Assembly (NCBI RefSeq): GCF_000975155.1
Contig: NZ_BBRG01000001.1
Coordinates: 1,460,024 to 1,524,023, forward strand
Direction of reading: 5' to 3'
Source of the DNA: Demequina globuliformis
Lineage (GTDB): Bacteria; Actinomycetota; Actinomycetes; Actinomycetales; Demequinaceae
Length of the DNA: 64,000 nucleotides
Shown here: positions 1-64,000 of the stretch, piece after piece
Layout of the letters: every line of letters begins with the position of its first letter
How positions within the stretch are numbered: position 1 is the first letter of the stretch
Translations under genes and position numbers: made by a program
Notes under the pieces: model-generated
Seen by the model: only the letters and a program-made list of their open reading frames with translations
Database searches by the model: none
What the model was told of the DNA's origin: nothing

Positions 1-498
1 GGTGGCATTCCCGCGCCTTTGGCCCTTGCCATGGTGGAGGCGGCACTGACGAGCGGCATGGACGTCGCGGGCGCGGTCATGGCGGTGGGTCGCGTGGTGG
101 GCGGGCCCGACGGCGAGGCGATGGAGCAGGCGGGTGCAGCGCTGGCCCGCGGGGCGCCGTGGGCCGAGGCGTGGGAACCTCCAGGCGCGCCCTTACGGCC
201 GCGACGCACCCGGACCCGCGCGCGAGCGCCTGGCGTGTGCAGGCAAGTCGAGCGTGCGCTGCGCGCGCCGTATCGGTGCGGCGCCTCCGCGCTACCGGCG
301 CTGCGTTCGGCCACCGAGTTGTCGTTACGCAATGCGCGGCGCGAGGCTCAACGTGCCGCGGGCCAGTTGGGCGTGACGCTCGCGCTTCCCCTCACGCTGT
401 GCTTGCTGCCCGCCTTCATTCTCGTGGGCATCGTCCCCATGGTTCTCGCGGTTCTGGCGACGGTCCAGATGCCGGATGTGCCCGGGGTTACTGGCTAG
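1..498 (+). CDS. TadC-like type II secretion F-domain protein, 5'-truncated
   Basis: The frame is open from the first base, so the N-terminus lies outside the window. About 165 residues remain and look like the C-terminal half of an actinobacterial TadC/GspF-domain membrane protein: an Ala-rich helical segment with the motif APWAEAW, an Arg-rich cytoplasmic stretch, and one long hydrophobic span close to the C-terminus. TadB and TadC form the inner-membrane platform that exports Flp pilin. The rest of the system (flp, tadE, TadE-like) resumes on the same strand at 4735, after four opposite-strand genes. The stop codon (496-498) overlaps the stop of the convergent gene. The family is fairly clear; calling it TadC rather than TadB rests on its position next to the pilin genes. 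Confidence 0.75.
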   Translation, partial: GGIPAPLALAMVEAALTSGMDVAGAVMAVGRVVGGPDGEAMEQAGAALARGAPWAEAWEPPGAPLRPRRTRTRARAPGVCRQVERALRAPYRCGASALPALRSATELSLRNARREAQRAAGQLGVTLALPLTLCLLPAFILVGIVPMVLAVLATVQMPDVPGVTG

Positions 499-1739
499 AA
501 GCGGGTGGGGAGGAGGTCAACGATCGTCGCATCGAGACCGAGGCTGAGGTCGTCCACGATGGGCACGAGCCGCCACTTGTCCGTCATGGTGCACGGGTGC
601 GACAGGCCCAGTTCGATGATGTCGCCCACGTCAACGGCCAGGCCCTCGCCACGGAGGAACGTGTGTTGATCGTTGAGGGCCTCGACTCGTGCGCGTCCGT
701 CGAGGCTCGTGACTGTGCCATCCGCTTTGAGCGCCCGGCGCACGGTCGGTAGGCCCTCGTCGTACGGGACATCTCGCTTGCCGGCGTCAAGCAAGGCGAG
801 GCCGGGTTCCGGAGTCGAGGTCACGCGCGCAAAGCCGCGGGCCGCCGGCCGCAGCCCACCCGGCACACGGGTGTGGTCGAACGGCGAGACCTCGAGATAG
901 TGGCCCTCATCGTGAAGCACGTATGCGCCGCACCGCACCACGCCGCGCAGGCCCACGTCGACCGCATGCTGGAGCCCCTCTGCCACGGCGTCGGGATACG
1001 CCGACCCGCCTGCGGTGACGATGAGTGGCTCCTGGCCTTCACGTGCCTCGACGGCGAGGCGCGTCAGATCAGCGACGTAGTCGCGCACGGTCGCAAGAGC
1101 GTCGGGGTGACGACCATGAGTGATGGCGCCCTCGTAGCCGGCGATTCCCGCCAGCCGCACTCCAGGGCTGCGCCGCACCAGCGCGATGAGTGCGCGCGCT
1201 GCATCCAGAGTGCGCGCGCCGGTACGGCCCTGCGGCCGACCCAGTTCCACGAGCACGGGCACCTCGACGCCACACGCCTGTCCGGCAGTGGCCATGATCG
1301 CTATCGCCTGAGCGTCATCTACCCAAGAGATGATCTCCGCGCCTGCCGCAATGCTGGCTGCGACCCACGCCGCAGCGTCCTTGCTCGCCACCTGATGAGC
1401 GAGCATCACCGTCCGAATCCCGGACTCGACCGCTACCCGGGCCTGCCATGGCGTGGCGACAGTGATACCCGTGGCCCCGGCGGCCAGCTGCCGGTGCCAC
1501 AGCGGCGGCGACATGGAGGTCTTGCCGTGTGGCATGAGTTCGAGGCCATGGTCCGCTACCCAACCAGCGAGAAAATCGATGTTGTGCTGGAGGGCTACGG
1601 AGTCGATCGCGAGCACAGGAGTCCAGCAGTCCCGCAGGCGCGGTGCGCGCGCGAGGGCCTGCGCCGCCGTGATGCCATGCGCCCACGGCGGCAGGGACTT
1701 GTCGGCGCCCAGCACGGTGTGGGGGTCAATGAGCGTCAC
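495..1739 (-). CDS. D-threonine aldolase / D-serine dehydratase-like PLP enzyme
   Basis: Fold-type III (alanine-racemase-like) PLP protein of 414 residues. The PLP lysine lies in the motif MPHGKTS near the N-terminus. The C-terminal part has the metal-binding signature of the D-serine-dehydratase/D-threonine-aldolase family: a His in NDQH and the SHPCT motif followed by DKW. Such enzymes cleave D-threonine-type beta-hydroxy amino acids or deaminate D-serine; the substrate cannot be read from sequence. The GTG at 1739 was chosen because it lies 13 bp after the ridA stop; the frame stays open upstream but would overlap ridA with low-complexity sequence. It is the last gene of a leftward operon with an N-acyl-D-amino-acid deacylase, an IclR regulator and RidA, which points to D-amino-acid catabolism. 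Confidence 0.85.
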   Translation of the reverse strand: MTLIDPHTVLGADKSLPPWAHGITAAQALARAPRLRDCWTPVLAIDSVALQHNIDFLAGWVADHGLELMPHGKTSMSPPLWHRQLAAGATGITVATPWQARVAVESGIRTVMLAHQVASKDAAAWVAASIAAGAEIISWVDDAQAIAIMATAGQACGVEVPVLVELGRPQGRTGARTLDAARALIALVRRSPGVRLAGIAGYEGAITHGRHPDALATVRDYVADLTRLAVEAREGQEPLIVTAGGSAYPDAVAEGLQHAVDVGLRGVVRCGAYVLHDEGHYLEVSPFDHTRVPGGLRPAARGFARVTSTPEPGLALLDAGKRDVPYDEGLPTVRRALKADGTVTSLDGRARVEALNDQHTFLRGEGLAVDVGDIIELGLSHPCTMTDKWRLVPIVDDLSLGLDATIVDLLPTRF

Positions 1740-1752
1740 GGCGGCGGACCAG

Positions 1753-2139
1753 CTACTTGTCGCCGATGTAGGCGACGACGTCGATCTCGACGAGGATGTT
1801 TGCGAGGTCAGAGCCCACGGTGGTGCGCACGGGGTAGGGCTCGTTGAAGCGTTCTCCGTATGCCCGGTTGTACTCGGCGAAGTCCCGGTCCAGACGCTCA
1901 AGGTGGGTCGTGACCTTCACGACGTCGTCAAGCGTGGCGCCGTGAGCTGCCAGGACGGCCTCAACGTTGGTGAGGACCTGGTGGGTCTGCTCATACACGC
2001 CGCCAGCCACGACCTCGCCAGTGGCGGGGTCCTGCGGGCCAAAACCCGCGGTGTAAAGGAAACCGCCGGCAACGACGCCGTGGCTGTACGGGCCAGCGGG
2101 CTTGGGGGCGTTCTCGATCAGCACGGCCTTCTTGGCCAT
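1753..2139 (-). CDS. ridA: RidA family 2-iminobutanoate/2-iminopropanoate deaminase
   Basis: 128 residues, the normal RidA length, with family features PAGPYSHG near the N-terminus and a C-terminal VEIDVVAY strand that carries the conserved Glu. RidA proteins hydrolyse reactive imine intermediates released by PLP dehydratases. That fits its place directly upstream of the PLP enzyme, which would release imines if it acts as a D-serine/D-threonine dehydratase. The ATG at 2139 has a strong Shine-Dalgarno (GGAGGACCCCT then ATG); a longer frame starting upstream lacks one. It is the third gene of the leftward operon. Confidence 0.9.
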   Translation of the reverse strand: MAKKAVLIENAPKPAGPYSHGVVAGGFLYTAGFGPQDPATGEVVAGGVYEQTHQVLTNVEAVLAAHGATLDDVVKVTTHLERLDRDFAEYNRAYGERFNEPYPVRTTVGSDLANILVEIDVVAYIGDK

Positions 2140-2173
2140 AGGGGTCCTCCTTAGGACGGTAGTGGGGGATGGT

Positions 2174-2902
2174 TTACAGCGTGGAGCCAATGCGCGCGGC
2201 AGCGGCGGTCAGAGCGGGACGGTGGCGTTGCAGGGCAGCGACGGCCTCGGCGTCCCTCCCCGTCGTGATCGACAGCGCGCCTACGACGCCGTGCGAGGCG
2301 ACGATGGGCACCGCGAGGCACGTGACGAAGGACTCGAACTCACCGTCGTCGATGGCCCAACCCTGGCGCGCGATGATCTCTAGTTGTTCGTCGAGTCGCC
2401 GGCGCGAGGTCAACGTCGTGGCCGTGTAGGCGCGCCAGGTGACGTCCGCAAGGATGCGGTCGCGCGCGTCGGGGCTCAGGCGGGACAGGATGGCCTTCCC
2501 GGATGCCGTGCAATACGGGATGACGGGGCGGCCCACCTGCGAGTACAGGCGGATTCCACGGGAGTCTTCGCGCTTGTCGACGTACACGATCGCGTGGTCC
2601 ATGAGCGCGGCAACGTGCACTGTCCCGCCCACCTTGGCGTGAAGCGCTTCGATGGTGGAGCGTGCAGCGTCGCGCACGTCGATCTGTTCGAGCGCCGCCT
2701 GTGCGAGCGAGATCAGTCGCATGCCTAGGCGGTAGTCGCCGTTGGCGCCGCGCCTGAGGAAGCCGGCCTCCTCGAGCGACTTGAGCTCGCGATACATGGT
2801 GGTGCGGTGAACACCGAACTCCTCGGCGAGGACGGAAATGGGGCGGGGGCCCTGGGAGATCTTCGCGAGGATCTCGGCGCCGCGCATCACGCTCTGGGTC
2901 AT
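2174..2902 (-). CDS. IclR family transcriptional regulator
   Basis: 242 residues with the two IclR domains: an N-terminal winged helix-turn-helix (about residues 5-65, including FGVHRTTMYRELKSLEEAGF) and a C-terminal effector-binding GAF-like domain (about 75-240) with the typical segments PYCTASGKAIL and GVVGALSI. The start ATG overlaps the stop of the deacylase gene by 4 bp (2899-2902), so the two are translationally coupled. As the second gene of a D-amino-acid operon it probably controls that operon in response to an amino-acid-derived ligand. Candidate operator palindromes lie upstream of the first gene (4508-4544). The role is inferred from context. Confidence 0.9.
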   Translation of the reverse strand: MTQSVMRGAEILAKISQGPRPISVLAEEFGVHRTTMYRELKSLEEAGFLRRGANGDYRLGMRLISLAQAALEQIDVRDAARSTIEALHAKVGGTVHVAALMDHAIVYVDKREDSRGIRLYSQVGRPVIPYCTASGKAILSRLSPDARDRILADVTWRAYTATTLTSRRRLDEQLEIIARQGWAIDDGEFESFVTCLAVPIVASHGVVGALSITTGRDAEAVAALQRHRPALTAAAARIGSTL

Positions 2903-4479
2903 CGTGCGGCCGCCGTTCTGCGCAGGCCGCGCCCTGGACGTTCTTGGGTCAGCGCCCCGCCAGCGAGCACGTGTGTGCCCGCGACAAAGACGTCGTCGAT
3001 GCCGGTGGCGAGCTGGCGCGGGCGGTCATAGGTCGCCTCGTCGCGCACGTGGGCGGGGGACACGATCGCGAGATCCGCGATCCACCCTGGTCGCACCGCG
3101 CCTCGATCTCCTAGGCCAAAGCGCGCCGCCGTGCGCCCGGACAGGTGCATCGCGGCGCCTGCCCACGTGAAGGAGCGACCCACAAAAGTCGTGAGCAAAC
3201 GCGCGAAGGCGCCAAAGGCGCGAGGGTGAGGGGAGCCGCCCAGGACAATCCCGTCGGAGCCCGCCAGGTACGCATCGTGGGAGAAGAGCTTTGCCAAGTC
3301 GGCATCGGGCCGTTGGTCACGTACCGCCATGACCGCGGACACCTCGAGCCGCAGTTCGATCAGCAGGTCGAGGACGGTGTTGACGACGGTCGAGCCCATC
3401 CGGCGCGCGACATCCTCGAGTGTGAGGCCTTCCGCCCACATCCAGTCCAGGTGGGGCGCGTGCGCGATCGTGATCATCGATGGCCACGCGGGCCCCAAGC
3501 TTGCCTTCTGCGCGACCTGGGGGAACCACTCGCTCATGAGGCGCTGTCGCTCGCGCGTGTCCTGGAGACGCGCTACGGCATCGTCGACGCTGAGCGCCGA
3601 GTACTCCGGCGGGAGCAGCGCCATCGCCAGGAGGGTGCAGCCGCGCGTGTAGGGGTACATGTCAAAGGTGACGTCGTGCCCCGCGGCGGTGAGGTCGCTC
3701 AGGAGGCGCCGGCCCTCCGCAGCGGGGAGGTGGAAGTGCGAGATGTGGCCGCGCACGCCGGTGCGCTCGAGGATGCGCGCCACCTCGCGGACGCCAAACT
3801 CGGAGTTGGCCTCATAGCCGCCACGCATGTGGGTCACGTACACGGCGCCGGCGGCTGCGACGGGCTCGCACAACCTGGCGATCTCCTCGGCGTCCGCAAA
3901 GAGTCCCGGCACGTAGTCGAGCCCCGTCGACAAGCCCAGGGCGCCATCGGCGAGGCCGTCCTTCACCATGCGCTTCATCTGCGTCAGCTGGCGCGCTGAG
4001 GCCCTGCCGGTGTCCATCCCCATCACCGCGTGGCGCACGTTGCCGGCGGGGACCAGAAGCCCCACGTTGACGGCTGTGGCGTTGTCGTAGGAGGCAAGCG
4101 CGTCGCGCACACGTGGCCCGGCAAGGGTGGGGTGGGGGCCGTTGATCGCGGCAAAGTACTGGCTTGCCCACCCAGTGTCGCCGGGAACGTAGGAGACGCC
4201 GTCTTGGCCGCAAATCACGCTCGTGATGCCCTGGCGCAGCATGGCGTGCTGGACGTCGGGGTCGAAGACGGCGCCTTCGAGGTGGGCGTGGGCGTCGATG
4301 AAGCCGGGCATGATGAGCCGGCCCGTGCAGTCGATCACGGTGTCTCTGGGGTGATCATCGACAGTGCCGACAATGGTGATGCGCTCGCCTTCGATCGCGA
4401 CGTCAGCGGCGCGTGTGCGTTGGCGTTGGCCGTCGACGACGGTTCCACCCCGTAAGACGGTGCGTCTGCTGTGTGCCAC
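2899..4479 (-). CDS. N-acyl-D-amino-acid deacylase (D-aminoacylase), amidohydrolase family
   Basis: 526 residues, close to the usual D-aminoacylase length. It has the amidohydrolase layout: an N-terminal beta-sandwich strand (LRGGTVVDG), the metal-binding PGFIDAHAHLEG motif at the start of the barrel, HMRGGY and GHISHFH segments with the barrel histidines, a C-terminal region with SDGIVLG supplying the conserved Asp, and a final beta-sandwich (RPGWIADLAI). These enzymes hydrolyse N-acyl-D-amino acids to free D-amino acids in the cytoplasm. The GTG at 4479 has a good ribosome site (GGGGGA); the frame runs on upstream to 5409 but there it is antisense to the pilin genes. It is the first gene of the leftward operon. 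Confidence 0.88.
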   Translation of the reverse strand: MAHSRRTVLRGGTVVDGQRQRTRAADVAIEGERITIVGTVDDHPRDTVIDCTGRLIMPGFIDAHAHLEGAVFDPDVQHAMLRQGITSVICGQDGVSYVPGDTGWASQYFAAINGPHPTLAGPRVRDALASYDNATAVNVGLLVPAGNVRHAVMGMDTGRASARQLTQMKRMVKDGLADGALGLSTGLDYVPGLFADAEEIARLCEPVAAAGAVYVTHMRGGYEANSEFGVREVARILERTGVRGHISHFHLPAAEGRRLLSDLTAAGHDVTFDMYPYTRGCTLLAMALLPPEYSALSVDDAVARLQDTRERQRLMSEWFPQVAQKASLGPAWPSMITIAHAPHLDWMWAEGLTLEDVARRMGSTVVNTVLDLLIELRLEVSAVMAVRDQRPDADLAKLFSHDAYLAGSDGIVLGGSPHPRAFGAFARLLTTFVGRSFTWAGAAMHLSGRTAARFGLGDRGAVRPGWIADLAIVSPAHVRDEATYDRPRQLATGIDDVFVAGTHVLAGGALTQERPGRGLRRTAAAR

Positions 4480-4507
4480 GTATCCCCCCGAGTAAGTCTC
4501 ACGCAGG

Positions 4508-4544
4508 TGTGCATCTATTGCACGCATTGTGCGTTCGTCGCACA
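4508..4544. promoter_or_regulatory. Inverted repeats upstream of the D-amino-acid operon, candidate IclR operator
   Basis: Two adjacent inverted repeats lie 29-65 bp upstream of the deacylase start codon. The first is GTGC-ATCTATT-GCAC (4509-4523). The second is TGTGCG-TTCGT-CGCACA (4528-4544), a perfect 6-bp arm pair. Their place ahead of an operon that encodes an IclR protein makes them candidate operators. No binding data exist; the assignment is inference. Confidence 0.4.
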
Positions 4545-4734
4545 GCGTCACCTTAGCCGCTTCGCGCAGGCCTGCAAACCGCGGGTCAGGCGCCGCAGCT
4601 GAGCGAAGCGACTCGTGTCCCGAGGCAACGCCCAGCACTGACCTCTTCCACAGATTGCCACGAGTGCGGCGCCGTTGCCGGCCCGCTCGATGAACCTGGA
4701 GGTGCCCGGACGTTCCGGGGCGAGAGGAGAGGAC

Positions 4735-4908
4735 ATGGACAGGTGGAGCAGGTGGAAGCGGTTCCGCGACGACGAGGGCATGGCGACCACGGAGTATGCG
4801 CTCGTGACGGTCGCAGCCGCGGCATTCGCGGGGTTGCTGATCGCGATCATCAAGTCGGAGGAGGTGCGTGGAATGCTGCTGGGGGTCATCCGCTCGGCAT
4901 TCGGCTGA
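4735..4908 (+). CDS. DUF4244/Flp-type pilin subunit
   Basis: 57-residue pilin-like protein. A short basic N-terminus is followed by GMATTEYAL, which matches the Flp prepilin processing region (G before M, with a Glu five residues into the mature form), then a single hydrophobic helix and a short C-terminus. Actinobacterial DUF4244 proteins have this form and sit between tadC and tadE. The ATG at 4735 was chosen for its GAGGAGAGGAC ribosome site. It would be the major subunit of a Flp/Tad-like surface fibre, cleaved by a prepilin peptidase not present in this window. Confidence 0.85.
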   Translation: MDRWSRWKRFRDDEGMATTEYALVTVAAAAFAGLLIAIIKSEEVRGMLLGVIRSAFG

Positions 4909-4937
4909 GCGGTGCAGGGGGCGGTGATCGTGGCTCG

Positions 4938-5234
4938 GTGACGGCAGAGTTTGCGCTGGTGCTGCCGGCAGTCGTCGTGGTGCTGGGCCTTGTCCTCGCG
5001 ACGGTGGCGTGGGCCGGCCACCACCTTCGAGCAGGTGACCTGGCTTCCCTCGCGGCGCGCACGGCCGCCGTGGAAGGGGACTCTGCGGCGCAGGCGGCCG
5101 TGGCCGGGGCAGATGCCAGGGCGAGTCTCGCGCTGTCGCGCTCGGGGACGTGGGTGACAGCGACGGTGAGCGTGGAGGCCGCGTCGTGGCTGCCGACTGC
5201 TCGGAACCAGGTGACGGCGCGTGTGGAGCCGTGA
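4938..5234 (+). CDS. TadE-like pseudopilin
   Basis: About 98 residues. The N-terminus (GSVTAEFALVLPAVVVVL) is the classic TadE motif, with a Glu near the start of a long hydrophobic helix, followed by a small extracytoplasmic part. TadE pseudopilins assist Flp pilus assembly. The start is uncertain: the GTG at 4938 is the only usual start codon near the motif, gives a very short leader and lacks a strong ribosome site, so translation is probably coupled to the pilin gene ending 29 bp upstream. A longer N-terminus with an unusual start codon cannot be excluded. Confidence 0.7.
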   Translation: MTAEFALVLPAVVVVLGLVLATVAWAGHHLRAGDLASLAARTAAVEGDSAAQAAVAGADARASLALSRSGTWVTATVSVEAASWLPTARNQVTARVEP

Positions 5235-5595
5235 ACGGGACAGGGCCGATGCCGGCTCGGCCGCCGTAGTCATGGTCGCCGTGATCTGTGTCGCACTCGC
5301 GGCCGCCTCCGTGGCATTGGCAGGCTCCCAGATGCTGATCGCACGATTCCATGCAAGAGTGGGAGCCGATCAGGCGGCGCTCGCGGGCGCGATGGTGGCC
5401 CGCGAGCACGCCGCCGCCGGAATGACCGATCCCGGCGCTGTCTGCGCGGAGGTCGTCACAGGTGCCACCTCCAACGACGCCACCGTGACCTCATGCACCG
5501 TGGACGGTGCCGTCGTCACCGTCCACACGGCCTCCGGGGAAGGTGTCGTGCGAGCGACGGCGTGGGCCGTGGCCGGCCCCGCAGACTCCGGGTGA
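5221..5595 (+). CDS. Rv3654c-like TadE family protein
   Basis: 124 residues. A short basic leader (DRADAGSAAV) is followed by a hydrophobic helix (about residues 15-38) and a small extracytoplasmic domain with two cysteines. This matches the second TadE-like protein usually found at the end of actinobacterial tad loci (Rv3654c type). The GTG start overlaps the tadE stop by 14 bp, so expression is coupled. The gene ends just before the convergent membrane-protein gene. Confidence 0.75.
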   Translation: MWSRERDRADAGSAAVVMVAVICVALAAASVALAGSQMLIARFHARVGADQAALAGAMVAREHAAAGMTDPGAVCAEVVTGATSNDATVTSCTVDGAVVTVHTASGEGVVRATAWAVAGPADSG

Positions 5596-5601
5596 GCGCC
5601 C

Positions 5602-7479
5602 TTACCGCGCGGTCACCGTCACCGTTCCCAGCGACGTCCACAGTTGCAAGTCCACCCACTCATACTCGCTCGTGGTGACTGGGTCGATCGCGACGCCGGG
5701 TTCGACGGCATCCGCCGTGTCGCCAAACGGGAGGAGGCTTGTCGCACCGTCCGCCTCGTCGAGCAAGCTGAGGTTGTCGGGAGCGGAGTCGTCCATGATC
5801 CGGACCTCCTCCTCGTAGTGCTGGTTCGAGACGGAGAGCCCGGACGAGGCCAGCAGGGTGTACGTCCCGGACTGGACGCCCTCGCCGCCTGACTCACCGT
5901 CGCAGCGCGTGACGTCCCGCCACAATGACGTGCCGGTCAGCGACGCTCCCGCTGCCAAGCTCTGGCTCTCAGGGGCAGGCCAGATGAGCGCTTCGGCCGC
6001 GCCATCTGCGCTGCGCGCGGTCGTGTCTCCGAGGTCCTGCGGATAGCCCTCAGCAACGACCCTGCCGTCCCTAACCAGGAACAACTGTGGTTCCGTGGAG
6101 CCCCAGTAGTCCTGGATGTCGTACTCAGAGACGTTGGTGAGGGTGGTGGTGATGGCGGGATTGCCATCGACGACGAACCCATAGCTGACGGACAGCGAAC
6201 GCGGCACGTCGACCTGCATGTCAAGCACATCCATGGTGGACGTCGTCGAAGGGAACGTCGCACCCTCCTGGCCTCCCCAGGTGCAGCCAAAGTACGCGTA
6301 CTCGCCGGTTGTCGCGTCGTTCATCACCCACCGGTGGGTCCCGGCGGCCATGTCCCATGCGCCAGACGCCTGGTCCGCGGCGAAGAGTTCGCGCACAATG
6401 TCCGGCGTCAGGGACCCTTCAGGTAGCGGCTTGGGTTCGAGCGGGTCGGGAAGCCCAGGCTCTGGCAACGGCGCAGGCTCGCCGGGCTCCGGCGCCGCAG
6501 TCGGCTGCGCAGGGCTGAGATACTGTCCAAAGGGGTCGTCGACCTTGTCCCCGTCGACGCTCAATGTGACGGGCCCACCGGCCACGCGCACCAGCTCGTG
6601 ACTGAGGTCGGTCCCCGGCAAGTCCTCCTCGACAGCGAGGTCCTCCGTGGGCACGCTGCTCGCGTCAGCCCCGGAGGCCGCCGCGCTAGGGGAGGGGGCC
6701 GGTGATGCGGAGGGCGCCGAATCAGGCGATTCGGGTGCCTCGGCGGGGTACGCGAGCGTATGCGCGAGGTAGACCTCGTAGTCGCCACCGGGCAAGGCGG
6801 CGCCATCCCAGCAGTTGACAGGCTGCAACCCAATCCATTGTTCAACCGAGCCGAACTCGGTGTCCGGGTCTAGGCGCTCGTACACCTCTCCGGCAGGCAG
6901 GGATGGCTCGTCGGCCGGCCCGTAGACCACGGGCGAGGGGTTCACGAGCCGGCCCACGACAAGCCCGTCCCACACAATCACGTAGTCAGCGGATGCCACC
7001 AGGTCGACCGGGCGCTTCGCCGTGATCGTTTCCGGCACCCAGTACTCGTTGCCATCGACCTCGATGTCTCCCACGCTGTACTCGACACCGGAGGCGTCGC
7101 CAAAGCTCCACGCGGGATCGTCGGCGGCAAATTCTGAGCCGCACATCCACTGCTCGGCCAGCATGGCATCCGCCCCTGAGCCTGCGAGTCCCTCATCGCG
7201 GTAGCCGTCGGCGGCGTCGCCTGCACTCGTATCCATCTGGGACTCTTCCGTCGCCTCGCTGCCGCTGGACTCCATGGCGCTATCGGTGTCTCCGGCACTT
7301 GTGGGAACGCCAATGCCCAATGCCACGACGGCTACGGCGCCCACGCCGACAAGCCCATTCGCGGCGCCGTGGAGCCTGCGGTTGCGGCGCACGGCACGTG
7401 CGGCCGCGGCGGTCGACACCGTGGCGTCCTCGATGGGTGCGTTTTCCGCTGCGCCCCGCATCGCGTCTGACAGCCTCAT
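5602..7479 (-). CDS. Single-pass membrane protein with large ectodomain, partner of the upstream sigma factor
   Basis: 625 residues. A cytoplasmic N-terminus of about 35 residues ending in an Arg-rich patch (RAVRRNRR) precedes one membrane helix (about 40-58), then an acidic ectodomain rich in Asp, Glu, Ser, Thr and Pro. Cysteines occur in widely spaced pairs, as expected for a secreted domain. A Pro-rich linker near the middle (PEPGEPAPLPEPG) separates two halves. Its ATG overlaps the sigma-factor stop by 4 bp. Two other sigma/ectodomain pairs (23223 and 25735) share this architecture. An anti-sigma or sensor role is plausible from the pairing, but no known zinc anti-sigma motif was seen. 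Not assigned to a family. Confidence 0.75.
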   Translation of the reverse strand: MRLSDAMRGAAENAPIEDATVSTAAAARAVRRNRRLHGAANGLVGVGAVAVVALGIGVPTSAGDTDSAMESSGSEATEESQMDTSAGDAADGYRDEGLAGSGADAMLAEQWMCGSEFAADDPAWSFGDASGVEYSVGDIEVDGNEYWVPETITAKRPVDLVASADYVIVWDGLVVGRLVNPSPVVYGPADEPSLPAGEVYERLDPDTEFGSVEQWIGLQPVNCWDGAALPGGDYEVYLAHTLAYPAEAPESPDSAPSASPAPSPSAAASGADASSVPTEDLAVEEDLPGTDLSHELVRVAGGPVTLSVDGDKVDDPFGQYLSPAQPTAAPEPGEPAPLPEPGLPDPLEPKPLPEGSLTPDIVRELFAADQASGAWDMAAGTHRWVMNDATTGEYAYFGCTWGGQEGATFPSTTSTMDVLDMQVDVPRSLSVSYGFVVDGNPAITTTLTNVSEYDIQDYWGSTEPQLFLVRDGRVVAEGYPQDLGDTTARSADGAAEALIWPAPESQSLAAGASLTGTSLWRDVTRCDGESGGEGVQSGTYTLLASSGLSVSNQHYEEEVRIMDDSAPDNLSLLDEADGATSLLPFGDTADAVEPGVAIDPVTTSEYEWVDLQLWTSLGTVTVTAR

Positions 7480-8021
7480 GACTGGCTCCTTTCCGTCACG
7501 TCAGCCGGGGCAGCCGTAGCGGCCTCGGCATCCTCCAGCGGTCCCAGGGCAAGCTGCAACTGGCCCATCGCGTCGCTGAGGTACCTCTTCACCGTGCCTT
7601 CCGCGATCCCCAGCTGGCGCGCAATCTGCGGCACCGTGAGGTCGTCGAAGAATCGCAACACCACGCATGCGCGCACCCGTGGAGGCAACGTCGCGAGTGC
7701 CTGCGAGATGTCGGAACCGGCCTCCACCTGGCCAAAGCCGTCGGGCATCACCGCGTCAGGACTGAACAGGTGTTGGACTCGCTTCCAGCGCTGTTGGCGC
7801 CGGTACTGGTCCACGAAGGAGGACGTGATGGCGCGTCGCACGTAGCCCTCAGCCTTCCCCGCCGTGAGCCCACGGCGTTCCCGGCTGAAGGTGCGCACCA
7901 GGGCGTCCTGGACAAGGTCCTGGGCCTGCACTGGGTCGCCGCACACCAGGTACGCGTAGGACAGCAGGGCGCGTTCGCGGTCGCGCACCAACTGTTCCAT
8001 CGTGTCCTGCCACGGGGCCAT
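7476..8021 (-). CDS. SigE-like ECF RNA polymerase sigma factor
   Basis: 181 residues with a sigma region 2 (about 10-75, with YLVCGDPVQAQDLVQDAL) and a region 4 helix-turn-helix (about 110-165, LTVPQIARQLGIAEGTVKRYL). This is the layout of actinobacterial SigE-family ECF factors. The ATG at 8021 has a clear ribosome site (GGAGGAAGTC); the frame is open farther upstream but lies antisense to the pyrophosphatase gene. It is co-transcribed with, and overlaps by ATGA, a membrane protein that may regulate it. Expression is divergent from the pyrophosphatase. Confidence 0.9.
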   Translation of the reverse strand: MAPWQDTMEQLVRDRERALLSYAYLVCGDPVQAQDLVQDALVRTFSRERRGLTAGKAEGYVRRAITSSFVDQYRRQQRWKRVQHLFSPDAVMPDGFGQVEAGSDISQALATLPPRVRACVVLRFFDDLTVPQIARQLGIAEGTVKRYLSDAMGQLQLALGPLEDAEAATAAPADVTERSQS

Positions 8022-8189
8022 GACTTCCTCCACACGCCATTGGGTTGGTCGGTTCACAGTGTCGACGCACAACTGGGCAGAAACGTTGGGTCCCACCCAG
8101 CCACGCGTCCCATGGTCCCCTAGAGTGGCGTCATACCCGGTAGGGGGCACAGCGTGGTGTCTCCCCGTGAGCGTCGTCAAGGAGGACGA

Positions 8190-10481
8190 ATGCACACACT
8201 GGCCAACTCCGGAGTCGACGTCGGCTCGGACAATCTCCTCATTGTGGGCGTCATTGCCGCCATCGCGGTGGCCGCCCTGATCTTTTCCTTCGTGCTGCGT
8301 CAACAGGTCCTGAAGGCCCCTGACGGCTCGGAACGGATGCGCGATATCGCCGGAGCTGTGCAGGAGGGCGCATCCGCATACCTGAGCCGGCAGTTCCGCA
8401 CGCTGGTGCTGTTCGCGGTCGTCGTGTTCGCGTTGCTGTTCTTGTTGCCGGGCGATGCGGGCGTGCGTGTGGGCCGGTCCGTGTTCTTCCTGGTGGGGGC
8501 GGGGTTCTCTGCGGCGATCGGCTACATGGGCATGTGGCTCGCGGTGCGGGCCAACGTGAGGGTCGCCTCGGCGGCCACCCGGCCTGGCGGGCGCGCGGAG
8601 GGGGCGCGGATCGCTTTCCGCACCGGAGGCGCGGTGGGGATGTCTGTGGTGGGCCTTGGATTGCTGGGCGCCGCGGGCGTGGTGCTGGTCTTCCGGGGAG
8701 ACGCTGCCGCAGTCCTGGAGGGCTTTGGGTTTGGGGCCGCGCTCCTGGCGATGTTCATGCGGGTGGGCGGCGGTATCTTCACCAAGGCGGCCGATGTTGG
8801 GGCTGACTTGGTAGGAAAAGTCGAGCAGCACATTCCTGAGGATGACCCACGCAACGCCGCGACCATCGCGGACAACGTGGGCGACAACGTGGGCGACTGC
8901 GCCGGCATGGCGGCCGACCTCTTTGAGTCCTACGCCGTGACGCTGGTCGCGGCGCTGATTCTGGGCAAGGCGGCCATGGGGGAGCAGGGCCTGGTATTCC
9001 CCCTGATTGTGACCGCGGTGGGTGCCTTTGTTGCCGCGATCGGTGTCTTCATTACCCGCGTACGCAAGGGCGAATCCGGCCTGGCGGCCATCAATCGCGG
9101 CTTTTACTCCGCGGCGGCTATTGGCGCGGTGCTCTCCGCCATCGCCGCCTTCGTCTACCTGCCGGACAGCTTCTCGGAGTTCACCGGTTCTACGATCGCT
9201 GACGAGTCTGGGGACCCGCGCGTCATGGCCACTGTGGCCGTATTTGTGGGGATCGGTCTCGCGGGGCTCATCCTGTGGCTCACCGGCTTCTTCACTGACA
9301 CCGGCAAAAAGCCCACCAAGCGTGTGGCGGCCACCTCAAGAACGGGAGCCGCGACTGTGGTTCTCTCCGGCATCGGCCTGGGGCTCGAGTCTGCCGTCTA
9401 TACGGCGACCGTGATCGCCGGCGCCGTGGTGGTGCTGTTCTTTGTCGCGGGCGGGTCCGTGGCGATGGCGCTGTTCTTGGTGGCGCTCGCGGGGTGCGGA
9501 CTGCTGACGACCGTGGGCGTGATTGTCGCGATGGACACGTTCGGGCCGGTCTCCGACAACGCCCAGGGCATTGCGGAAATGAGCGGCGAGGTCGACGAGG
9601 AGGCTGCCCAGATCCTGACCGACCTCGACGCCGTGGGCAACACCACCAAGGCGATCACCAAGGGCATCGCGATCGCGACGGCGGTCCTGGCCGCGACGGC
9701 GCTGTTCGGGTCGTACTCGGACGCGGTGACCCAAGCCCTCGCGCAGGCCGGTGCAGCTGTGGCGGACTTCTCGTATGAGGTCATCAACCCCCTGACCCTG
9801 GTGGGCATCATCATTGGCGGCGCCACCGTGTTCCTGTTCTCGGGGCTTGCGATCGATGCCGTGACGCGCGCGGCGGGCGCGATCGTCTTCGAGGTGCGCC
9901 GTCAGTTCCGCGACCACCCCGGCATCATGACAGGGGAGGTCCGGCCGGAGTACGGACGCGTGGTGGACATCTGCACGCGTGACTCGTTGCGGGAACTCGC
10001 GACCCCTGGGCTACTCGCTGCGATGGCGCCCGTCTTCGTGGGCTTCGCGCTGGGGCCCGGCGCGCTTGCCGGGTTCCTCGCGGGCTCGATCGGCACCGGA
10101 GTGCTGATGGCGGTGTTCCTCGCCAACTCCGGCGGAGCGTGGGACAACGCCAAGAAAATCGTGGAGGACGGCCACCACGGCGGCAAGTACTCCCCTGCGC
10201 ATGAGGCAACGGTGATTGGCGACACCATTGGCGACCCCTTCAAGGACACCGCCGGCCCAGCCATCAACCCCCTCATCAAGGTGATGAACCTGGTGGCGTT
10301 GCTGATCGCGCCCGCGGTGGTGATGTTGACATACGGCGATGACGCTAATCCGGTGCTGCGGTGGACCATCGCGATTATCGCCGGCGCGATCGCGGTCGTG
10401 ACCGTGGGGATCTCCTCACGCCGCGCCCATGCGGCCGGCATTGAGGATGAGGCGGACGAGGTCGCCGCGGAAGCACAGTAG
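8190..10481 (+). CDS. hppA: Membrane-bound proton-translocating pyrophosphatase (K+-independent type)
   Basis: 763 residues with about 16 membrane helices. The substrate-site signature DVGADLVGKVE is followed by the Asp-rich segment DNVGDNVGDCAGMAADLFESY; later acidic loops include GDTIGDPFKDTAGP. The motif GNTTKAITKG has Lys and Thr where K+-dependent enzymes have two Ala, so this should be a K+-independent H+ pump. It couples pyrophosphate hydrolysis to proton export across the cytoplasmic membrane. The ATG at 8190 has an excellent ribosome site (AAGGAGGACGA); an upstream GTG in frame lacks one. A TAGAGT box at 8121-8126 could be the -10 element. Confidence 0.96.
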   Translation: MHTLANSGVDVGSDNLLIVGVIAAIAVAALIFSFVLRQQVLKAPDGSERMRDIAGAVQEGASAYLSRQFRTLVLFAVVVFALLFLLPGDAGVRVGRSVFFLVGAGFSAAIGYMGMWLAVRANVRVASAATRPGGRAEGARIAFRTGGAVGMSVVGLGLLGAAGVVLVFRGDAAAVLEGFGFGAALLAMFMRVGGGIFTKAADVGADLVGKVEQHIPEDDPRNAATIADNVGDNVGDCAGMAADLFESYAVTLVAALILGKAAMGEQGLVFPLIVTAVGAFVAAIGVFITRVRKGESGLAAINRGFYSAAAIGAVLSAIAAFVYLPDSFSEFTGSTIADESGDPRVMATVAVFVGIGLAGLILWLTGFFTDTGKKPTKRVAATSRTGAATVVLSGIGLGLESAVYTATVIAGAVVVLFFVAGGSVAMALFLVALAGCGLLTTVGVIVAMDTFGPVSDNAQGIAEMSGEVDEEAAQILTDLDAVGNTTKAITKGIAIATAVLAATALFGSYSDAVTQALAQAGAAVADFSYEVINPLTLVGIIIGGATVFLFSGLAIDAVTRAAGAIVFEVRRQFRDHPGIMTGEVRPEYGRVVDICTRDSLRELATPGLLAAMAPVFVGFALGPGALAGFLAGSIGTGVLMAVFLANSGGAWDNAKKIVEDGHHGGKYSPAHEATVIGDTIGDPFKDTAGPAINPLIKVMNLVALLIAPAVVMLTYGDDANPVLRWTIAIIAGAIAVVTVGISSRRAHAAGIEDEADEVAAEAQ

Positions 10482-10640
10482 GGCTCTCGGCCGCCTATCT
10501 CACAGGCTCAAATGGAGCGCGAGCCGCCATCGATGGGCGTTCGTGGCGGTTGCTGCTCCATTCCAGGCCAGGTCGTGGGCCGCGGGTCACGGTGCGGCAA
10601 CGAAGTACACGCGTGCAACCTGCCGGACACACCGCGCCGC

Positions 10641-10646
10641 CATACT
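10641..10646 (+). promoter_or_regulatory. Candidate -10 box for a leaderless transcript (MFS gene)
   Basis: CATACT, whose last base lies 7 nt before the GTG at 10653. The same geometry occurs before 16470, 27338, 29148 and 30954. It suggests transcription starts at or next to the start codon, and no ribosome site is visible. Inference from spacing. Confidence 0.4.
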
Positions 10647-10652
10647 TGCCGT

Positions 10653-12191
10653 GTGATGGCAAGCAAAGGTGCCCTCGCCGGCGGCGTTGTCGGCGCGCTC
10701 GTGGTGGTCGAAGCCACGTCCGGAGTCCTCCAGGGGTATTACACGCCCCTGTTCACCGACATCGCCCGGCACTTGGGGATTCACGATGCGGACATCAACT
10801 GGTTTGAGGCCGCGCAACTGCTGCTAAGCGCCATCGTGGTGCCGGTCCTGGCGCGCCTAGGCGACATGTTCGGCCATCGCAAGATCCTCATTGCGTCGTT
10901 GATTGTCACCATGATCGCGAGCTATCTGATTGCCTTCGCCCCCACGTTTCCGCTGTTCGTGGCCGCGTGGGCGTTGCAGGGCTTCTACGTGGTGTGGCTG
11001 CCCCTCAACGTGGCGATCATCTTCGCGCGCGCTCGCCAGCAACCCCATACGGCCGCGCTCACGCGCAAAGGCGCGGGTGTGATCGTGGTCGCGCTCCAGG
11101 CGGGCGCGATCGGTGGAGCGCTCGCAGGCGGTCAAGCGGGCGCGCTCTTGCCGCTGTGGGGCGCGCTGCTGATTCCCGCAGTGATGGTCACGATCGCGCT
11201 CGCGGTGGTGGTGCTCAAGGTTCCGGACACGGGGGTGCGTGGCGGCGGAAGATTGGACTCGCTGGGCACCTCCATCATGACGATTGGCCTGCTCGCGATC
11301 ATGGGCGGCCTGTCACTGGTGCGTCTGGACGGAGTCACGCTTTGGGTGGTGGGCATGGTTGCCCTGGGTGTCGCGTTGCTGGCGGTCTTCGTCAAGGTTG
11401 AACAGCGCCAGGAGCACCCGCTTGTGGACATGACCATGCTTCGCAGTCCAGCCTTGTGGCCGGTCATCGCCACGTCCGCGCTGTTTGGCGTGAGCGTGTT
11501 GGGTGCCCAGGGGCCGCTGTCGACTTTTGCCCGCACTGATCCCGACGAGGTCGGCTATGGCCTGGGGCTCACCTCAGCGACCGCGTCCTACGTGATCGGC
11601 GCGTACGTGTTCTCGCTCCTCGTAGGAGCGGGCCTGTTCGCGCGGATCTCTGCGCGGTTGACTCCTCGCACAGTGCTCATCGGGGCGTCCACGCTGGTGG
11701 CGGTGGGCTATTTGGCCCTGATCCCGTTCCACGGAGGGGTGGTCGCGGTGGTCTCTTGCATGGTGGTCGCGGGCTTGGGGTCCGGCGCGCTCGTCGCCGC
11801 CTTGCCCGCTGCGGCGGCCGCAGCAGCACCGCCCGAACACACCGGGGTCGCGACGGGCCTGACGAACACGACCAAGACCATTGGCGGCGCCTTCGCGTCC
11901 TCTGCCTTCGCGATCGCGTTGGTCACGGGCGCCGGCACGGCGCTGGACGGCAGCGCGACGGAGGCGGGCTCGCTGAGCGGCTACATGACGGTGTGGGCCA
12001 TCTGCGGCGGCACAGCCATTGTTGCCACCATCTTCTTGTTTGTGGTGCCCAAGGTCGCGTTCACCTCCGGAGGCGACGCACTTGTGGCGGAGGCAGGAAT
12101 TGACCTGGCTGACGTGAGAGCCAATCCCAGTAGCGCAGCCCCGGCCGAGCCCAGCGCCGCTCAGGACCCGCGCCGTACGGAAGGGGAGTGA
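10653..12191 (+). CDS. MFS transporter (DHA2-like, 14-helix type)
   Basis: About 512 residues, with some 14 predicted membrane helices. The loop between helices 2 and 3 has the MFS motif LARLGDMFGHRKI, and a conserved Pro/Gly pattern occurs in helix 5. The C-terminus is a soluble Ala/Pro-rich tail. Major facilitator proteins of this size are usually proton-driven multidrug or metabolite exporters; the substrate is unknown. The start is GTG 10653 or the next codon, ATG 10656; the GTG fits a leaderless start. The downstream M20 peptidase begins 3 bp after the stop, so the pair forms an operon and a peptide or amidated compound is a possible substrate (inference). Confidence 0.88.
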   Translation: MMASKGALAGGVVGALVVVEATSGVLQGYYTPLFTDIARHLGIHDADINWFEAAQLLLSAIVVPVLARLGDMFGHRKILIASLIVTMIASYLIAFAPTFPLFVAAWALQGFYVVWLPLNVAIIFARARQQPHTAALTRKGAGVIVVALQAGAIGGALAGGQAGALLPLWGALLIPAVMVTIALAVVVLKVPDTGVRGGGRLDSLGTSIMTIGLLAIMGGLSLVRLDGVTLWVVGMVALGVALLAVFVKVEQRQEHPLVDMTMLRSPALWPVIATSALFGVSVLGAQGPLSTFARTDPDEVGYGLGLTSATASYVIGAYVFSLLVGAGLFARISARLTPRTVLIGASTLVAVGYLALIPFHGGVVAVVSCMVVAGLGSGALVAALPAAAAAAAPPEHTGVATGLTNTTKTIGGAFASSAFAIALVTGAGTALDGSATEAGSLSGYMTVWAICGGTAIVATIFLFVVPKVAFTSGGDALVAEAGIDLADVRANPSSAAPAEPSAAQDPRRTEGE

Positions 12192-12194
12192 CCC

Positions 12195-13640
12195 GTGAAA
12201 CTCAAGCGAGCATCGGCCCAGGGCAGTGCTAGCGAGCCCTCTGAGCGCGCCCAGCGCGTCGCCGAGCACCTCAGCGCCGCGGTGCGCATCCCCACGGTTG
12301 CGCCAGACGGTCCGCGAGAGATGACGGAGGACGAGTCCGCGACGTTCGCGGCGCTGCACGCCCTGTTGCGCGAGACCTACCCGGCCGTGTTTGCCGCGTG
12401 CGAGCTCGACCACGTGGGGCGCGCCGGCCTGCTGATGCGCCTTCCTGGTGAGACGGCGGAGCGCCCCCTGATGCTCATGGCTCATCAGGATGTGGTGCCC
12501 GTGCCGCAGGACTGGCAGGCGGAAGGCTGGGAGCACCCGCCCTTTGACGGCGTGATCGCCGATGGTCGCGTGCATGGTCGGGGCACGCTCGACGACAAGG
12601 GCGCGTTGGTCGTCATGCTCGAGGCGCTTGAGGAGCTCCTCGCCGGTGGCTGGTCGCCGGCGCGCGACGTGTGGCTCTTGATGGGTGGCGACGAGGAGCA
12701 GCATGGCGCGTCCGCCGTCGCGGCTGTCGACCTCCTCCGAGAGCGGGGCGTGGAGCCCTGGATGGTGCTCGACGAGGGCGGAGCGGTCGCATCGGAGGCC
12801 TTTCCGGGGCTGAAGCAGCCCATGGCAGTGGTAGGGGCGTCGGAAAAGGGAATCGCGACGCTGTCGCTGACGGTGGAAGGCCTGGGCGGGCATGCCTCCA
12901 CCCCGCCGCGCCAGTCCGCGCCCGGAATCCTTGCGCGCGCGCTCGCGGCCGTGGAGGACAACCCCTTCCCGGTCTCGCTGCACGACGTTTCGGTCGAGAT
13001 GTTCGAGGGGGTGGCGCCGCAATTACGAGGGCCGATGCGCGCCGTCCTTGGCCGTGCGGGTCGCCTTCGCGGCCCGTTGGCTCGGGTGCTTCCGCGCTTG
13101 GGGCCGGAAATGGCGGCCATGGTGCGCACCACCGCGGCCATCACCATGTTGGAAGGCTCGCCAGCGCAGAACGTTCTGGCCACGCGAGCCACGGCGACGC
13201 TCAACTGTCGCATCGCCGTGGGATCGACGGTCGTCGCCACCATCGCTCACCTCGAGCAAGCGATCGGCGACGAACGGGTGCAGGTAGACGTCGTGGAATC
13301 CTCGGAGCCCTCGCCGGTGTCGCCGACGGGCCTGGACCCGCGGTGGCTTGCTATTGGTGATGCCGTCGAGGCGTCCTATCCCGGCACGGTGACGGTGCCC
13401 TACGTGATGATGGCGGCGTCCGATGCACGGCACGTCGCTGCCATCGCTCCGGCCGTGTACCGGTTCTCCCCGCTGGCGATGGACAAGAAGCAGCGCGAAG
13501 CGATCCACGGTCCAAACGAGTACGTGGAAATCGCCTCACTCGAGCGGGGCGTCGACTTCTACCGAGCGCTGCTCACCGGGTCCGCTCTGGGGCCTGCCGG
13601 CTTAGCCACGGATTGTTCGCGTAGGCGAGCGGTGCCGTGA
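12195..13640 (+). CDS. M20 family metallopeptidase (carboxypeptidase/dipeptidase type)
   Basis: 481 residues. The zinc ligands of M20 enzymes are visible: HQD at about 97-99, GRGTLDDKG with the bridging Asp near 133, DEEQHG with catalytic and ligand Glu near 167-168, and a late His in REAIHGPNE. A dimerisation domain lies between. Members hydrolyse dipeptides or N-acyl amino acids in the cytoplasm. GTG start with a GGGGAG ribosome site inside the end of the upstream MFS gene, 3 bp after its stop. Substrate not determinable. Confidence 0.9.
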   Translation: MKLKRASAQGSASEPSERAQRVAEHLSAAVRIPTVAPDGPREMTEDESATFAALHALLRETYPAVFAACELDHVGRAGLLMRLPGETAERPLMLMAHQDVVPVPQDWQAEGWEHPPFDGVIADGRVHGRGTLDDKGALVVMLEALEELLAGGWSPARDVWLLMGGDEEQHGASAVAAVDLLRERGVEPWMVLDEGGAVASEAFPGLKQPMAVVGASEKGIATLSLTVEGLGGHASTPPRQSAPGILARALAAVEDNPFPVSLHDVSVEMFEGVAPQLRGPMRAVLGRAGRLRGPLARVLPRLGPEMAAMVRTTAAITMLEGSPAQNVLATRATATLNCRIAVGSTVVATIAHLEQAIGDERVQVDVVESSEPSPVSPTGLDPRWLAIGDAVEASYPGTVTVPYVMMAASDARHVAAIAPAVYRFSPLAMDKKQREAIHGPNEYVEIASLERGVDFYRALLTGSALGPAGLATDCSRRRAVP

Positions 13641-13653
13641 TGGGGCGTAGCCG

Positions 13654-14337
13654 CTAGGGCAGGTGGTTTTGGCCGAAGTCGCCGGGGTGGTGAGGGATGC
13701 GCTTGTTGGCTTTTCGACCGGTGGGGGCTGCCTGCCACGAGCGGGGTTTGGTCTCATACAGGTGGTGACGTTGACTCACCCACCGGCTGTACCAGTCATA
13801 GAGGCGGGTCGGTTCGGGATGGGCGATATCTGGGCTTAGTTCTCGCTGGTTGATCGCACGTACAACGCCCACGTTGCCGATTTGGAGGACGTCCCATGGG
13901 TCAGTTGCGAGGCCTTGGTCGAGCACGAAGCGGGCGTTCTTGATATGGATGGGGTGGTCACCGCGCCAGCAGACCCATTGGAGGGTGGGGTCCTGTGCGA
14001 GGCACATGTCCGCGAAGTAGATTCCGGTGAGTTCCCAGCGGCGGTAGACCTTGTCTGGCACGGGCATGGTTCGTTTCTGGGCTTGTTCCTCAGGCGTCAT
14101 GCGGTACAGCCACAGTGGCCACCAGTCCATGGCGTCGTCCTGGTCGGAGAGTCCGAACTCGATTGCCCAGTCATTGAGTTGCTGGAGGCTGGCTGGTGTC
14201 CCGTCGAGCTCGGGTCCGCCGGTAGCAGCCATGAGAGTCCGTAACTGTTCGCGCCGCTTAGGGATGGACGCGACAAACTCCTCGAACTTGGCGTCCGCCT
14301 CGGCCCACGAAGCGTGGAAGTCAGGTCTCATTCTCAT
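13654..14337 (-). CDS. Tandem-array protein, copy 4 (unknown function)
   Basis: 227 residues, last member in transcription order of an array of four paralogues. Shared blocks are an acidic N-terminal helix (ADAKFEEFVASIPKRREQL), GGPELDGTPASL, a Trp-rich centre (DWWPLWLYRM), ELTGIYFADMCLAQDPTLQW followed by a WRGDH loop, and a basic C-terminal tail (RSWQAAP...NKRIPHHPGDFG). No membrane span or signal peptide. The ATG at 14337 overlaps the upstream stop (ATGA). The pattern of a D-x-SPxSL-like helix plus a GIY...PxxxW core loosely recalls actinobacterial DUF6278-like or immunity-type proteins, but this is a weak resemblance from memory. Function unknown. Confidence 0.85.
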   Translation of the reverse strand: MRMRPDFHASWAEADAKFEEFVASIPKRREQLRTLMAATGGPELDGTPASLQQLNDWAIEFGLSDQDDAMDWWPLWLYRMTPEEQAQKRTMPVPDKVYRRWELTGIYFADMCLAQDPTLQWVCWRGDHPIHIKNARFVLDQGLATDPWDVLQIGNVGVVRAINQRELSPDIAHPEPTRLYDWYSRWVSQRHHLYETKPRSWQAAPTGRKANKRIPHHPGDFGQNHLP

Positions 14338-15029
14338 GGGAGGTGGTTTTGGCCGAAGTCGCCGGGGTGGTGAGGGATGCGCTTGTTGGCTTTTCTGCCG
14401 GTGGGTGCTGCCTGCCACGAGCGGGGTTTGGTCTCGTACAGGTGGTGGCGTTGGTTGACCCAGCGGCTGTACCAGTTGTAGAGCTGGTCACGATTGGGTG
14501 GTGCTGGGTTCGGGTTGAGCGCGGTGGGGTCGTGGACCCGGATGTACTCTCTGATGATGCCGATATTGCCGAGGGTTATCGGGTCTAATGGCTCGCGGAG
14601 TAGTCCTTGGTCAAGTATGAATTTCGCGTTCTTGATGTCGATGCGGTGATCGCCTCGCCAGCAGACCCACTGCAGTGTGGGGTCGTGGGCGAGGTACATG
14701 TCGGCCAGGTAGATGCCGGTGAGTTCCCACAAGCGGTACAAGTAGTCAGGTAGGGGCGGGTTGTGCTTGCGTGCCAGTTCCTCGGCGGTAGGCCAGTATC
14801 GCCACAAGGGCCGCCAGTCCATTCCGTCGTCCTCATTCGAGAACGCGAACTCGATGGACCAGTCGCTTAGGTCAAGCAGGCTCTGCGGCGTCCCATCAAG
14901 TTCCGGTCCGCCCGTCGCGGCCATCAGGTCACGGAGTTGCTGACGGCGCTCAGGAATCGTCGTCAGGAACTGCTCGAACGCAGCGTCCGCCGCATCCCAC
15001 GATTCATGAAAACCAGGGCGCAATCTCAT
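14334..15029 (-). CDS. Tandem-array protein, copy 3 (unknown function)
   Basis: 231 residues, the most divergent of the four paralogues. It keeps GGPELDGTPQSL, the ELTGIYLADMYLAHDPTLQW core and the basic tail, but has Phe-Glu changes in the N-terminal half (EQFLTTIPERRQQL), WRPLWRYWPTAEE in the Trp-rich block, and a four-residue-longer C-terminal variable region (DPTALNPNPAPPNRD). The last 50 residues are nearly identical to copy 4, including at DNA level, which suggests gene conversion or recent duplication. Both ends overlap neighbours by ATGA. Function unknown. Confidence 0.85.
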   Translation of the reverse strand: MRLRPGFHESWDAADAAFEQFLTTIPERRQQLRDLMAATGGPELDGTPQSLLDLSDWSIEFAFSNEDDGMDWRPLWRYWPTAEELARKHNPPLPDYLYRLWELTGIYLADMYLAHDPTLQWVCWRGDHRIDIKNAKFILDQGLLREPLDPITLGNIGIIREYIRVHDPTALNPNPAPPNRDQLYNWYSRWVNQRHHLYETKPRSWQAAPTGRKANKRIPHHPGDFGQNHLP

Positions 15030-15709
15030 GGCAGGTGGTTGTGGCCGAAGTCGCCGGGGTGGTGAGGGATGCGTTTGTTAGCTTTTCGATCGGTGGGGGC
15101 TGCTTGCCAGGAGCGAGGTTGTTCGGCGAACCATTGGGGCTGGCGAGCACGCCACACGTCGAACGCGCGTGCGAGGGCTGTGGGTTTGGGGTGTGCTAAG
15201 TCGGGGCGCAACTCGCGCTGACTTATTGTCGTGCCGATGCCGACGTTGCCGATGCTTAGCGGATCCATTGGACGGTAGGCCAATCCCTGGTCGAGGTAAA
15301 ACTGGGCGTTATGAATGTCGATCGGGTGGTCACCTCGCCAGCACACCCACTGCATGGTGGGGTCGTGTGTGAGGCACATGTCTGCGAAGTAGATTCCGGT
15401 GAGTTCCCAGAGGCGGTAGGCCTTGTCGGGGACTGGGATGGTTCGTTTCTTGGCTCGTTCCTCTGAAGTCATGCGGTACAGCCACAGTGGCCACCAGTCC
15501 ATGCCGTCGTCCTGGTCCGACAGGCCGAACTCGATGACCCAGTCGTTGAGAAGTTGCAAGCTGGCTGGTGTGCCGTCCAACTCGGGGCCGCCTGTAGCTG
15601 CCATCAGGTCACGCAACTGCTGACGCCGCTCAGGTATGGACGCGACAAACCCGTCGAACTTCGCGTCCGCGTCCTTCCAGGAATCGTAGATGTAGGGCCT
15701 GCGCTTCAT
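15026..15709 (-). CDS. Tandem-array protein, copy 2 (unknown function)
   Basis: 227 residues. The central core matches copies 1 and 4 (DDGMDWWPLWLYRM, WELTGIYFADMC), but the segment before the tail differs (ALARAFDVWRARQPQWFAEQ where the others have a YDWYSRWVxQRHHLYET block). The basic tail RSWQAAPTDRKANKRIPHHP then returns. Swapping of this one segment while both flanks stay conserved points to diversification of a specificity region. Overlaps both neighbours by 4 bp. Function unknown. Confidence 0.85.
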   Translation of the reverse strand: MKRRPYIYDSWKDADAKFDGFVASIPERRQQLRDLMAATGGPELDGTPASLQLLNDWVIEFGLSDQDDGMDWWPLWLYRMTSEERAKKRTIPVPDKAYRLWELTGIYFADMCLTHDPTMQWVCWRGDHPIDIHNAQFYLDQGLAYRPMDPLSIGNVGIGTTISQRELRPDLAHPKPTALARAFDVWRARQPQWFAEQPRSWQAAPTDRKANKRIPHHPGDFGHNHLP

Positions 15710-16389
15710 GGGAGGTGGTTGTGGCCGAAGGCGCCGGGGTGGTGGGGGATGCGTTTGTTGGCGTTTCTGCCGGTGGGGGCGGCTTGCCAGGAGCGGGGTT
15801 TGGTCTCATACAGGTGGTGACGCTGGTTGACCCAGCGGCTGTACCAGTCGTAGAGCCACGTCCGGTCGGGATGCGCCAAGTCTGGGCGTAGTTCACGTTG
15901 GCTGATGGTTGCGATGATGCCGACGTTGGCGATTTGGAGTACGTCCCACGGGTCGGATGCGAGGCCTTGGTCGAGCACAAACCGTGCGTTCTTGATGTGG
16001 ATGGGGTGGTCGCCGCGCCAGCACACCCACTGCAGTGTGGGGTCGTGTGTGAGGCACATGTCGGCGAAGTAGATGCCGGTGAGTTCCCACAGCCGGTAGA
16101 CCTTGTCTGGCACGGGTATTGTTCGTTTCTTGGCTCGTTCCTCTGGACTCATGCGGTAGCGCCACAGTGGCCACCAGTCCATGCCATCGTCCTGGTCGGA
16201 CAGTCCAAACTCGATCACCCAGTCATTGAGTAGTTGCAAACTGGCCGGTGTGCCGTCGAGCTCAGGGCCCCCGGTGGCGGCCATGAGTGCTCTCAACTGT
16301 TCGCGCCGGTCAGGGATGGACGCGACAAACTCCTCGAACTTGGCGTCCGCCTCGGCCCACGAAGCGTGGAAGTCAGGTCTCAGTCTCAC
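15706..16389 (-). CDS. Tandem-array protein, copy 1 (unknown function)
   Basis: 227 residues, first gene of the array. It starts with GTG at 16389 behind a strong ribosome site (GAGGGGGAGCAC), the only one in the array; the other three genes rely on ATGA coupling. Its sequence is closest to copy 4 over the N-terminal two thirds. All four carry conserved Trp residues in DWWPLWRYRM and TLQWVCWRGDH and a Lys/Arg/His-rich tail that could bind nucleic acid or a partner. No toxin-like gene lies next to the array. Function unknown. Confidence 0.85.
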   Translation of the reverse strand: MRLRPDFHASWAEADAKFEEFVASIPDRREQLRALMAATGGPELDGTPASLQLLNDWVIEFGLSDQDDGMDWWPLWRYRMSPEERAKKRTIPVPDKVYRLWELTGIYFADMCLTHDPTLQWVCWRGDHPIHIKNARFVLDQGLASDPWDVLQIANVGIIATISQRELRPDLAHPDRTWLYDWYSRWVNQRHHLYETKPRSWQAAPTGRNANKRIPHHPGAFGHNHLP

Positions 16390-16456
16390 GTGCTCCCCCT
16401 CTTAATCGACGCCTCATTGCGCACCCAAGCGTGGACTATAGCGAAGGGCGCTTCGA

Positions 16457-16462
16457 TAGCCT
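16457..16462 (+). promoter_or_regulatory. Candidate -10 box for a leaderless transcript (methyltransferase gene)
   Basis: TAGCCT, whose last base is 8 nt before the GTG at 16470. No ribosome site precedes that start. Same geometry as at 27326, 29136 and 30941. Confidence 0.4.
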
Positions 16463-16469
16463 GGTGATC

Positions 16470-18005
16470 GTGACAACCGCGCCCCCGCACTTGAGCCCCA
16501 ACGCCGCTGACCGCCTGCGTTCCGACGTGTCTGAATGGACCGTCGACGCCGTCCAGGATGTCGTGGGGGAGCGTGCCATGCGGGCCTTTGGCCGCGAGCA
16601 AGTGCTGCCCGGCCGGCTCGCTGCGCGCGCCGCGGGCGAGGATCGCGTTGCGTTGCTGAGTCGACTGTTCCTCTTTGGCGATTCCCTCACCCGCGCACAG
16701 GCGGATGCGGCCCTTCCCCAGCTGGGTGCCCAGGGTGGCATCGAAGCGGGACTCATCGCAGCATCGGGCGCCAGCGCGGACGATGAGGTGCGGGCCACGG
16801 TCGACCTGCGCCCTACGAGCGCCATGACCGAGGATGGCGAACTTGCGTGGTGGATCGCGCACGATCACGGCGAGGCCGTGACCGGACGCGCCGTTCGCGA
16901 GGACCATGTGTTGGGAGTCGGGGGCGCCTCGACCACTCTCGCCTCGATCACGATGCGTGCGCCCGTGCAGCGCACACTGGATCTGGGTACGGGGTGCGGG
17001 ATTCAGGCCCTGCACGCATCGCAGCATTCGCAGCAGGTCGTGGCGACGGACATTTCGCGCCGAGCCCTTGCCTTTGCACGGTTCAACGAGGCCCTCAACC
17101 GCCCCGACGGTGCCCCGTGGGACGTCCGGGAAGGACACCTGTTGGAGCCGGTTGCGGGGGAGCAGTTCGACCTCGTGGTCTCGAACCCACCGTTCGTCAT
17201 CAGTCCTCCCGGCACCCCGCGGTTCGAGTACCGCGATGGGGGCCTCGCGTGGGACGGCGTTGTGGGGGCGCTCGCGAGCGGCGTAGGCGCCTGCCTCAAC
17301 CCCGGCGGGGTGGCGCAGTTCTTGGGTAACTGGCTGATCCGCGACGACTGGACGGAGCGCTGGGAGCAGTGGTTGGCGGAGTCGTCAGTGCCGGTAGACG
17401 CGTGGGTGATCCAGCGCGACGTCCTGGACCCCGCCGAGTACGCGGAGACATGGCTGCGCGACGCCGGCGTGACCCGCGAGCGTGACGAGGCCCGCTTCTA
17501 TGCGGCCTACGAGGCGTACATGGCGGGCTTTGACGCGGCCGGTGCCCAGGGAATCGGGTTTGGGGCAGTGCTGCTGAGGCGGCCGATGCACGGGTCGCCC
17601 ACACTGCGGCGTCTCGAAGAGCATGAGGGCACCTTGCAGTCGCCGCTGGGCCCGCACCTGATCTCCGTACTGGCCGCGCACGATTGGCTGGCGAGCGCGA
17701 GCGACGACGATCTCCTGGGCGCCGCGTACACGGTGGCGCCTGACGTGACCAAGGAGACCTATGGCCGCCCTCTGCAGTACGAGCCAGAGCACATCCTTAT
17801 TCGTCAAGGAGGCGGGCTGGGGCGGTCCATCAAAGCAGACACCGCCCTCGCGGGCCTGGTGGGTGCGTGCGACGGGGAACTGACGGCCGGGCAGATCGCG
17901 CACGCCCTGGCGGCCCTGCTGGACGTGCCCGCGAGCGACATGGTGGCCGGCCTGGCACCCGCGCTGCGGGAACTGGTGAGGGACGGGTTCCTCCTGCCCC
18001 AGTGA
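16470..18005 (+). CDS. Class I SAM-dependent methyltransferase (PrmC/RsmC-like)
   Basis: 511 residues. A helical N-terminal domain of about 170 residues precedes a Rossmann methyltransferase domain with SAM motif I (LDLGTGCGIQALHA) and the catalytic motif SNPPFVISPP, typical of enzymes methylating a planar nitrogen on Gln, Asn or a base. A C-terminal domain of about 150 residues follows, predicted mainly helical. This three-part form is common in Actinobacteria as an annotated 'methyltransferase'; the target is unknown, with a ribosomal RNA/protein or release factor as the best guess. The GTG at 16470 is chosen from the leaderless geometry; GTG 16464 is two codons upstream. Confidence 0.85.
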   Translation: MTTAPPHLSPNAADRLRSDVSEWTVDAVQDVVGERAMRAFGREQVLPGRLAARAAGEDRVALLSRLFLFGDSLTRAQADAALPQLGAQGGIEAGLIAASGASADDEVRATVDLRPTSAMTEDGELAWWIAHDHGEAVTGRAVREDHVLGVGGASTTLASITMRAPVQRTLDLGTGCGIQALHASQHSQQVVATDISRRALAFARFNEALNRPDGAPWDVREGHLLEPVAGEQFDLVVSNPPFVISPPGTPRFEYRDGGLAWDGVVGALASGVGACLNPGGVAQFLGNWLIRDDWTERWEQWLAESSVPVDAWVIQRDVLDPAEYAETWLRDAGVTRERDEARFYAAYEAYMAGFDAAGAQGIGFGAVLLRRPMHGSPTLRRLEEHEGTLQSPLGPHLISVLAAHDWLASASDDDLLGAAYTVAPDVTKETYGRPLQYEPEHILIRQGGGLGRSIKADTALAGLVGACDGELTAGQIAHALAALLDVPASDMVAGLAPALRELVRDGFLLPQ

Positions 18006-18020
18006 GGGTGTGTGAAACCT

Positions 18021-18030
18021 CTCACGTGAG
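18021..18030. promoter_or_regulatory. Perfect palindrome between the methyltransferase and NrdG-like genes
   Basis: CTCACGTGAG, a perfect 10-bp palindrome 115 bp before the NrdG-like start, with a second CTCACG at 18037-18042. It could be an operator. No regulator is identified. Confidence 0.3.
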
Positions 18031-18144
18031 CCTTGTCTCACGCGTATTGGGACGCGGGTCCCCGCTGTGGGCGTAGACCAGGGGTTTTCATGGGGTCAGA
18101 CCCAAGAACGTGCACGCGGATCGACCGCGCCCCGGAGGTACCTC

Positions 18145-18924
18145 ATGCCCACAGCCAGCGCCCGAGCGCTCCGTGCGCTCGCCATGCCCGTCACGCGGAC
18201 CTTCGTGCCCGACGACACCACGCATCCCGACGGTGACGCGCCCTCGTTGGAAGTCGCTGAGTTTGTCCCCTTCTCCACCGCGGACTGGCCGGGACACATT
18301 GTCGCCACGGTGTACCTGCAGGGGTGCTCATGGCGCTGCACGTACTGCTACAACCCAGGATGGCAGGCGCCCCGCTCGGACTCCCTGTGGAAGTGGGCGG
18401 ACGTAGCCGCGTGGATGCGCGAACGCCAAGGAGTGCTGCACGGACTGGTGTTCTCCGGAGGCGAGCCCACGCGCCATGCCGCCCTCGCGCAGGCCCTCAG
18501 CCAGGCCCGCGGCCTAGGGTTCGCGACCGCTCTTCACACGGCGGGCCCGTATCCCGCACGGCTGGAGAAGGTGCTTCCCCTGCTGGATTGGGTGGCCATC
18601 GACATCAAAGGCACGCCTGCGGACTATGCCGCCATCACCGGCGTGCCCATGGCGGGCGAGGCCGCGTGGCGCTCGCTTGAGCTCCTTCAGAATTCCGGCG
18701 TGGACTATGAGGTGCGCATCACAGTGGACCCCACCGTCCACACGCGGGAGGGCATCCTCGACCTCGTGGGCACGCTCACCGCGCGCGGAATGACGCGGGT
18801 GGTGATTCAAGAGGCACGCGCCGCACTCGCCAACCCGCACTACGCGGAAGAGCTGGGAGAACGCGGCCTCACCGACGTGCTGACCCACGGCGATCTGCAC
18901 CGCCTGCACGTCAGAACGGTGTGA
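18145..18924 (+). CDS. Radical SAM protein, anaerobic ribonucleotide-reductase-activating (NrdG-like)
   Basis: 259 residues. The iron-sulfur motif is CSWRCTYC (CxxxCxxC) within LQGCSWRCTYCYNPGW, followed by the SAM-binding GGEP motif (FSGGEPT) and a later VDPTVHT strand. NrdG-type enzymes use a 4Fe-4S cluster to make the glycyl radical on class III ribonucleotide reductase. No nrdD lies within the window, so this is either an orphan activase or acts on another glycyl-radical enzyme. ATG 18145 chosen for its GGAGGTACCTC ribosome site; an in-frame GTG upstream lacks one. Confidence 0.82.
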   Translation: MPTASARALRALAMPVTRTFVPDDTTHPDGDAPSLEVAEFVPFSTADWPGHIVATVYLQGCSWRCTYCYNPGWQAPRSDSLWKWADVAAWMRERQGVLHGLVFSGGEPTRHAALAQALSQARGLGFATALHTAGPYPARLEKVLPLLDWVAIDIKGTPADYAAITGVPMAGEAAWRSLELLQNSGVDYEVRITVDPTVHTREGILDLVGTLTARGMTRVVIQEARAALANPHYAEELGERGLTDVLTHGDLHRLHVRTV

Positions 18925-18929
18925 GCGAA

Positions 18930-19748
18930 CTACGGTGCGCCCAACGCCTCGACAATGACCTCCCATTCGCCGGGGCGTGCCACCAAGAACGGCCGGCCGG
19001 GCAGACCCGGCCGGTAGGTAGCGCCGTCATTGATGTAACGGACCTCGAAGCCGGCGGCAGTGCAGATCGCGGCACCGGGAGCGTGGTCCCAGGGCTTGGC
19101 GCGCGAATACACCAAGAAGTCGACGTCGCCGGTGAGCAGGTCCCAGTAGTCCCAGCCCGCACACATGCGCGGGGTCGTGTGCCCGCCCAGACCGGGCAGC
19201 ATCGCCTCGACGCGTTCCTTCAGTTCCGGCGGGGTGAACCGTGTGACGACCATGCCGCGCAGCTTGTTCAGGGGCCGCACCGGACCCGTGGGAGCGCTCA
19301 GCGCGCGGGTGTGGCCCGCACGGCTGGTGACCTGCGCGCCGCCGCCTACCACGCCATCAATCAGATCGCCCGTCTCCGGTTGCAGAATCCACCCCGCGTG
19401 CGTGTCGCCCTCCACCACGTGAGCCACCATCACCGCATAGTCCGCGCGGCCGTGGGCAAAGTTCCAGGTGCCGTCCACGGGGTCGACCGTCCATGCCGCA
19501 TCGGCTTCACCCAGAACGTCCGGAAGCGTGGGGTCCTCAGCCGTCGCCTCTTCACCCACCACGGGAATGTCCTCGATCTCACGAAGCAAGGGCGTGAGCG
19601 CGTGCTCGGCCTCGATATCCGCGATCGTCACCAGGTCCCCTGGACCGTCCTTCTCCGACACTTGGCCCTCCGACAAGGCGCGGAATCGAGGGCGGATGTA
19701 CTCGTCGGCAATGCGGCGCATGAGCGGGGATACGGCGTCAGAAGTCAC
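18930..19748 (-). CDS. Inositol monophosphatase family protein (HisN-like)
   Basis: 272 residues with the metal-dependent phosphatase motifs of the IMPase superfamily: EE in VVGEEAT, the double-Asp signature VDPVDGTWNFAHG, and PWDHAPG near the C-terminus. In Actinobacteria such proteins include histidinol-phosphate phosphatase (HisN), inositol phosphatases and CysQ-like enzymes; the WNF variant favours no single one. GTG start at 19748. Convergent with the NrdG-like gene, with 5 bp between stops. Confidence 0.88.
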   Translation of the reverse strand: MTSDAVSPLMRRIADEYIRPRFRALSEGQVSEKDGPGDLVTIADIEAEHALTPLLREIEDIPVVGEEATAEDPTLPDVLGEADAAWTVDPVDGTWNFAHGRADYAVMVAHVVEGDTHAGWILQPETGDLIDGVVGGGAQVTSRAGHTRALSAPTGPVRPLNKLRGMVVTRFTPPELKERVEAMLPGLGGHTTPRMCAGWDYWDLLTGDVDFLVYSRAKPWDHAPGAAICTAAGFEVRYINDGATYRPGLPGRPFLVARPGEWEVIVEALGAP

Positions 19749-19935
19749 CCGCCCATCGTGGCACGCTTGGCTGGCCGGCGGGTAAACACCCGCGCCTACA
19801 ACAATGGACCCGGCCTACGGCCGGCGCCGACATCCCGATGGACACCGCCGTGCACCTATGTATTCTGTGAGCGTCTCGGCCCAACCAATCCGGCAGGCCG
19901 CATCCCCTCACTTGACCCGAAGGTAGGACTTCCAT

Positions 19936-22602
19936 ATGGCCCACAAGCTCGTCATCGTCGAGTCGCCCACCAAGGCAGGCACGATCGGCGGCTACCTGGG
20001 GGACGAGTATGAGGTCGTGTCCTCTGTGGGACACATCCGCGACATCCCCGAACCCCGGGACATGCCTGCCGAGGTCAAGAAGGGGCCGTTTGGCAAGTAC
20101 GGCGTGGACGTCGACAACGACTTCGAGGCCTACTACCAAGTCTCGCCGCGCGCCAAGAAGACGGTCGCTGACATTAAGCGCAAGCTCAAGGACGCCGACG
20201 AGCTCTACCTGGCAACAGATGAAGACCGCGAGGGAGAGGCCATCGCGTGGCACTTGCTTGAGGTTCTCAAGCCCAAGGTGCCCGTGAAGCGCCTGGCTTT
20301 CCACGAGATCACCCGCGAGGGCATTGACCGCGCATTGGCATCGCCGCGCGAGGTCGACATGGAGATGGTGGAGGCGCAAGAGACCCGCCGTGTTCTGGAC
20401 CGCCTGTACGGCTGGGACATGTCGGACGTGATGCGTCGCAAGGTGGGCCAGGGGTCCTCTGCCGGGCGCGTTCAGTCGGTCGCGCTGCGCCTGGTCGTGG
20501 ACCGCGAGCGCGAGCGTATGGCCTTCCAGGTCGCGGAGTACTGGGACCTCACGGCCCGCTTCGCCGCCGTGACGGGGGCCGATGCCGGCGTGGGTTTCGT
20601 GGCTCGCCTCGCCAAGGTCGACGGCAAACGCGTCGCAACCGGTAAGGACTTCGACGACCGCGGCGTGATGACGAACGCCAAGGCGCACCACGTGACGGCC
20701 GCTGAGGCCGGCGCGCTGGCCTCGGGGCTCGCTCACGCCGACTTCTCCGTGGTCGACGTCACCTCCAAGCCGTACAAGAAGCGCCCAGCTGCGCCGTTCA
20801 TCACGTCTTCCCTCATTCAGGAGGCCTCGCGCAAGTTGGGTCTTGGCGCGCGTCAGGCCATGGGTGTGGCGCAGGCGCTGTACCAGCAGGGTTTCATCAC
20901 CTATATGCGTTCGGACTCGCCCGCGCTGTCCGCTGAGGCCACCAAGGCTGCGCGTTCGCAGGCGATCGAACTCTTCGGCTCTGATGCCGTCCCGACCTCG
21001 CCGCGCGTGTATGCGTCGGGCGACTCCAACGCCCAAGAGGCGCACGAGGCGATCCGCCCTGCGGGAGACCGCTTCCGCACGCCGGAGTCGCTGCGCAGTC
21101 AACTGCGCGGTGACGAGTTCCGTATGTACGAGATGATCTGGAAGCGCACCTTGGCTTCACAGATGGCCGATGCCGTGGGCACCACCTCCACGATCACGGT
21201 GGGCGCTACCTCCTCCGCTGGGCACGCCGTTGAGTTCTCGAAGTCCGGCACGATCCTGACGTCGCCGGGATTCCGCGCGCTGTACATCGAGTCCACCGAC
21301 AAGTCGCGGTACGAGGACGAGGACGGCAAGCAGCCCTCTGACGGCGACGCGCGCCTGCCTCAGGTCGCCACAGGGGACGCCATGGAGGCCTCCGACCTTG
21401 AACCGCTGATCCACGCGACCAACCCCCCGCCGCGGTTCACCCAGGGCTCCATGATTAAGGAGCTCGAGGACCGCAAGCTCGGCCGCCCGTCCACCTACGC
21501 GGCCACGGTAGACGTCATCATTGACCGCGGCTACGTGAATGTGGATAAGAAGGTGCTGGTCCCCACCTGGCTGGCGTTCAACATCATCACCTTGCTTGAG
21601 CAGCACTTCCCCACGCTCGTGGACTACGGATTTACCGCGGACATGGAGGCGGGCCTGGACCGTATTGCCGCCGGCGAGCGGTCAATGCGGGACTGGCTGC
21701 ACGAGTTCTACTTTGGCGGAGCCGACGCGCCTCAACAGGGGTTGCGAGAACTTCTCGACAACATGGGCGAGATCAACGCCCGCGCCGTGAACACCTTTGA
21801 GATTGGCAACGGCATCACCGCCCACAACGGCCGGTATGGCCCCTTCGTGGAGCGGGTGGTAGATGACGAGAAGCAGACGGCATCGATCCCGGATGAGCTG
21901 GCGCCGGGCGACCTCACCGTTGCCAAGGCCGAGGAACTGTTCGCGAACCAGGGAGGCGACGAGCGCGTCCTGGGCGAGCACCCCACGCTCGGCACCACGA
22001 TCGTCGCGAAGGCCGGTCGCTTTGGTCCCTACGTGACGGAACAGTTGCCGGAGGACGCGAAGGGTAAGCCCAAGACAGCGTCGCTGTTCAAGTCGATGTC
22101 GCTGGAGACCGTGACTCTTGACGACGCGGTGAGGCTCATGTCGCTGCCGCGTGTGGTGGGAGAGGACCCGGAGTCGGGTGAGGCCATTACCGCGCAGAAC
22201 GGTCGTTATGGCCCGTACCTGAAGAAGGGCACGGACTCGCGCACCATCGAGTCCGAGGAGCAGCTGCTGTCCATCACGCTGGACGAGGCGCTGGCCATTT
22301 ACGCGCAGCCCAAGCGTGGGCGCGGACGCACGGCGGCACCGCCGCTGAAGGAGTTTGGCGCGGACCCGGTGTCCGGCAAGCCCGTGGTGGTCAAGGACGG
22401 CCGCTTTGGCCCGTACGTCACCGACGGCGAGGTCAATGCGACCATCCCGAAGGCGGAGAACGTCGAGGCGCTGACGGAGGAGCGTGCCTTCGAGCTCATC
22501 GCGGACAAGCGAGCCAAGGGTCCGGCGAAGAAGCGCTCGACGGCCCGCAAACCCGCCGCGAAGAAGACCGCCAAGAAGGCCGCGCCCAAGAAGAAGTCCT
22601 AG
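19936..22602 (+). CDS. topA: DNA topoisomerase I (type IA)
   Basis: 888 residues. The TOPRIM domain (about 1-130) has VIVESPTKA and the acidic cluster TDEDREGEAIAW. The core contains SAGRVQSVALRL and the active-site Tyr323 in GFITYMRSDSP. The C-terminal part has four repeated modules of the form NGRYGPY/DGRFGPYV, as in actinobacterial TopA, and no Cys4 zinc fingers. A Lys/Ala tail (KKTAKKAAPKKKS) ends the protein, typical of mycobacterial-type enzymes where it helps processivity. It relaxes negative supercoils. The upstream region (19749-19935) holds a palindrome CCGGCCTACGGCCGG and a possible -10 TATTCT near 19861. Confidence 0.97.
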   Translation: MAHKLVIVESPTKAGTIGGYLGDEYEVVSSVGHIRDIPEPRDMPAEVKKGPFGKYGVDVDNDFEAYYQVSPRAKKTVADIKRKLKDADELYLATDEDREGEAIAWHLLEVLKPKVPVKRLAFHEITREGIDRALASPREVDMEMVEAQETRRVLDRLYGWDMSDVMRRKVGQGSSAGRVQSVALRLVVDRERERMAFQVAEYWDLTARFAAVTGADAGVGFVARLAKVDGKRVATGKDFDDRGVMTNAKAHHVTAAEAGALASGLAHADFSVVDVTSKPYKKRPAAPFITSSLIQEASRKLGLGARQAMGVAQALYQQGFITYMRSDSPALSAEATKAARSQAIELFGSDAVPTSPRVYASGDSNAQEAHEAIRPAGDRFRTPESLRSQLRGDEFRMYEMIWKRTLASQMADAVGTTSTITVGATSSAGHAVEFSKSGTILTSPGFRALYIESTDKSRYEDEDGKQPSDGDARLPQVATGDAMEASDLEPLIHATNPPPRFTQGSMIKELEDRKLGRPSTYAATVDVIIDRGYVNVDKKVLVPTWLAFNIITLLEQHFPTLVDYGFTADMEAGLDRIAAGERSMRDWLHEFYFGGADAPQQGLRELLDNMGEINARAVNTFEIGNGITAHNGRYGPFVERVVDDEKQTASIPDELAPGDLTVAKAEELFANQGGDERVLGEHPTLGTTIVAKAGRFGPYVTEQLPEDAKGKPKTASLFKSMSLETVTLDDAVRLMSLPRVVGEDPESGEAITAQNGRYGPYLKKGTDSRTIESEEQLLSITLDEALAIYAQPKRGRGRTAAPPLKEFGADPVSGKPVVVKDGRFGPYVTDGEVNATIPKAENVEALTEERAFELIADKRAKGPAKKRSTARKPAAKKTAKKAAPKKKS

Positions 22603-22638
22603 GACCACCCCCACCCCAGCGGTGGGAGTATCCGTCTT

Positions 22639-23226
22639 ATGGGTATGAGCAGCACGCCGCAGGGAGCCGGACAAGGCCATGGCGTGCCTTCACGGCGCGC
22701 CTCTCACGACGAGGTTGTCGCCGAGGTACTCAGGGAAGCTGGTGCGCGACTGGCCTCATACGGCTGGATTCTTACCGGTTCCGAGCATGCGGGCGAGGAA
22801 CTGGTGCAAGCGGCGATCGTGAAGACGTTTGTCCGCAAGCGCCGCCTGACCGATGTCCGTGCCGCAGAGGCGTACGTGCGCGCGGCCATGCGAACTGTCC
22901 ACGTTGACGGCCTGCGGCGGCATTCCACGTGGGGACGCGTGAAATCGCGGGTGGTGCCCACGCAGGTCCTGGCCGACCCCGCTGAGGACATTGGCGCCAA
23001 AGACGAGGTGTCGCGTGCACTGGCGACACTCGCACCGCGCGTGCGCACCGCGATCGCGTTGCGCTACTACGACGACCTGACCGTCGAGGATGTGGCGCAG
23101 GCCATGGGTCTATCCGCCGGGACCGTGAAGAAGTACCTCGCTGATGGTCGTGCCGCGCTGGCGCCCCTGCTTGGGGTGGCAGACGATGAGCCCGAGTCCG
23201 TGCCCGTGAAGGGAGCGAAGCGATGA
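22639..23226 (+). CDS. SigE-like ECF RNA polymerase sigma factor
   Basis: 195 residues: a 25-residue leader, sigma region 2 (about 28-95, with GSEHAGEELVQAAIVKTFVRKRR and a basic Arg-rich 2.4 end), and region 4 (about 125-178, YDDLTVEDVAQAMGLSAGTVKKYL). Full helix-turn-helix retained. Its stop overlaps the ATG of the membrane protein downstream by 4 bp. Begins 36 bp after topA, with a small hairpin (CCCACC/GGTGGG) between. No ribosome site is visible; a second ATG lies at 22645. Confidence 0.88.
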   Translation: MGMSSTPQGAGQGHGVPSRRASHDEVVAEVLREAGARLASYGWILTGSEHAGEELVQAAIVKTFVRKRRLTDVRAAEAYVRAAMRTVHVDGLRRHSTWGRVKSRVVPTQVLADPAEDIGAKDEVSRALATLAPRVRTAIALRYYDDLTVEDVAQAMGLSAGTVKKYLADGRAALAPLLGVADDEPESVPVKGAKR

Positions 23227-24683
23227 ACGACATGTTCGATGGCCTGCACCGCAGTGCCGCGCGCCACGGAGAGACGATGGCCGCGCGGATGGATCCCGAC
23301 GCGGTGGCCGAGCGCACGCACGACGCCATTGCTGCTGGACGCCGCCGCCGCACCCAGGGACACGCGGCGCTCGCGATCGCCGCGGTCGGCCTGGTCGGCG
23401 CAGGTGTGTGGGCGGTCCAGCCGCACCACCCAGAGCCGGCCGACGAGCTTGTGGACGCCCGTGTTGGCACGGTGGACGTTGTTCCCGGGGACTTCGGGGA
23501 CATGGGCTGCTTCCGCGATGGTGCGCCCGCCTATGTGCCCTGGACGGAACCCGGCGTGACGATCGCCTCCGAGGACGTCCTGCGTTTGGGTCTCCAGGTG
23601 GAAGCGACCTTCTACCGATGGGGCGAAGGGGACAACGTCGAAGCCTTCGACCCCGGTCCTCACTTCGACGCTTCCCGGTCGGCACATGGCGACGTCGATC
23701 CTGTCGGGTGGGGTGCTCAGTTCACGGTGTCGTGGGAAGGTGATGCCCCCTACACGGTGGAGGCGGCGGCGTTTCTGGTGTCGGAAGGGCGGGTGGTGAG
23801 CGACTTCTACGCGTGGGATTCGCCCATCGTGGGGGATGTCGCCCCGCAGGACTGGAAGGGATACGCGGCGCCGTCGAACACGACGACCACGTACGTGGGT
23901 GCGGATGTCAACACCGCCAATTGTTTGCGCGGCGATGGCGATGATCCCGTGGGGCTGGTGCCGGCGGAGCAGGCCGTCGTGCACACCTTGGTGCAGGTCC
24001 AAGACGAAGCGGGCGTGCCGTTGGCCACCTATGTCGACGCCAATGGCATCGACGGACTTACGGTCTCCTACCCTGATGCCGTCGAGGCTGGACTCGGGGT
24101 CGACATTGAGCCGGTGACGGACGACGAGGTTGTGGCCGAGCGCGCGCGGCGTGCGGACATCGGCCCCACCGCTCCAGCTGAGGTGGCGCTCGCGGAAGCG
24201 CTGGCGAGCGACGGGCAACCGTTGGAGCAGGCCGGCGCGGGCCTGTCGGGGCCGTCTAAGTGCGGCGTGCCCGTCGCGGAGCCGGTGGCTCAGGCAGTGC
24301 TGCCTGTCGATGTTGACGTGCCACCGGCCCCAGCGACAGTGTCGCTGTCGGAACTGCACGCTGATCCGGCAGCCGCTGCTGAAGTAACCGAGCCCACATT
24401 CGGCACACCCGGCGTGCTGCACTTTATTGATCAGGATGGCGATCAGGTGGGTCACATGCCCGCCACCTTTGGCCCAGATGGGGACGCGTGGGTCATTGAC
24501 GTGACTCCCGCCCTGTGCGCCGAGGTCCAGGGAATCGTTCCCGGGACGTACACCGTGGTCGCGGAGGTAGGCGAGGTCGCCAGTGTGATTGGCCAGCAGA
24601 CCTGGAACACCTTCTGGGAGATCAATCACGCGGACCCCGTGGCGTGGGCCGTGATCGGCACCACCGTGGTGGAAGACGAGTGA
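23223..24683 (+). CDS. Single-pass membrane protein with large ectodomain, sigma-factor partner
   Basis: 486 residues. A cytoplasmic N-terminus of about 44 residues ending GRRRRTQG, one membrane helix (about 47-66), and a large acidic ectodomain. It shares clear blocks with the protein at 25735: APAYVPWTEPGVTIASEDV after a lone Cys, SWEGDAPYTVEAAAFLVS, and LVQVQDEAGVPLATYVDANG. Four ectodomain cysteines could form disulfides. Encoded directly after, and overlapping, a sigma factor. Membrane anti-sigma factor or sensor is the natural inference, but no known anti-sigma fold was recognised. Function unknown. Confidence 0.78.
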   Translation: MNDMFDGLHRSAARHGETMAARMDPDAVAERTHDAIAAGRRRRTQGHAALAIAAVGLVGAGVWAVQPHHPEPADELVDARVGTVDVVPGDFGDMGCFRDGAPAYVPWTEPGVTIASEDVLRLGLQVEATFYRWGEGDNVEAFDPGPHFDASRSAHGDVDPVGWGAQFTVSWEGDAPYTVEAAAFLVSEGRVVSDFYAWDSPIVGDVAPQDWKGYAAPSNTTTTYVGADVNTANCLRGDGDDPVGLVPAEQAVVHTLVQVQDEAGVPLATYVDANGIDGLTVSYPDAVEAGLGVDIEPVTDDEVVAERARRADIGPTAPAEVALAEALASDGQPLEQAGAGLSGPSKCGVPVAEPVAQAVLPVDVDVPPAPATVSLSELHADPAAAAEVTEPTFGTPGVLHFIDQDGDQVGHMPATFGPDGDAWVIDVTPALCAEVQGIVPGTYTVVAEVGEVASVIGQQTWNTFWEINHADPVAWAVIGTTVVEDE

Positions 24684-24760
24684 GGTCCGTCACCCCCCGG
24701 TAGATTTTCGGCACGCGGGGTCCGTAGGATGCGACGCAACGCCCTCCCAGTGGCACTTTT

Positions 24761-24811
24761 TGGCTGTTATGCCCTCGCTCACCAGCCAAATGGAGCCATC
24801 TGGTTGTTATG
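24761..24811 (+). promoter_or_regulatory. Direct repeats and imperfect palindrome upstream of the degenerate sigma gene
   Basis: TGGYTGTTATG occurs at 24761-24771 and 24801-24811, exactly 40 bp apart. Between them lies an imperfect palindrome, CAAATGG-AG-CCATCTG. This stretch is AT-richer than its surroundings. TGTTAT could act as -10 boxes, or the repeats could be activator sites for the sigma/ectodomain pair at 24851-27288. Inference only. Confidence 0.35.
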
Positions 24812-24850
24812 GGGGCGTAAAACAGCGAAATCTTGCCACCAGGGGGATCC

Positions 24851-25738
24851 ATGGGTGACCGGACGCACCTCATCGAGGAGGTGCTCGCCGAGTCAGGCGC
24901 GCGGCTGGGCGCTTACGGGTGGCTCCTCGCCGGCTCCGAGTCCGCCGCCGCGGACCTTGTTCAGTCAGCAATGGTCGAGGCGCTCAGCCGGGCGCGCCGC
25001 CCGCGCGATGCCGAGGCGACCGAGGATGCCGTCCGTGCGCAGATGCGGCGCCTCGCCGCGCGTGACGCCAAGCGGGCACAACGTGGCCGCGACCATGAAG
25101 AGCTTGGCGAGGCCGCGGCCGCGATACCCGCGGACCGGGCCTCATTGGCGGCAGGTGAGCCGGGTCGGGAAAGCGACTCTGCTGGGGCCGATGCCGTGGA
25201 CCTGTCCGCATGGGAGTACCGGCCACACCAAGAGGCCAGTCCCGCGCCCGCGTCCACAGCGAGCGGGGCGGGCGCGGACGACGTGTCCGGGCCAGCGCTG
25301 ACGTACGACGCGTCGCTGTGGGAACCGCCGGCTCCGGGGCAGGGGTCCGATGCCGTCAAGGGCGGCAGTGGCGAGGAGCCGCAGGCGGCACCTGAGGATG
25401 ACCGCCACGACGTTCGCGAAGGAGACGACGCCGTGCTGGCGGACCTCGACGGGTCGGTTCCAGAGCTCCGCGACGAGCAGGGTCGCCACGCGGACGCCCC
25501 CGGCGCCGTCGCCCTCGCACGAGCCCTGAGTGGCCTCGAGCCCCGCGTACGGGTGGCAGTGGTGATGGCAGAGATTGACCACTTGGAGACCGAGCAGATC
25601 GCGCGGGCTATGCGACTACCCGCGCACGCCGTCGAGGCGGATGTGGCGTTTGGCCGGTCAGAGTTGGCGCGCGCGCTCGGCATCGCCCATGCGCACCACG
25701 CCGAGCACGTGGACCTGGTGCCTGGAGGTGCGAGGTGA
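24851..25738 (+). CDS. Divergent ECF sigma-factor-like protein with long linker
   Basis: 295 residues, about 100 longer than its paralogue at 22639. Region 2 is recognisable (GAYGWLLAGSESAAADLVQSA). About 120 residues of low-complexity Ala/Gly/Pro/Asp sequence (about 95-215) separate it from region 4. In region 4 the usual recognition helix (SAGTVKKYL in the paralogue) has become PAHAVEADV, losing the basic contacts. Promoter recognition is therefore doubtful; it may be a decayed or repurposed sigma factor, for example one binding core polymerase or an anti-sigma factor only. ATG 24851 chosen for the AGGGGGATCC ribosome site. Coupled by GTGA to the next gene. Confidence 0.75.
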   Translation: MGDRTHLIEEVLAESGARLGAYGWLLAGSESAAADLVQSAMVEALSRARRPRDAEATEDAVRAQMRRLAARDAKRAQRGRDHEELGEAAAAIPADRASLAAGEPGRESDSAGADAVDLSAWEYRPHQEASPAPASTASGAGADDVSGPALTYDASLWEPPAPGQGSDAVKGGSGEEPQAAPEDDRHDVREGDDAVLADLDGSVPELRDEQGRHADAPGAVALARALSGLEPRVRVAVVMAEIDHLETEQIARAMRLPAHAVEADVAFGRSELARALGIAHAHHAEHVDLVPGGAR

Positions 25739-27288
25739 GCCGCATCGGAGATGAACTTCGCTCGAGCGCCGGCCCACACGGCGACGCCGTCGCTGCCACG
25801 CTGGCCAGCACTGCCGTACCCGCTGACCTCGCCCGGGCGGCCCGCACCCGCAGGCGCACGCGCGGGGTGCGGGCGGCGCTCGTGGGCACGGCTGGGGTTG
25901 CCGTGGTCGCGACTGGCGCGTGGATGCTCGCGCCCGAGCCCCCACTACCGGCTATGCAGGTCGCTGATGGCACCGTGGCACCCGACGTAGCGCCTATGCC
26001 TCCAGACTTTGGCATGGATGTCTGTTCTTCTTCGATGGAGCCGTACGTGCCGTGGGCCGAGCCCGGAGTCGCCCTCGCGTCTGATGAGGTACGAGACTTA
26101 GGGATCTTGATCGACGCCCACCTGTTCTCGATGGACGCCGACGCGTGGAACGGACCGGAGTCCGTCACTGAGCACGAGCAGGGCGAGGCCGTGATGCTGG
26201 AGCATGCGCCGTCGGATTCTTCGAGCGGCGACATGGTCGGGGTTCAGTTCGAGTTCACGTGGCCGGGCGACCAGCTCTACGAGGTGGAGGCGCTCGCCTT
26301 CCTGGTGTCCCAGGACCGGGTGCACAGCCCCATGATGTCCTGGCCCATGAACGTCCTCACCGAGGAGCCGCTGTGGGTATCGGGGGACGGAGCCGACTAC
26401 GACAGCGGCGCGGACCGCTCCTCACTGGCGCTGGTCTCTCTCATCCAACCAGGCGTGTGTCACTACCAGTCCACCGCCGCCACGCGGCCCATCCCGCCCG
26501 GTCCTGCCGAGTTGCACACCCTTGTCCAGGTGAAGGACGAGTCCGGCGAACCGTTGGTGACTTTCGTCGACGCCCAAGGTCTGGACGGCACCACCGTCGA
26601 CTACGCCCCTCAACCCGGCGACCCCACCACGCCTGAACCCACGGCATCGGCCTCACCCGTGACGCAAGCCCAGATCGACGCCGTGCTCGACACACGCGCC
26701 AACCTTGAGCCCGTGCCCTCGGTGCAAGCGGTCATCCGTGACGCTATCGCGCAGCAGGGGGCGCCACTGAGCGAGGCTGGCGACGGCATCATTCAGAGAC
26801 GCCCAGGGGAGATCCTGGGGGCCACTCCCCTCGACGACCGTGTGCTGACCTTTGACTACGGGGAGGACCCCGAGCGATCGCTGCTGCCTCCCGCACCCTC
26901 CACGGTGTCCATGGAGGTGCTTGAGAGTGGCGGTAGCGCGTCCTTCGACCAAAGTTGGGACGGCCGCGCGGTCGCGACTGACGGCACGTTGATGTTCCTC
27001 GATAGCGATGGTGTGGTCGTGGGGCGGGTCGACGCGTACTTCGAGGCACCCGCGGACATCGACGGGGACGGTGACGTTGATAGTGAGGGCGCCACTGGCG
27101 GTTGGATGATCTGGAACGACGGTACTGACATCGAGGGCACCGTCGGGTCGCTTGAGGAGGGCGAGACCTACACCGTGGTGGGGCAGACCATGCTCTACGA
27201 TCCCGCAGCGATGCCCGAGGAGGTCGCTGCGACGGGAGTCAACGAGGTATGGGCATGGGGCCTCATGGGGGAGACCACGATCGAGTGA
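25735..27288 (+). CDS. Single-pass membrane protein with large ectodomain, sigma-factor partner
   Basis: 517 residues, paralogue of the protein at 23223. Short cytoplasmic N-terminus with an Arg-rich end (ARTRRRTRG), one membrane helix (about 46-62), and an acidic ectodomain. Shared blocks include EPYVPWAEPGVALASDEV, DQLYEVEALAFLVSQ and LVQVKDESGEPLVTFVDAQG. A Thr/Pro/Ala stretch (about residue 300) links two halves. The second half holds a DGDGDVDSE segment that looks like a calcium-binding loop. GTG start overlapping the preceding stop by 4 bp. Function unknown. Confidence 0.78.
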   Translation: MSRIGDELRSSAGPHGDAVAATLASTAVPADLARAARTRRRTRGVRAALVGTAGVAVVATGAWMLAPEPPLPAMQVADGTVAPDVAPMPPDFGMDVCSSSMEPYVPWAEPGVALASDEVRDLGILIDAHLFSMDADAWNGPESVTEHEQGEAVMLEHAPSDSSSGDMVGVQFEFTWPGDQLYEVEALAFLVSQDRVHSPMMSWPMNVLTEEPLWVSGDGADYDSGADRSSLALVSLIQPGVCHYQSTAATRPIPPGPAELHTLVQVKDESGEPLVTFVDAQGLDGTTVDYAPQPGDPTTPEPTASASPVTQAQIDAVLDTRANLEPVPSVQAVIRDAIAQQGAPLSEAGDGIIQRRPGEILGATPLDDRVLTFDYGEDPERSLLPPAPSTVSMEVLESGGSASFDQSWDGRAVATDGTLMFLDSDGVVVGRVDAYFEAPADIDGDGDVDSEGATGGWMIWNDGTDIEGTVGSLEEGETYTVVGQTMLYDPAAMPEEVAATGVNEVWAWGLMGETTIE

Positions 27289-27325
27289 GCGGCGGCCCAT
27301 TTGTCGCAGGCTCCAGCAAGCCCAC

Positions 27326-27331
27326 TAGGCT
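27326..27331 (+). promoter_or_regulatory. Candidate -10 box for a leaderless transcript (oxidoreductase gene)
   Basis: TAGGCT, last base 7 nt before the ATG at 27338. No ribosome site precedes that ATG. Identical spacing to the box before tmk. Confidence 0.45.
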
Positions 27332-27337
27332 GGCGCC

Positions 27338-28372
27338 ATGAGCGACGCCACGACCGAGACACCCCTGGCCCCCGCGACTGCGCCCGACCCCATGGAGGCG
27401 CCAGGGTACCGCTGGGGAATCCTGGGCGCCGGCGGCATTGCCCGCAAGCTCACCGACGCGGTCCAGCAGTTCACGCAGTCAGAGGTGGTGGCCGTGGCAT
27501 CCGCATCTAGCCTCGCCAACGCGCAGGCATTCGCGGAAGAAAAGGGCATCCCGACTGCCTACGGTTCCTACGCGGAACTCGTGGCGGACCCCAACGTGGA
27601 CATCGTTTACGTTGCCACTCCTCACTCGAACCATCACGAGCCCGCGCTGCTGGCGATCAACGCCGGCAAGCACCTGCTCGTCGAGAAGCCCTTCACGCAG
27701 AACGTGGCGCAGGCCCAGCAGGTCATCGACGCTGCACGCGAGCGTGGTGTCTTCATGATGGAGGCGATGTGGGCGCCGCACTTGCCCCACATGTATGCCG
27801 TGCGGGACCTCATCGCGCGCGGTGAGATCGGCGACGTGGTGGCCGTGCAGGCGGACCACGGCCAGTTGCTCACCCACGTTGAGCGCCTGGTCAAGCCAGA
27901 ACTCGCCGGGGGCGCTCTTCTGGATCTCGGGGTCTACCCGGTCTCGTTCGCCCACCACATGCTCGGCGCGCCCCAGGCGATCACTGCCCGCGGTCGGCTC
28001 ACGGACCTGGGAGTGGACGCACAGGTGGCGGCCATCTTCGAGTACGACGGGGCGGTCGCGACCGTGAACACGACTCTCGAAGCACGGACCGCGAACACCG
28101 CACAGATCGCGGGCACCGAGGGCATGATCCGCCTCGACGGGACGTTCTACAGCCCCACCACCTTCACGCTGGACCGCAACGACGGCACGGTCATCGAGTT
28201 CGACGGGCAGGTCGACAACGGCTTCCAGTTCGAGGTTGCCGAAGTGGCGAGGTGCATCGCCGCTGGCCGTACTGAGTCAGAGCTCCACTCCCTCGACACC
28301 ACGCTAGACATCATGCGTAGCCTCGACGAGATCCGCGCGCAGATTGGGCTGGTCTACCCGAACGAGCGTTGA
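27338..28372 (+). CDS. Gfo/Idh/MocA family NAD(P)-dependent oxidoreductase
   Basis: 344 residues. N-terminal Rossmann fold with GILGAGGIARKL, then the family EKP motif (LLVEKPFTQN) and a C-terminal alpha/beta domain with GGALLDLGVYPVSF. It oxidises or reduces sugar or polyol substrates, or dihydrodiols, using NAD(P) in the cytoplasm; the substrate is not inferable. It appears to be a single-gene unit with a leaderless start. The stop is 3 bp from the convergent SGNH gene. Confidence 0.9.
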   Translation: MSDATTETPLAPATAPDPMEAPGYRWGILGAGGIARKLTDAVQQFTQSEVVAVASASSLANAQAFAEEKGIPTAYGSYAELVADPNVDIVYVATPHSNHHEPALLAINAGKHLLVEKPFTQNVAQAQQVIDAARERGVFMMEAMWAPHLPHMYAVRDLIARGEIGDVVAVQADHGQLLTHVERLVKPELAGGALLDLGVYPVSFAHHMLGAPQAITARGRLTDLGVDAQVAAIFEYDGAVATVNTTLEARTANTAQIAGTEGMIRLDGTFYSPTTFTLDRNDGTVIEFDGQVDNGFQFEVAEVARCIAAGRTESELHSLDTTLDIMRSLDEIRAQIGLVYPNER

Positions 28373-28375
28373 GCG

Positions 28376-29008
28376 TCAGTCGCCGGCGATCACGTTGGAG
28401 GTGAGCTCGGCGATGACGTGGTGGCCGGCCGCGTTGGGGTGGAAGCCGTCGATCGCAAGCAGGTCGGGCCGGTCCTGAAGCGGCTCGCCAATGTCCACGA
28501 ACACGGCGCCAATCTCGCTGGCAGCGGCGGCGACGGCGTCGTTGACCGTCGTGAGGGCCGATGCCGCGGTGGCGTTGGGTGCCACGCCGGAAACGGCGTA
28601 GATGGTGGCGTCTGGGTACGTCTCGCGTACGGACAGGTACGTTGCGCGCACGGCCGCGCGAATGTGCTCGGGTGTCGAGGCGAGGTCGTTGAGTCCCCCT
28701 GACAGCACAATGATGTCGGGGTCTGCCTCAATGTGTGTGGGCAGTTGCTCGCGGAACGTCGTGGTGCACACGGCGCCTTGTCGCGTGTAACCCGCGCCCG
28801 CGCACCCAGCGTTGATTTCTTCCCAGCCCAGTTCCTGGGCGAGCAGGCTAGGCCAGCGCTCGTCGGCATCGGCCGTGGAAAGGGCGTAGCCCTCCGTGAA
28901 GGAGTCCCCGACAAAGACAGCGGTGGGGGCGTCAGGCGGTGCGGTGCATGCCGACAAGAGCGCTGCGGCCACCGCTAGCGCTCCCATGACCTTCGTTGGC
29001 ACCGGCAT
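28376..29008 (-). CDS. SGNH/GDSL hydrolase lipoprotein
   Basis: 210 residues. Lipoprotein signal peptide with lipobox LSAC (Cys near residue 20). The mature part has SGNH blocks: FVGDSFTEG (nucleophile Ser), block III LSGGLNDL (Gly and Asn), and the terminal FHPNAAGH catalytic His with its Asp three residues upstream (IDGFHPN). It would be an esterase or acetylhydrolase anchored outside the membrane. ATG 29008 chosen for the GAGGAG ribosome site and because the signal peptide starts there. Confidence 0.88.
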   Translation of the reverse strand: MPVPTKVMGALAVAAALLSACTAPPDAPTAVFVGDSFTEGYALSTADADERWPSLLAQELGWEEINAGCAGAGYTRQGAVCTTTFREQLPTHIEADPDIIVLSGGLNDLASTPEHIRAAVRATYLSVRETYPDATIYAVSGVAPNATAASALTTVNDAVAAAASEIGAVFVDIGEPLQDRPDLLAIDGFHPNAAGHHVIAELTSNVIAGD

Positions 29009-29135
29009 CGCCCACTCCTCGGTCACTAGTGTGCTCCCGGAACGGTCGGCCATGGAAGAGGCGTGTGGTGTGTTGCACGTCTTGATCGGATGGTGCCGGC
29101 CTCTGCGGAGGATTTCGCGTGTCTGGGGGCGCGGG

Positions 29136-29141
29136 TAGGTT
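29136..29141 (+). promoter_or_regulatory. Candidate -10 box for a leaderless transcript (tmk)
   Basis: TAGGTT, last base 7 nt before the tmk ATG. No ribosome site is visible. Identical geometry to 27326-27331. Confidence 0.45.
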
Positions 29142-29147
29142 GGTCGC

Positions 29148-29804
29148 ATGAGCGGGTTCTTTGTGGTGTTCGAGGGCGGCGACGGCGTGGGCAAAACCAC
29201 CCAGATCGACCGGCTGGCCCAGGCCATGCGCGGCGATCGCGAGGTGGTCGTCACACGCGAGCCTGGCGGGACCCCGCTAGGGCAGCAGCTGCGCCAAGCG
29301 ATCATGCACGGCGACCACGTGGCGCCCCGTGCCGAGGCGCTCCTTTACGCCGCCGATCGCGCGCATCACATCGCGACCAAGGTTCGTCCGGCACTCGAGC
29401 GCGGCGCCGTTGTCGTCCAGGACCGGTACATCGACTCGTCGATCGTGTATCAAGGCGGTGCGCGCGGGCTTGGAGAGGAAGTCGAGCGGATCTCCACATG
29501 GGGGACCGAGGGCTTGCTCCCTGACCTCACGGTGCTGCTCGACATGGAGCCAGGTGAGGGCAGGCTTGACCGTGAACTGGACCGTGTGGAGCGCGAAACC
29601 GGCGAGTACAAGGCGTTGATCCGGCAGGCGTTCCTCGACCTCGCTCGTCGTGAACCCGAGCGGTACGTGGTGATCGACGCCGCGCAGAGCATCGACGCGG
29701 TTGCGGGGCACGTGCGCGAGGCGGTCAACGTCGCACTGGGCGCGAAGGGCCTGCCGGGCGTCGCCGGCGGCAACCTCGCCGTCGAGCCCTGGGGGACGCC
29801 GTGA
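29148..29804 (+). CDS. tmk: Thymidylate kinase
   Basis: 218 residues. P-loop FEGGDGVGKTTQ, the DRY-type motif in VVQDRYIDSS, and the TREPGGTPLG segment are all standard for dTMP kinase, which phosphorylates dTMP to dTDP. Its stop overlaps the holB start (GTGA, 29801-29804), the usual tmk-holB pairing in Actinobacteria. Confidence 0.95.
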   Translation: MSGFFVVFEGGDGVGKTTQIDRLAQAMRGDREVVVTREPGGTPLGQQLRQAIMHGDHVAPRAEALLYAADRAHHIATKVRPALERGAVVVQDRYIDSSIVYQGGARGLGEEVERISTWGTEGLLPDLTVLLDMEPGEGRLDRELDRVERETGEYKALIRQAFLDLARREPERYVVIDAAQSIDAVAGHVREAVNVALGAKGLPGVAGGNLAVEPWGTP

Positions 29805-30943
29805 CTGTATGGGACGACCTCGTGGGACAGGCCGACGCGATTGCGCCCCTGCGAGCAGCGGTTGAGCGCCCCGAGGCAATGACGCATGCGTGGCTTGTGA
29901 CGGGACCGCCCGGTTCCGGTCGGTCCGTCGCGGGCCGGGCCTTTGCCGCGGCGCTCCAGTGCGAGGCGGGCGGTTGCGGGCAGTGCCGTGCGTGCGTCAC
30001 CTCCATGAGCGGAACCCATGCGGATGTCACGGTGCTGGCGACTGACAAAGTCACCATCTCAATCGATGAAGTTCGCGACCTCGTCGCCACGGCTCAGTCC
30101 GCCCCAAGCGCGGGTCGGTGGCGCGTGATGCTCGTTGAGGACGCGGACCGTATGACCGAGCGCACGTCGAACTTGTTGCTCAAGTCGATCGAGGAACCGC
30201 CGCCGCGCACCGTCTGGGTGTTGTGCGCGCCCTCGGCGCACGACGTCATGGTGACCATCCGGTCGCGGTCCAGGCACGTGAGCCTGCACATTCCGGATCC
30301 CGAGGCGGTCGCGCAGTTGCTGGTCGACCGTGACGGCGTCGACGCGGAACTCGCGCGCGAGTGCGCCTACGCCTCCCAAAGCCATATTGGGGTTGCGCGG
30401 CGCCTCGCCCGCGATCCCGAGGCCCGCGCGAGGCGTGCACAGGTGCTCGCGTTGGCGACAGAGATCAGGGGAGTGGGCGACGCCGTCCTGGCAGCGGCGG
30501 ACCTCGTCAAGGTCGCAGAGGAGGATGCCGCCGCAGCCACGGCCGAACGCGATGTCGAAGAACGCAACGCGCTGCTGAAGACTCTGGGCGCAGACGACGG
30601 CGGGCGTCTTCCGCCCGCTTTGCGCTCCCAGGTGAAGCAGCTCGAAGACGACCAAAAGCGGCGCGCCACCCGCCACAAGCGCGACGTCCTCGACCGCGCC
30701 ATCGTGGACCTGCTGTCGCTGTATCGCGACGTCGCCTGCGTCCAAGTGGGGGCTGACCTGCCCCTGGTGAACGCGTCCCACCGCAGCCACATCGCGCAGT
30801 TGGCACAGCGGACTGCCCTGGCTGACACCATGCGGTGTCTCGATGCGCTCGCGCTGACCAGGGAGCGCCTTGCCGGCAACGTCGCGCCGCTGCTCGCGCT
30901 TGAGGCAATGACACTCGCACTGCGGCCGCGGACTGCCGCGTAG
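29801..30943 (+). CDS. holB: DNA polymerase III subunit delta'
   Basis: 380 residues. AAA+ clamp-loader domain with a modified P-loop (GPPGSGRS, Arg in place of the Walker A Lys, as usual in non-hydrolysing delta'). A zinc module follows (CEAGGCGQCRAC). LVEDADRMTERTSNLLLKSIEEPP corresponds to the Walker B and sensor regions. The C-terminal part is helical. Delta' is the rigid member of the clamp loader. GTG start coupled to tmk. Confidence 0.93.
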   Translation: MTVWDDLVGQADAIAPLRAAVERPEAMTHAWLVTGPPGSGRSVAGRAFAAALQCEAGGCGQCRACVTSMSGTHADVTVLATDKVTISIDEVRDLVATAQSAPSAGRWRVMLVEDADRMTERTSNLLLKSIEEPPPRTVWVLCAPSAHDVMVTIRSRSRHVSLHIPDPEAVAQLLVDRDGVDAELARECAYASQSHIGVARRLARDPEARARRAQVLALATEIRGVGDAVLAAADLVKVAEEDAAAATAERDVEERNALLKTLGADDGGRLPPALRSQVKQLEDDQKRRATRHKRDVLDRAIVDLLSLYRDVACVQVGADLPLVNASHRSHIAQLAQRTALADTMRCLDALALTRERLAGNVAPLLALEAMTLALRPRTAA

Positions 30944-30946
30944 GGT
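30941..30946 (+). promoter_or_regulatory. Candidate -10 box for a leaderless transcript (hydrolase gene)
   Basis: TAGGGT overlapping the holB stop, last base 8 nt before the ATG at 30954. No ribosome site is visible. Confidence 0.4.
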
Positions 30947-30953
30947 AGGCGCC

Positions 30954-32483
30954 ATGACAACTCGCGTTGCCTCCGTGCTTGCCCTCGCCGCGGCATCGGC
31001 CCTGGTGCTCACCGCCTGTACGCCTGACAAAGAGCAGGTGACGCCTGACGGCGGCGCCAGCGATGGCGCTACGGGTGACAGCACCGGTCCGGTCGACATC
31101 TACACCCAAGACATTGCCTGGGAAGAGTGCGGATCGCTCGAGTGTGCCACCGTCAAGGTCCCCGTCGACTGGTCCGAGCCAGAAGGCGAACTCATGGACC
31201 TCGCCATCAACCGATCTGGGGCCCGCGGGGGCGCAGAGCGCATGGGGTCGTTGCTCATCAACCCCGGAGGGCCAGGCGGCTCGGGGCTGGACTTCACCGA
31301 GTACTTTGTGACGACCGCGGGCGACGACCTCCTGGCCGCGTATGACGTCGTGGGATTCGACCCGAGAGGCGTAGGCCAATCGACGCCCGTCATGTGCGGC
31401 GACGACGACGTGATCGATCAGTACTACATCCCCGACTACCCGCTCGAGTCGCAAGAGGACATGGACGCGTCTGTTGCGCGCACCGAGGCCTTTGCTGCCG
31501 AGTGTGCCAACAGTTCCGGAGCCGTCGTGGAGAACGTCGACACGGCCTCAGCCGCGCGCGACATGGATCTGCTGCGCACGATCCTGGGTGACGAGGAGTT
31601 GTACTACCTGGGATTCTCGTACGGCACCCAGCTGGGAGCGACGTACGCCGAGCTTTTCCCTGACAACGTCGGCAGGCTCGCGCTCGATGGCGCAGTCGAC
31701 TTCCTGCTGCCCGGCGAGGAACAGTCGATTGGCCAGGCTGAGGGATTTGAGCAGGCGCTCACCAACTTCTTGGTGTGGTGCGGTGAGCAAGAGGACTGCG
31801 CGCTCGACGGCACCGTTGACGAGATGCGCGCGCAAATCTCTTCGCTGATGGACCGCGCTCGCCAGGAGCCCTTCGAAACCGGCGAGGCCTGGCAGCTCAA
31901 CGGCAACCTCATGGTCTACGGCATTGTCGTCACGTTGTACGACGAGGGCTCGTGGGGGTTGCTCAACACCGCGCTGACCGAGCTCACTGCCTCGGGAACC
32001 GGTGGCGTCATGTATACGCTCGCCAACTTCTACCTGGACCGCGACGGCACCTCCGGCACGTACTCCGCGAACGCGACGTGGGCGTTCACAGCGATCGGCT
32101 GCCTCGACGCGGGCGAGGAGGACCCGTGGGACTACAGCGACGTCGAGGACTTCCGTGCGCTGATGAACGAGGCGTCGCCGACCTTCGGCTGGTGGTTCGC
32201 CGGGTCGACCGGCTGCGAGGGGTGGCCGTGGGTCGCCGATGACATCGTGACGTCCCTGGACAACGCCGCTACGGCCCCGCAGATGCTTGTGATCGGCACC
32301 ACCAACGACCCCGCAACGCCACTGGCGTGGTCGGAGTCGCTTGCCGACCGCCTGGGCGCCGAACTCCTCGTCTACGACGGCGAAGGCCACACCGCCTACG
32401 GGCGTTCAAACCAGTGCATCATCGACAACGTCGACGGGTTCCTCGTGGACGGTGTGATGCCCGATTCGGGAACTGAGTGTTGA
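30954..32483 (+). CDS. Secreted alpha/beta-hydrolase lipoprotein (TAP-like peptidase family)
   Basis: 509 residues. Lipoprotein signal peptide with lipobox LTAC (Cys at about residue 22). Hydrolase fold with oxyanion segment NPGGPGGSG, the nucleophile Ser222 in GFSYGTQLG, and a C-terminal TAP-like domain supplying Asp (TTNDPATPL) and His (GEGHTAYG). This is the layout of tripeptidyl-aminopeptidase-like Streptomyces and mycobacterial exoenzymes such as SlpD/E. Likely a surface aminopeptidase or esterase. It closes the conserved tmk-holB-hydrolase-tRNA(Thr) cluster. Confidence 0.9.
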   Translation: MTTRVASVLALAAASALVLTACTPDKEQVTPDGGASDGATGDSTGPVDIYTQDIAWEECGSLECATVKVPVDWSEPEGELMDLAINRSGARGGAERMGSLLINPGGPGGSGLDFTEYFVTTAGDDLLAAYDVVGFDPRGVGQSTPVMCGDDDVIDQYYIPDYPLESQEDMDASVARTEAFAAECANSSGAVVENVDTASAARDMDLLRTILGDEELYYLGFSYGTQLGATYAELFPDNVGRLALDGAVDFLLPGEEQSIGQAEGFEQALTNFLVWCGEQEDCALDGTVDEMRAQISSLMDRARQEPFETGEAWQLNGNLMVYGIVVTLYDEGSWGLLNTALTELTASGTGGVMYTLANFYLDRDGTSGTYSANATWAFTAIGCLDAGEEDPWDYSDVEDFRALMNEASPTFGWWFAGSTGCEGWPWVADDIVTSLDNAATAPQMLVIGTTNDPATPLAWSESLADRLGAELLVYDGEGHTAYGRSNQCIIDNVDGFLVDGVMPDSGTEC

Positions 32484-32520
32484 CGCGCTAGTATGTCTAC
32501 TCGCAGCCCTCGGGTTGCAC

Positions 32521-32593
32521 GCCGCCTTAGCTCAGTCGGCAGAGCGATTCACTCGTAATGAATAGGTCAAGGGTTCGATTCCCTTAGGCGGCT
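32521..32593 (+). tRNA. tRNA-Thr (anticodon CGT)
   Basis: A complete cloverleaf can be drawn: acceptor GCCGCCT pairing with AGGCGGC, a D arm with GCTC/GAGC, an anticodon arm ATTCA-CTCGTAA-TGAAT with anticodon CGT, and a T arm AAGGG-TTCGATT-CCCTT. The 3' CCA is not encoded. A TAGTAT box at about 32490 may be its -10. The prophage region begins right after it, so this gene is the likely integration site. Confidence 0.95.
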
Positions 32594-32600
32594 CCGATAA

Positions 32601-32632
32601 ATCCCCCGGTAATCGTGAAGATGCCGGGGGAT
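32601..32632 (+). terminator. Rho-independent terminator after tRNA-Thr
   Basis: Perfect 9-bp stem ATCCCCCGG (32601-32609) / CCGGGGGAT (32624-32632) with a 14-nt loop, followed by TCTCATTT. It starts 8 bp after the tRNA. Confidence 0.8.
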
Positions 32633-32706
32633 TCTCATTTCACTGAACCTGCCCCTGCTGGCCATCGTGCTAGCCATTCGGCTATCGCCCCACTCAACCC
32701 GCGAGA

Positions 32707-32741
32707 CGCCCCGCCTCGACTCCGACGAGTGAGACGGGGCG
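32707..32741. repeat. Hairpin repeat, copy 1
   Basis: An inverted repeat with arms CGCCCCGCCTC and GAGACGGGGCG (one mismatch) around a 13-nt loop. Nearly identical to the hairpin at 33241-33277, so the two also form a direct repeat that brackets the gene at 32886. Could be a terminator or a recombination/packaging-related element. Confidence 0.6.
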
Positions 32742-32885
32742 CTGTTCCACTTTGCGCCACATCCTTGAATAAGGGTGGGTGCTATTCCAACATGCGGGAC
32801 TCGGCCCGTGCGCGGCGGCGTGGTCTCGCGCGGGGGTGCGACATTGACACTCGCGCTACCCTGTCCCCAAACGAGAGGGGCAATC

Positions 32886-33218
32886 GTGAGTGAAGAGGCA
32901 TCAAAGCCGGACAGCGTGGAGCGCAAGATATGGATCGGCGTGGGAGTTGTGGCGTCCGTCGTCGTTGCATTCGTCGTCTGGATGCTCGCCAGCATCTCGA
33001 GCGACAACGACTACAAGGCCGAAGCGCAGGCCGCGTGCGAGGCCGATGTGCTGGCGAAGTATCACGGCGATGAGGACGTGTGGGTGTTCAGCGAGCTCGA
33101 GGGCCGCGATGGTGACCGACTTGAGTTCACGGTTCACGACTCGATTCCCGAGTTTGAGTGGACTTGCTTCGCTTCACCTGGTGACGACGGCGAGATTGTG
33201 GTCGATTCCTTCAAGTAG
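32886..33218 (+). CDS. Small membrane protein, candidate moron gene
   Basis: 110 residues: a short acidic/basic cytoplasmic N-terminus, one membrane helix (about 14-34, GVGVVASVVVAFVVWMLA), then a soluble acidic domain of about 75 residues with two cysteines (QAACEA, EWTCFAS). GTG start with an AGAGGGG ribosome site and a TACCCT box about 20 bp upstream, so it has its own transcription unit. It is the only rightward gene in the prophage region, lies between two hairpin repeats, and sits beside the tRNA. Superinfection exclusion or another lysogenic-conversion role is possible (inference). No family recognised. Confidence 0.7.
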   Translation: MSEEASKPDSVERKIWIGVGVVASVVVAFVVWMLASISSDNDYKAEAQAACEADVLAKYHGDEDVWVFSELEGRDGDRLEFTVHDSIPEFEWTCFASPGDDGEIVVDSFK

Positions 33219-33240
33219 GGACTCCCTAGAAACACCAAAA

Positions 33241-33277
33241 GCGCCCCGCCTCGACTCCGAAGAGTGAGACGGGGCGC
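33241..33277 (-). terminator. Hairpin repeat, copy 2; terminator of the leftward late operon
   Basis: Stem GCGCCCCGCCTC / GAGACGGGGCGC with one mismatch, 13-nt loop. Read on the minus strand it is followed by TTTTGGTGTTT and lies 19 bp after the holin stop, which fits a Rho-independent terminator of the late operon. It may also stop the rightward gene ending at 33218. Confidence 0.7.
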
Positions 33278-33296
33278 GAGGCAGGGGGGTGTGCGA

Positions 33297-33491
33297 CTAC
33301 TCAGCAGGCCCACTCGTGTCGGTGTTGCCCTGAGCCATTGCCGTAGCGGTGGCTGATGCGATGGCGATTGCGAACTGGCCCCAATCGCCCTGGGATGCCT
33401 CCCAGATTGACCACACAGCCAGCGCAAGAGTGATGGTGCCGTAGACGTGCCAGCGAACTCGTGCGGGCAGGATGTCGTGCAGATACTTCAT
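33297..33491 (-). CDS. Holin-like protein
   Basis: 64 residues with two hydrophobic segments (about 14-30 and 38-52, with a short turn rich in Gly/Asp/Trp between) and a polar C-terminus. Size, position right after the endolysin and a strong ribosome site (GGAGGAAGCC) fit an actinophage holin that forms membrane lesions for lysin release. Last gene of the leftward operon. Confidence 0.75.
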   Translation of the reverse strand: MKYLHDILPARVRWHVYGTITLALAVWSIWEASQGDWGQFAIAIASATATAMAQGNTDTSGPAE

Positions 33492-33500
33492 GGCTTCCTC

Positions 33501-34508
33501 CTAGAACTTGCCGGTGGCATTGAGGCGACGCTGCATCGCCTTGATGGTCATGGATGGGCCGTCCAGGTGTCCGTCACCTTTGATGCCGTAGCGCTTAGAC
33601 AGGGCGTTGATCGTGTCCGGCCCAATGCGTCCGTCATCTTCGATGCCCATTTCCCGCTGCATGGAAGCGATGAGTTGCGACCCGAGTGCCTTCGCCGATG
33701 CAACCCACTCCCAGCCGCTCGTCAGGCCAGGGTTAGCGGTCTTCCAGAAGTTCGACTGTCTCGACACCTTGCGATCTACGGGCGTTCCTTGCGACCGCTG
33801 TAGCGCCTCAGTTGTGTCGCCGCCCCAGTAGCCGTCCTCGTCAATGCCGGTCGGCTTGGGTTCAGGCTTCGGATCCGGCTTCACGTCAGGCTTCGAGTTG
33901 CCGCCACCTGAGACTTCACCTTCAAGAATGATGGCGGCGCGAGAGAACACGGCGGGAACCTGCTTGATCTTCGCATCGCCGGGACAAATCTTGCCGCGCG
34001 ACCGTGAGTAGTACATGCCGCCGCCACGCTGCAAACGTCCGGCGCGAATGTCGGGCAGGTCAGGGAAGTTGCCGTCGATGCCGAGACGATGCCAGGACAG
34101 TCCGCGCGATTCATCCCCGAGCTTCGATGAGGTCGCCATGCGCAATGAGACGCCGTGAGTCTTGACGCACCAAGCGTAGAACTCTGCCAGCGCTTCAACC
34201 TGCGCGTCAGTCCAGGGTTCGCCGTTCGCATTCTTCACGCCACCCTGAGTCTCGACGCTGATCGTCGCATCGTTGCCCTCGAGGTCGGCCTCTGCCATGT
34301 AGTCGGTGTCCACGTACTGCTCGAACACGCCATCTTTGCGCAGGTACATGTGCGACGAGGGCTTGCCGGGTCCGTTGAAGTAGCCATGAAGTGACGACGC
34401 TTCCGAGACGGCAACATGCAGGTTCACGCGGTTGTGCGTCACGAGTTTGCGACCGGGCAGATACTTCGCGTCGATGGGCTTCCAGATTGCGCCGGGATAG
34501 CGGGCCAT
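33501..34508 (-). CDS. Endolysin, N-acetylmuramoyl-L-alanine amidase type
   Basis: 335 residues. An N-terminal Amidase_2 domain (about 1-185) has NLHVAVSEAS with the first zinc His, the substrate-loop SWHRLGIDG, and SRGKICPGDAKI giving the Cys/Asp ligand segment. A Pro/Lys/Asp linker follows (DVKPDPKPEPKPTG). The C-terminal part resembles a peptidoglycan-binding domain (GIEDDGRIGPDTINAL and MQRRLNATG). It cleaves the stem peptide from muramic acid at the end of infection. Starts with ATG after an intergenic region containing palindromic operators. Confidence 0.88.
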   Translation of the reverse strand: MARYPGAIWKPIDAKYLPGRKLVTHNRVNLHVAVSEASSLHGYFNGPGKPSSHMYLRKDGVFEQYVDTDYMAEADLEGNDATISVETQGGVKNANGEPWTDAQVEALAEFYAWCVKTHGVSLRMATSSKLGDESRGLSWHRLGIDGNFPDLPDIRAGRLQRGGGMYYSRSRGKICPGDAKIKQVPAVFSRAAIILEGEVSGGGNSKPDVKPDPKPEPKPTGIDEDGYWGGDTTEALQRSQGTPVDRKVSRQSNFWKTANPGLTSGWEWVASAKALGSQLIASMQREMGIEDDGRIGPDTINALSKRYGIKGDGHLDGPSMTIKAMQRRLNATGKF

Positions 34509-34611
34509 GATTCCTCCAAAGGGTTAGCGGCATGGCGGGGAAGAGGTCGGTCACGCTTCCGTCGAAACGGCCCCTAGGAGGTGCCCCGGCGCGACCACGC
34601 AGGGCAGGCGA

Positions 34612-34683
34612 TGTCACCGAACGGTGACAACAGGTGAGATGTCACCGAACGGTGACATTGGGGAATGTCGCGTAGTCACGACA
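34612..34683. promoter_or_regulatory. Three evenly spaced palindromes, candidate phage operators
   Basis: TGTCACCGAACGGTGACA occurs twice, exactly, at 34612-34629 and 34640-34657 (perfect 8-bp arms around AA). A degenerate 18-bp relative, TGTCGCGTAGTCACGACA, is at 34666-34683. Start-to-start spacings are 28 and 26 bp. They lie in the only sizeable gap of the lysis end, between the DnaQ-like nuclease and the endolysin. Binding by the phage repressor or an early regulator would let the lysis genes be silenced in the lysogen. Function inferred. Confidence 0.6.
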
Positions 34684-34705
34684 CGGCACAACGGGCCGCG
34701 TTATC

Positions 34706-35509
34706 TCAGCGCACGGTTCGCAACAGCGTGCGGGCCTTGACGAAGTTGCGTCGCTGGAATGCGCCACACGCCTTGCACTTCACCAGCGCATAGTTCGTGA
34801 GCGCGGTCATTGCCGACCTGCCCTCTACAAGTGCGAGCTCGGACTTGCCGCAGTTGCAGCAGACCTCGACGGGGTTGCCGGACTCATCATGCCCGGCCCA
34901 CAGGTTGAGGTTCGGATGGTCTTTGATCCAGGGGCGCATGGCATCCATCGCGCGCTCAGTCTGAATCACGTCCCCGATGTTGTATTCCTCCATGAGCGCG
35001 TGAGCCTCAGTGTCGCCGCGCAGGAAGTCCGTCCACAACGCGAACCCCTGGTGAGCAACCTTGCCACCCAGTCCGAAAGCATCCAGCGTCTCGGCCAACG
35101 ATGCGTAGTCCCAGCCCATGCGCTTGCTTGTGCGCATGAGGTCAAGCGAGCGATACGGCGACGGCTCAGGGATGCCCATGCGTGCAAACTCGCCGCGCAA
35201 CTTGGCCTCATCGAACCTGATCGAGTTGTACCCGACCACGATGTCTGCCTGGTCCATGAGGTCGCGGATCGAAACGAGCATGTCACGGTAGCCGGGAACG
35301 TCCTCGGGCTGCATGAACATGGAGTCGACCGGATCAATGGCGCGATACGTGACATCGGGGTCGCCGTACCATTTGGCCGCGAACGAGATAGTGGACGAGC
35401 GAATGAGTTGCTTCTCGCGGCCCATGTACTTCACGCGCGGACCCCATGAGAGGTACACGCCGGGGCGACGCTCGATATCGAACGTCAGCACCTTTGCGCG
35501 GGTGGTCAT
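34706..35509 (-). CDS. Ribonuclease-H-like 3'-5' exonuclease (DnaQ/DEDD-type)
   Basis: 267 residues. DEDD exonuclease pattern: Exo I Asp/Glu in LTFDIERRPG, Exo II in VGYNSIRFDEAKL (Asn-x5-Asp), and an Exo III-like YNIGDVIQTERA segment. The C-terminal 65 residues carry two CxxC knuckles (CCNCG, CKACG). Similar proteins in actinophages are annotated as RNase H-like or DNA polymerase exonuclease domains. Its place beside the lysis genes, far from replication genes, is unusual. Start: ATG 35509; GTG 35542 has a better ribosome site (GGAGGG) and would add 11 residues while overlapping the upstream gene. Confidence 0.78.
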   Translation of the reverse strand: MTTRAKVLTFDIERRPGVYLSWGPRVKYMGREKQLIRSSTISFAAKWYGDPDVTYRAIDPVDSMFMQPEDVPGYRDMLVSIRDLMDQADIVVGYNSIRFDEAKLRGEFARMGIPEPSPYRSLDLMRTSKRMGWDYASLAETLDAFGLGGKVAHQGFALWTDFLRGDTEAHALMEEYNIGDVIQTERAMDAMRPWIKDHPNLNLWAGHDESGNPVEVCCNCGKSELALVEGRSAMTALTNYALVKCKACGAFQRRNFVKARTLLRTVR

Positions 35510-35528
35510 TGTGTGCTGGCGTGCGGCC

Positions 35529-35783
35529 TCAGCGATCCCCACAGGAGCACCCTCCCTTGAGGTGGCTCGCAAAGGCGTTGTACCTGAGCGTAAGGCCATC
35601 GTCCAGAACCTCGCGATACAACTTCGCCATGTTCCATCCACCCGCATGAGCGAGAGCGAGTTGCTTCAGTGATGCCAATGCCTCGCGAAGGTCGGGCGAA
35701 AGGGACTGCTCCCAATCGCCCACGCCGCATCGTGTGCGGGGGTCGGCTTTCGGCCCCGACTCCAGTGCTTGTGCTAGTCCCAT
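35529..35783 (-). CDS. Small HTH-like protein with C-terminal CxC tail
   Basis: 84 residues. The C-terminal half (MAKLYREVLDDGLTLRYNAF then ASHLKGGCSCGD) resembles small actinophage helix-turn-helix proteins that end in a Gly/Cys tail. Probable DNA-binding protein, encoded just upstream of and likely coupled to the exonuclease. Target unknown. Confidence 0.6.
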   Translation of the reverse strand: MGLAQALESGPKADPRTRCGVGDWEQSLSPDLREALASLKQLALAHAGGWNMAKLYREVLDDGLTLRYNAFASHLKGGCSCGDR

Positions 35784-35806
35784 TGCGCCCTCCTAGCGTC
35801 GTTGGG

Positions 35807-36112
35807 TTAGTTGAAGATCGTTGCCAGCGTCGTCACCACTGAGCCGACCAGCAGCACGCCGCCGGATACGGCTGTCCACAGTTGCCACGGCGCAATCGTC
35901 TTGCGTGCTTCAACAGCGCGCAGCCGGTCCTCGTGGTCGTGATAGCGGGCATCGTTCAGCGCCCGGTCCTCGTATCGCTGTTGCTCCGATGAATCCTGCT
36001 TTGCGATCAGGGTGTCCAACTTGCCGCCCAGGTCAGCAAAGCCCTCTTTCATCTGCCCCTCCAACTTGGCGATTTCGACTGCCTCTATGGAGTGCGTCTT
36101 GTCGGGTGTCAT
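35807..36112 (-). CDS. Phage membrane protein with coiled coil
   Basis: 101 residues: a heptad-like polar region (about 10-70, EGQMKEGFADLGGKLDTLIA and EDRLRAVEARK) then one C-terminal membrane helix (about 78-98). This layout is shared with XhlA-type or gp-17-like proteins encoded beside lysis genes in many siphoviruses. The ATG at 36112 was chosen because it falls just after the upstream stop. A role in lysis or membrane association is inferred from position. Confidence 0.65.
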   Translation of the reverse strand: MTPDKTHSIEAVEIAKLEGQMKEGFADLGGKLDTLIAKQDSSEQQRYEDRALNDARYHDHEDRLRAVEARKTIAPWQLWTAVSGGVLLVGSVVTTLATIFN

Positions 36113-36117
36113 GACCG

Positions 36118-36648
36118 CTACCCCGCACCGCTTGTGGGTGTCACCTGAATCGCGTGCCAGTGCCACGCGACGGATGTGCCCGCCTCGGGGCGCAGGTCAA
36201 AGCCAGATGTAGTGACGTTGAGGATGAGCGCGGATGCGCCAATGGCAGAGCCCGACGCGGACGTCACCTGAGCGGTGACGATCGGGGGGTGTGTGAAGCG
36301 TCCTGAAGGAAAGGTGACCGCACGGAAGCCACCCGGCGTGAGGTTAGGAGTCACACCGGCGGCGACCGCAAAGGGGCCGTTCGCATAGTGCGTCACCCAC
36401 GCACTCCCATCCACGCTCGACTGCAACTGCGCACCCACTGGTTGAGCCTTGTTGTGGACATACAGCGGGTTATCGGCACTCGGCGCTTCCATGCCCTTCG
36501 TCGCCAGCCACGGCACCAGAACATCATCGCGCTCAGTGTTGTCCGCGACGGGGAAGATGGAACGGCGCGATAGCGTGTTCCAAATGTCCTGGAACGGCTG
36601 CATCTGGTCGCCGGGGACGAGTGACGGCCATGTGTCCTGTGTGGTCAT
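36118..36648 (-). CDS. Minor tail/receptor protein with H-type lectin-like domain
   Basis: 176 residues. The N-terminal third may attach to the tail. The C-terminal part (about 100-172) follows the H-type lectin pattern: FPSGRFTHPPIVTAQV, then NVTTSGFDLR, ending WHWHAIQVTP. Such domains bind carbohydrates, so this may be the receptor-binding element of the tail tip. The start ATG overlaps the upstream small gene stop by 4 bp. Confidence 0.65.
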   Translation of the reverse strand: MTTQDTWPSLVPGDQMQPFQDIWNTLSRRSIFPVADNTERDDVLVPWLATKGMEAPSADNPLYVHNKAQPVGAQLQSSVDGSAWVTHYANGPFAVAAGVTPNLTPGGFRAVTFPSGRFTHPPIVTAQVTSASGSAIGASALILNVTTSGFDLRPEAGTSVAWHWHAIQVTPTSGAG

Positions 36649-36785
36649 GGGGTTTCCTCCGTGGGTTCAGGCTCGGGGTCAGGGTCAACGGGCGGTTCGG
36701 GCGTAGGCATGGGGTGGGCGTCGTGGAAGGTGGCGTGCGCAGCCGCATCGCCCACGACCACGCCGCATTTGCAGACGGTCCACAT
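36645..36785 (-). CDS. 46-residue acidic protein with zinc-knuckle-like N-terminus
   Basis: Codes for 46 residues: a CKC...H....H arrangement in the first half (MWTVCKCG then AHATFHDAH) and a Pro/Glu/Asp tail. It fills the space between two tail genes, starts 1 bp after the upstream stop and overlaps the next start by ATGA, which supports it as a real gene. Function unknown. Confidence 0.6.
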   Translation of the reverse strand: MWTVCKCGVVVGDAAAHATFHDAHPMPTPEPPVDPDPEPEPTEETP

Positions 36786-36786
36786 G

Positions 36787-37998
36787 TCACACGGCCTTCA
36801 CGTAGGTGATTTCGATGGACATTGAGCCGCCTGTGCCGTAGAAGCCCGCGTCGCCAGGGCCAACGAGCGCCAGGCCTTTGATCGACCCGGTGCGCAATCC
36901 CTCGCGCATGGCCGATGAGAGCGCGACGGTCCGTGTGGACCCCTTACCCATTGACGGCGCCGTGACGGTCGCGCCGGTCAACGAAGGTGCGCCACCGGGG
37001 ATCGAGCCGTTGGTGGAGCCTCGAACGACGGCAGATTCAGCGCCCGCTCCGGCATAGTCGTTGCGCTTGAGCTTGAGGGTCGCTTTGGTGATTTCTACGG
37101 CGCCCAAGTTGGCGATACGGCTCCCGTAGACAGCGAGGCCGGTCATGTCGCCAGACCCGTAGGCGTTGCCCTGGTACAGGGCGCGGGGGAAGTCCCAGCG
37201 GCCACGATTCCAATCGTTCCAACGGTTTACGCTGTTGCGGTACGTGCCAGAGTCGGAGGGCTGAATGGTCGTCGTGAACGTCTTGTACTTCACGGCAGCG
37301 TCGCGAGATATGGCCTGCGATCCACTCCACCCCGACGAGCCGCCAGTGTTGTTGGCCTGAATCGCCACAGTGAGTGTCTGGCCCTGGGCTAGTCCAAAGG
37401 TCGCCACCGGCACATCGTTCGACACATACGACCAGGCGCCGCCATAGTTGAAGCGGAACCGGTATCCCGTCGCGCCGCTCGATGGGTTGGCGGTGGCGGT
37501 GACGGTGTTGCCGTCGAGCGACAGGGACAGGCCTGTTGGCGTCGCGGGCGCAGATGCGGCCACGCCTACCTCGCCGACGACCCACGCCTTGCCATTGTCG
37601 TCCCACTGGATCAGCACCTTGTCGTTGACGCTAATCACGGCAGACACAATCGACCCGGCGACCACCGTGCCTGCCGTAGTCGAGATGGTGACAGTCGAGC
37701 CGCTGATCGCAGTCACGGTGCCCGTCGAAGGGCGCGACAGAGGCGTGCGAGCAATGCCGATGCTCCCCAGCGCCACCGGTCCAGCGGGATCGCGAGTGAT
37801 GTAGGCGGTCTGCCCCGGCGCATAGTCGCCAATGAATCCCACCGCGGGAATCACTATCGTTGACTCACCAGCGGCGACTTCGATGCGACGTGCATCCTCG
37901 TCAACCGACACAACCTCAGCCCGCCAATATGGGTCATTGTCGCCGTGGGCGCGCTTGACTGACTGCAAGGCGTTTGCGAGCTTGTCTGACACGCTCAC
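36787..37998 (-). CDS. Minor tail / baseplate protein
   Basis: 403 residues. The N-terminal part is an OB-like barrel region (about 25-90, YWRAEVVSVDEDARRIEV). The middle resembles a fibronectin-III-like fold (TPTGLSLSLDGNTVTATANP, then a YRFRFNYGG segment). The C-terminal part is beta-rich. Position downstream of the tape measure and DUF5047-like gene supports a tail-tip role. Overlaps the upstream stop by ATGA-type coupling (37995-37998). Confidence 0.7.
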   Translation of the reverse strand: MSVSDKLANALQSVKRAHGDNDPYWRAEVVSVDEDARRIEVAAGESTIVIPAVGFIGDYAPGQTAYITRDPAGPVALGSIGIARTPLSRPSTGTVTAISGSTVTISTTAGTVVAGSIVSAVISVNDKVLIQWDDNGKAWVVGEVGVAASAPATPTGLSLSLDGNTVTATANPSSGATGYRFRFNYGGAWSYVSNDVPVATFGLAQGQTLTVAIQANNTGGSSGWSGSQAISRDAAVKYKTFTTTIQPSDSGTYRNSVNRWNDWNRGRWDFPRALYQGNAYGSGDMTGLAVYGSRIANLGAVEITKATLKLKRNDYAGAGAESAVVRGSTNGSIPGGAPSLTGATVTAPSMGKGSTRTVALSSAMREGLRTGSIKGLALVGPGDAGFYGTGGSMSIEITYVKAV

Positions 37999-39077
37999 AC
38001 CTCGCTTTCAGACACGACAGAGACAGTCAGCCGCATATCGCCGGGGCCGGTGGGGAATGTGCCTGCGATGACGTAGCCGAGGTAGCGCACGCCCTCGCGG
38101 ATCACCTCGACCGGCTCATATGGCTCGACACGCGGATCGACAGCGGCGGTGGCTTCGACGGTGCGTGCCGGACGCATGGACGTCTTGAGAATCGACGCCG
38201 CAGCCGACTCGCACTGTGACTTCGAGGTCAGCGTGGGCGACGTATAGAAACGGGTCACGCGACCGTACGGACCATCGACAGCGAACGGGCCGGACGTGAC
38301 GAACGCCTCGCCCTGAATCAGCGGCGCGTCAGACTCGGTGGACTGCGCGCGCGCGATCACATGGTTGTAGCGGCCCGAGCGCGTGTCTGAGCGTGGGGCA
38401 GAGACGACAGTGCCGCCCTCGCCGTCCGTGAATGTCATGGTGGGCGTCACGGTGTCGGGCAAGTCGGGGATCAGTCGCACGCCGCCGAACCCGTCCGGCA
38501 CGATCAGCGCGGGCCACGTGTCGGCAATGTCGTACAGTGCCGCGAGTCGATCCTCGGGCCACTCAAACGAAGATGGGCACGCGCGATCCACGAGCGCCGG
38601 GTCAATGTCCACAGGGATTCCAGCGGGCATGATGCGCCGGAACTCGCTGGCGAGCGTGCCGCCTCGACGGGGAACCTGGGGCGTTGAGAATCGGTCCTCG
38701 GCAACACGGCCTAGTACGCCGTGAGCCTGCACTTCAATGTCGCCGCCGCCGTCCGTCCATTCGGCATTGACGACGCGCGCAAGTTCCGTCACCCAGCGCT
38801 CGTCACCCAAGTGCATGATGGCGTTGAGGGTGAGTTCTTGCCCGTAGTTCGCCAGCGCGGCCTGCGTGTTGCTTCCTGGGGTCCAGTTGCGACCAGCGGC
38901 CACGGCGGGGAATGCGAGTGTCGCTGACTCGATATCCTCGCGTGTTGTGTCGAAGGTGTACGAGCCGCCCGAGGGTCGCACATCCTCAGCGAGTGTGGAC
39001 GCGCCCAGGTAGGAATCAACGCGCACCCGATACCCGACCGCCGCCGCCTGAATTACGGTGGGAGCACCCGCGCGCAT
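37995..39077 (-). CDS. DUF5047-like minor tail protein
   Basis: 360 residues. Matches the general pattern of actinophage DUF5047 minor tail proteins: an N-terminal RVRVDSYLGASTLAED segment, a middle part with RFSTPQVPRRGGTLASE, and a C-terminal beta-rich region. It probably forms part of the tail tip. Shares one base with the neighbouring gene start (39077). Confidence 0.7.
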   Translation of the reverse strand: MRAGAPTVIQAAAVGYRVRVDSYLGASTLAEDVRPSGGSYTFDTTREDIESATLAFPAVAAGRNWTPGSNTQAALANYGQELTLNAIMHLGDERWVTELARVVNAEWTDGGGDIEVQAHGVLGRVAEDRFSTPQVPRRGGTLASEFRRIMPAGIPVDIDPALVDRACPSSFEWPEDRLAALYDIADTWPALIVPDGFGGVRLIPDLPDTVTPTMTFTDGEGGTVVSAPRSDTRSGRYNHVIARAQSTESDAPLIQGEAFVTSGPFAVDGPYGRVTRFYTSPTLTSKSQCESAAASILKTSMRPARTVEATAAVDPRVEPYEPVEVIREGVRYLGYVIAGTFPTGPGDMRLTVSVVSESEV

Positions 39078-39889
39078 CAGGCAACCTCGGAGGCAAAGTC
39101 AAAGCGGTTGAAGTCAGCGACCGTGCCGCCCTGACTGAGCATCCACGTGTTGAAGTCAGCAACCGTGCCGCCCTGCGTCAGAATGAAGGCGTTGAAGTCA
39201 GCGACCGTGGAGTTTGTCACCGCGACCGTCGCGTAGGGGTCTTCTGTTTCGACCCACGACAGGGACCACACACGCTGCTTCGACGTGCCGCCATCGCCCG
39301 CCCACAGTTGAGACGGGGCGGCGGCAACCGACACCACCTGGACGGCAGGCACGTCGCGAATGTCGCCATTGGTGCGCAGGATCATTGGCGCGGACTTGCC
39401 CAGCTCGGCACGCAACAGCCGTGAGTTCACGAAACTGGTGCGCGCGGCAATCTCCCCAGACTCACCGCCCGCCTCCGAGAAGCGCACGACAGTACTACGG
39501 CGACCGGGTACTCGCGAGAAATGCTGGTCAATGGCAATCTCGCGCGGGTCGGCGTTGTCCAACCACGTGAAGTCCACCACCGTCTCCCCGTCCAGTGACG
39601 TGAGCAGGTAGTCGCCGTCGTATGTGACCGTGATTGGCGCGGTCTGGTAGTCAGCACCATCGACGCGCACCGTGTAGACGACCGGCGCATTCACGGCCCC
39701 GGTGTTGTCAATGCGAATCAACTGCGACGACGACGCGACGGCAGGGGATGCACCACGCACGTACCACGACCACGGGCCAGTTGACCCGGTAATCGTCACC
39801 TCGTCGCCGATGGTCAGACCATTGACCTCGATCTGCACCATGCGCGGGGTTGTTGCACCCACGAGCGATGCCGAAACGGTGACGGCCAT
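39077..39889 (-). CDS. Distal tail-like protein with C-terminal TVADFN repeats
   Basis: 270 residues, mostly beta. The position directly after the tape measure gene is that of distal tail proteins. The last 45 residues contain three near-repeats of the pattern TVADFNxFxLxQGG. Repeats of 14 residues at the end of a tail protein suggest a bundle or a docking peptide for the next protein. The start ATG overlaps the tape measure stop (TAATG). Confidence 0.65.
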   Translation of the reverse strand: MAVTVSASLVGATTPRMVQIEVNGLTIGDEVTITGSTGPWSWYVRGASPAVASSSQLIRIDNTGAVNAPVVYTVRVDGADYQTAPITVTYDGDYLLTSLDGETVVDFTWLDNADPREIAIDQHFSRVPGRRSTVVRFSEAGGESGEIAARTSFVNSRLLRAELGKSAPMILRTNGDIRDVPAVQVVSVAAAPSQLWAGDGGTSKQRVWSLSWVETEDPYATVAVTNSTVADFNAFILTQGGTVADFNTWMLSQGGTVADFNRFDFASEVA

Positions 39890-42795
39890 TAGCGCACACC
39901 CCCTGCAACGCGGCGACCGGTCATATCAATCTCCCCACGCGCCAAACGCTGAGATGCGGCAATCATGTAGTCGCCCAGCGCCGCGATGTCGCCACTCGAC
40001 ATGGGCGACGTAGACACGGACGGGCTCACGGTCACGGACGGGCCAGTGTTCATGGCCGCGCCCACTGCATTGAAGTTGCCGCCGTTGGCGAATCCGGCAC
40101 GAGCCATCGCGCGCATCTCGGCGACCGCAGCGTGACCACCCATCCCGCGAACCTCTTGCGCCGACAACACGTGCTCGTTGTGGGACAGCAGTGCCGGGAT
40201 TGAGTCGGACGTTTCCGAGCCAGGGCCGAACACGGGGCCACCGGTCGCGAACGTCCCGTAGGCGATTGGCCCCGAGACGGTGCCGCCCATCGATGCAATC
40301 TTGGTCTTGAGCGCGTTAAGCCGGGCCGTCGCGTTTGACGTATCCACAGAAACTGTGGTCGTGATGTTGCGGGGCACGCGAGCGTAGTTGCCCATTAGGG
40401 TTCGGCGCTCACGCTCTGCGGGCCGGCTGTCAAAGTCCGCGCGAGTTGAAACTTCATCTGGAATCAGGCCGAGGTCGTCGGCCAGGCCTTCGGCCTCTTC
40501 AGCCGTGAGTCCCATCTGGGTTGCCGTTAGGACAAACGCCTCGCGGGCACTCCCCATCGTCGCATCAATATCCTCAGCGGCGGCATCCGCTTCTCGCATC
40601 GCATCGCGCTGATCCAGGGCGGCTCGAGCGAGGTCATCGAGAGCGGATTCGTTTGCGCGTCCCTTCGCCGTGTTGCGGTCCAGGGTCGCGCCATTCTCTT
40701 CCAGCGCCTCGGCTGCGTCGTCAAGCGCCTGCTCGTACTGCCTCGCCGCCGAGCGGGCGTCCAGAGCGATGCCTGCGGCTTCGCGCTGCGCGTCGATCAG
40801 GTCTTCCAGCGATTCTGTTGCATCATCCGCAGCGTCAGCAGTGTCACCCCATGCGTCGTTTGCCACGGCGGCAGAATCGGCGGCGTCTCCCTGTGCAATG
40901 TCGGCAGCCGCTAGGGCGTCGCGGTACTCCGGCAATTGAGCCTCAAGGCGCTCTACTTCGAGGCCGGTGTCGGCGAGCAGGTTCTTTGCCGTCTCAATGT
41001 TGCCACTCTGCACGAGGCCGCTGAGGGCACTGTCGAGCGAGCGGAAGATCTCGGCCGCCTGCTCTTCGTCGGCCTGCGAGAATGCGCCAGTGCCAGGGCC
41101 GTTGAGTTGGCCCCAGAAGCCCTTTGCGCTGTACTCGGCTGCCTCAAGCGCCTCCTCGAGACTGCCTAGGTCCTTGGCCGCAAATGACCACGGGCTGTCG
41201 TTCTGCTCGAACTGGCCGAGCGCGAACAGGGCATCCTCGAGACCGCCGCCAGCGTCCTTTGCGTCGAGCATCGCCTTGGTGACCTCGGCCACGCCTCCCG
41301 CTGCGTTCACGGAAGATTTGGCCGCTGCGGTCAGCGCCTCGTTGAGTCCCCAAGTGACGCCTGCCGCGATACCCACTGCGCCGCCGACGCGCGTTGCGCC
41401 ACCTGCGATCCGTCCGATGCCACTTGCAACACGCGGCGAGATTGCGCCAATGTCCCTGAGTGCGCGCCCTGTTTCGATCATGCGCGGGAACATCAGCAGG
41501 AAGCCGCCCGCCGCGAGCGACGTGACCGTAGCTACACCGCCCAGGCCGGTAATCGCCCGCTGCACGCCGGGGTCCAGGTCGGCAAACCACTGAGATACGT
41601 TCGCCACACCGCCCGCAAGGTCCGCGAGCATCGGCAGCAGGTTCTCGCCAATGACAATCGCGGCCTCGTTGAGCGAGTTGCGCGCGATGGCAATCTTGGC
41701 TTCGGTCGTGTCGTAGCGCTTCTCAGCCTCGGCAACAAGCGCCTCGTTGGACTCCCATGCACCGTTGGCAATCTCCAACTGGTCATTGAGCAAGCCCTGA
41801 GCCGAGCCCAGCGACAGCACAGAGCGCTTGAGGCGTTCATCTGCGAGACCCAGGTCATCGAACACCTGCGTGGTCGACTCGCCGGACTGAGCCATCCGGC
41901 CCATGCCCTCAACGAACATGCCGATAGCCGTCGCCGCGTCGTCCTCGAATGCCGAGCGGAAGTCCTCGACCGACACTCCCGCGACCCTTGCGAACGTCTC
42001 GAGATCAGCGCCACCGTCACGCACCGCGTCGCCAATGGACGTGAACACCTTCGACATCGCCGTGCCGCCAGCCTCGGCCTCAACGCCCACAGACGTGAGG
42101 GCCGATGCGAACGCGAACACGTCGGCCTCGGATAGTCCGGCCTGACTTCCAGCCGCCGCGAGACGTGTGCCCAGGGCCACAATCTCGGCCTCGGTCGTGG
42201 CGGCATTGTTTCCGAGGTCAACGATGGTCGCGCCCATGCGGTCAACGTCTGTGGCGGACGTGCCCATGATGTTGGAGATTCGGGCCAAGGCGGTCGCGGC
42301 CTCATCCGCGGTGAGATTCGTCGTCTCGCCCAGGTCAATCATGACCCGCGTGAATGCGGCCACGTTCGGCGTTGCAACACCCAACTGACCGGCAGCCTCA
42401 GCAACCGCAGCGATTTCCTCGTGCGTCGCAGGCAGTTCCGTCGCCATCTGACGCAGATCCGCTTCAAGCTGGGACAGTTGCTCGTCGGTGCCCTCAACGG
42501 TCTTGAGAACGCCAGTCCAGGCCGTCTCCCAGTCCATCGCGGCCTTCGCAGACAGGCCGAACGCCACGGCTCCTGCGGCACCAAAAGCCGTGATCGACGC
42601 GCCCGCCGTCGTCCACGACTCGCGGTTGACCTCAGCCGAGCGGACCATTCGACCCGCGACCGTGTCGATGCGCTTGCCGTCACGGTCAACCGATGCGGCG
42701 AACTTGTCCGTGGAGTCCTGCGCCGCCTTCATCGCGGCCTGGTAGCCGGCAATCTGGGCGTTCAACTTAACGCTGATGGTCCTGGTGTTGCTCAC
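39889..42795 (-). CDS. Tail tape measure protein (TP901 family)
   Basis: 968 residues. The N-terminal third is the TP901 core (WETAWTGVLKTVEGTDEQL, ELPATHEEIAAVAEAAGQLG, GETTNLTADEAATALARISN). A hydrophobic patch (about 430-500) and long helical Ala/Asp/Glu regions follow; the C-terminus is Gly-rich with FATGGPVFGPG-type motifs. It sets tail length and is released during DNA injection. The start overlaps the HNH stop by ATGA. Confidence 0.93.
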   Translation of the reverse strand: MSNTRTISVKLNAQIAGYQAAMKAAQDSTDKFAASVDRDGKRIDTVAGRMVRSAEVNRESWTTAGASITAFGAAGAVAFGLSAKAAMDWETAWTGVLKTVEGTDEQLSQLEADLRQMATELPATHEEIAAVAEAAGQLGVATPNVAAFTRVMIDLGETTNLTADEAATALARISNIMGTSATDVDRMGATIVDLGNNAATTEAEIVALGTRLAAAGSQAGLSEADVFAFASALTSVGVEAEAGGTAMSKVFTSIGDAVRDGGADLETFARVAGVSVEDFRSAFEDDAATAIGMFVEGMGRMAQSGESTTQVFDDLGLADERLKRSVLSLGSAQGLLNDQLEIANGAWESNEALVAEAEKRYDTTEAKIAIARNSLNEAAIVIGENLLPMLADLAGGVANVSQWFADLDPGVQRAITGLGGVATVTSLAAGGFLLMFPRMIETGRALRDIGAISPRVASGIGRIAGGATRVGGAVGIAAGVTWGLNEALTAAAKSSVNAAGGVAEVTKAMLDAKDAGGGLEDALFALGQFEQNDSPWSFAAKDLGSLEEALEAAEYSAKGFWGQLNGPGTGAFSQADEEQAAEIFRSLDSALSGLVQSGNIETAKNLLADTGLEVERLEAQLPEYRDALAAADIAQGDAADSAAVANDAWGDTADAADDATESLEDLIDAQREAAGIALDARSAARQYEQALDDAAEALEENGATLDRNTAKGRANESALDDLARAALDQRDAMREADAAAEDIDATMGSAREAFVLTATQMGLTAEEAEGLADDLGLIPDEVSTRADFDSRPAERERRTLMGNYARVPRNITTTVSVDTSNATARLNALKTKIASMGGTVSGPIAYGTFATGGPVFGPGSETSDSIPALLSHNEHVLSAQEVRGMGGHAAVAEMRAMARAGFANGGNFNAVGAAMNTGPSVTVSPSVSTSPMSSGDIAALGDYMIAASQRLARGEIDMTGRRVAGGVR

Positions 42796-43574
42796 GCCAT
42801 TGCCTCCACGACCTTGTTGGACTTGCGGATGTTGCAGCCGTTGTGAGCGGCCTGTGCATTTGCAGGCGAGTGCTCACCGCCGCGAGACAGCGGGATAATG
42901 TGATCCACGACGGGGCTTGCGAGCGACGGCCACTCCTCGCCCTTGTCGATTGGTCCGTGGCAGATGCCGCACGTCCACTCGTCGCGCTCGAAGATGTCCT
43001 CGCGGCGATATGGCTCGACCGTTGCCGCGCGCACCCTTGCGCGGCGAGCTGTTACGTGCTTCCAGTTCGCCTTATGGCGGTACGACTCGAAGCATTCGCG
43101 GGAGCAGTACGAGTAGTTCTTGCCATTGCCTCGGAACTCAGTGCCGCACGCGCGGCATGTGCAATCCCGGTCCCTCTTGGGCGGAGCGGGCACGAACACT
43201 GAGCGAATCCGCTTGCGCCTCGCCATGCACGCTTTGCACGGGCCGCCCTTGTTTGCGGTGAATGCGGTCAGCGTCTTGTCGACGCCGCATGCTGGGCACA
43301 CGCGACACCCGTTGACCACCTCGCCCGCCCGCCGCGTCGTCGGGGAGCCTGTGCGCTGCCAGCGCGAGTAGTGGGTGCCGCACCAGCCGCGCGACCACAC
43401 CTTTTGCTCGCATCCGTCAACGTCACACTCGGCTACGCCAACCACGACTGGGCGCACATACTCCGGATCGCCGTGCCGCCACCACCGCTTCCAGTGCATG
43501 GAGCACATGCCACGCCCGTAAGGCTTGACCAACTCACGCCCACAGCCATCAATCCGGCAGGTTCGCAGCGCCAT
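42792..43574 (-). CDS. HNH endonuclease between tail chaperones and tape measure
   Basis: 260 residues. N-terminal zinc-finger repeats of the type C-x4-C-x9-G-x-C-x2-H (CRIDGCGRELVKPYGRGMC; CDVDGCEQKVWSRGWC), a CxxC pair with a further CxxC (RACGTEF, YCSREC), and a C-terminal HNH domain with CGICHGPI, PVVDHIIPLSRGG and HNGCNIRKSN. Likely a free-standing homing or DNA-processing nuclease. It is perfectly embedded: its stop overlaps the tape measure start, so translation of the tape measure is coupled to it. Confidence 0.85.
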   Translation of the reverse strand: MALRTCRIDGCGRELVKPYGRGMCSMHWKRWWRHGDPEYVRPVVVGVAECDVDGCEQKVWSRGWCGTHYSRWQRTGSPTTRRAGEVVNGCRVCPACGVDKTLTAFTANKGGPCKACMARRKRIRSVFVPAPPKRDRDCTCRACGTEFRGNGKNYSYCSRECFESYRHKANWKHVTARRARVRAATVEPYRREDIFERDEWTCGICHGPIDKGEEWPSLASPVVDHIIPLSRGGEHSPANAQAAHNGCNIRKSNKVVEAMA

Positions 43575-43613
43575 GCGGCCACCTTCGGCGATGTTGAGTT
43601 GTGGCGCGCGGGC

Positions 43614-44542
43614 CTACTTCGATGGACGGCGCGGCTTGTAATCGGGGTCGAGCGTCACGACAGGGAACTCGTGTGCCTCGGGCTTGTGGCCCGTGTCCTT
43701 AATGGCCTTGACCGTGTAGTCGGTGCGCCACTCGACGGTCCACCAGCCCTCGAACTCGGGGTCGGACGCCTTGACGGCATCGATGCCCAGCGAGTTCGTG
43801 GACTTGTCGTAAAGGGTGAGCGCCTGCATGAGCGTTCGATCACGGGCAGATAGCGCCTCATATTCAGACGGCGACTTGCCCCAGTCCCGCGCTGTCTCAA
43901 GTTGGACGCGCAGGCCGTCGCGCTCACGTAGGGCGCTGACTATTTTGGGAGCGGGGGAGCGACCTCACCCTTAGTGGCCTGAATTGCGGCATCTAACAGG
44001 CGGTTAAACTGAGGGATACCACCGGGACGCGAACGCAACCGGCGCACATGCTCAGCCGTGACGCTCGTTGTCGTCTTGTCGCCTTGAGTGACCGACAGCA
44101 CGGATGCGGCGACGGTGGCGATGTCCACTGTCAAGCGGCGTTCCTTGTCGCGCTTTTGCCACTCGCGGAAGTCCTCGAGGTACTTCTTGGCAACCGGAGC
44201 GGGCGCACCTACAGGCGGCTTTGTGGGCTGAGGCTCGCGAGGGTGCGCATCCTCGATCGCGTCCCACTCGTCGCCCGAAACTGCACCCATCGTCCACGTC
44301 GATAGGGACGCCTCGAAGAGTTCGGAGACGGCCTCAATGCGCGCGTCAATGTCCGCGAATGGGTCGGTGTCGGTCAGCGACTTTTCGCCGCTGTCATCCT
44401 TGAGTGCGGCCTCGATCTCGGCACGCTCAACCCGTAGCGCCTCAGCCTCAGCCGCTACAGCCGGGTCGTTGTAGATCGGCACGTCAACACGCGCCACGGT
44501 GCCAGTTGCCAGCCAGTCGTCAAGGTCGAGTTCGTCACTCAT
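43614..44542 (-). CDS. Tail assembly chaperone, GT-type frameshift product
   Basis: 309 residues if ribosomes slip by -1 at CCCAAAA (43943-43949). After the slip the reading continues IVSALRERDG and is open through to the stop at 43614, with the C-terminal part ending DPDYKPRRPSK. Without slippage the shorter product ends at the TAG at 43940. This is the conserved G/GT arrangement found before tape measure genes in long-tailed phages. The downstream frame has no convincing start of its own. Confidence 0.75.
43940..44542 (-). CDS. Tail assembly chaperone, G-type product
   Basis: 200 residues; acidic N-terminus (MSDELDLDDWLATG), helical core, and a C-terminal region (SVTAEHVRRLRSRPGGIPQF, then EVAPPLPK). 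It ends at a TAG directly behind the slippery heptamer. Tail chaperones bind the tape measure protein while the tail tube is built. Identified mainly by position between the tail tube and tape measure genes and by the frameshift signal. Confidence 0.8.
   Translation of the reverse strand: MSDELDLDDWLATGTVARVDVPIYNDPAVAAEAEALRVERAEIEAALKDDSGEKSLTDTDPFADIDARIEAVSELFEASLSTWTMGAVSGDEWDAIEDAHPREPQPTKPPVGAPAPVAKKYLEDFREWQKRDKERRLTVDIATVAASVLSVTQGDKTTTSVTAEHVRRLRSRPGGIPQFNRLLDAAIQATKGEVAPPLPK
43943..43949 (-). promoter_or_regulatory. Programmed -1 ribosomal frameshift site, CCCAAAA
   Basis: On the minus strand the 0-frame reads CTC CCA AAA TAG, giving the canonical X XXY YYZ heptamer C CCA AAA immediately before the stop codon. 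A -1 slip moves decoding into the long downstream frame. The heptamer, its place and the absence of a separate start for the T frame agree with tail chaperone frameshifting. Confidence 0.8.
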
Positions 44543-44592
44543 GGTTACTCCCGTCGCAGTGGTCGCAGATGTTGGATTCGTTCCCCGTGGGG

Positions 44593-44635
44593 CCTTCCCC
44601 GCACCGCCGCTGCGACGCCAACGATGCGGGGAAGG
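44593..44635 (-). terminator. Hairpin after the tail tube gene
   Basis: Perfect 11-bp arms CCTTCCCCGCA (44593-44603) and TGCGGGGAAGG (44625-44635), 21-nt loop, 7 bp after the tail tube stop. No clear T-run follows, so it may be a partial terminator or a 3'-end stabiliser that lifts tail tube expression above that of the downstream genes. Confidence 0.55.
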
Positions 44636-44642
44636 GGTCTAG

Positions 44643-45161
44643 TTACGCGCCGGCGACCAGCAGCGTGTCGAGCGAGGCCGTACCCGCGTAGCCCAGGGCC
44701 GAGATGAACTTGGAGTAGCCCTCGGTGTTGTCGGCTTCCTGCGGGTCGTCAACGGTGTACTCGATGTAGCGCACCTCATCGCTCTCAGCGAAGTCCTCAG
44801 TGGACGCCTTGCCGCCCTTGCGGTACAGGCAGCGGATGAGGGTGCCCTTGGTCTTCATGGCTTCCCACGCGAGGTCCGTCGCAGCATCGGGCTGCAACGT
44901 GGTGTCGTCGTAGGACCGGTAGCCGGTGATCGTGCGCCCCGAGTAGTTGGAAGCACCGAACGCCTGAGCATTGCCCTGGTCGCACAGTGCCTTCTCGTCA
45001 ACGGTGTCGGAACCGGACGGGCCGATGTTCAGCGGGTCCATGATGAGGCACGAAACGTCCGTGCCCGCGTTCGCCTCAGTCGCGGTAATCGCGGCGATGT
45101 CAGCGGGGCGAGAGTCGAGCAGCACGAGCTTGGTCGTGCCATCGGCGAGCATCTTAGGCAT
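44643..45161 (-). CDS. Major tail tube protein
   Basis: 172 residues, beta-rich (TTKLVLLDSRPADIAAIT; SGRTITGYRSYDD; CLYRKGGKAST). Size, position between connectors and chaperones, and the hairpin behind it fit the major tail protein of a siphovirus. The start overlaps the preceding gene by 8 bp. Confidence 0.75.
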   Translation of the reverse strand: MPKMLADGTTKLVLLDSRPADIAAITATEANAGTDVSCLIMDPLNIGPSGSDTVDEKALCDQGNAQAFGASNYSGRTITGYRSYDDTTLQPDAATDLAWEAMKTKGTLIRCLYRKGGKASTEDFAESDEVRYIEYTVDDPQEADNTEGYSKFISALGYAGTASLDTLLVAGA

Positions 45162-45384
45162 CGGGGGTCACTCCTTGTGTGTCTTCCCCCTGTGCCGGGG
45201 GTTCGATAGGTGGAGTCGCAGTTTTCGGAGCCTCAACGGGCTCCGACTTCTTGCCGCTCTTCTTGGCGCGGGCTTTGGGCGTGAGGCGATAGCGGCCTTC
45301 GAACGCGGGGGATGTGAGGTAGTGCTCGGGAACGCGCACCTTTGCTCCATTGCGGGTGGCATATGCGTCTACAAACTTGCTCAC
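45154..45384 (-). CDS. Small phage structural-region protein
   Basis: 76 residues: an N-terminal part with RVPEHYLTSPAF, then a basic Ala/Lys stretch (PKARAKKSGKKS) and a Pro/Thr-rich acidic end. GTG 45384 shares its G with the stop of the Cys-rich gene upstream (TAGTG). Head-tail region hypothetical protein; the YLTSPAFEGRY segment looks like a short folded module found in similar loci. Function unknown. Confidence 0.6.
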   Translation of the reverse strand: MSKFVDAYATRNGAKVRVPEHYLTSPAFEGRYRLTPKARAKKSGKKSEPVEAPKTATPPIEPPAQGEDTQGVTPDA

Positions 45385-45485
45385 TAGTCCGTCTCCCCTC
45401 GTGAATCGCAGATCGCGTCGTGGTCGCGCTCGCACTCGTCGGCGCAATGGCCGGGCTTGCAGGCGCAGGTTTCAGGGCAGGGCAT
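45384..45485 (-). CDS. 33-residue cysteine-rich microprotein
   Basis: 33 residues with six Cys (CPETCACKPGHC then CERDHDAIC), two His and many acidic residues, fit for metal binding. A near-perfect ribosome site (GGAGGTG) precedes the ATG at 45485, and the stop overlaps the next start (TAGTG), so it is probably translated. It lies in the connector module. Function unknown. Confidence 0.55.
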   Translation of the reverse strand: MPCPETCACKPGHCADECERDHDAICDSRGETD

Positions 45486-45521
45486 AGCGACGCACCTCCG
45501 TGCGTTGTGGGGCGGGGATTG

Positions 45522-45926
45522 CTAAGCGGTGGGGGTTGCGCGGTACAGGTAGGTGTCTGTCGCGTAGATCGGGTGACCCGAGCCGGGGAGCGTCACTTCA
45601 CGGTCAGCGGCGAGGATGCCGGTGGCAGTGCGCCGAATGTCCGTGCGGTATCCGGTGACGATGGGCGACTTGCGGTCCAGGGCCGCGTACGCCTTTTCTT
45701 GCACCCACCGGGCCTGTTCGCGGCCAGTCCCCGCGCCCGTGACCTTCACGCTCGGCTCGTGAAAGTCGCGCGGAACATCATCAATGGACGCGGCGATGCG
45801 CGTGAAGGATGGCGCGGCGACCACGACGTAGGGGAAGCTCGGAGACTCTTCGGCCTCAGTGTCGTAGGCCGTGATCCCCGCGTCCGTCAGCAGCGCGAGA
45901 ATGCCGTCGATGTGCGCCTGAGTCAT
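45522..45926 (-). CDS. Tail terminator-like protein
   Basis: 134 residues, alpha/beta: HIDGILALLTDAG, YVVVAAP, a central VKVTGAGTGREQARWV segment, and a C-terminal strand. Position after the gp10-like gene and before the tail tube fits the tail terminator/completion protein, which caps the tail. Coupled by ATGA to the preceding gene. Confidence 0.65.
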   Translation of the reverse strand: MTQAHIDGILALLTDAGITAYDTEAEESPSFPYVVVAAPSFTRIAASIDDVPRDFHEPSVKVTGAGTGREQARWVQEKAYAALDRKSPIVTGYRTDIRRTATGILAADREVTLPGSGHPIYATDTYLYRATPTA

Positions 45927-46333
45927 CCCAGCGCCTTAATCGCGGCGGCTTCCATGAACCGCTCGAATGCGGGGAGCTCTTCCATCAGGTCCACTTCGGG
46001 GTCGCGGATTGTGCCGCCACCACCACGCGATGAGCCGTTGTACGCGATGAACGCCAGCGAGCCCTGGTGCCCGCGACCGCTGCGGCCAATCTCAGGGCCA
46101 ATCTCAGCCGACACGCCATCAACGTCCGGCTCAATGTCGAACGTTATGTCACCCGCGACCGCATGCCAGTGCTTGCGCTCACGAGCTTGAGCCCGCATCG
46201 ATTTCTTGATGTTCTGCGCCGACTTGAACATGACCGACGTGACATTGCGCGAGATGCGGGCGGGCGCGTTGCCAAAGTCAGCGGCAACCGCACGAACCTG
46301 GGAAGTGTCGAACGATGCGTACTTGCGCGTCAT
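45923..46333 (-). CDS. HK97 gp10-like head-tail connector
   Basis: 136 residues. Helical N-terminus (VMFKSAQNIKKSMRAQAR) and a mid-part with FDIEPDVDGVSAEIGPEIG, as in HK97 gp10-like proteins, which join the head completion complex to the tail. The ATG at 46333 has a strong GGAGGTG site and overlaps the previous stop (ATGA). Confidence 0.7.
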   Translation of the reverse strand: MTRKYASFDTSQVRAVAADFGNAPARISRNVTSVMFKSAQNIKKSMRAQARERKHWHAVAGDITFDIEPDVDGVSAEIGPEIGRSGRGHQGSLAFIAYNGSSRGGGGTIRDPEVDLMEELPAFERFMEAAAIKALG

Positions 46334-46731
46334 GCTTGCACCTCCGAAACGGGGAAGCGGCGGGCGGTTCGGTACGTCTTGGACGATTCGGCGGCAATCC
46401 GCAGCCGCGCCCCCACGTTGTCGGGGTCCATGCGCGAGGTCATGCACTCGGCAATGTCGTCGGGGCGCACGCCCGCACTTTCGTCAGTGAACGGCAGGTG
46501 CAGGTGCGAGCGAGTGACGACGAACGTGTGCCCGGCGGCAGCGGGGGATTGCTCGTATGCCTCGAACGTCTGCCACTTGCCCGGCCCCTCATAGACCGTC
46601 GCGAACGTCGGCTCATATTGGCCTGTCACGTCGTTGAACGCCTGGCCTGTCTCGCGCTCCACTCGCCACGTGTCTGTCATTTGGCGAGCGGCGGCACGAC
46701 GGCCAGCATCGGCGGCACTAACCGCAGACAT
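46330..46731 (-). CDS. DUF6093-like head-tail connector protein
   Basis: 133 residues. Pattern DTWRVERETGQAFN, then GKWQTFEAYEQSP, and a C-terminal AESSKTYRTARRFPV. The layout agrees with head completion proteins placed between the Gp19/Gp15-like and gp10-like genes. The ATG at 46731 shares its base with the neighbouring stop. Confidence 0.65.
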   Translation of the reverse strand: MSAVSAADAGRRAAARQMTDTWRVERETGQAFNDVTGQYEPTFATVYEGPGKWQTFEAYEQSPAAAGHTFVVTRSHLHLPFTDESAGVRPDDIAECMTSRMDPDNVGARLRIAAESSKTYRTARRFPVSEVQA

Positions 46732-47159
46732 CAGGCACCAGCCGACGTGGAGTAGTTCGGCGGCGACCACTTGCCAGAGAGGTCGCGCATGCCGCGCGGG
46801 TGAATCGAGAAAGCGTCCTGCGAACCCGACGACGGAAGCAGCAACTCCCACTCATCGTCAGTCAGGAACAGATCACCGCGCGCATAGTCGGAGTTGAGTC
46901 CGTACGAGTAGTCGTCAATGCGCTCGTTTTGCTTGCCGTCAGGGTTCTTGACCTTGCGGACAACCGCATTGGCCTCGACCATGACGACCACGGCTTCGGC
47001 AGGGTTGCCGTCCGTTACGCGGTCGTCAAGGTCGGGGACACGGGCGCGAATGATCGCCTCAACGTCAGATAGCCAGGCCTCAACCTGGGCCACCTCGTCC
47101 GCGTCAGAGATGGCGCGCCCGAGTCGCGTGGATACATCGGTAAGCACGGCGTAAGTCAC
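46731..47159 (-). CDS. Gp19/Gp15/Gp42-like head-tail connector
   Basis: 142 residues. N-terminal helix-rich domain (TDVSTRLGRAISDADEVAQ; WLSDVEAIIRARVPD), then NPDGKQNERIDDYSYGL and a polar C-terminus (DLFLTDDEWELLLP) as in Gp19/Gp15/Gp42 connector proteins. It sits directly after the capsid gene. Confidence 0.72.
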   Translation of the reverse strand: MTYAVLTDVSTRLGRAISDADEVAQVEAWLSDVEAIIRARVPDLDDRVTDGNPAEAVVVMVEANAVVRKVKNPDGKQNERIDDYSYGLNSDYARGDLFLTDDEWELLLPSSGSQDAFSIHPRGMRDLSGKWSPPNYSTSAGA

Positions 47160-47204
47160 GGGCGCACCATCCCTTCAGCGTTGAGGTCGATCAGCTCGTG
47201 ATGC

Positions 47205-48086
47205 TTAAACCGGGTCGGTGCCGGTCAAGCGAACGAACTTGGAGGTGTCGGCAATGAACCCGACGTGAATCTCGGCGCGAACCGAGATCATGTTGTCCTG
47301 CCAGCCAGCGGAGATGAGGTCGCCGTTGGCTGCATAGACGGGGTTGTCCGAGATGTCGATGGACACGCCCTCGACCTGGCCCCAGACAGCCTTTGACCAG
47401 TCGCCCGCGATGCCGACCGTGTGAGGGTCGGTCGTCTCGGTGCCAGCATTGGCAGAGCGGAACACGGGGCGCGCCAGGATCGACCCGACCGAACCCTCGG
47501 TCTGCACGTTCTGGGTGATGATGGGCGAACCAGACGTGTCGCGGTTGCCCAGTGCCAGAATCTCGCCAGCAGGGGCCAGTGCCCATGCCGAGAGGTTCGG
47601 AACAGCGCCCAGCGCGGCGAGGAATCCTGCATATGCGTCGTCCGAGCCGGGGGTGGTGTTCAGGATCGACACGCCGGAAGCGCCCGACAGGTCATCGAAG
47701 TTCGACGCAGGCGCGCCGATGCCGTGAATCGCGGCGTTGTCAAACGTCTTGCCGAGCGCGCCGGGGAGGCGGCTCACGAGGGCATTGAACAGGCCGGGAA
47801 GGTCGCGACGGAACTCGTCCGAGTATGTCTGCACGACCGCGATCTTGTGCGGCACGAGGGTCTTGTTGCCAACAGTGGCATTCGAGACAGGCTTACGCTC
47901 GGTCTCGCCAACGAAGGCGGGCTCGGAGTCCGTCAGAACCTCGTGGTAGACGGTTCCAGCGCCGGACAGCGACACGCGACGAGCAAGGCCCATCACGACA
48001 GATGCGTCCTGAATGTCCTGCCAGATTTCCTGAGAAACCTCGGGGGGAAGGTTCACGCCCGTGGTTCCGCGGTTGATGTCAACCAT
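47205..48086 (-). CDS. Major capsid protein (HK97 fold)
   Basis: 293 residues: an N-terminal arm (TGVNLPPEVSQEIWQDIQDA), a middle with VQTYSDEFRRDLP, an A-domain segment with WALAPAGEILALGNRDTSG, and the C-terminal IHVGFIADTSKFVRLTG. The length and placement after a scaffold-like gene fit an HK97-type capsid without a fused scaffold. Confidence 0.85.
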   Translation of the reverse strand: MVDINRGTTGVNLPPEVSQEIWQDIQDASVVMGLARRVSLSGAGTVYHEVLTDSEPAFVGETERKPVSNATVGNKTLVPHKIAVVQTYSDEFRRDLPGLFNALVSRLPGALGKTFDNAAIHGIGAPASNFDDLSGASGVSILNTTPGSDDAYAGFLAALGAVPNLSAWALAPAGEILALGNRDTSGSPIITQNVQTEGSVGSILARPVFRSANAGTETTDPHTVGIAGDWSKAVWGQVEGVSIDISDNPVYAANGDLISAGWQDNMISVRAEIHVGFIADTSKFVRLTGTDPV

Positions 48087-48121
48087 GTGTTGCTCCTTGG
48101 GTATTGCCCACGCGGGGCGTT

Positions 48122-48694
48122 TTAGACGTTCCCGCCCAATGCGGCGGCGAACATTTCAGCGGTGGAGGTCTTGCCCGCCGAAGTCGCCCCTTGGGACGTG
48201 TCCGGTAGTACCTCCGTCTTGCCGCCTCGCGCGGCCAGGTGAGGCTTCCGTTCGATCAGGTCCGCAATCGCTGCGGACACTGCGGCAGAATCAATCTCGC
48301 CGTCGTCGGATACCTCAAAGTCAGTGGGGTCGATGAACGCGAGGGCATCCATCGGGTCTGCAAGCTTGCCCGTGGCGGCGGCTCGGAGTTCAGCACTCAC
48401 GATGCGCTGATTGGCCTTCGCCAGTGCCTCGTCGCGCACCTTTGCGGCCTCTAGTTCCGCAGCGTGCTCGGCTTCGCGGCCTTGCTCCTTGGCCTCAAGC
48501 GCGGCAATGCGCTCCTTGGCCTCGCGTGCGGCCTTCTCTGCGGCCTTGCGAGCCTCGCGCTCTGCCTGAATCGCCTTCTTGCCAGCGTCGCCCAGGTCGG
48601 GTGCGGCACTAGCGTTCTCTACGACCTCTTGAGTCGAGTCGGGCGCGGCTGCGGTGGCTTCTGTCGCGTCTGCGGCGGGTGCTTCTGTGGTCAT
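48122..48694 (-). CDS. Scaffolding protein
   Basis: 190 residues. An acidic Ala/Thr N-terminus, a long Ala/Glu/Lys coiled-coil (about 45-115, EREARKAAEKAAREAKERI), then a short C-terminal domain (MDALAFIDPTDFEVSDDG). Typical of capsid scaffolds. ATG 48694 has the site GGAGGTTCCC. Encoded right before the capsid. Confidence 0.82.
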   Translation of the reverse strand: MTTEAPAADATEATAAAPDSTQEVVENASAAPDLGDAGKKAIQAEREARKAAEKAAREAKERIAALEAKEQGREAEHAAELEAAKVRDEALAKANQRIVSAELRAAATGKLADPMDALAFIDPTDFEVSDDGEIDSAAVSAAIADLIERKPHLAARGGKTEVLPDTSQGATSAGKTSTAEMFAAALGGNV

Positions 48695-48745
48695 GGGAAC
48701 CTCCATCGCGGGGGTCGGTGCCAGCACGTCGCGTGCGGGCGTGGA

Positions 48746-49765
48746 TTAGGGGCGCGTATACCCGAGCCAGCCGAAATCGCGGAGCATGTCGCGCGTGCGC
48801 TCTTGGCTCAATCCGAGTCCGATAATCGTCTCGGGCATGAGTCGCGGCGCAGTCAGTTGGCGGTATCGCGAGCCGGGAGATTTCGACAGTGCAGATAGGG
48901 CACGGACGCGGGACATTTGCTGGTAGGCGACACCGCGAACCGTCGTGCCCTCGGTCGTGTAGGTGATGTTGCGCCCGTACTGTTGGGCCTTCTTCACGCC
49001 CGATGAATATGCGTTCACGATTTGATACGGGTCTGCATCGAACTCTGCATATGCGAGGGCGTTTGCCTTCGAGCCGAGCGCCTTCGCAAGCCCCTGCTCG
49101 TCAAGCGATCCGAGATATTCCCCGACGTCTGTCGTCAGGTCGCCGGCCACGTTCTCGGCAGCAGGGATATGCACGCAGTCGCACCCTGGATGCCGTTGGA
49201 ATCCCTGGCTCTTGCGGTAGTGCTTGCCCGCGAGAATCACACAACGTCCACATGACGGCGGCGTGAGTTGTCGCACCCATCCCGAAACCGGGCGGGCGTA
49301 GGACTCGAACCCCTCCATGCCGCGATGCGTGTCGGACAGGATCGTGCCAACAGCACCCGCAATCCACTCGCCTGCACGATGAAGTGCAACCGACTCAGAT
49401 GCGCCCGCCTTGACCTGCTTCTTGGCCTCCGTGACAGCGCCGTACATGAGGACCTCAGTCGGGCGACCGTCGCCAGCGGTGCCAACGTATGCGCCGGGGT
49501 CAATGTCAAACCGAGGCCGGTCGGCCTTCGCTTGGTCGGTAGCCTCAAGAATGGCCGGGATGTACGCCTGCGCCTGCCCGGAGATGCGAGCCTGAGCGGT
49601 GTTGGAAACCTCAATCAAGTCCGGCGCGATGGCTAGAAACGACGCATCGAAGTCGCTGCCCATGCGCCGCCACAGACGCTTAACTGCGGCAACGGCGGCC
49701 CCGTTTTCGGCGCGCTGGTCACGCGCGTAGTCAGACGCAACGCGGGGCAGCGACTGAATCGCCAC
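48746..49765 (-). CDS. Minor head protein (MuF/VG15-like)
   Basis: 339 residues. N-terminal helices, then a metal-binding-like centre, PPSCGRCVILAGKHYRKSQG followed by HPGCDCVHIP, characteristic of VG15-like phage head proteins. It probably sits inside the head near the portal. The C-terminus includes PRLMPETIIGLGLSQE. Begins 3 bp after the portal stop. Confidence 0.78.
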   Translation of the reverse strand: MAIQSLPRVASDYARDQRAENGAAVAAVKRLWRRMGSDFDASFLAIAPDLIEVSNTAQARISGQAQAYIPAILEATDQAKADRPRFDIDPGAYVGTAGDGRPTEVLMYGAVTEAKKQVKAGASESVALHRAGEWIAGAVGTILSDTHRGMEGFESYARPVSGWVRQLTPPSCGRCVILAGKHYRKSQGFQRHPGCDCVHIPAAENVAGDLTTDVGEYLGSLDEQGLAKALGSKANALAYAEFDADPYQIVNAYSSGVKKAQQYGRNITYTTEGTTVRGVAYQQMSRVRALSALSKSPGSRYRQLTAPRLMPETIIGLGLSQERTRDMLRDFGWLGYTRP

Positions 49766-49768
49766 GGG

Positions 49769-51130
49769 CTAGTCCTTGTCGCTCAGTCGAGACAGGTACG
49801 GGTCGGTGTTCTCAGCCTCACGCAAGGCCAGGGCGCGCGTCACCTTCTGCGGCGACCAGCCCAGCTCCTCATATGCCATCTCGGTCGGCAGCAGTCCGCG
49901 CCCGCTCTGGTCAGATGCGGCCCACATCTTCACGACCGCATCGGCGCGCGAGGCGTAGGTCGGCGTGCCCGCGTCGTACCACAGGCACTCCATCGCCTCG
50001 AGTTCGGGGTCGCGCTTGCCGGTCTTGATCTGCATGGCGATACGCATTGCTTCCTCGCGAGCGTTGCCCAAGACGACCTGATCGCGCTCGGCGCGCTTCA
50101 CGAGGCGGGCCTCGCGCGAACGAATCGCATCGGCACTTGCCGCGTCATCCGAGGAAAGTCCGAAGTAGTTCGGGGGCAGGCCGGTGACAGCCGAAGCCTG
50201 ACGCGCGTACAACGTCTGCATCGTGTCGAAGTTGCGCATGTCTGACGATGCGTACTGACCGAACTTGGTGTCGCTATTCGTCGCCGCATTAATGACGCCG
50301 AAGTAGGATTCCCAAACCGGAAGCGGCTTGCCATTTTCGTCGGCAAAGTCATTCTTGGACACGCCGGCCACCCATCGAGCAGGAACGGCGTGCGTCTCCT
50401 GCGCGACCTGAACGTTCGTGATGTTGCGCGCCGCTGCATCCGTCACCGGGATCACATCTGCCATAGCCGAAACGCCCTGATAGGTGCGGCCTGCCGGGAT
50501 TGTCGAGCGACGGCCACGGAACGATGGCACCACGGGCACGCGACCCAAGTTGTGATCGTTCTTGCTGACGATTTCCCAGATGCCGCCGTCGAGAGACAGC
50601 CAGTAGGTCACGTTCGGCAGATACAGCGTCGCCCGGTCGTCAGATTGCGAATCCGGCGTGCCCTTGTACAGTCGCAGCGCCGCCGTCACCTTGCGCGTGC
50701 GGGGGTCGCGGTCGGTAATGACCTGACGCGGCGACTCCACCGTAATCAGCGGCTCGCCCTCGCGCTCGTTCGCACCGACACAATGGAACGAGCGCCCGTA
50801 CACCTGATAGTCGAGCCGGGCGATGATGTCCTGCTCGTCCATGTCGTTTGCCTGCCACGTACGCCACAAGTCCGCGTCGCCCGTGTCGTTGCCAGGGAGT
50901 CGAAATCCCTTAACGTCCAGGCGGTCCGCAATCGCATCGGCAACCACTCGCGGCCAGTTCACGATCACGCGGAAGTTCTGCACCTCGGGAGGGATTGCAA
51001 GTCCGAGCTGGTCAAAGCGCTGCATGCCGTCGTAGTACCGGTCGAGCAGGTCCAGGTGACTGCGGACGGCGACTAGATCGCCCTTGAGCCGGTCGAAGAT
51101 TGCCTGATCCTCGGTCGTTAGTCGCGCCAC
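49769..51130 (-). CDS. Portal protein (SPP1 gp6-like)
   Basis: 453 residues. N-terminal LLDRYYDGMQ is the hallmark of this portal family; a clip/stem region follows, with DPRTRKVTAALRLY and ALNNKVAQ-like acidic segments, and a C-terminal helix region (ALREAENTDPYLSRL). The portal is the dodecameric DNA channel. Starts 11 bp after the terminase stop. Confidence 0.88.
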   Translation of the reverse strand: MARLTTEDQAIFDRLKGDLVAVRSHLDLLDRYYDGMQRFDQLGLAIPPEVQNFRVIVNWPRVVADAIADRLDVKGFRLPGNDTGDADLWRTWQANDMDEQDIIARLDYQVYGRSFHCVGANEREGEPLITVESPRQVITDRDPRTRKVTAALRLYKGTPDSQSDDRATLYLPNVTYWLSLDGGIWEIVSKNDHNLGRVPVVPSFRGRRSTIPAGRTYQGVSAMADVIPVTDAAARNITNVQVAQETHAVPARWVAGVSKNDFADENGKPLPVWESYFGVINAATNSDTKFGQYASSDMRNFDTMQTLYARQASAVTGLPPNYFGLSSDDAASADAIRSREARLVKRAERDQVVLGNAREEAMRIAMQIKTGKRDPELEAMECLWYDAGTPTYASRADAVVKMWAASDQSGRGLLPTEMAYEELGWSPQKVTRALALREAENTDPYLSRLSDKD

Positions 51131-51141
51131 GTTGAGGCCTC

Positions 51142-52746
51142 CTAACGTCGAAATACGATGACCTTGTTGTCAGTGGGTGCGCCCAGTGCGCGAATGTCCG
51201 CAGCGGCCTCATGCGCGAGCACGTCGGCCATGAGAATGTCGATCTTCTGCGTCTCAGCAGGCTTGCCGAGGATGTACTTGTCGCCGGGCTTGGCGACCTT
51301 GCGGGCCGCGAGTGCGTGGACCTTTGCCGTGGGGTCGCCGTCGTGAGACGTAAGCCCCTCGTGCGAGTCCTCCAAGTAGCGGGTGAGCGCCTGAAACATG
51401 CGCTCGATGCGGTTCGTTGGCCACATGACCACGACATCCTCGCCGAACTCCGATGCCCACTGGTCGGCTTGCGTCTCCCAATGGCGCGGGTCGATATAGA
51501 GTCGCTCGACCTTGTACCGGTCGAACATCTCGCGAACCGCGGCATCGACCTCGCCGCGTGGGATTCGCTCATTGGGCCACTCGGCAGGATTCCAGTGCGT
51601 CGGGCGAGAGTCAGGGCCGTACGTTGGCGTGAACCTGTAGCCGTCGATAGTCTCGGCGCGCAATGCAGTGTGGTCGCCCGAGCGGCTGCCGTCGAAGCCC
51701 AGCGAAATCCTGCGATCCGTTGATGGTGACTTAGCGCGCGTCTTGTCCCACAGTGCCTCGGGCATGAATGCGCCCAGGCCTTGTACGAGCTTGTTGCCAA
51801 AGAACCGCTCGGCCTGCGTCGGGTCCGTCTCCAATAGTTCCGCAGCCTCGGCCTCGATTGCGTCGAGGTCTACCCACGGCGCGCCCTCGTACACAAACTC
51901 GTGAATCTTGCGACGGTCGCGCTTGAGCCGGTAATTCAGGCCCGATGGCGGTCGCCGGTAGAACTTGTAGATGTCCTCGCGGCGCGACTCTTGCGTTTGC
52001 TGAGCGCGCGAATCGTCCATCGGGTCCCACGCATTCGTGGTTTCGATGGATCGGCCACCCATGCCGCCCAGGTTTCGGCCCATCGTCTGAGCAACCTTGA
52101 GCAGCCGGTTCCGCGCCGTATATAGGCCCGTCTCATCCATCACCGCAAAGTTGATCGGTGCGCCCAGCTTCGAGTTGGCCGAAGCCGTCACCGCATCAAT
52201 GCGACCCTCGTTCGGAAGCCGAATGAACCCCTCGCGCACGAGCATCTGGTCAGCAAGCGGGCCGCGACGGATCATCTGCTGCAAGGGACGGTAGATGTTG
52301 TCCACCTGGTCCTCGCTCGTGGCGAGCAACTGAATCAACGACGTGACGCGCGGCATGCCCATCGGCTCGCCGGGAAGGTACTCGTACTCGAAGTCGCACG
52401 GGCATCCGTGTTCCTGGCAGATGTACCATTCACCGCCCGTGGCATACCCGGCAAACAGGCATGGCCCGACTGCCTCGAACGCGGTGATCGACGCAGCCCA
52501 CGGCCCCTTGCCGAGCTTCTGCGGCCCGACCACCTGAGATCGGCGATACTCGAACGCCTGAGAAAGCAACGGCCTCGCGGGATTGAACGCGAGGTCCGGC
52601 TTCACGCGGTAGTGATTCACCGCACACTCGACCTGCCAGCCACGCCATTCGAGCGGCTTGCCAAGGTCGAAGCCGTCAGGGACTACACAGTGATGGCTAA
52701 CCCACTTGGCTGCAAGGAATCCGAGCGTCGGGAAGTCATCTTCCAT
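51142..52746 (-). CDS. Terminase large subunit
   Basis: 534 residues. ATPase domain with a Walker A-like VGPQKLGKGPWA (about 73-83) and Walker B INFAVMDETGLY. The nuclease domain has the Asp-containing strand SLGFDGSRSGDHTAL and a second acidic site in YIDPRHWE. It cuts concatemeric DNA and drives packaging into the head. Overlaps the preceding gene by 11 bp. Confidence 0.92.
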   Translation of the reverse strand: MEDDFPTLGFLAAKWVSHHCVVPDGFDLGKPLEWRGWQVECAVNHYRVKPDLAFNPARPLLSQAFEYRRSQVVGPQKLGKGPWAASITAFEAVGPCLFAGYATGGEWYICQEHGCPCDFEYEYLPGEPMGMPRVTSLIQLLATSEDQVDNIYRPLQQMIRRGPLADQMLVREGFIRLPNEGRIDAVTASANSKLGAPINFAVMDETGLYTARNRLLKVAQTMGRNLGGMGGRSIETTNAWDPMDDSRAQQTQESRREDIYKFYRRPPSGLNYRLKRDRRKIHEFVYEGAPWVDLDAIEAEAAELLETDPTQAERFFGNKLVQGLGAFMPEALWDKTRAKSPSTDRRISLGFDGSRSGDHTALRAETIDGYRFTPTYGPDSRPTHWNPAEWPNERIPRGEVDAAVREMFDRYKVERLYIDPRHWETQADQWASEFGEDVVVMWPTNRIERMFQALTRYLEDSHEGLTSHDGDPTAKVHALAARKVAKPGDKYILGKPAETQKIDILMADVLAHEAAADIRALGAPTDNKVIVFRR

Positions 52747-53212
52747 CGCTCACAGTCCGCAACTCGGCGCGCGGGTCATACCCGGCCATTGGCGCTTCCG
52801 GCGTGCGCTCAGTGCGCTTGGCGGCAACCTCATCGGCGACGATCCGATAGCCAGCCTCGACCAGTCCAGCGTTCGAGAACATGCACTTGTCGTCTAGCCG
52901 AAACTTCGCGGCCCACAAGGCGGCCTTGGCGTCAGGATCCTCGAGCATCGACTTGACGCGGCACCACTCGGCCACATGCGGGATGCGCCACGACTCCTGC
53001 GGCGTAATCCAAGCGGCAGCCTGGGGAGTGGTCCAAGCCCACGCCCACCAGTGCCGCTCGCGTGCGGTCGGGTTCGGGGCAGGGAATTCGGGAACATCGC
53101 CGCCGTAGCCCTCAGCGGGCAGCGGGGAGAACGACAGCCCGCGTGCGTCCGAGCGCCCAGAGCGCGGGTCGGCGGGAGGGCCAGAACGGTTGCGTGCGCC
53201 ACCAGAGGGCAT
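52736..53212 (-). CDS. Terminase small subunit-like protein
   Basis: 158 residues. Basic Gly/Pro-rich N-terminus, a Trp-rich middle (RHWWAWAWTTPQAAAWI) and the helix EDPDAKAALWAAKFRLDD. Position immediately before the large terminase and coupling by overlap support a small-terminase role in DNA recognition. The Trp-rich motif is shared with actinophage proteins annotated this way. ATG 53212 chosen for its AGGTGAT site; GTG 53221 is an alternative. Confidence 0.6.
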   Translation of the reverse strand: MPSGGARNRSGPPADPRSGRSDARGLSFSPLPAEGYGGDVPEFPAPNPTARERHWWAWAWTTPQAAAWITPQESWRIPHVAEWCRVKSMLEDPDAKAALWAAKFRLDDKCMFSNAGLVEAGYRIVADEVAAKRTERTPEAPMAGYDPRAELRTVSDGR

Positions 53213-53270
53213 GAAGATCACCTGTCTCTCGCCGCATCGCGCGGTCGGACCCCTCGCGTCGCGCGAGGGG

Positions 53271-54002
53271 CTAGGCAGTGAGCGCTAGGCTCGTAAGGTG
53301 CGAAATCTTGGGGTGGAGTGAACGCAAGGGAAGCCCCCGACGCCTGCGATCTGCCGCCCACTCCGACATGGACAGTTCGCGTTTGTCGCCGTTGCACTTC
53401 TGGCAGGACGGAACGATGTTGTGAATCGAGTTCGAGCCGCCAACGCTCAGTGCAACTACGTGATCCGGCTCAATGTCGGCAAGGGGAAAGTATTCGTGGC
53501 AGTAGGCGCACACTCGACCAATGTCGCGGTAGACGCTCGCGACCTCGGACCACGTGTACGTGCCGGGCGCTGCATACTCTCGTGCCCGGCGGCGCATGTT
53601 CTTGGCGGCGCGCTTGCATGGCATTGAACACACGATGGCGTCGTGGCGCTTGGTCCAGAACTGCTCGCCGCACCACCCGCAGTCGATGTATCGCCACCTC
53701 ATGACGGCATCCATCTCCGCGTCGATTGCATCAGGAAGATCGTTCGTCACGGCGGCAATCTCGCGAACCTCCGCGCGCTTTGCCTTGAGCTCGGCGTTTC
53801 GGCGCGCACTCCGCTCGCGCTCTTTGGCCACCTTCGCCGGGTCGAGCCTGTCGCGTTCGCGAGCAGCACGGCGACGGGCTGCATCTTCGGCGGGATCGCC
53901 GTGGCGCTCGGGGCAGTACGCCCGGTTGTAGTGCGCGGCGCATAGTCCACGGGCGCGAAACGGCTTGTCACAATCGGGCAGCGAGCAGGTACGCTTACTC
54001 AC
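53271..54002 (-). CDS. HNH endonuclease upstream of the terminase
   Basis: 243 residues. N-terminal zinc module of the pattern CSLPDCDKPFRARGLCAAH as in the HNH protein at 42792, a highly charged helical linker, a second CxxC (DCGWCGEQF) and a C-terminal HNH domain (CAYCHEYFPL, IEPDHVVAL, HNIVPSCQKCNGDK). GTG 54002 has AAGGAG 7 nt upstream; the ATG at 54017 lacks a ribosome site. HNH nucleases near terminase genes often assist cos cleavage or act as homing endonucleases. Confidence 0.82.
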   Translation of the reverse strand: MSKRTCSLPDCDKPFRARGLCAAHYNRAYCPERHGDPAEDAARRRAARERDRLDPAKVAKERERSARRNAELKAKRAEVREIAAVTNDLPDAIDAEMDAVMRWRYIDCGWCGEQFWTKRHDAIVCSMPCKRAAKNMRRRAREYAAPGTYTWSEVASVYRDIGRVCAYCHEYFPLADIEPDHVVALSVGGSNSIHNIVPSCQKCNGDKRELSMSEWAADRRRRGLPLRSLHPKISHLTSLALTA

Positions 54003-54063
54003 GTCGAACTCCTTCATAGTTCGGCCATGCCCCCGGTCTGTTAGCGCAGATGCGGGGGTCTGA

Positions 54064-54092
54064 TATTTACTTTTGCTTTACCTTTGGAACAA
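54064..54092 (-). promoter_or_regulatory. Candidate sigma-70-type promoter of the late operon
   Basis: On the minus strand TTGTTC (54092-54087) and TAAATA (54069-54064) are separated by 17 bp. The block lies in an AT-rich island in otherwise GC-rich DNA, about 62 bp before the HNH gene that leads the terminase-structural operon. Sequence match only; activity not shown. Confidence 0.45.
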
Positions 54093-54227
54093 TCTGAACC
54101 CTGTTTTTGGGCGAGACGCCTGCCCGGCGGGCTAGAGTGCGACCGGGGGGTCGGGGTTGGCCCCTGGGCCTTTGCCTTCGCTTTACTCGTGAAGTTGCGT
54201 TCGCGAAGCAAGTTCGAGCGTCGAAAC

Positions 54228-54572
54228 TCAATCGACCTTGGCGTTGGACGCAGCCGCGCCTCGCCTGCCACCGTCGCTGGTGTTGCATGCCACGTGTGCC
54301 GGGCCTCGGTACGCCATGCGGTCGGGCGTGTGGTCGAGGTGCCAGTTAGTGCCAGTCACGCGCAGTCCGCACAGCGAGCAGCGAATGATCTCGCCAGCGT
54401 CGATGCGTGCCTGCCATGACCTCCGGGCCTTCTGGTGCCGGTATCCGTACCCGCGCTGGGTACTGGTGCCCCGTCGCAGCTCGTACTCACGGGCATGCTT
54501 GGGGCAGTAGCGTTCGCCGCCCGTCAAGACCACAGGGCAACGCTCGCCGGGACAGCGACGACCAGCAGGCAT
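54228..54572 (-). CDS. Small HNH endonuclease
   Basis: 114 residues. N-terminal zinc segment (CPGERCPVVLTGGERYCPKH), basic YGYRHQKARRSWQARIDAG, then CSLCGLRVTG and NWHLDHTPDRM with the catalytic His/Asp pair, ending HVACNTSDGGRRG. Standard small phage HNH form, usually encoded just before terS-terL. ATG 54572 has a GGAGGG site. Confidence 0.82.
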   Translation of the reverse strand: MPAGRRCPGERCPVVLTGGERYCPKHAREYELRRGTSTQRGYGYRHQKARRSWQARIDAGEIIRCSLCGLRVTGTNWHLDHTPDRMAYRGPAHVACNTSDGGRRGAAASNAKVD

Positions 54573-54950
54573 CGCACCCTCCCAGGGTCCACGCCCGCGC
54601 ACTCGCCAGCCTGTCTCGTGTTGGTGGGCGCTGGGTGCCGGGCGGGAAGTCTGACGCACAGCAACCGCGCCCCTGCCGCGTAGACCGAGGTCATTCGCTG
54701 GAGTGGTGGCGCAGGGGCCGCGGTGCTGGCTGGCTCAATCGACCACGCACGGAGATTGAGCGTCCGTCGCCAACCACGACGGAAGCCTGTGGGGTTGATG
54801 TCAGCCCATCAACGTTGAGGGCTAGATACACGAAAGCCCCGACCGGTTGGGCCAGGGCTTTCGTTCGGCGGGGTGTAGAGACACCTCTGCCACTGCACCT
54901 AAGCGTGACACATGGGCGCGGGCGTGCGCAAGCGACACGCGCCGAGCACT
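54573..54950 (-). other. Intergenic region between early and late blocks
   Basis: 378 bp without a convincing gene. It holds the terminator-like hairpin at 54831-54863 and a small stem GGTGT-AGAG-ACACC at 54872-54885. An open frame across 54691-54954 lacks a ribosome site and has an implausible composition. Confidence 0.5.
54831..54863 (-). terminator. Terminator-like hairpin ending the early operon
   Basis: Arms CGAAAGCCC (54831-54839) and GGGCTTTCG (54855-54863), 9-bp perfect stem, 15-nt loop. It lies about 90 bp after the stop of the last early gene. No long T-run, so efficiency is uncertain. Confidence 0.6.
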
Positions 54951-55148
54951 TCAACGCAATCGCTTGACCATTGTGTCGACCTCACGCAGGTGATCAAGGA
55001 GGAACTGCCCGAGCGCGGCGCGGCGCGCCATGTTTTCGAGGTAGTCGTTTCCGGGATCGAGGTCGCGCTTCGTGCCCCGGGTCCGCTTTGAGAGCTCTCG
55101 TGCGAATCGCGCGACTTCGTCGTCGGCCTTGCCGTCTTCGCCGGTCAT
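54951..55148 (-). CDS. Small charged phage protein
   Basis: 65 residues, strongly charged (DDEVARFARELSKRTRGTKRD), helical. Coupled by ATGA to the preceding gene; last gene of the early block. Unknown function; the composition would suit a small DNA- or protein-binding factor. Confidence 0.6.
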   Translation of the reverse strand: MTGEDGKADDEVARFARELSKRTRGTKRDLDPGNDYLENMARRAALGQFLLDHLREVDTMVKRLR

Positions 55149-55978
55149 GCCACCACCTCGATTCCGGCCAAGTCGAGCGCATCGCTCAATCGGAACATCT
55201 CGGGCTCTCGGATCACAGGCACCAGCCTCTCACGCTGGATCCACTTTCGGAACAGTGCTGGCGCGAGGCGTTTCATGCCGTGGGGCCGTGCCATGTTGAC
55301 GGCGACGCGTAGTTCGTCGCGGCGCATGAGTCGGGTGGACATGGCGCGCACGACCTGTTCGCGGAGGTCGCGGGCGTCGTGGCCTTGGTCGCATTCGACG
55401 CATCGTGCCACCTTGTCGCTGCTGGCGAGGTAGACGTCGCCCTGGCAGTCGAATGCCATGCATGGGCCCATGAAGCGTGGCGGGGTGGGGCGGACGATGA
55501 GCCCGACGACTTTGCGCCTGACCTTGTCGGCGGTGTCGCAGTAGTCGAGTGCTACTCGCTGCCAGTGACCCTCCGGCATGCCCTCGATTTGCTTGCGATG
55601 CTGCACCCATCGTTCGTCGTCGTCGCTGGTCCAGTGTCCGTGGCGTTGGGCGATGTCTCGGAGTCGGCTCTCGGTGTCGGCGGGTGGCGTGTAGTCAGGC
55701 GTTTCGTCCATGAGTGCCGATGCGTAGAACCAGGCCCAGTCTTCGATTTCGGCGATCAGGTCGGATGCGATGAGCGAGATGGGCGGCTTTGACCCTGGTG
55801 CGGTGCGCACGCCGTCACCACCGCCCGATGTGGGGGCCAGGTATGCCTTGAGTGCTGGGTATGCGGCGGCGATGTCGAGCCATTCGTCTCGGGCGTGCTC
55901 AGCCATTGTCAGGCAGGGCGCGGGGATGTTGCAGGTTTCGCAGATCCCGTTCTTCGCGTAGTGCTTGGCCTCGGTCAC
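55145..55978 (-). CDS. Early phage protein with zinc knuckle and HTH-like C-terminus
   Basis: 277 residues. An N-terminal knuckle (GICETCNIPAPC), a helical middle, a second Cys cluster (GPCMAFDCQGDVYL and ARCVECDQGHD), and a C-terminal winged-helix-like end (RKWIQRERLVPVIREP, then FRLSDALDLAG). Likely DNA-binding. GTG 55978 overlaps the upstream stop (GTGA) and has an AAGGAG site; longer upstream readings are antisense to other genes. Confidence 0.68.
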   Translation of the reverse strand: MTEAKHYAKNGICETCNIPAPCLTMAEHARDEWLDIAAAYPALKAYLAPTSGGGDGVRTAPGSKPPISLIASDLIAEIEDWAWFYASALMDETPDYTPPADTESRLRDIAQRHGHWTSDDDERWVQHRKQIEGMPEGHWQRVALDYCDTADKVRRKVVGLIVRPTPPRFMGPCMAFDCQGDVYLASSDKVARCVECDQGHDARDLREQVVRAMSTRLMRRDELRVAVNMARPHGMKRLAPALFRKWIQRERLVPVIREPEMFRLSDALDLAGIEVVA

Positions 55979-56181
55979 CACGAGACTCCTTTCGTGCGCT
56001 TCTTGGTGGGCTTGGTGTTCTTGGTGGTGTGCCAGGCGTCGCAGTAGGGGCACTGGTATGGCCTGAGTCGTGGCGCGCGCTTGGGCTTGGTGGATCGCCA
56101 TTGGTGGATGTGCTCGTCGACCTCTTGGCGGGTGCGCATGGCTTTGAGCGTGATGGGGCAGCGGGGGAGCGGGTCGGTCAT
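55975..56181 (-). CDS. Zinc-ribbon microprotein
   Basis: 68 residues, very basic. The core RPYQCPYCDAWHTTKNTK is a CxxC...H knuckle common in actinophage early genes. Overlaps both neighbours by 4 bp. Function unknown. Confidence 0.65.
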   Translation of the reverse strand: MTDPLPRCPITLKAMRTRQEVDEHIHQWRSTKPKRAPRLRPYQCPYCDAWHTTKNTKPTKKRTKGVSW

Positions 56182-56981
56182 TGGCGGGGCTCCTTCGCGG
56201 CGCTGAACGCCTCTCGCACGTGAGCCGGCATGCCCACCGACTCAACGTGGTGGCAGGTGCGTCCGTTGTCGAGTCGTCCGTTCGGGCCGCACATGTCGCA
56301 GGCGTCGATGGCTTCCTGCTTGAGTGCGGCATCACGTCGCGCTGCGGACGATGCGGCTTGGGACTTCTCGCGGGCATCCTCCGCCTGGGCCTTCTCGATT
56401 GCGACGGCACATCCTCGGCACGGACGCGCAGCGTCGTGCTTCCGTCCACATGGCTGAATGTCGGGGGCGGTCGATTCCTCGCGCGTTACGGAAGTCTCTT
56501 TCCCTACGAAAGGTGAGTTAGTAGTAGGGGGACGGGACGGGTCGGGACGGGTCGGGACGGGAGAGGCGTACGGGTCCGTACGTACGCCGGTGTCATGCTG
56601 TTCGTACGTTGTTACAGGTGCGGTATCTACCTGGGGTTTCTTGCCGCTCTTGCGTGCGCGCCACTCGGCCACGCGCGCTCTCTCGTCCTCGCGTTTCTGC
56701 TCAACATCAGCCTTGGTCGGCTGATACTTCGCCCAGTTGATGAACTGGTAGCCGGCTTTCGTGCGCTTCCACATGCGCGCATCGACCAGCGTTTCGGCCC
56801 CGTCAAGGGTGCCGACGAACGACTCGACGATGCCGCGCGGGATCTTGCCGTCGGTGAGGTGTTGCGTGCTCCATGTTCCGCACGCGACCCATGTTCCGAG
56901 CGCGAGTCCTCTCTCGCTCAGCAGCATCATGAGCACCTTTTCGTCGCTCATGAGCGTGTCCGTCACTTTGAACCACGGCAT
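56178..56981 (-). CDS. Replication-initiation-like protein
   Basis: 267 residues. The N-terminal winged-helix-like domain (WFKVTDTLMSDEKVLMMLLS; GTWVACGTWSTQHLTDGKIP) is found in phage replisome-organiser proteins. A Pro/Thr/Arg-rich low-complexity linker (about 130-170) follows, and the C-terminal part has a Cys-rich CGRKHDAARPCRGC and a second CDMCGPNG. The start overlaps the RusA-like stop (TGATG). Replication initiation is likely but not proved. Confidence 0.62.
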   Translation of the reverse strand: MPWFKVTDTLMSDEKVLMMLLSERGLALGTWVACGTWSTQHLTDGKIPRGIVESFVGTLDGAETLVDARMWKRTKAGYQFINWAKYQPTKADVEQKREDERARVAEWRARKSGKKPQVDTAPVTTYEQHDTGVRTDPYASPVPTRPDPSRPPTTNSPFVGKETSVTREESTAPDIQPCGRKHDAARPCRGCAVAIEKAQAEDAREKSQAASSAARRDAALKQEAIDACDMCGPNGRLDNGRTCHHVESVGMPAHVREAFSAAKEPRQ

Positions 56982-57349
56982 CAGTCGCTCACCTCCTGCA
57001 TCTCTAGTCGCACGGTGTGGTGTCCTTTCGGGGCCTTGACCGAATCGCGGCGCATGTCGGGGCCGATTACCCACTCGTGGCTGTCCTCAACGAGCAGTCC
57101 AGCGGCCACGAGCCCATCGATTGCCGCCTTGACGGTCGGGTACGCATTCGCGGGATCTGCCTTGCCGTTGGCGGCGTATCCGACGTGGGCGACGATGCGC
57201 ACTGGCTTTGCATAGGGCCTGAAGCAGCGCCCTTCCGACCATGCGAGTTCGCGGATCCATGCCGTGCGCTTGGCTTTGGGGGCCCAGTGGAGGCGTTGGT
57301 TCGAGCTGAGCCATTGGGTGTTGGGGATGAGCAGGGTGATGGTCGTCAT
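56981..57349 (-). CDS. RusA-like Holliday junction resolvase
   Basis: 122 residues. The pattern ADPANAYPTVKAAIDGLV then VEDSHEWV matches RusA, with its acidic catalytic residues (Asp in DPAN, Asp in AAIDGL, Asp in EDS). RusA resolves recombination intermediates of phage DNA. An N-terminal basic WAPKAKRTAW segment could bind the junction. Confidence 0.75.
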   Translation of the reverse strand: MTTITLLIPNTQWLSSNQRLHWAPKAKRTAWIRELAWSEGRCFRPYAKPVRIVAHVGYAANGKADPANAYPTVKAAIDGLVAAGLLVEDSHEWVIGPDMRRDSVKAPKGHHTVRLEMQEVSD

Positions 57350-57354
57350 GGGCG

Positions 57355-57531
57355 TCACCTTTGGATCCCAAACAGTCGATCCGCCTGCTTCTGTCGGCAG
57401 GCGAGGCAGAGTCCGTTTGCAACGAACCTGGACGCGTGGCCACACCGGTTGCAGTGGCTCATGATTGCGGAGTGTTTCCAGCCGCACAGTGAGCAGTCGA
57501 TGATGGGGACGCCGGTGGGGGTGGTGGTCAC
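57355..57531 (-). CDS. Double zinc-knuckle microprotein
   Basis: 58 residues with CSLCGWKH, HCNRCGHA and CLACRQKQ; three CxxC pairs. GTG 57531 overlaps the upstream stop (GTGA). Probably metal-binding. Function unknown. Confidence 0.6.
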   Translation of the reverse strand: MTTTPTGVPIIDCSLCGWKHSAIMSHCNRCGHASRFVANGLCLACRQKQADRLFGIQR

Positions 57532-57716
57532 TGGTCGGCCCCTTCGTGTTGCTCGCGTCCGTCGAGGCTGTGGTGGAGGATGTGCCAGTTCATCTCGCCC
57601 GTCTCGGCCTTGATCGGTTCGATGGTTGGACCGCATGCGCAGTCGTCGCCCTCCGTCTCGTGTTCGATGAGGTCGTTCACGGGGTAGGTGTGAACGATGC
57701 CGGGGTGCGCGCTCAC
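57528..57716 (-). CDS. Small acidic phage protein
   Basis: 62 residues; a CACGP motif and the helix GEMNWHILHHSLDGREQHE. Both ends are GTGA couplings, so it is probably real. Function unknown. Confidence 0.55.
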   Translation of the reverse strand: MSAHPGIVHTYPVNDLIEHETEGDDCACGPTIEPIKAETGEMNWHILHHSLDGREQHEGADQ

Positions 57717-58024
57717 TGGTCGACCTCCTGCTCGTTGTGGGCGCCGTCTCCGATGTCGAGAGCAGCGGCCCTGAGTGCGTCGTGGGCGACCCATGCGGCT
57801 GAGCGCTCTTCGTCACTGTCGTCGGTGCCTTGCGCGTCATCGCGGTATCGGTTCGCCTTGGCGTTGAGGTGCGCGATGACGGCGTTGCGCTCCAGCGCGA
57901 CAGCATGGGCCAAATCGCGCTGGATTGCGGCGTCGAACTCGGCATGCATCGCCTCGTTGGTCAGCAGTGCCATCGGGTCGCTGTGGTTGATCCAGAGCTC
58001 TCGGATGTCGTCGATTGTGGTCAT
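57713..58024 (-). CDS. Hypothetical early phage protein
   Basis: 103 residues, helical and acidic. Starts MTTIDDIRELWINHSDP and contains LERNAVIAHLNAKANRY. It resembles a companion of the 95-residue protein upstream, which also begins with a short helix before a longer one. Coupled by ATGA. Function unknown. Confidence 0.6.
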   Translation of the reverse strand: MTTIDDIRELWINHSDPMALLTNEAMHAEFDAAIQRDLAHAVALERNAVIAHLNAKANRYRDDAQGTDDSDEERSAAWVAHDALRAAALDIGDGAHNEQEVDQ

Positions 58025-58308
58025 GCGCCCTCACCTGCCTCGATGCGGCGCGCTCGTGCGCTCAAGATGAGGCGGACGGGTTCCCACTCGATGGGAAGCG
58101 ACTCGACGGCCTCCCGCAACGCCTCAACCTTCGCGGCCTTGGCAAAGTCGGCGATAGCCCTGTCGAACTCTTCGGAGCAGGCCTGGCGCTCGTTGCCTCG
58201 GTCTACGGGAACGTTCTCCAGTTCCGCTTTGATCCATGCCTCGCGCAAGTCCTCGAGGCTGGGCGTGAACACCAGGTCGTGCCCTGGGTCCGGCGTGTAC
58301 TCACTCAT
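58021..58308 (-). CDS. Hypothetical early phage protein
   Basis: 95 residues, mainly helical (SLEDLREAWIKAELENVP; EALREAVESLPIEWEP). Acidic, no Cys cluster. ATGA coupling on both sides. Function unknown. Confidence 0.6.
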   Translation of the reverse strand: MSEYTPDPGHDLVFTPSLEDLREAWIKAELENVPVDRGNERQACSEEFDRAIADFAKAAKVEALREAVESLPIEWEPVRLILSARARRIEAGEGA

Positions 58309-58613
58309 GCCCCTACCTCCATTGCTTCCTCGATGGCGCGGAACTCATCGCAGGGCCACGTTCGACTGCACGTCACGCACACGTCCGGGAACTCGGCCTG
58401 CCCGTGCGTCACGAGGTCGCGCATCGGGTCGAACTTGACGCGAGCGTGCAGGTCCACCACCGCCTGCAAAGCGCGGGCCATAATCGTGGGGGAGCAGGGC
58501 CAGTGCTCCTCGCATTGGGGGCACCAGGCTTCCTCGCCGTGGCTTTCGTGAACGGCGATTACCTCGCGCTGGTGCCGCCCCTGGATCGCGGCCAGTTCGT
58601 CGTGGATGGTCAT
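58305..58613 (-). CDS. Early phage protein with Cys pairs
   Basis: 102 residues. Two matching CxxC...WPC motifs (WCPQCEEHWPC and DVCVTCSRTWPC), about 40 residues apart, suggest a bipartite zinc site. ATG 58613, coupled to its neighbours. Function unknown. Confidence 0.6.
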   Translation of the reverse strand: MTIHDELAAIQGRHQREVIAVHESHGEEAWCPQCEEHWPCSPTIMARALQAVVDLHARVKFDPMRDLVTHGQAEFPDVCVTCSRTWPCDEFRAIEEAMEVGA

Positions 58614-58888
58614 GACTGGTCCTTTCCGGTCAGGTGGGTGATGATTGCGTCCACGATGTCCTCGGGCTTTCCGTAGTGCAGTGGCTCGGGGCAGGCAAGG
58701 CACGCGCCGGTACGCGGGTCGTGCGACTCCATCGGCCCGTGCTCTGGGCGCATCATCAGTTCAATCAGCTGGTCGCGGTCGATGGACTCGAAGACGGCTC
58801 GGGCAATGTCTGGCGCGTCCTCGGGGAACAGGGAGTAGTCGAGAAGGGGCCTAACCGCCTCGGCGGCCCGGTCGATTGGCGTGGTCAT
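58610..58888 (-). CDS. Hypothetical early phage protein
   Basis: 92 residues, acidic and helical (EDAPDIARAVFESIDRDQLI) with a CLAC pair (TGACLACPEP). Coupled by ATGA. Function unknown. Confidence 0.58.
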   Translation of the reverse strand: MTTPIDRAAEAVRPLLDYSLFPEDAPDIARAVFESIDRDQLIELMMRPEHGPMESHDPRTGACLACPEPLHYGKPEDIVDAIITHLTGKDQS

Positions 58889-59172
58889 GCGTCACCGCCC
58901 ATCGCGCGAACCATCTGAGCCGCTTGTCGGTACGCCTGAATGGTCGTCTCGGGCACGTACGCGAAGCCCTCGTCCGTCTCTTGGCGCAGGAATGTGGCGC
59001 GCCGTTCGAGTGCGTCTGCGGCACGGTCGAAGTCGCGTGATCGGGCCAGGCTTACAGGTCCGTCCAGGAATCGCAGGCAGTCCTCGCATTGCAGGCGGCG
59101 ACCTTTAGGCGTGTGGTTCGCCTCGTCGCCGTAGATGCCTCGGAGGTTGGCGTGGGGGCAGTGCTTGCTCAT
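58885..59172 (-). CDS. Zinc-finger-containing early phage protein
   Basis: 95 residues. An N-terminal KHCPHANLRG and a CEDCLRFLDGP knuckle, then a helical DFDRAADALERRATFLRQ segment. ATG 59172 chosen for the TGATG overlap with the previous gene; the in-frame GTG 59175 lies one codon upstream. Function unknown. Confidence 0.58.
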   Translation of the reverse strand: MSKHCPHANLRGIYGDEANHTPKGRRLQCEDCLRFLDGPVSLARSRDFDRAADALERRATFLRQETDEGFAYVPETTIQAYRQAAQMVRAMGGDA

Positions 59173-59861
59173 CACTCACCACCCACCTTCGCGGCGGCAG
59201 AGATGGCGGCACGGACGATCTCGTGCCAGTGGGATTCGGACTGTAGGCGCGAGCCGTCGCCAGCGACCTCAAACGCCGCCGTGACCCCGGCCTCCACCTG
59301 CGCGTCGGTAGGGTCGCTCGCAACACTCCCGCGCATGAACTCGATCAGCGCCTCCATCGCCGTCACGTCAATCCGGCTGAGTCCTATTGCGCTGATCGTG
59401 GCGAGCAACTCCGCGGCCTGCTTCGCAATCTCGCTCGTGGTGGGCAGGGTGGCGGGCGTGAGGACCGTGAGTGGGAACTGTGGCCCCAGTGCCCGAAAGC
59501 CTGGCATCGGCGGTTTGACCACAATGGGGCTACCGCTGTCCTCTTCGCCCTCAACGGGGTAGGACTGCGCAATTGCGTCGCCGTCCTCTGTCTCCCAAAC
59601 GAGCCACAGCACCCCCTCCCGGTCACGCGCGGCAAACGGCACGAGTCCATCCTCGAAAGGCGGGGTCAACTCCGCCACCGTCTCCACGGTGTGCGGCTTG
59701 GGCTGGCGGGTGAGTGTCGACTCAAGCGCCGCTGCTGTCGCCATCCAGATGCCGATGATGGAGCCGGGGTCAATCTCGGATGCCCCGACGCCCTCGCGAA
59801 ATGCAACTGCCTTGGCGACTAGTTCACGGGCCTTCGCCTCACGGTCGTTCGTGTTGGTCAT
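59172..59861 (-). CDS. Hypothetical early phage protein, 229 residues
   Basis: No family recognised. The N-terminal half is helical and polar; the middle has RDREGVLWLVWETEDGDAIA, which looks like a beta-hairpin domain; the C-terminal half is helical (EIVRAAISAAAKV). The ATG at 59861 follows a GAGAGGAAACC site. Placement among SSB and regulatory genes suggests a replication- or host-takeover-related role. Confidence 0.6.
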   Translation of the reverse strand: MTNTNDREAKARELVAKAVAFREGVGASEIDPGSIIGIWMATAAALESTLTRQPKPHTVETVAELTPPFEDGLVPFAARDREGVLWLVWETEDGDAIAQSYPVEGEEDSGSPIVVKPPMPGFRALGPQFPLTVLTPATLPTTSEIAKQAAELLATISAIGLSRIDVTAMEALIEFMRGSVASDPTDAQVEAGVTAAFEVAGDGSRLQSESHWHEIVRAAISAAAKVGGE

Positions 59862-59871
59862 GGTTTCCTCT

Positions 59872-60312
59872 CTAGAAAGGCGGCTCTGTGGTGGCAGGTG
59901 CAGCGCCCCACGGATCGTTGGATGCCTGTGCGGCCGGCGCGGTCTGGCTCTTGCCGGTTCGCGTGACCTTGGCTGTCGCGTTCTTGAGCGACGGCCCGAC
60001 CTCGATGACTTGCATTTCCACGACGGATCGCTTCTCGCCGTTTGACTCAAATGACCGCTGCATGAGGTTGCCGGTGACGATGACGCGCGTCCCTTTGGTC
60101 AAGCTCTCGGCCGCGTGCTCTGCGGCCTCACGCCACAGTGCGCACCGCATCCAAAGGGTGTCGCCGTCCTTCCACTCGTTCGTCTGCTTGTCGAACGTGC
60201 GGGGCGTGCTGGCAACGGTGAAGTTGACGACAGCGACGCCGGACTGGATGAAGCGCAATTCGGGATCGGCTGACAGATTGCCGACGATGGTGATGGGGGT
60301 TTCGCCACTCAC
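59872..60312 (-). CDS. ssb: Single-stranded DNA-binding protein
   Basis: 146 residues. OB-fold motifs of bacterial [58 protein letters not shown]. The C-terminal tail is acidic and ends [14 protein letters not shown]-like, matching the usual tail that recruits repair and replication proteins. GTG 60312 overlaps the previous stop (GTGA). Confidence 0.9.
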
Positions 60313-60575
60313 TGGTGGTCCTTTCGTTCGACGACGCGGGCTTCCCATTCGGTGGGCTTGTGGGTACGTCCGGTGTTGGGGTGGAGTCGGTAGACCTGCA
60401 TTTGCAGGTGGAGGTATCCGTGGGTTGCGAGCCACCGGTTGCCGGCGTCACGAATGTTCGCGGCACTGGTGCGGGTTTCACGGAACCGGATCGTGGAGTA
60501 GCGGGGCATGGTCGCGAGGGCTTGCGCGGCGGCTGCTCCTGGACGTAGGGGCGTGACGGTGGCGGGGCTAGTCAT
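60309..60575 (-). CDS. Hypothetical early phage protein (small basic)
   Basis: 88 residues, basic, with [19 protein letters not shown] and [17 protein letters not shown]; no Cys. Probably DNA-associated by charge alone. Coupled on both sides (starts inside the WhiB gene's end). Function unknown. Confidence 0.55.
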
Positions 60576-60945
60576 CCCAGCCGCCCATCCATCGCCGCAG
60601 TGTCGTGGCGCTCGTGCCTACTGCGGCGGCGGCTTCGGCTTTGGTGTAGCCGCGTCGCATGAGGGCTTTGGCTCGCTTGACTCGCTGGCCCTGGTTGGCG
60701 TTCGGGTGAATGTCCTGCTTGCGACGTGTGCGCCGGATTGCCTGGCGGTCCTTGTATGACGCGCCGCCCCAGATGCCCTCAAGCTCGGGCCGGTCGAGTG
60801 CATATTCGAGGCATGCGGCTCGCACTGGGCATTCGGCGCATATCTCCTTGACTGCAGTGTTGCTCGTGCTGGGCGCGGGGAACCACGTGTCGGGGTCGAT
60901 TTCACCCTTCGCGCAGGTGCCTTGGCTGAGGTCGGCGCTCAACAT
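60568..60945 (-). CDS. WhiB-family transcriptional regulator fused to HTH domain
   Basis: 125 residues. The WhiB domain has the four cluster cysteines, Cys11, Cys36, Cys39 and Cys45 (CAECPVRAACLEYA), and the GIWGG turn at 57-61 followed by basic residues. A C-terminal extension (about 88-121) looks like a helix-turn-helix, RRGYTKAEAAAAVGTSATTLRRW. Standard WhiB proteins end soon after the basic tail. A 4Fe-4S-containing regulator of host sigma factor A is expected, with the added HTH probably giving DNA specificity. ATG 60945 follows a GGAG site. Confidence 0.88.
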   Translation of the reverse strand: MLSADLSQGTCAKGEIDPDTWFPAPSTSNTAVKEICAECPVRAACLEYALDRPELEGIWGGASYKDRQAIRRTRRKQDIHPNANQGQRVKRAKALMRRGYTKAEAAAAVGTSATTLRRWMGGWDD

Positions 60946-61160
60946 GGCGTCTCCATCGGCTCAAGTGCGGGCTCCCTGGCGTGTGCGCATGAGCACAGGT
61001 CGGGGTCGCAGTCGCGGCAGTCGGTGAGTTCACATGCGGCGCACAGCCTCACGCGCTCCCTGTACGTCTCCCATGCGGCGTCTTGGTCGCATCGGCAGTC
61101 GAACGTCGCGCCGTCCTCTTCCTTCACCTGCCCACAGTCGGGGCACAGGATCGTGGTCAC
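60939..61160 (-). CDS. Cys-rich zinc protein
   Basis: 73 residues with ten Cys: ILCPDCGQVKEE, FDCRCDQDAA, LCAACELTDCRDCDPDLCSC. Multiple zinc sites likely. Overlaps the WhiB gene start by 7 bp, so the two are co-translated. Function unknown. Confidence 0.6.
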   Translation of the reverse strand: MTTILCPDCGQVKEEDGATFDCRCDQDAAWETYRERVRLCAACELTDCRDCDPDLCSCAHAREPALEPMETPC

Positions 61161-61381
61161 TTCGCACCCCCAATCCCGAGCATGCCCATGAGGCCGGCTG
61201 CGTCTCGTGGGTTGCGGGCGTTGTTGTCGATGTACCTGCGGGCCGCGTCCAACTGTTCGGGCGTTCCGAGCGGTGTCACGGTTGACGGCAGTGAGGTGAG
61301 GGTTGCCGTGTTCCCGGCTGCATTTGCCTCGTGGCTGTGCTGCAAGTCCGAGGGCTTCGATACGGTGCGGTGGGTGGTCAT
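61157..61381 (-). CDS. Hypothetical early phage protein
   Basis: 74 residues. Polar Thr/Ser-rich N-terminal half and a C-terminal helix (PEQLDAARRYIDNNARN). ATGA coupling on both sides. Function unknown. Confidence 0.55.
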   Translation of the reverse strand: MTTHRTVSKPSDLQHSHEANAAGNTATLTSLPSTVTPLGTPEQLDAARRYIDNNARNPRDAAGLMGMLGIGGAK

Positions 61382-62115
61382 GCCGCGTCCTCCAAGGGTT
61401 CGATGTAGCCGTCGTCGTCCAGGTCCAGGGGAGCGGGCCAGGCGTTGCGTTCGGCGGTTCGTGTCGTGCGTGTGGCGGCCGATTTCGCGTGCCAGGTTTC
61501 CGGCGTGTTCGGCGTTGCCCACAGTCGGGAGAACAGGGCGCGCATGGCGTTGTGGGTGCGAACCGTGGTCATCGGAGCGCCGCCCCACAGGCGGTGGATC
61601 GCCTGATGCTCAATGCCTGCGAGTGCGGCTTGCATGCTGGCGCTGTATCCCATGCGCGCCAGGGCATGCACTCGGTTCACGCTCGGCGTGCTGTCGATCG
61701 ACCTGCCCGCTTCGAGCTCTTCGATGGCGGGCACCGGTACGGCCAGCAGGGCATCGCGGGTCGCAGGTCGGCACTTGGTTCGCGGCTTGCCCCCGTTGCG
61801 GTCTGCGCGCCCGTATAGCAGGGGATAGACGGTGGAGGGATCGATGCCTGCGCGGCGTGCGATCTTCTTCCAGCCGAGGCCCGCGGCCATGAGCGTGCGG
61901 ACATGGGCGACGGCTGGCGTTGCGTCGACGTATGGCGCCTCGCGCACTCCCCACCGGGCCTGTGCACGGTGCTCGCGCCGCAGGCGTTCGGCCATTACCG
62001 CGGCCATGGTGCATAGCGCGCACCGGCACTTGTCGAGCGTGTACGACGCCTGCGTTCCGTGCATGTGGGTGACGCGCTTGTGGTCGCACGCGGCGTTGAG
62101 GTGTCGGGCGATCAT
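61378..62115 (-). CDS. Helix-turn-helix DNA-binding phage protein
   Basis: 245 residues. An N-terminal CDHKRVTHMHGTQASYTLDKCRCALC-type Cys/His cluster, typical of an actinophage regulatory family, then an HTH (LGWKKIARRAGIDPSTVYPLLYG) and a second HTH-like helix pair (MGYSASMQAALAGIEHQAIHRL). A long C-terminal region follows. Probably regulates phage transcription or replication. ATG 62115 overlaps the upstream stop. Confidence 0.72.
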   Translation of the reverse strand: MIARHLNAACDHKRVTHMHGTQASYTLDKCRCALCTMAAVMAERLRREHRAQARWGVREAPYVDATPAVAHVRTLMAAGLGWKKIARRAGIDPSTVYPLLYGRADRNGGKPRTKCRPATRDALLAVPVPAIEELEAGRSIDSTPSVNRVHALARMGYSASMQAALAGIEHQAIHRLWGGAPMTTVRTHNAMRALFSRLWATPNTPETWHAKSAATRTTRTAERNAWPAPLDLDDDGYIEPLEDAA

Positions 62116-62531
62116 GCTGCGGCCCCCCACACGATGCGCTCGGTGTTGGGAAGTGCGTCGCCGGTGAGCAGGTCGCGGATGCCGAGCCACCGGGCGTAGA
62201 CGGATAGCCAGGCGTCAAGCTCGCCAATGCGGTGTTCCCACGCCCTGCGCGCCTTGGTGATGAAGTGCGCCGCGTTGCGCAGGTCGGCTTCCTCGTTTCG
62301 GACGATCACGCCGCCTTTGCATCGCTGCCCGTACGCCAGTCCGCGCATCCAGATTCCAGCGATTTCGAGGGCCGATTGCATGGGTCCGCAGATCGGGTCA
62401 GCGATTCCGGCGACGTAGCGTGCCTCGTGTGAGAACTCGAGGCCAGGTTCGATGTCGTGGCCGCACAGTCCGCAGACGGGGATGCTGGCCGGCTCGAACA
62501 GGTCGAGTTCGGGTTGCGTGATCGTGGTCAT
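62112..62531 (-). CDS. Hypothetical early phage protein with Cys pair
   Basis: 139 residues. A zinc knuckle (VCGLCGHDIEPG) near the N-terminus, then a long helical body (EHRIGELDAWLSVYARWLGI). Coupled by ATGA. Function unknown. Confidence 0.6.
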   Translation of the reverse strand: MTTITQPELDLFEPASIPVCGLCGHDIEPGLEFSHEARYVAGIADPICGPMQSALEIAGIWMRGLAYGQRCKGGVIVRNEEADLRNAAHFITKARRAWEHRIGELDAWLSVYARWLGIRDLLTGDALPNTERIVWGAAA

Positions 62532-62650
62532 CGCGCCACATCCCCACGCAGGTCAACAATCCCGGCGACGCCCCAAACGCAGGCGACGGCGAGCATGGCG
62601 ACGGTGATGACGGTTCCAGCGGCGATGCTGGCGAGTTTGAGGGGGGTCAT
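62528..62650 (-). CDS. 40-residue membrane microprotein
   Basis: 40 residues, almost all a single membrane helix (LASIAAGTVITVAMLAVACV) with a basic C-terminal tail. Overlaps both neighbours by ATGA. Function unknown. Confidence 0.6.
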   Translation of the reverse strand: MTPLKLASIAAGTVITVAMLAVACVWGVAGIVDLRGDVAR

Positions 62651-62910
62651 TGGTCGCCCCTGTTCACGACATCCCACCCGCCGGACTCCTCGACGTCCTC
62701 GAGAATGTCTTCCACGAGGCTTGAGTCGACGTTGTGCCCGAGGGCCTCGTGATGCGCCATGTGTTCGCGCAACTCATCCTCGGAGTGGATGCGGGTGTAC
62801 GTGCAGGGGTCGTCGCTCGAATCGCCAGCCGCGCCCATGCAGGTGATGCCGCCTCGGACGTCCATGTAGACGTAGAGCGCACCTTCGAAACTCCATCGCG
62901 AATAGGCCAT
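62647..62910 (-). CDS. Hypothetical early phage protein
   Basis: 87 residues; N-terminal beta-type segment (YSRWSFEGALYVYMDVRGG) followed by acidic helices (LREHMAHHEALGHN, LVEDILEDVEES). ATG 62910 shares a base with the upstream stop (TGATG). Function unknown. Confidence 0.6.
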   Translation of the reverse strand: MAYSRWSFEGALYVYMDVRGGITCMGAAGDSSDDPCTYTRIHSEDELREHMAHHEALGHNVDSSLVEDILEDVEESGGWDVVNRGDQ

Positions 62911-63011
62911 CACCCGGCCCTCCAAACGAGCGCCGCCACGATCACGAACGCCAGACCGACCGCGATCCACGACGGCCAGGTGTTGCGCGGGGTGCGGCTT
63001 GCGTGCTTCAT
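62910..63011 (-). CDS. 33-residue membrane microprotein
   Basis: 33 residues: a basic leader (MKHASRTPRN) and one membrane helix (WPSWIAVGLAFVIVAALVW). Overlaps both neighbours (TGATG and ATGA). Function unknown. Confidence 0.55.
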   Translation of the reverse strand: MKHASRTPRNTWPSWIAVGLAFVIVAALVWRAG

Positions 63012-63181
63012 CGCTGCCACCCCTCGAAGGTCTCGACTGCGCTGTCAGGGACAGGACCGCCAACCCACTCTTGCGATTGAAGTTCGAGCCAGCCGGTCTC
63101 CGCGCCACAAGAGCTGCAGTAGCGCGTCACGCCGTCGTCCCAAGAGTCCGTGGCAGGGTGCTTGCAAGGGGCGTCGCTCAT
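63008..63181 (-). CDS. 57-residue zinc-finger protein
   Basis: 57 residues with CKHPATDSWDD and CSSCGAETG, giving a likely Cys/His zinc site, then an acidic, Trp-containing tail. ATGA coupling on both sides. Function unknown. Confidence 0.6.
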   Translation of the reverse strand: MSDAPCKHPATDSWDDGVTRYCSSCGAETGWLELQSQEWVGGPVPDSAVETFEGWQR

Positions 63182-63738
63182 GACTCGACTCCCGTGGACA
63201 GGACGGTGACGGGGCCGCGCTGGGTGAGTTCGGACCAGCTGAAGAACAGGCCGTTCGTGTAGCGCCAGTACTCGTCGTCGTGGTCGTGCGCCTTGACGTT
63301 GCGCACGTACTTGCGGCCCTCGACCTCAACCACGGCACCCAACCCGGTCGGCTCTTCCGGCTGCTGCTGAGCATTGCTCCAATCGAGAAACGACTGGAAC
63401 ACGGCCCCAACATCCATCCGATGCGGGTCGCCAGGGTGCCAGCACGTGTCGGAAAAGTCGGCGTGTGCCAGCGTCCACTCGGCGCTATACGTGTTGGACT
63501 CGCCGTTTGAGTCGGTGAGAATCATGGACCAACGCCCCTTGCGCGCCTCCGCCTTGTCGGCGTTGGTCCAGTGCCACTCGTTGCGCTCGGCTTCGATGAA
63601 GGCGACAATCTCGTACCCAGTTGTGCCCTGGACAGTGAGCCAAGGCCCGCCATTGCGGACAAGGATGTTGCCGGCGGCGCTTCGGCAATACTGCCGACCC
63701 ATGAACACAAACGGCGATTCCTTAGTGAACTTGCTCAT
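63178..63738 (-). CDS. Hypothetical early phage protein, 186 residues
   Basis: Beta-rich sequence (PFVFMGRQYCRSAAGN, SMILTDSNGESNTYSAEW), no recognised family. Contains an acidic helical end (VEVEGRKYVRNVKAHDHDDEY segment). Strongly coupled to both neighbours. Function unknown. Confidence 0.6.
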   Translation of the reverse strand: MSKFTKESPFVFMGRQYCRSAAGNILVRNGGPWLTVQGTTGYEIVAFIEAERNEWHWTNADKAEARKGRWSMILTDSNGESNTYSAEWTLAHADFSDTCWHPGDPHRMDVGAVFQSFLDWSNAQQQPEEPTGLGAVVEVEGRKYVRNVKAHDHDDEYWRYTNGLFFSWSELTQRGPVTVLSTGVES

Positions 63739-64000
63739 GACTTCCTCTCCTCATGCATGGATGCGCCCAGGGCGACGGTGAATGCGCGCAGCTGGTTGTA
63801 CTCGCGCGCTTGGGTGCGAGTCGTGCGCAGGTAGTGGTTGGCGCGCAGACGCTGACGGTCCGCTTCGCCAAGGGCTTGGAGCCAGGACCAGCACAGGGCC
63901 AGGGCCGCGAGGACGATGGCGGCGATGTGCAACCATGCGGACGCGCCGCCATCGGTGAACAGGCCAGCGACCGTGAGGCCGAACGCGAACGCGAACAGGG
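63735..64000 (-). CDS. Two-helix membrane protein, 5'-truncated by the window edge
   Basis: The frame is open to the last base, so the N-terminus is missing. It has two hydrophobic segments (LFAFAFGLTVAGLF and IAAIVLAALALCWSW) and a basic, helical C-terminus (QRLRANHYLRTTRTQAREY). A TTG at 63932 could start a shorter product, but the hydrophobic sequence continues upstream. Function unknown. Confidence 0.55.
   Translation of the reverse strand, partial: LFAFAFGLTVAGLFTDGGASAWLHIAAIVLAALALCWSWLQALGEADRQRLRANHYLRTTRTQAREYNQLRAFTVALGASMHEERKS

Follow-up and report, generated by a model that had tools for sequence, protein, structure and literature searches.

In a stretch of 64,000 nucleotides from Demequina globuliformis (the window), two consecutive gene pairs at 22639-27288 each join a sigma-type gene to a gene for a one-helix membrane protein. 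A sequence-only reading had taken these pairs to be equivalent duplicates, but they are not: the first sigma protein, SigA, is intact and lies behind a predicted promoter of autoregulatory type, whereas the second, SigB, is degenerate and lacks both features. Very likely, SigA is an autoregulated ECF sigma factor and EctoA the membrane anti-sigma factor that goes with it, the pair being of a lineage-specific kind. Comparison with relatives gives good support to the view that SigB is no ordinary sigma factor, and it is proposed here that SigB is a sigma mimic that would work by binding anti-sigma tails.

Sigma/anti-sigma pairs are a main bacterial route for answering envelope signals, and to our knowledge it is not settled how paralogous pairs are insulated from one another. 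Because the Demequina paralogues are adjacent and their promoter classes track the sigma clades, insulation is directly testable in this system. The features of the window are as follows.

22612..22639, + strand: predicted SigA-type promoter, CACCC-N16-CGTCTTA, autoregulatory class (sole match to the pattern in the window)
22639..23226, + strand: sigA, intact ECF sigma (TIGR02937, Sigma70_r4_2, 52/55 conserved residues)
23223..24683, + strand: ectoA, one-helix membrane partner (4-bp ATGA overlap with sigA)
24833..25738, + strand: sigB, degenerate (pseudo-)sigma (22/55 conserved residues; predicted sigma2 and sigma4 helices)
25121..25498, + strand: disordered acidic linker of SigB, residues 97-222 (by pLDDT and composition)
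25319..25330, + strand: W-E-P-P motif in the SigB linker, residues 163-166 (P165 and P166 invariant in alignments A2 and A4)
25634..25636, + strand: SigB Glu268, at the position of the recognition-helix Lys (Lys in 37/37 intact versus 0/17 degenerate sigmas)
25735..27288, + strand: ectoB, one-helix partner of SigB and homologue of EctoA (GTG start, 4-bp overlap with sigB)
8064..8088, - strand: predicted SigC promoter, CAACG-N16-CGTC (same boxes before the G035 orthologue and in the sister genus)
7476..8021, - strand: sigC, ECF sigma of a genus-wide core module (family profile matches)
5602..7479, - strand: ectoC, one-helix partner of SigC (44/44 genus genomes and the sister genus)

Layout of the modules and the predicted SigA promoter

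Both pairs are present as first described, each with its 4-bp overlap. EctoA and EctoB each have a single hydrophobic segment near residues 45-65 followed by an acidic ectodomain, as had been claimed, and the two can be aligned over nearly their full length (E about 1e-38), so they are homologous. The shared blocks that had been picked out by eye (YVPWxEPG-, VEALAFLVS- and VQVKDE-like) are genuine, recurring in 14 family members. Furthermore, the pairing, whose absence from relatives had been named beforehand as the finding that would tell against it, is near-universal across the genus. Because the 4-bp overlap with a one-helix partner recurs in this way, the layout goes beyond chance. The description of both first genes as ECF sigma-like fits SigA; SigB has kept the likeness but lost the determinants of promoter recognition.

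A third module on the minus strand, at 5602-8021, had been regarded as a further copy. It does have the same plan and a homologous sigma, but its membrane protein reaches only 13.6 bits against the EctoA profile, and the module is no mere copy: SigC/EctoC is a core module of the genus, found in all 44 genus genomes and in the one sister-genus genome sampled. SigC has the same kind of promoter as the intact sigmas of the cluster.

SigA passes the ECF cut-offs (TIGR02937, 52.1 versus 42.9; PF08281, Sigma70_r4_2, 54.4 versus 25.7), keeps 52 of 55 conserved residues, and has the recognition helix GTVKKY. The pattern CACCC-N15..17-CGT[CT][CT]TA matches the 64-kb window once, at the 22612 site, and the CACCC class of -35 box lies before all seven sigmas of SigA's clade. 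The ATG at 22639 lies partly within the -10 box of this predicted promoter; consequently, translation of SigA more likely begins at 22645 or 22684.

Intact and degenerate sigmas

The sigmas compared across the genus comprise 37 intact ones, with 44-55 of 55 conserved positions, and 17 degenerate ones, with 11-30, the latter in 16 genomes. The split was made by profile score after the scores had been seen to fall in two groups; the contrast in conserved residues is therefore partly built in, since the classes are defined by similarity to the intact profile. In addition, some of the low counts reflect an insert that disrupts the alignment, and regions 2 and 4 were realigned separately. The degenerate total excludes a few sigma frames that are short or broken (G009_2794 and G059_4932, and others in G060 and G030) and that may reflect decay of the copy or errors of assembly.

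The contrast in promoters is independent of the profile-score split. In an exhaustive scan for two-box patterns, CAACC..CGTT preceded 20 intact sigmas, versus 5-6 for the best box pair in shuffled sequences. A wider pattern, CA[AC]C-N16/17-CGT[TC], which was fixed after the upstream sequences had been inspected, precedes 35 of the 37 intact sigmas (shuffled mean 1.5) and one of the 17 degenerate ones; its distance from the first domain codon is in most cases about 58-68 bases, and the boxes are separated by 16-17 bases. The class of -35 box follows the sigma tree (5 changes versus a shuffled mean of 12.9), a co-segregation that is partly linkage, since promoter and sigma descend together. With a promoter in 35 of 37 intact relatives, and with the slow tails described below, the sigma/anti-sigma reading for SigA is well supported. 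When regulon targets were sought with a relaxed pattern, the matches in the topA-tmk intervals were scattered and too noisy to name any.

Two observations concern the upstream regions of individual genes. The one degenerate sigma that keeps an ECF-type promoter (L037:3958-4608) has boxes that resemble the ones upstream of its genome's intact sigma, a likeness that would be consistent with cross-regulation. In the spacer before sigB (window 24684-24832), the element GGYTGTTATG is repeated, and there is also an inverted repeat (TTTGGCTG/CAGCCAAA).

SigB itself scores 23.6 against TIGR02937, under the cut-off of 42.9, and the region 4 model (Sigma70_r4_2; 31.7, over 25.7) is the sole Pfam model that it passes. 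It retains 22 of the 55 conserved residues, with Glu268 replacing the recognition Lys, and alignment to relatives makes ATG 24851 a more likely start than TTG 24833. In the AlphaFold2 model the sigma2 and sigma4 helices are mostly above pLDDT 90, and sigma4 agrees with region 4 of E. coli sigmaE to 1.0 A over 60 columns; the insert, about 125 residues long, has pLDDT of about 40-50 over most of residues 101-220.

These losses characterize the whole class. The Lys of GTVK is present in 37/37 intact and 0/17 degenerate sigmas, seven of which have Glu instead, and the mean net charge of the recognition helix passes from +1.3 to -0.9. It could be argued that the altered helix reads another -35, giving SigB a new specificity in its binding to DNA or polymerase; the retained fold and the conservation of region 4 in G064/G024 are in keeping with this. 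However, the helix has on average become negatively charged and varies widely among the degenerate copies, and the sigB operon has no ECF-type promoter of the kind that precedes intact modules, so that such a change of specificity seems very unlikely.

The acidic pair of sigma2.2 is likewise present in all 37 intact sigmas and in 1 of the 14 degenerate proteins that could be aligned. The same loss is seen in EcfP of ECF43 (PMC8999054), a precedent for supposing that SigB is a sigma that stays inactive until it is modified. Nevertheless, the Lys that reads the -35 has been lost as well, in many cases to Glu, together with much of region 2.3/2.4, and phosphorylation would not obviously restore these; there is only a small chance, in our estimation, that SigB works in this manner.

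The motif [FWYL]xPP occurs in 10 linkers of the degenerate class, with a chance per linker of 0.02-0.35 by shuffling; it was noticed post hoc in related sequences, and the case for its being meaningful is of moderate strength. A single origin of the class is not claimed, given that 13 of the 17 are united at a node with support of 0.61 and that the ectodomain tree separates two degenerate groups. A literature search on degenerate or pseudo sigma factors, partial in its coverage and thus no proof of absence, found nothing relevant.

Evidence on selection is mixed. Between G064 and G024 the dN/dS of the degenerate sigma is 0.16 in region 2, 0.33 in the linker, and 0.06 in region 4, with 0.08 for the intact sigma; among G000, G010 and G008 it is 0.23-0.35, and in the G023/G031/G006/G025/G026 group 0.5-0.6, dS being near saturation in several degenerate pairs. 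With values from 0.06 to 0.6, the class seems to be kept in some lineages and under relaxed selection in others, and the case for functional constraint is supported in the former and weak in the latter. If SigB were instead a slowly decaying sigma factor, part of an old module that has lost its function and is being discarded, then the loss of the recognition Lys, the sigma2.2 acidic pair and the promoter would follow, as would the patchy presence, the high dN/dS of one clade, and the few short sigma frames in other genomes. Such a history does not sit well with frames that are open in 16 genomes across the genus, a slot beside topA that recurs, a confidently predicted fold, the region 4 value of one pair, a 4-bp overlap kept in nine cases, and an invariant PP in the linker. 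We therefore consider decay unlikely and retain the proposal of a mimic.

Partner proteins and the topA-tmk locus

An overlapping or adjacent one-helix partner accompanies 35 of the 37 intact sigmas, with an overlap of exactly 4 bp in 32, and the partner's tail measures 44.8 +/- 3.4 residues. Among the degenerate sigmas, 15 of 17 have a partner, and the overlap is 4 bp in nine. Distances between sigmas correlate with distances between tails (Mantel r 0.48; 0.42 with ectodomain distance removed; p 0.0005). Tail identity exceeds ectodomain identity in 64 of 76 intact pairs and in 15 of 32 degenerate pairs, although the pairs are non-independent and the Mann-Whitney p of 4e-5 overstates the difference. 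The degenerate tails are thus no more conserved than their ectodomains, and the contact between sigma and tail could be weakened there.

These correlations bear on whether the Ecto proteins are anti-sigmas at all. They might be surface proteins that are simply co-transcribed, with the sigmas answering to something else, and indeed they match no known anti-sigma domain and include tandem genes without a sigma of their own in G010, G064 and G024. Yet the gene overlap is near-universal, the basic tail is conserved, the sigma-tail correlation extends beyond the ectodomain, and the tails of intact modules evolve more slowly than the ectodomains; mere co-transcription seems quite unlikely, and the anti-sigma reading is kept.

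EctoA has a cytoplasmic tail of about 46 residues and a transmembrane segment at about residues 47-65. Its AlphaFold2 model (mean pLDDT 78) has a largely beta ectodomain and places helices at residues 2-22 and 25-54, at a low pLDDT of about 45-59. The statement that the ectodomains fit no known anti-sigma type has held up, as EctoA, EctoB and EctoC are under the cut-off for every Pfam and NCBIfam family. A search of PDB sequences with the Ecto profile gave no match under E 0.1. Assignment of the family by fold (Foldseek, VIA-align) gave common beta-sandwich resemblances, the best at Z 6.3, and no family could be named; this is not read as a new fold.

The suggestion of a lineage-specific family is borne out: of the 65 genera of the order, Demequina is the one in which EctoA is detected, by a single-sequence search that is less sensitive than an alignment query, and a scan of named genomes returned Demequina alone. 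No relative of EctoA was found in a plasmid collection and none of EctoB in a viral collection. At three loci (L022:1085-4109, L025:1903-5026, L026:1956-5101), two Ecto genes lie in tandem; their overlap is a few bases long, and no sigma gene separates them.

Within the genus, topA was found in 43/44 genomes and tmk in 44/44, and the length of DNA between them varies greatly, with zero to four sigma/Ecto modules per genome (40 fetched intervals and the window). We read the cluster as an accessory, patchy, lineage-specific set of ECF sigma/anti-sigma modules, a reading graded jointly with the whole explanation below and held at slightly better than even confidence. In the sister-genus genome the topA slot is occupied by one intact module, which has both the promoter and the 4-bp overlap; the ancestral state was thus likely a single intact module. 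In most carriers the sigma gene that comes first after topA is the degenerate one, and in this genome and G065 an intact module precedes it. G010 and G008 have only a degenerate module at the locus, so that a mimic there must act on modules elsewhere.

Beyond the modules on the tmk side, two Demequina genomes have open frames >3,100 and >3,400 residues long, each with a hydrophobic segment at the N-terminus (L025:10535-19901 and L026:9668-19901), possibly giant secreted proteins. In L059 (G060, D. litorisediminis, a genome 50% complete), several genes including topA are split into overlapping frames, probably by sequencing errors.

Proposed mechanism and comparison with known systems

Taken together, the pairing, the loss of residues and promoter, the predicted fold, and the low dN/dS in several pairs have led to a model for the two modules. 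In this model, EctoA would be a membrane anti-sigma factor whose cytoplasmic tail of ~45 residues holds SigA, and a signal at the acidic ectodomain would release it. Free SigA would then act at the CACCC-N16-CGTC promoter at 22612 to transcribe the sigA-ectoA operon, and its targets would probably include other genes too. SigB, which keeps the sigma2 and sigma4 folds without the residues that read the -35, would probably bind RNA polymerase poorly, and it has no autoregulatory promoter; most likely it acts by protein contact, binding the EctoB tail and/or paralogous tails. It would thereby tune the number of tails free to hold intact sigmas, like PhyR in principle, and its linker motif may recruit a further partner. 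Tail-sigma binding, release by a signal and the target of the mimic are what we infer from this basis, and the explanation as a whole, an anti-sigma module with a retained mimic beside it in an accessory cluster, seems to us somewhat favoured.

Operons of an ECF sigma and a membrane anti-sigma are known in the RseA, RsiW and CnrY types. The Demequina modules share with them a sigma gene that comes first, an overlapping one-helix partner, a short tail, and an extracytoplasmic domain, and share with ECF/anti-sigma operons the autoregulatory-type promoter with a CAAC-like -35 and a CGT -10. The membrane anti-sigma layout (encoded with the sigma, one transmembrane segment, a short tail, here of about 45 residues) is found in 35 of the 37 intact modules. 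In contrast to these types, the Demequina tail matches no Pfam or NCBIfam anti-sigma profile, the modules lie side by side, and the EctoA/B ectodomain is detected in Demequina only. The class II anti-sigma CnrY has a short two-helix tail that binds sigma4 and sigma2 (PMC7406223). EctoA likewise has a predicted-helical tail of ~45 residues and then one transmembrane segment, a likeness of description that carries no claim of CnrY membership.

EcfP, of group ECF43, lacks the DAED motif of sigma2.2 and functions as a sigma once a Ser/Thr kinase has activated it (PMC8999054). The lost acidic motif is common to EcfP and SigB, but SigB has also lost the residue that reads the -35, and it has a membrane partner. 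The best-scoring family for SigA, SigB and SigC is the actinobacterial SigE family (TIGR02983), although all miss its cut-off of 141.55 (116.1, 46.9 and 133.7, respectively), SigB by a wide margin.

PhyR is a sigma-factor mimic, the partner switch of Alphaproteobacteria, controlled by a receiver domain. SigB likewise has, by sequence and model, a sigma fold without promoter recognition and is a proposed anti-sigma binder. However, no receiver domain was found in SigB, whose gene shares an operon with that of a membrane anti-sigma-like protein. We offer, tentatively and with more doubt than the explanation above, that Demequina has a class of sigma folds that have given up promoter recognition and autoregulation, are still coupled to sensors, and compete for anti-sigma tails, which would amount to cross-module buffering by a retired sigma outside the PhyR system. 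If true, a retained mimic in the same cluster as its intact paralogues would be a second route to sigma-factor mimicry.

Follow-up and report, generated by a model that had tools for sequence, protein, structure and literature searches.

Escherichia coli HipB is described as binding cooperatively to four 18-bp operators of the form TATCC-N8-GGATA and as bending its operator DNA by 70 degrees (PMC3920265). The stoperators of mycobacteriophage L5 are described as belonging to a set of more than 20 asymmetric 13-mers that are oriented with transcription (PMC9283540). Iterons of the lambda-O type are presented as tandem imperfect inverted repeats of about 19 bp, with the lambda origin lying in the middle of the O gene (PMC7466680).

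Here we analysed three tandem dyads in a prophage of Demequina globuliformis, within a stretch of 64,000 nucleotides that is called the window throughout. The array shares tandem 18-bp dyads with hipBA operator arrays, the sites of which are 26-27 bp apart in three genomes of the same order (in one of them at an XRE gene), and it shares repressor-type sites in an intergenic gap with the stoperators of Cluster A mycobacteriophages. Tandem dyads are also common to the lambda-O-type iterons, which carry TGTC...GACA ends in many of the phages found here. We tentatively read the array as an operator of the HipB/XRE kind, and regard it as a testable clue on lysis control and not yet as a new kind of system.

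Sites and setting of the array

The prophage is integrated in tRNA-Thr(CGT) (32521-32595). Its attL and attR ends, separated by about 37.4 kb, are recognisable as two identical 49-bp copies at 32547 and L004:9971; a tyrosine-integrase ORF overlaps the right-hand copy with its listed 5' end. The array is located between an exonuclease gene and an endolysin gene, which together with the gap are transcribed in the minus-strand direction (Table 1). The exonuclease stop codon lies 22 bp from the array, and the listed start codon of the endolysin, an ATG with GGAGG just upstream, lies 103 bp from the nearest array site. No sigma-70-like promoter was found at 34400-34800. As the earlier note had stated, the gap is the longest among the presumed genes from 33134 to 36787. 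The lysis-gene setting that it proposed holds for the downstream endolysin but not for the upstream gene, which encodes a DnaQ-like exonuclease and is not a lysis gene.

Table 1. Positions of the array sites, the surrounding gap and the flanking genes in the window
Feature	Positions	Strand	Description
Palindrome 1	34612-34629	.	TGTCACCGAACGGTGACA, 18 bp
Palindrome 2	34640-34657	.	Identical to palindrome 1; GA in front of both
Degenerate third site	34666-34683	.	TGTCGCGTAGTCACGACA, TGTC-N10-GACA dyad
Candidate structured RNA	34566-34699	-	Gap arms around the array can pair
Intergenic gap with array	34509-34705	-	197 bp
Endolysin	33501-34508	-	Amidase_2 and PG_binding_1; phrog_1493
DnaQ-like DNA polymerase exonuclease subunit	within 34706-35512	-	phrog_403, E 7e-64

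Palindromes 1 and 2 each consist of two 8-bp arms around 2 central bases, and the exact repeat between palindromes 1 and 2 extends to 20 nt (GATGTCACCGAACGGTGACA). The third site retains the TGTC...GACA ends and pairs at 6 of 8 arm positions. The sites follow one another at 28 bp (palindrome 1 to 2) and 26 bp (palindrome 2 to the third site). The two exact copies and the degenerate third were found just as first described. Because these distances correspond to about 2.7 and 2.5 helical turns, the three sites do not lie on the same face of the helix. With up to 3 mismatches allowed, the motif has 4 matches in the window (2 sites, each read on both strands) compared with 0.10 on average over 100 shuffles that preserved dinucleotides, none of which reached 4. 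The pattern TGTC-N10-GACA occurs four times in the window, three of them within the array, and TGTC...GACA with each of the other gap lengths from 4 to 15 occurs 0-3 times. Motif and spacing are far beyond chance.

The array stands alone in its genome. A search over the prophage and near its repressor, which the earlier note had proposed as a check, gave no further copies in the prophage, which is one half of the outcome that the note had named as refuting its reading, and no second TGTC-N10-GACA pair is present in the whole 2.62-Mb host genome. Outside the array, the genome holds one single site within 2 mismatches of TGTCACCGNNCGGTGACA (C8:1353962, preceding an ORF that by eye resembles a sugar-transporter binding protein), which means little, since the backward control likewise gave one. 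Among 44 genomes of the genus, its own included, the exact pattern occurs in its own genome only. The immunity region (L004:4025-10100) contains no relaxed array-type site, and its intergenic part (around L004:8051-8164) carries a different motif, GACGA...TCGTC repeats recognised by eye. Binding by the prophage's own repressor is not supported.

The suggestion of stoperator-like sites fared no better. The window has three near-symmetric 18-mers, two of them perfect apart from the 2 central bases, in one cluster for prophage and genome alike, whereas the stoperators of Cluster A mycobacteriophages are described as more than 20 asymmetric 13-mers spread genome-wide. As no second pair occurs in the host genome, a genome-wide phage repressor or stoperator system is not supported, and this reading was dropped for want of other copies. 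What survives of the original operator proposal is the class, tandem operator-like sites, similar arrays being present at the starts of helix-turn-helix (HTH) regulator genes.

Likeness to regulator and initiator arrays

A covariance model of the window region, built from two identical rows, was searched in 396 genomes of the order, its own included, at E<=0.1. It matched four of the 395 other genomes (L223, L224, L225 and L226), the first three at the starts of XRE-family genes, and in L223 and L225 the XRE gene is followed by HipA. The matches are individually weak (E 4.5e-4 to 0.07 per genome, with 396 genomes searched); the informative point is that three of the four, a small number, fall at XRE gene starts. 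The match in L226 covers only the outer stem described below and is probably due to chance. TGTC...GACA dyads are spaced 26/26 bp in L223 and 26 bp in L224. By comparison, a relaxed dyad scan of L225 gave no TGTC...GACA dyad; its three nearest 18-mers lie 27/27 bp apart with 3, 5 and 6 mismatches to the window 18-mer, and the best of them contains CACCGTTCGGTG, the 12-bp core that it has in common with the window sites. The XRE proteins of L223, L224 and L225 have VSR in common in the HTH region.

The window array displays tandem 18-bp dyads close to the regular 26-27 bp of this group, at 28/26 bp, but is not located at a regulator's own gene, its neighbours being the exonuclease and the endolysin, which it precedes. 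Because no regulator gene stands alongside (no XRE or HipB gene, nor hipA, was recognised adjoining the array) and HipA_C has no match in the host genome, we class the array as one that may work like a hipBA operator, and not as such an operator. Nor was a promoter recognised at it.

Dyads of this type also occur at TetR genes. When genome contigs were searched for TGTCAC-N6-GTGACA pairs, without a control, 22 stretches emerged, four of them at the starts of TetR-family genes (L147:3519, L151:799, L153:258 and L155:5159) on contigs labelled Alphaproteobacteria, Actinomadura, Olavius delta symbiont and Bryobacterales. These have the TGTCAC-N6-GTGACA pairs in common with the window and differ from it in their spacing of 22-25 bp and in their position at the regulator gene start. 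The TetR reading was set aside, as the one TetR query used (L151) had only weak matches in the host genome, the best at E 2.6e-6 with 26% identity. Two further stretches lie inside phage-initiator-like ORFs (L154 and L164, by eye), five are in one Ignavibacteria assembly, and the other 11 are mixed or unclassified. In the Ignavibacteria assembly (CAJXVM), L156, L159, L162, L165 and L166 carry TGTCACC....GGTGACA-type pairs, apparently a dispersed repeat. A contig labelled Oxalobacteraceae (L163, REGP01000009.1, 3409 bp, 30% GC) has a short ORF that by eye resembles one on a Staphylococcus schweitzeri contig (L160), and both carry like TGTCACA dyads; L163 is perhaps a plasmid of staphylococcal origin that contaminates the assembly.

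Searches of plasmid and phage DNA with the array gave weak matches, the best (E 0.05) to an actinobacterial plasmid, L229, in which two copies of CACCGAACGGTG lie 28 bp apart between two genes. A single-site scan of viral contigs with TGTCACCGNNCGGTGACA, also without a control, gave 14 stretches, from which we conclude nothing. On two GC-rich phage contigs, TGTCAC dyad pairs (L134:3801-3844 and L135:5194-5235) adjoin HNH-type genes, assigned by Pfam in L134 and by eye in L135 and L031. In L134, the array is followed by large ORFs, taken for terminase genes by their position. A packaging-site reading of the window array was set aside; the large terminase of its prophage lies 16.5 kb away.

Two scans of viral contigs revealed a different association. 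Two TGTCRC-N6-GYGACA dyads with a 6-14-bp gap occurred in 8 stretches (the window's own record being one), compared with 0 in the reversed control; three TGTC-N10-GACA dyads occurred in 48, including the own record and several near-duplicates, compared with 9, which look like ordinary tandem repeats. Together, the scans gave 55 distinct stretches, own record included. Near-duplicates, and arrays lacking a plausible ORF, were then excluded; of the 30 array-bearing ORFs scanned singly, 16 matched a replication-initiation PHROG at E<=1e-4 (L027, L029, L032, L036, L038, L041, L048, L052, L055-L057, L059, L061, L063, L066 and L069). The remaining 14 had no such match, L039 among them being an XRE-type regulator; in L064, outside the 30, the initiator gene adjoins its array. 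In the initiators printed out, the sites follow the N-terminal, winged-helix-like part. Tandem TGTC-N10-GACA dyads in such diverse phage initiator genes offer a simple sequence handle on phage origins, and are possibly a general iteron signature.

The window array might accordingly be a set of iterons at which the initiator of the phage itself binds, with the replication origin away from the initiator gene. The prophage does encode an initiator (56178-57074; phrog_2447, E 1e-48) about 22 kb from the array, which is the only tandem dyad array that our scan found in the prophage, and the iterons of L029 are almost identical to the window sites. Against this, all 16 initiator arrays, some of them in genomes that are AT-rich overall, have a 30-bp stretch with a GC fraction of 0-0.33 within 150 bp, and their spacing is mostly 22-25 bp (exceptions L048, L055 and L069) with variable inner bases. 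At the window array, spaced 28/26 bp, the minimum is 0.50, a value that 79% of random prophage places reach. The same measure gives 0.43, 0.37 and 0.53 for L223, L224 and L225, and 0.27-0.40 for the four TetR arrays, three of which reach 0.27-0.33, so that AT-richness alone cannot separate operators from origins. Furthermore, an array-type pair is present in none of 13 records, namely those of 12 named phages, selected among 362 records, whose initiator is related, and that of L022, a relative described below. The window array also differs from lambda-O-type iterons in lying outside the initiator gene, without an AT-rich tract and with wider spacing. Having lost ground on both the AT-rich/spacing test and the related-initiator records, the replication-origin reading appears distinctly improbable.

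Translation of the initiator at 56178-57074 probably begins 31 codons downstream of the listed GTG, as the best PHROG matches set in at a methionine, residue 32; its AlphaFold model is poor (mean pLDDT 50.7).

Our comparison leaves as the best candidate an operator array of the HipB/XRE type that stands as an orphan between the exonuclease and endolysin genes. We give this reading a probability of about 0.42; it stood at 0.45 before the sites of L225 proved to be without TGTC...GACA ends. In its favour, the TGTC-N10-GACA pair is unique in the genome and far beyond chance, and neither the AT-rich flank nor the mostly 22-25-bp spacing of the 16 initiator arrays is present. The similar architecture at HipB/XRE genes of the same order, together with the TetR dyad pairs in 4 of 22 stretches, points in the same direction, as does the cooperative binding of E. 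coli HipB to four 18-bp operators. Several observations tell against it: no regulator alongside, no HipA_C and no promoter-like site were recognised, the model matches are weak, and no independent relative with the array was found. Moreover, autoregulated regulators usually carry their own operator, and the absence of a second pair in the genome thus counts against the HipB/XRE reading.

Possible pairing of the gap in RNA

The main rival places the function in RNA. The predicted outer stem formed by the gap arms has 27 pairs, 5 of them G-U, as counted by hand on the predicted structure, and the palindromes would form hairpins, or pair mutually, inside it. Such an element in the lysis transcript would act between exonuclease and endolysin, by way of pausing, of transcript stability or of processing of the RNase III type. 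Consistent with a role in the transcript, the fold of 34560-34705 is more unusual on the minus strand (-77.0 kcal/mol, z -7.5) than on the plus strand (-68.2 kcal/mol, z -4.3). Pairing of the arms without the array was reached by 1 of 1000 separately shuffled arm pairs on the minus strand, compared with 191 of 1000 on the plus strand, and an arm-only fold, with ends chosen after seeing the fold, by 2 of 500 and 204 of 500, respectively. The five G-U pairs, in addition, exist in the transcript only.

Other results weaken the RNA reading. When the array is masked and the whole gap is folded, the minus-strand result is ordinary, 154 of 1000 shuffles being as good. In a coarse scan of 854 prophage windows with 20 shuffles each, the array region fares no better on the minus strand (z -3.7) than on the plus strand (z -4.3), and other prophage windows are lower in z, down to -5.8. 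Rfam has no match in the array region, the tRNA alone scoring above the gathering score in the window, and there is no second independent sequence to show covariation of the outer stem. The third dyad and the matches at XRE genes are better explained by DNA binding, and we consider the RNA element unlikely. The strongest predicted folding in the coarse scan is located near 48176, 47081 and 54746 (z -5.8 to -4.7).

The transcript can fold into hairpins that have stems of 7-8 bp, as tandem intrinsic-type terminators between exonuclease and endolysin would demand, but no terminator-like site, a stem followed by a T run, is present on either strand at 34400-34800, and we give terminators hardly any credence.

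Possible binders and consequences for lysis

The host genome has one weak HipB-like match (E 0.002) and one HTH_36 match, the latter elsewhere than in the prophage and under the curated cut-off. Two immunity-region proteins were examined, one with a Cro/C1-type HTH match below threshold and one with no Pfam match; neither shows BLAST similarity to the HipB of L225, the only HipB compared. Judged by sequence, the array is an orphan, and its binder could be a phage, host or foreign protein. The prophage also encodes a WhiB factor (60568-60945; Pfam Whib, E 7e-18) with a C-terminal HTH-like segment, the HTH being below cut-offs.

Relatives of the locus reveal an exchanged stretch. The IMG/VR contig L013 is identical to the window across the compared stretch and is probably the same genome, and it therefore adds no independent information. 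The nearest independent relative found, L022, has an exonuclease 75% identical to that of the window, followed after about 66 bp without palindromes by a gene whose protein differs from the window endolysin, which indicates that this stretch is exchanged. Downstream of 16 related exonucleases (of 50 loci), no TGTC dyad pair occurs within 400 bases; a single dyad is present in 1 and single palindromes of other sequence are present in 7.

This exchange fits the alternative that the array is a relic, operator DNA of a lost XRE, TetR or toxin-antitoxin module that once passed through the endolysin cassette and has no present function. Also in keeping with a relic, no regulator is recognised alongside, and the host genome has no close relative of HipB or HipA. 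The gap itself is too short for a whole regulator gene. Against a relic, two copies have stayed identical over 20 nt, and we regard this reading as quite unlikely.

If the array is instead an active operator of the HipB/XRE kind, a dimeric helix-turn-helix repressor would occupy it with one dimer per 18-bp site, and neighbouring dimers would assist each other. The bent or occupied DNA would then hinder transcription into the endolysin gene, or, alternatively, the target would be a weak, unrecognised promoter of that gene. Hindrance would end with the loss or dilution of the regulator. The three dyads and the similar arrays at HipB/XRE genes of the order are observed, whereas the mechanism, the binding protein and the consequence for lysis are all inferred.

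Control of the endolysin by a HipB/XRE-type protein would link a regulator of the toxin-antitoxin type to the timing of phage lysis. A bolder version, in which the endolysin answers to a HipB-type regulator encoded outside the phage, is a long shot. Were it true, lysis would depend on a persistence-type antitoxin of the cell, supplied by the host or by a rival mobile element, and either lysis would be delayed in antitoxin-bearing cells or antitoxin loss would be the trigger. The motif string is absent from the literature searched, which says little, as most subscription papers lay outside its scope; titles and the beginnings of abstracts likewise held nothing on point for HipB with prophage and endolysin, or for operators of actinobacteriophage endolysins.

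Elsewhere in the prophage, a palindrome with perfect 9-bp arms (CCCCTCGCGTCGCGCGAGGGG, 53250-53270) separates the HNH gene (53271-54017) from the ORF that precedes the large terminase, and may be a terminator or belong to the packaging region.
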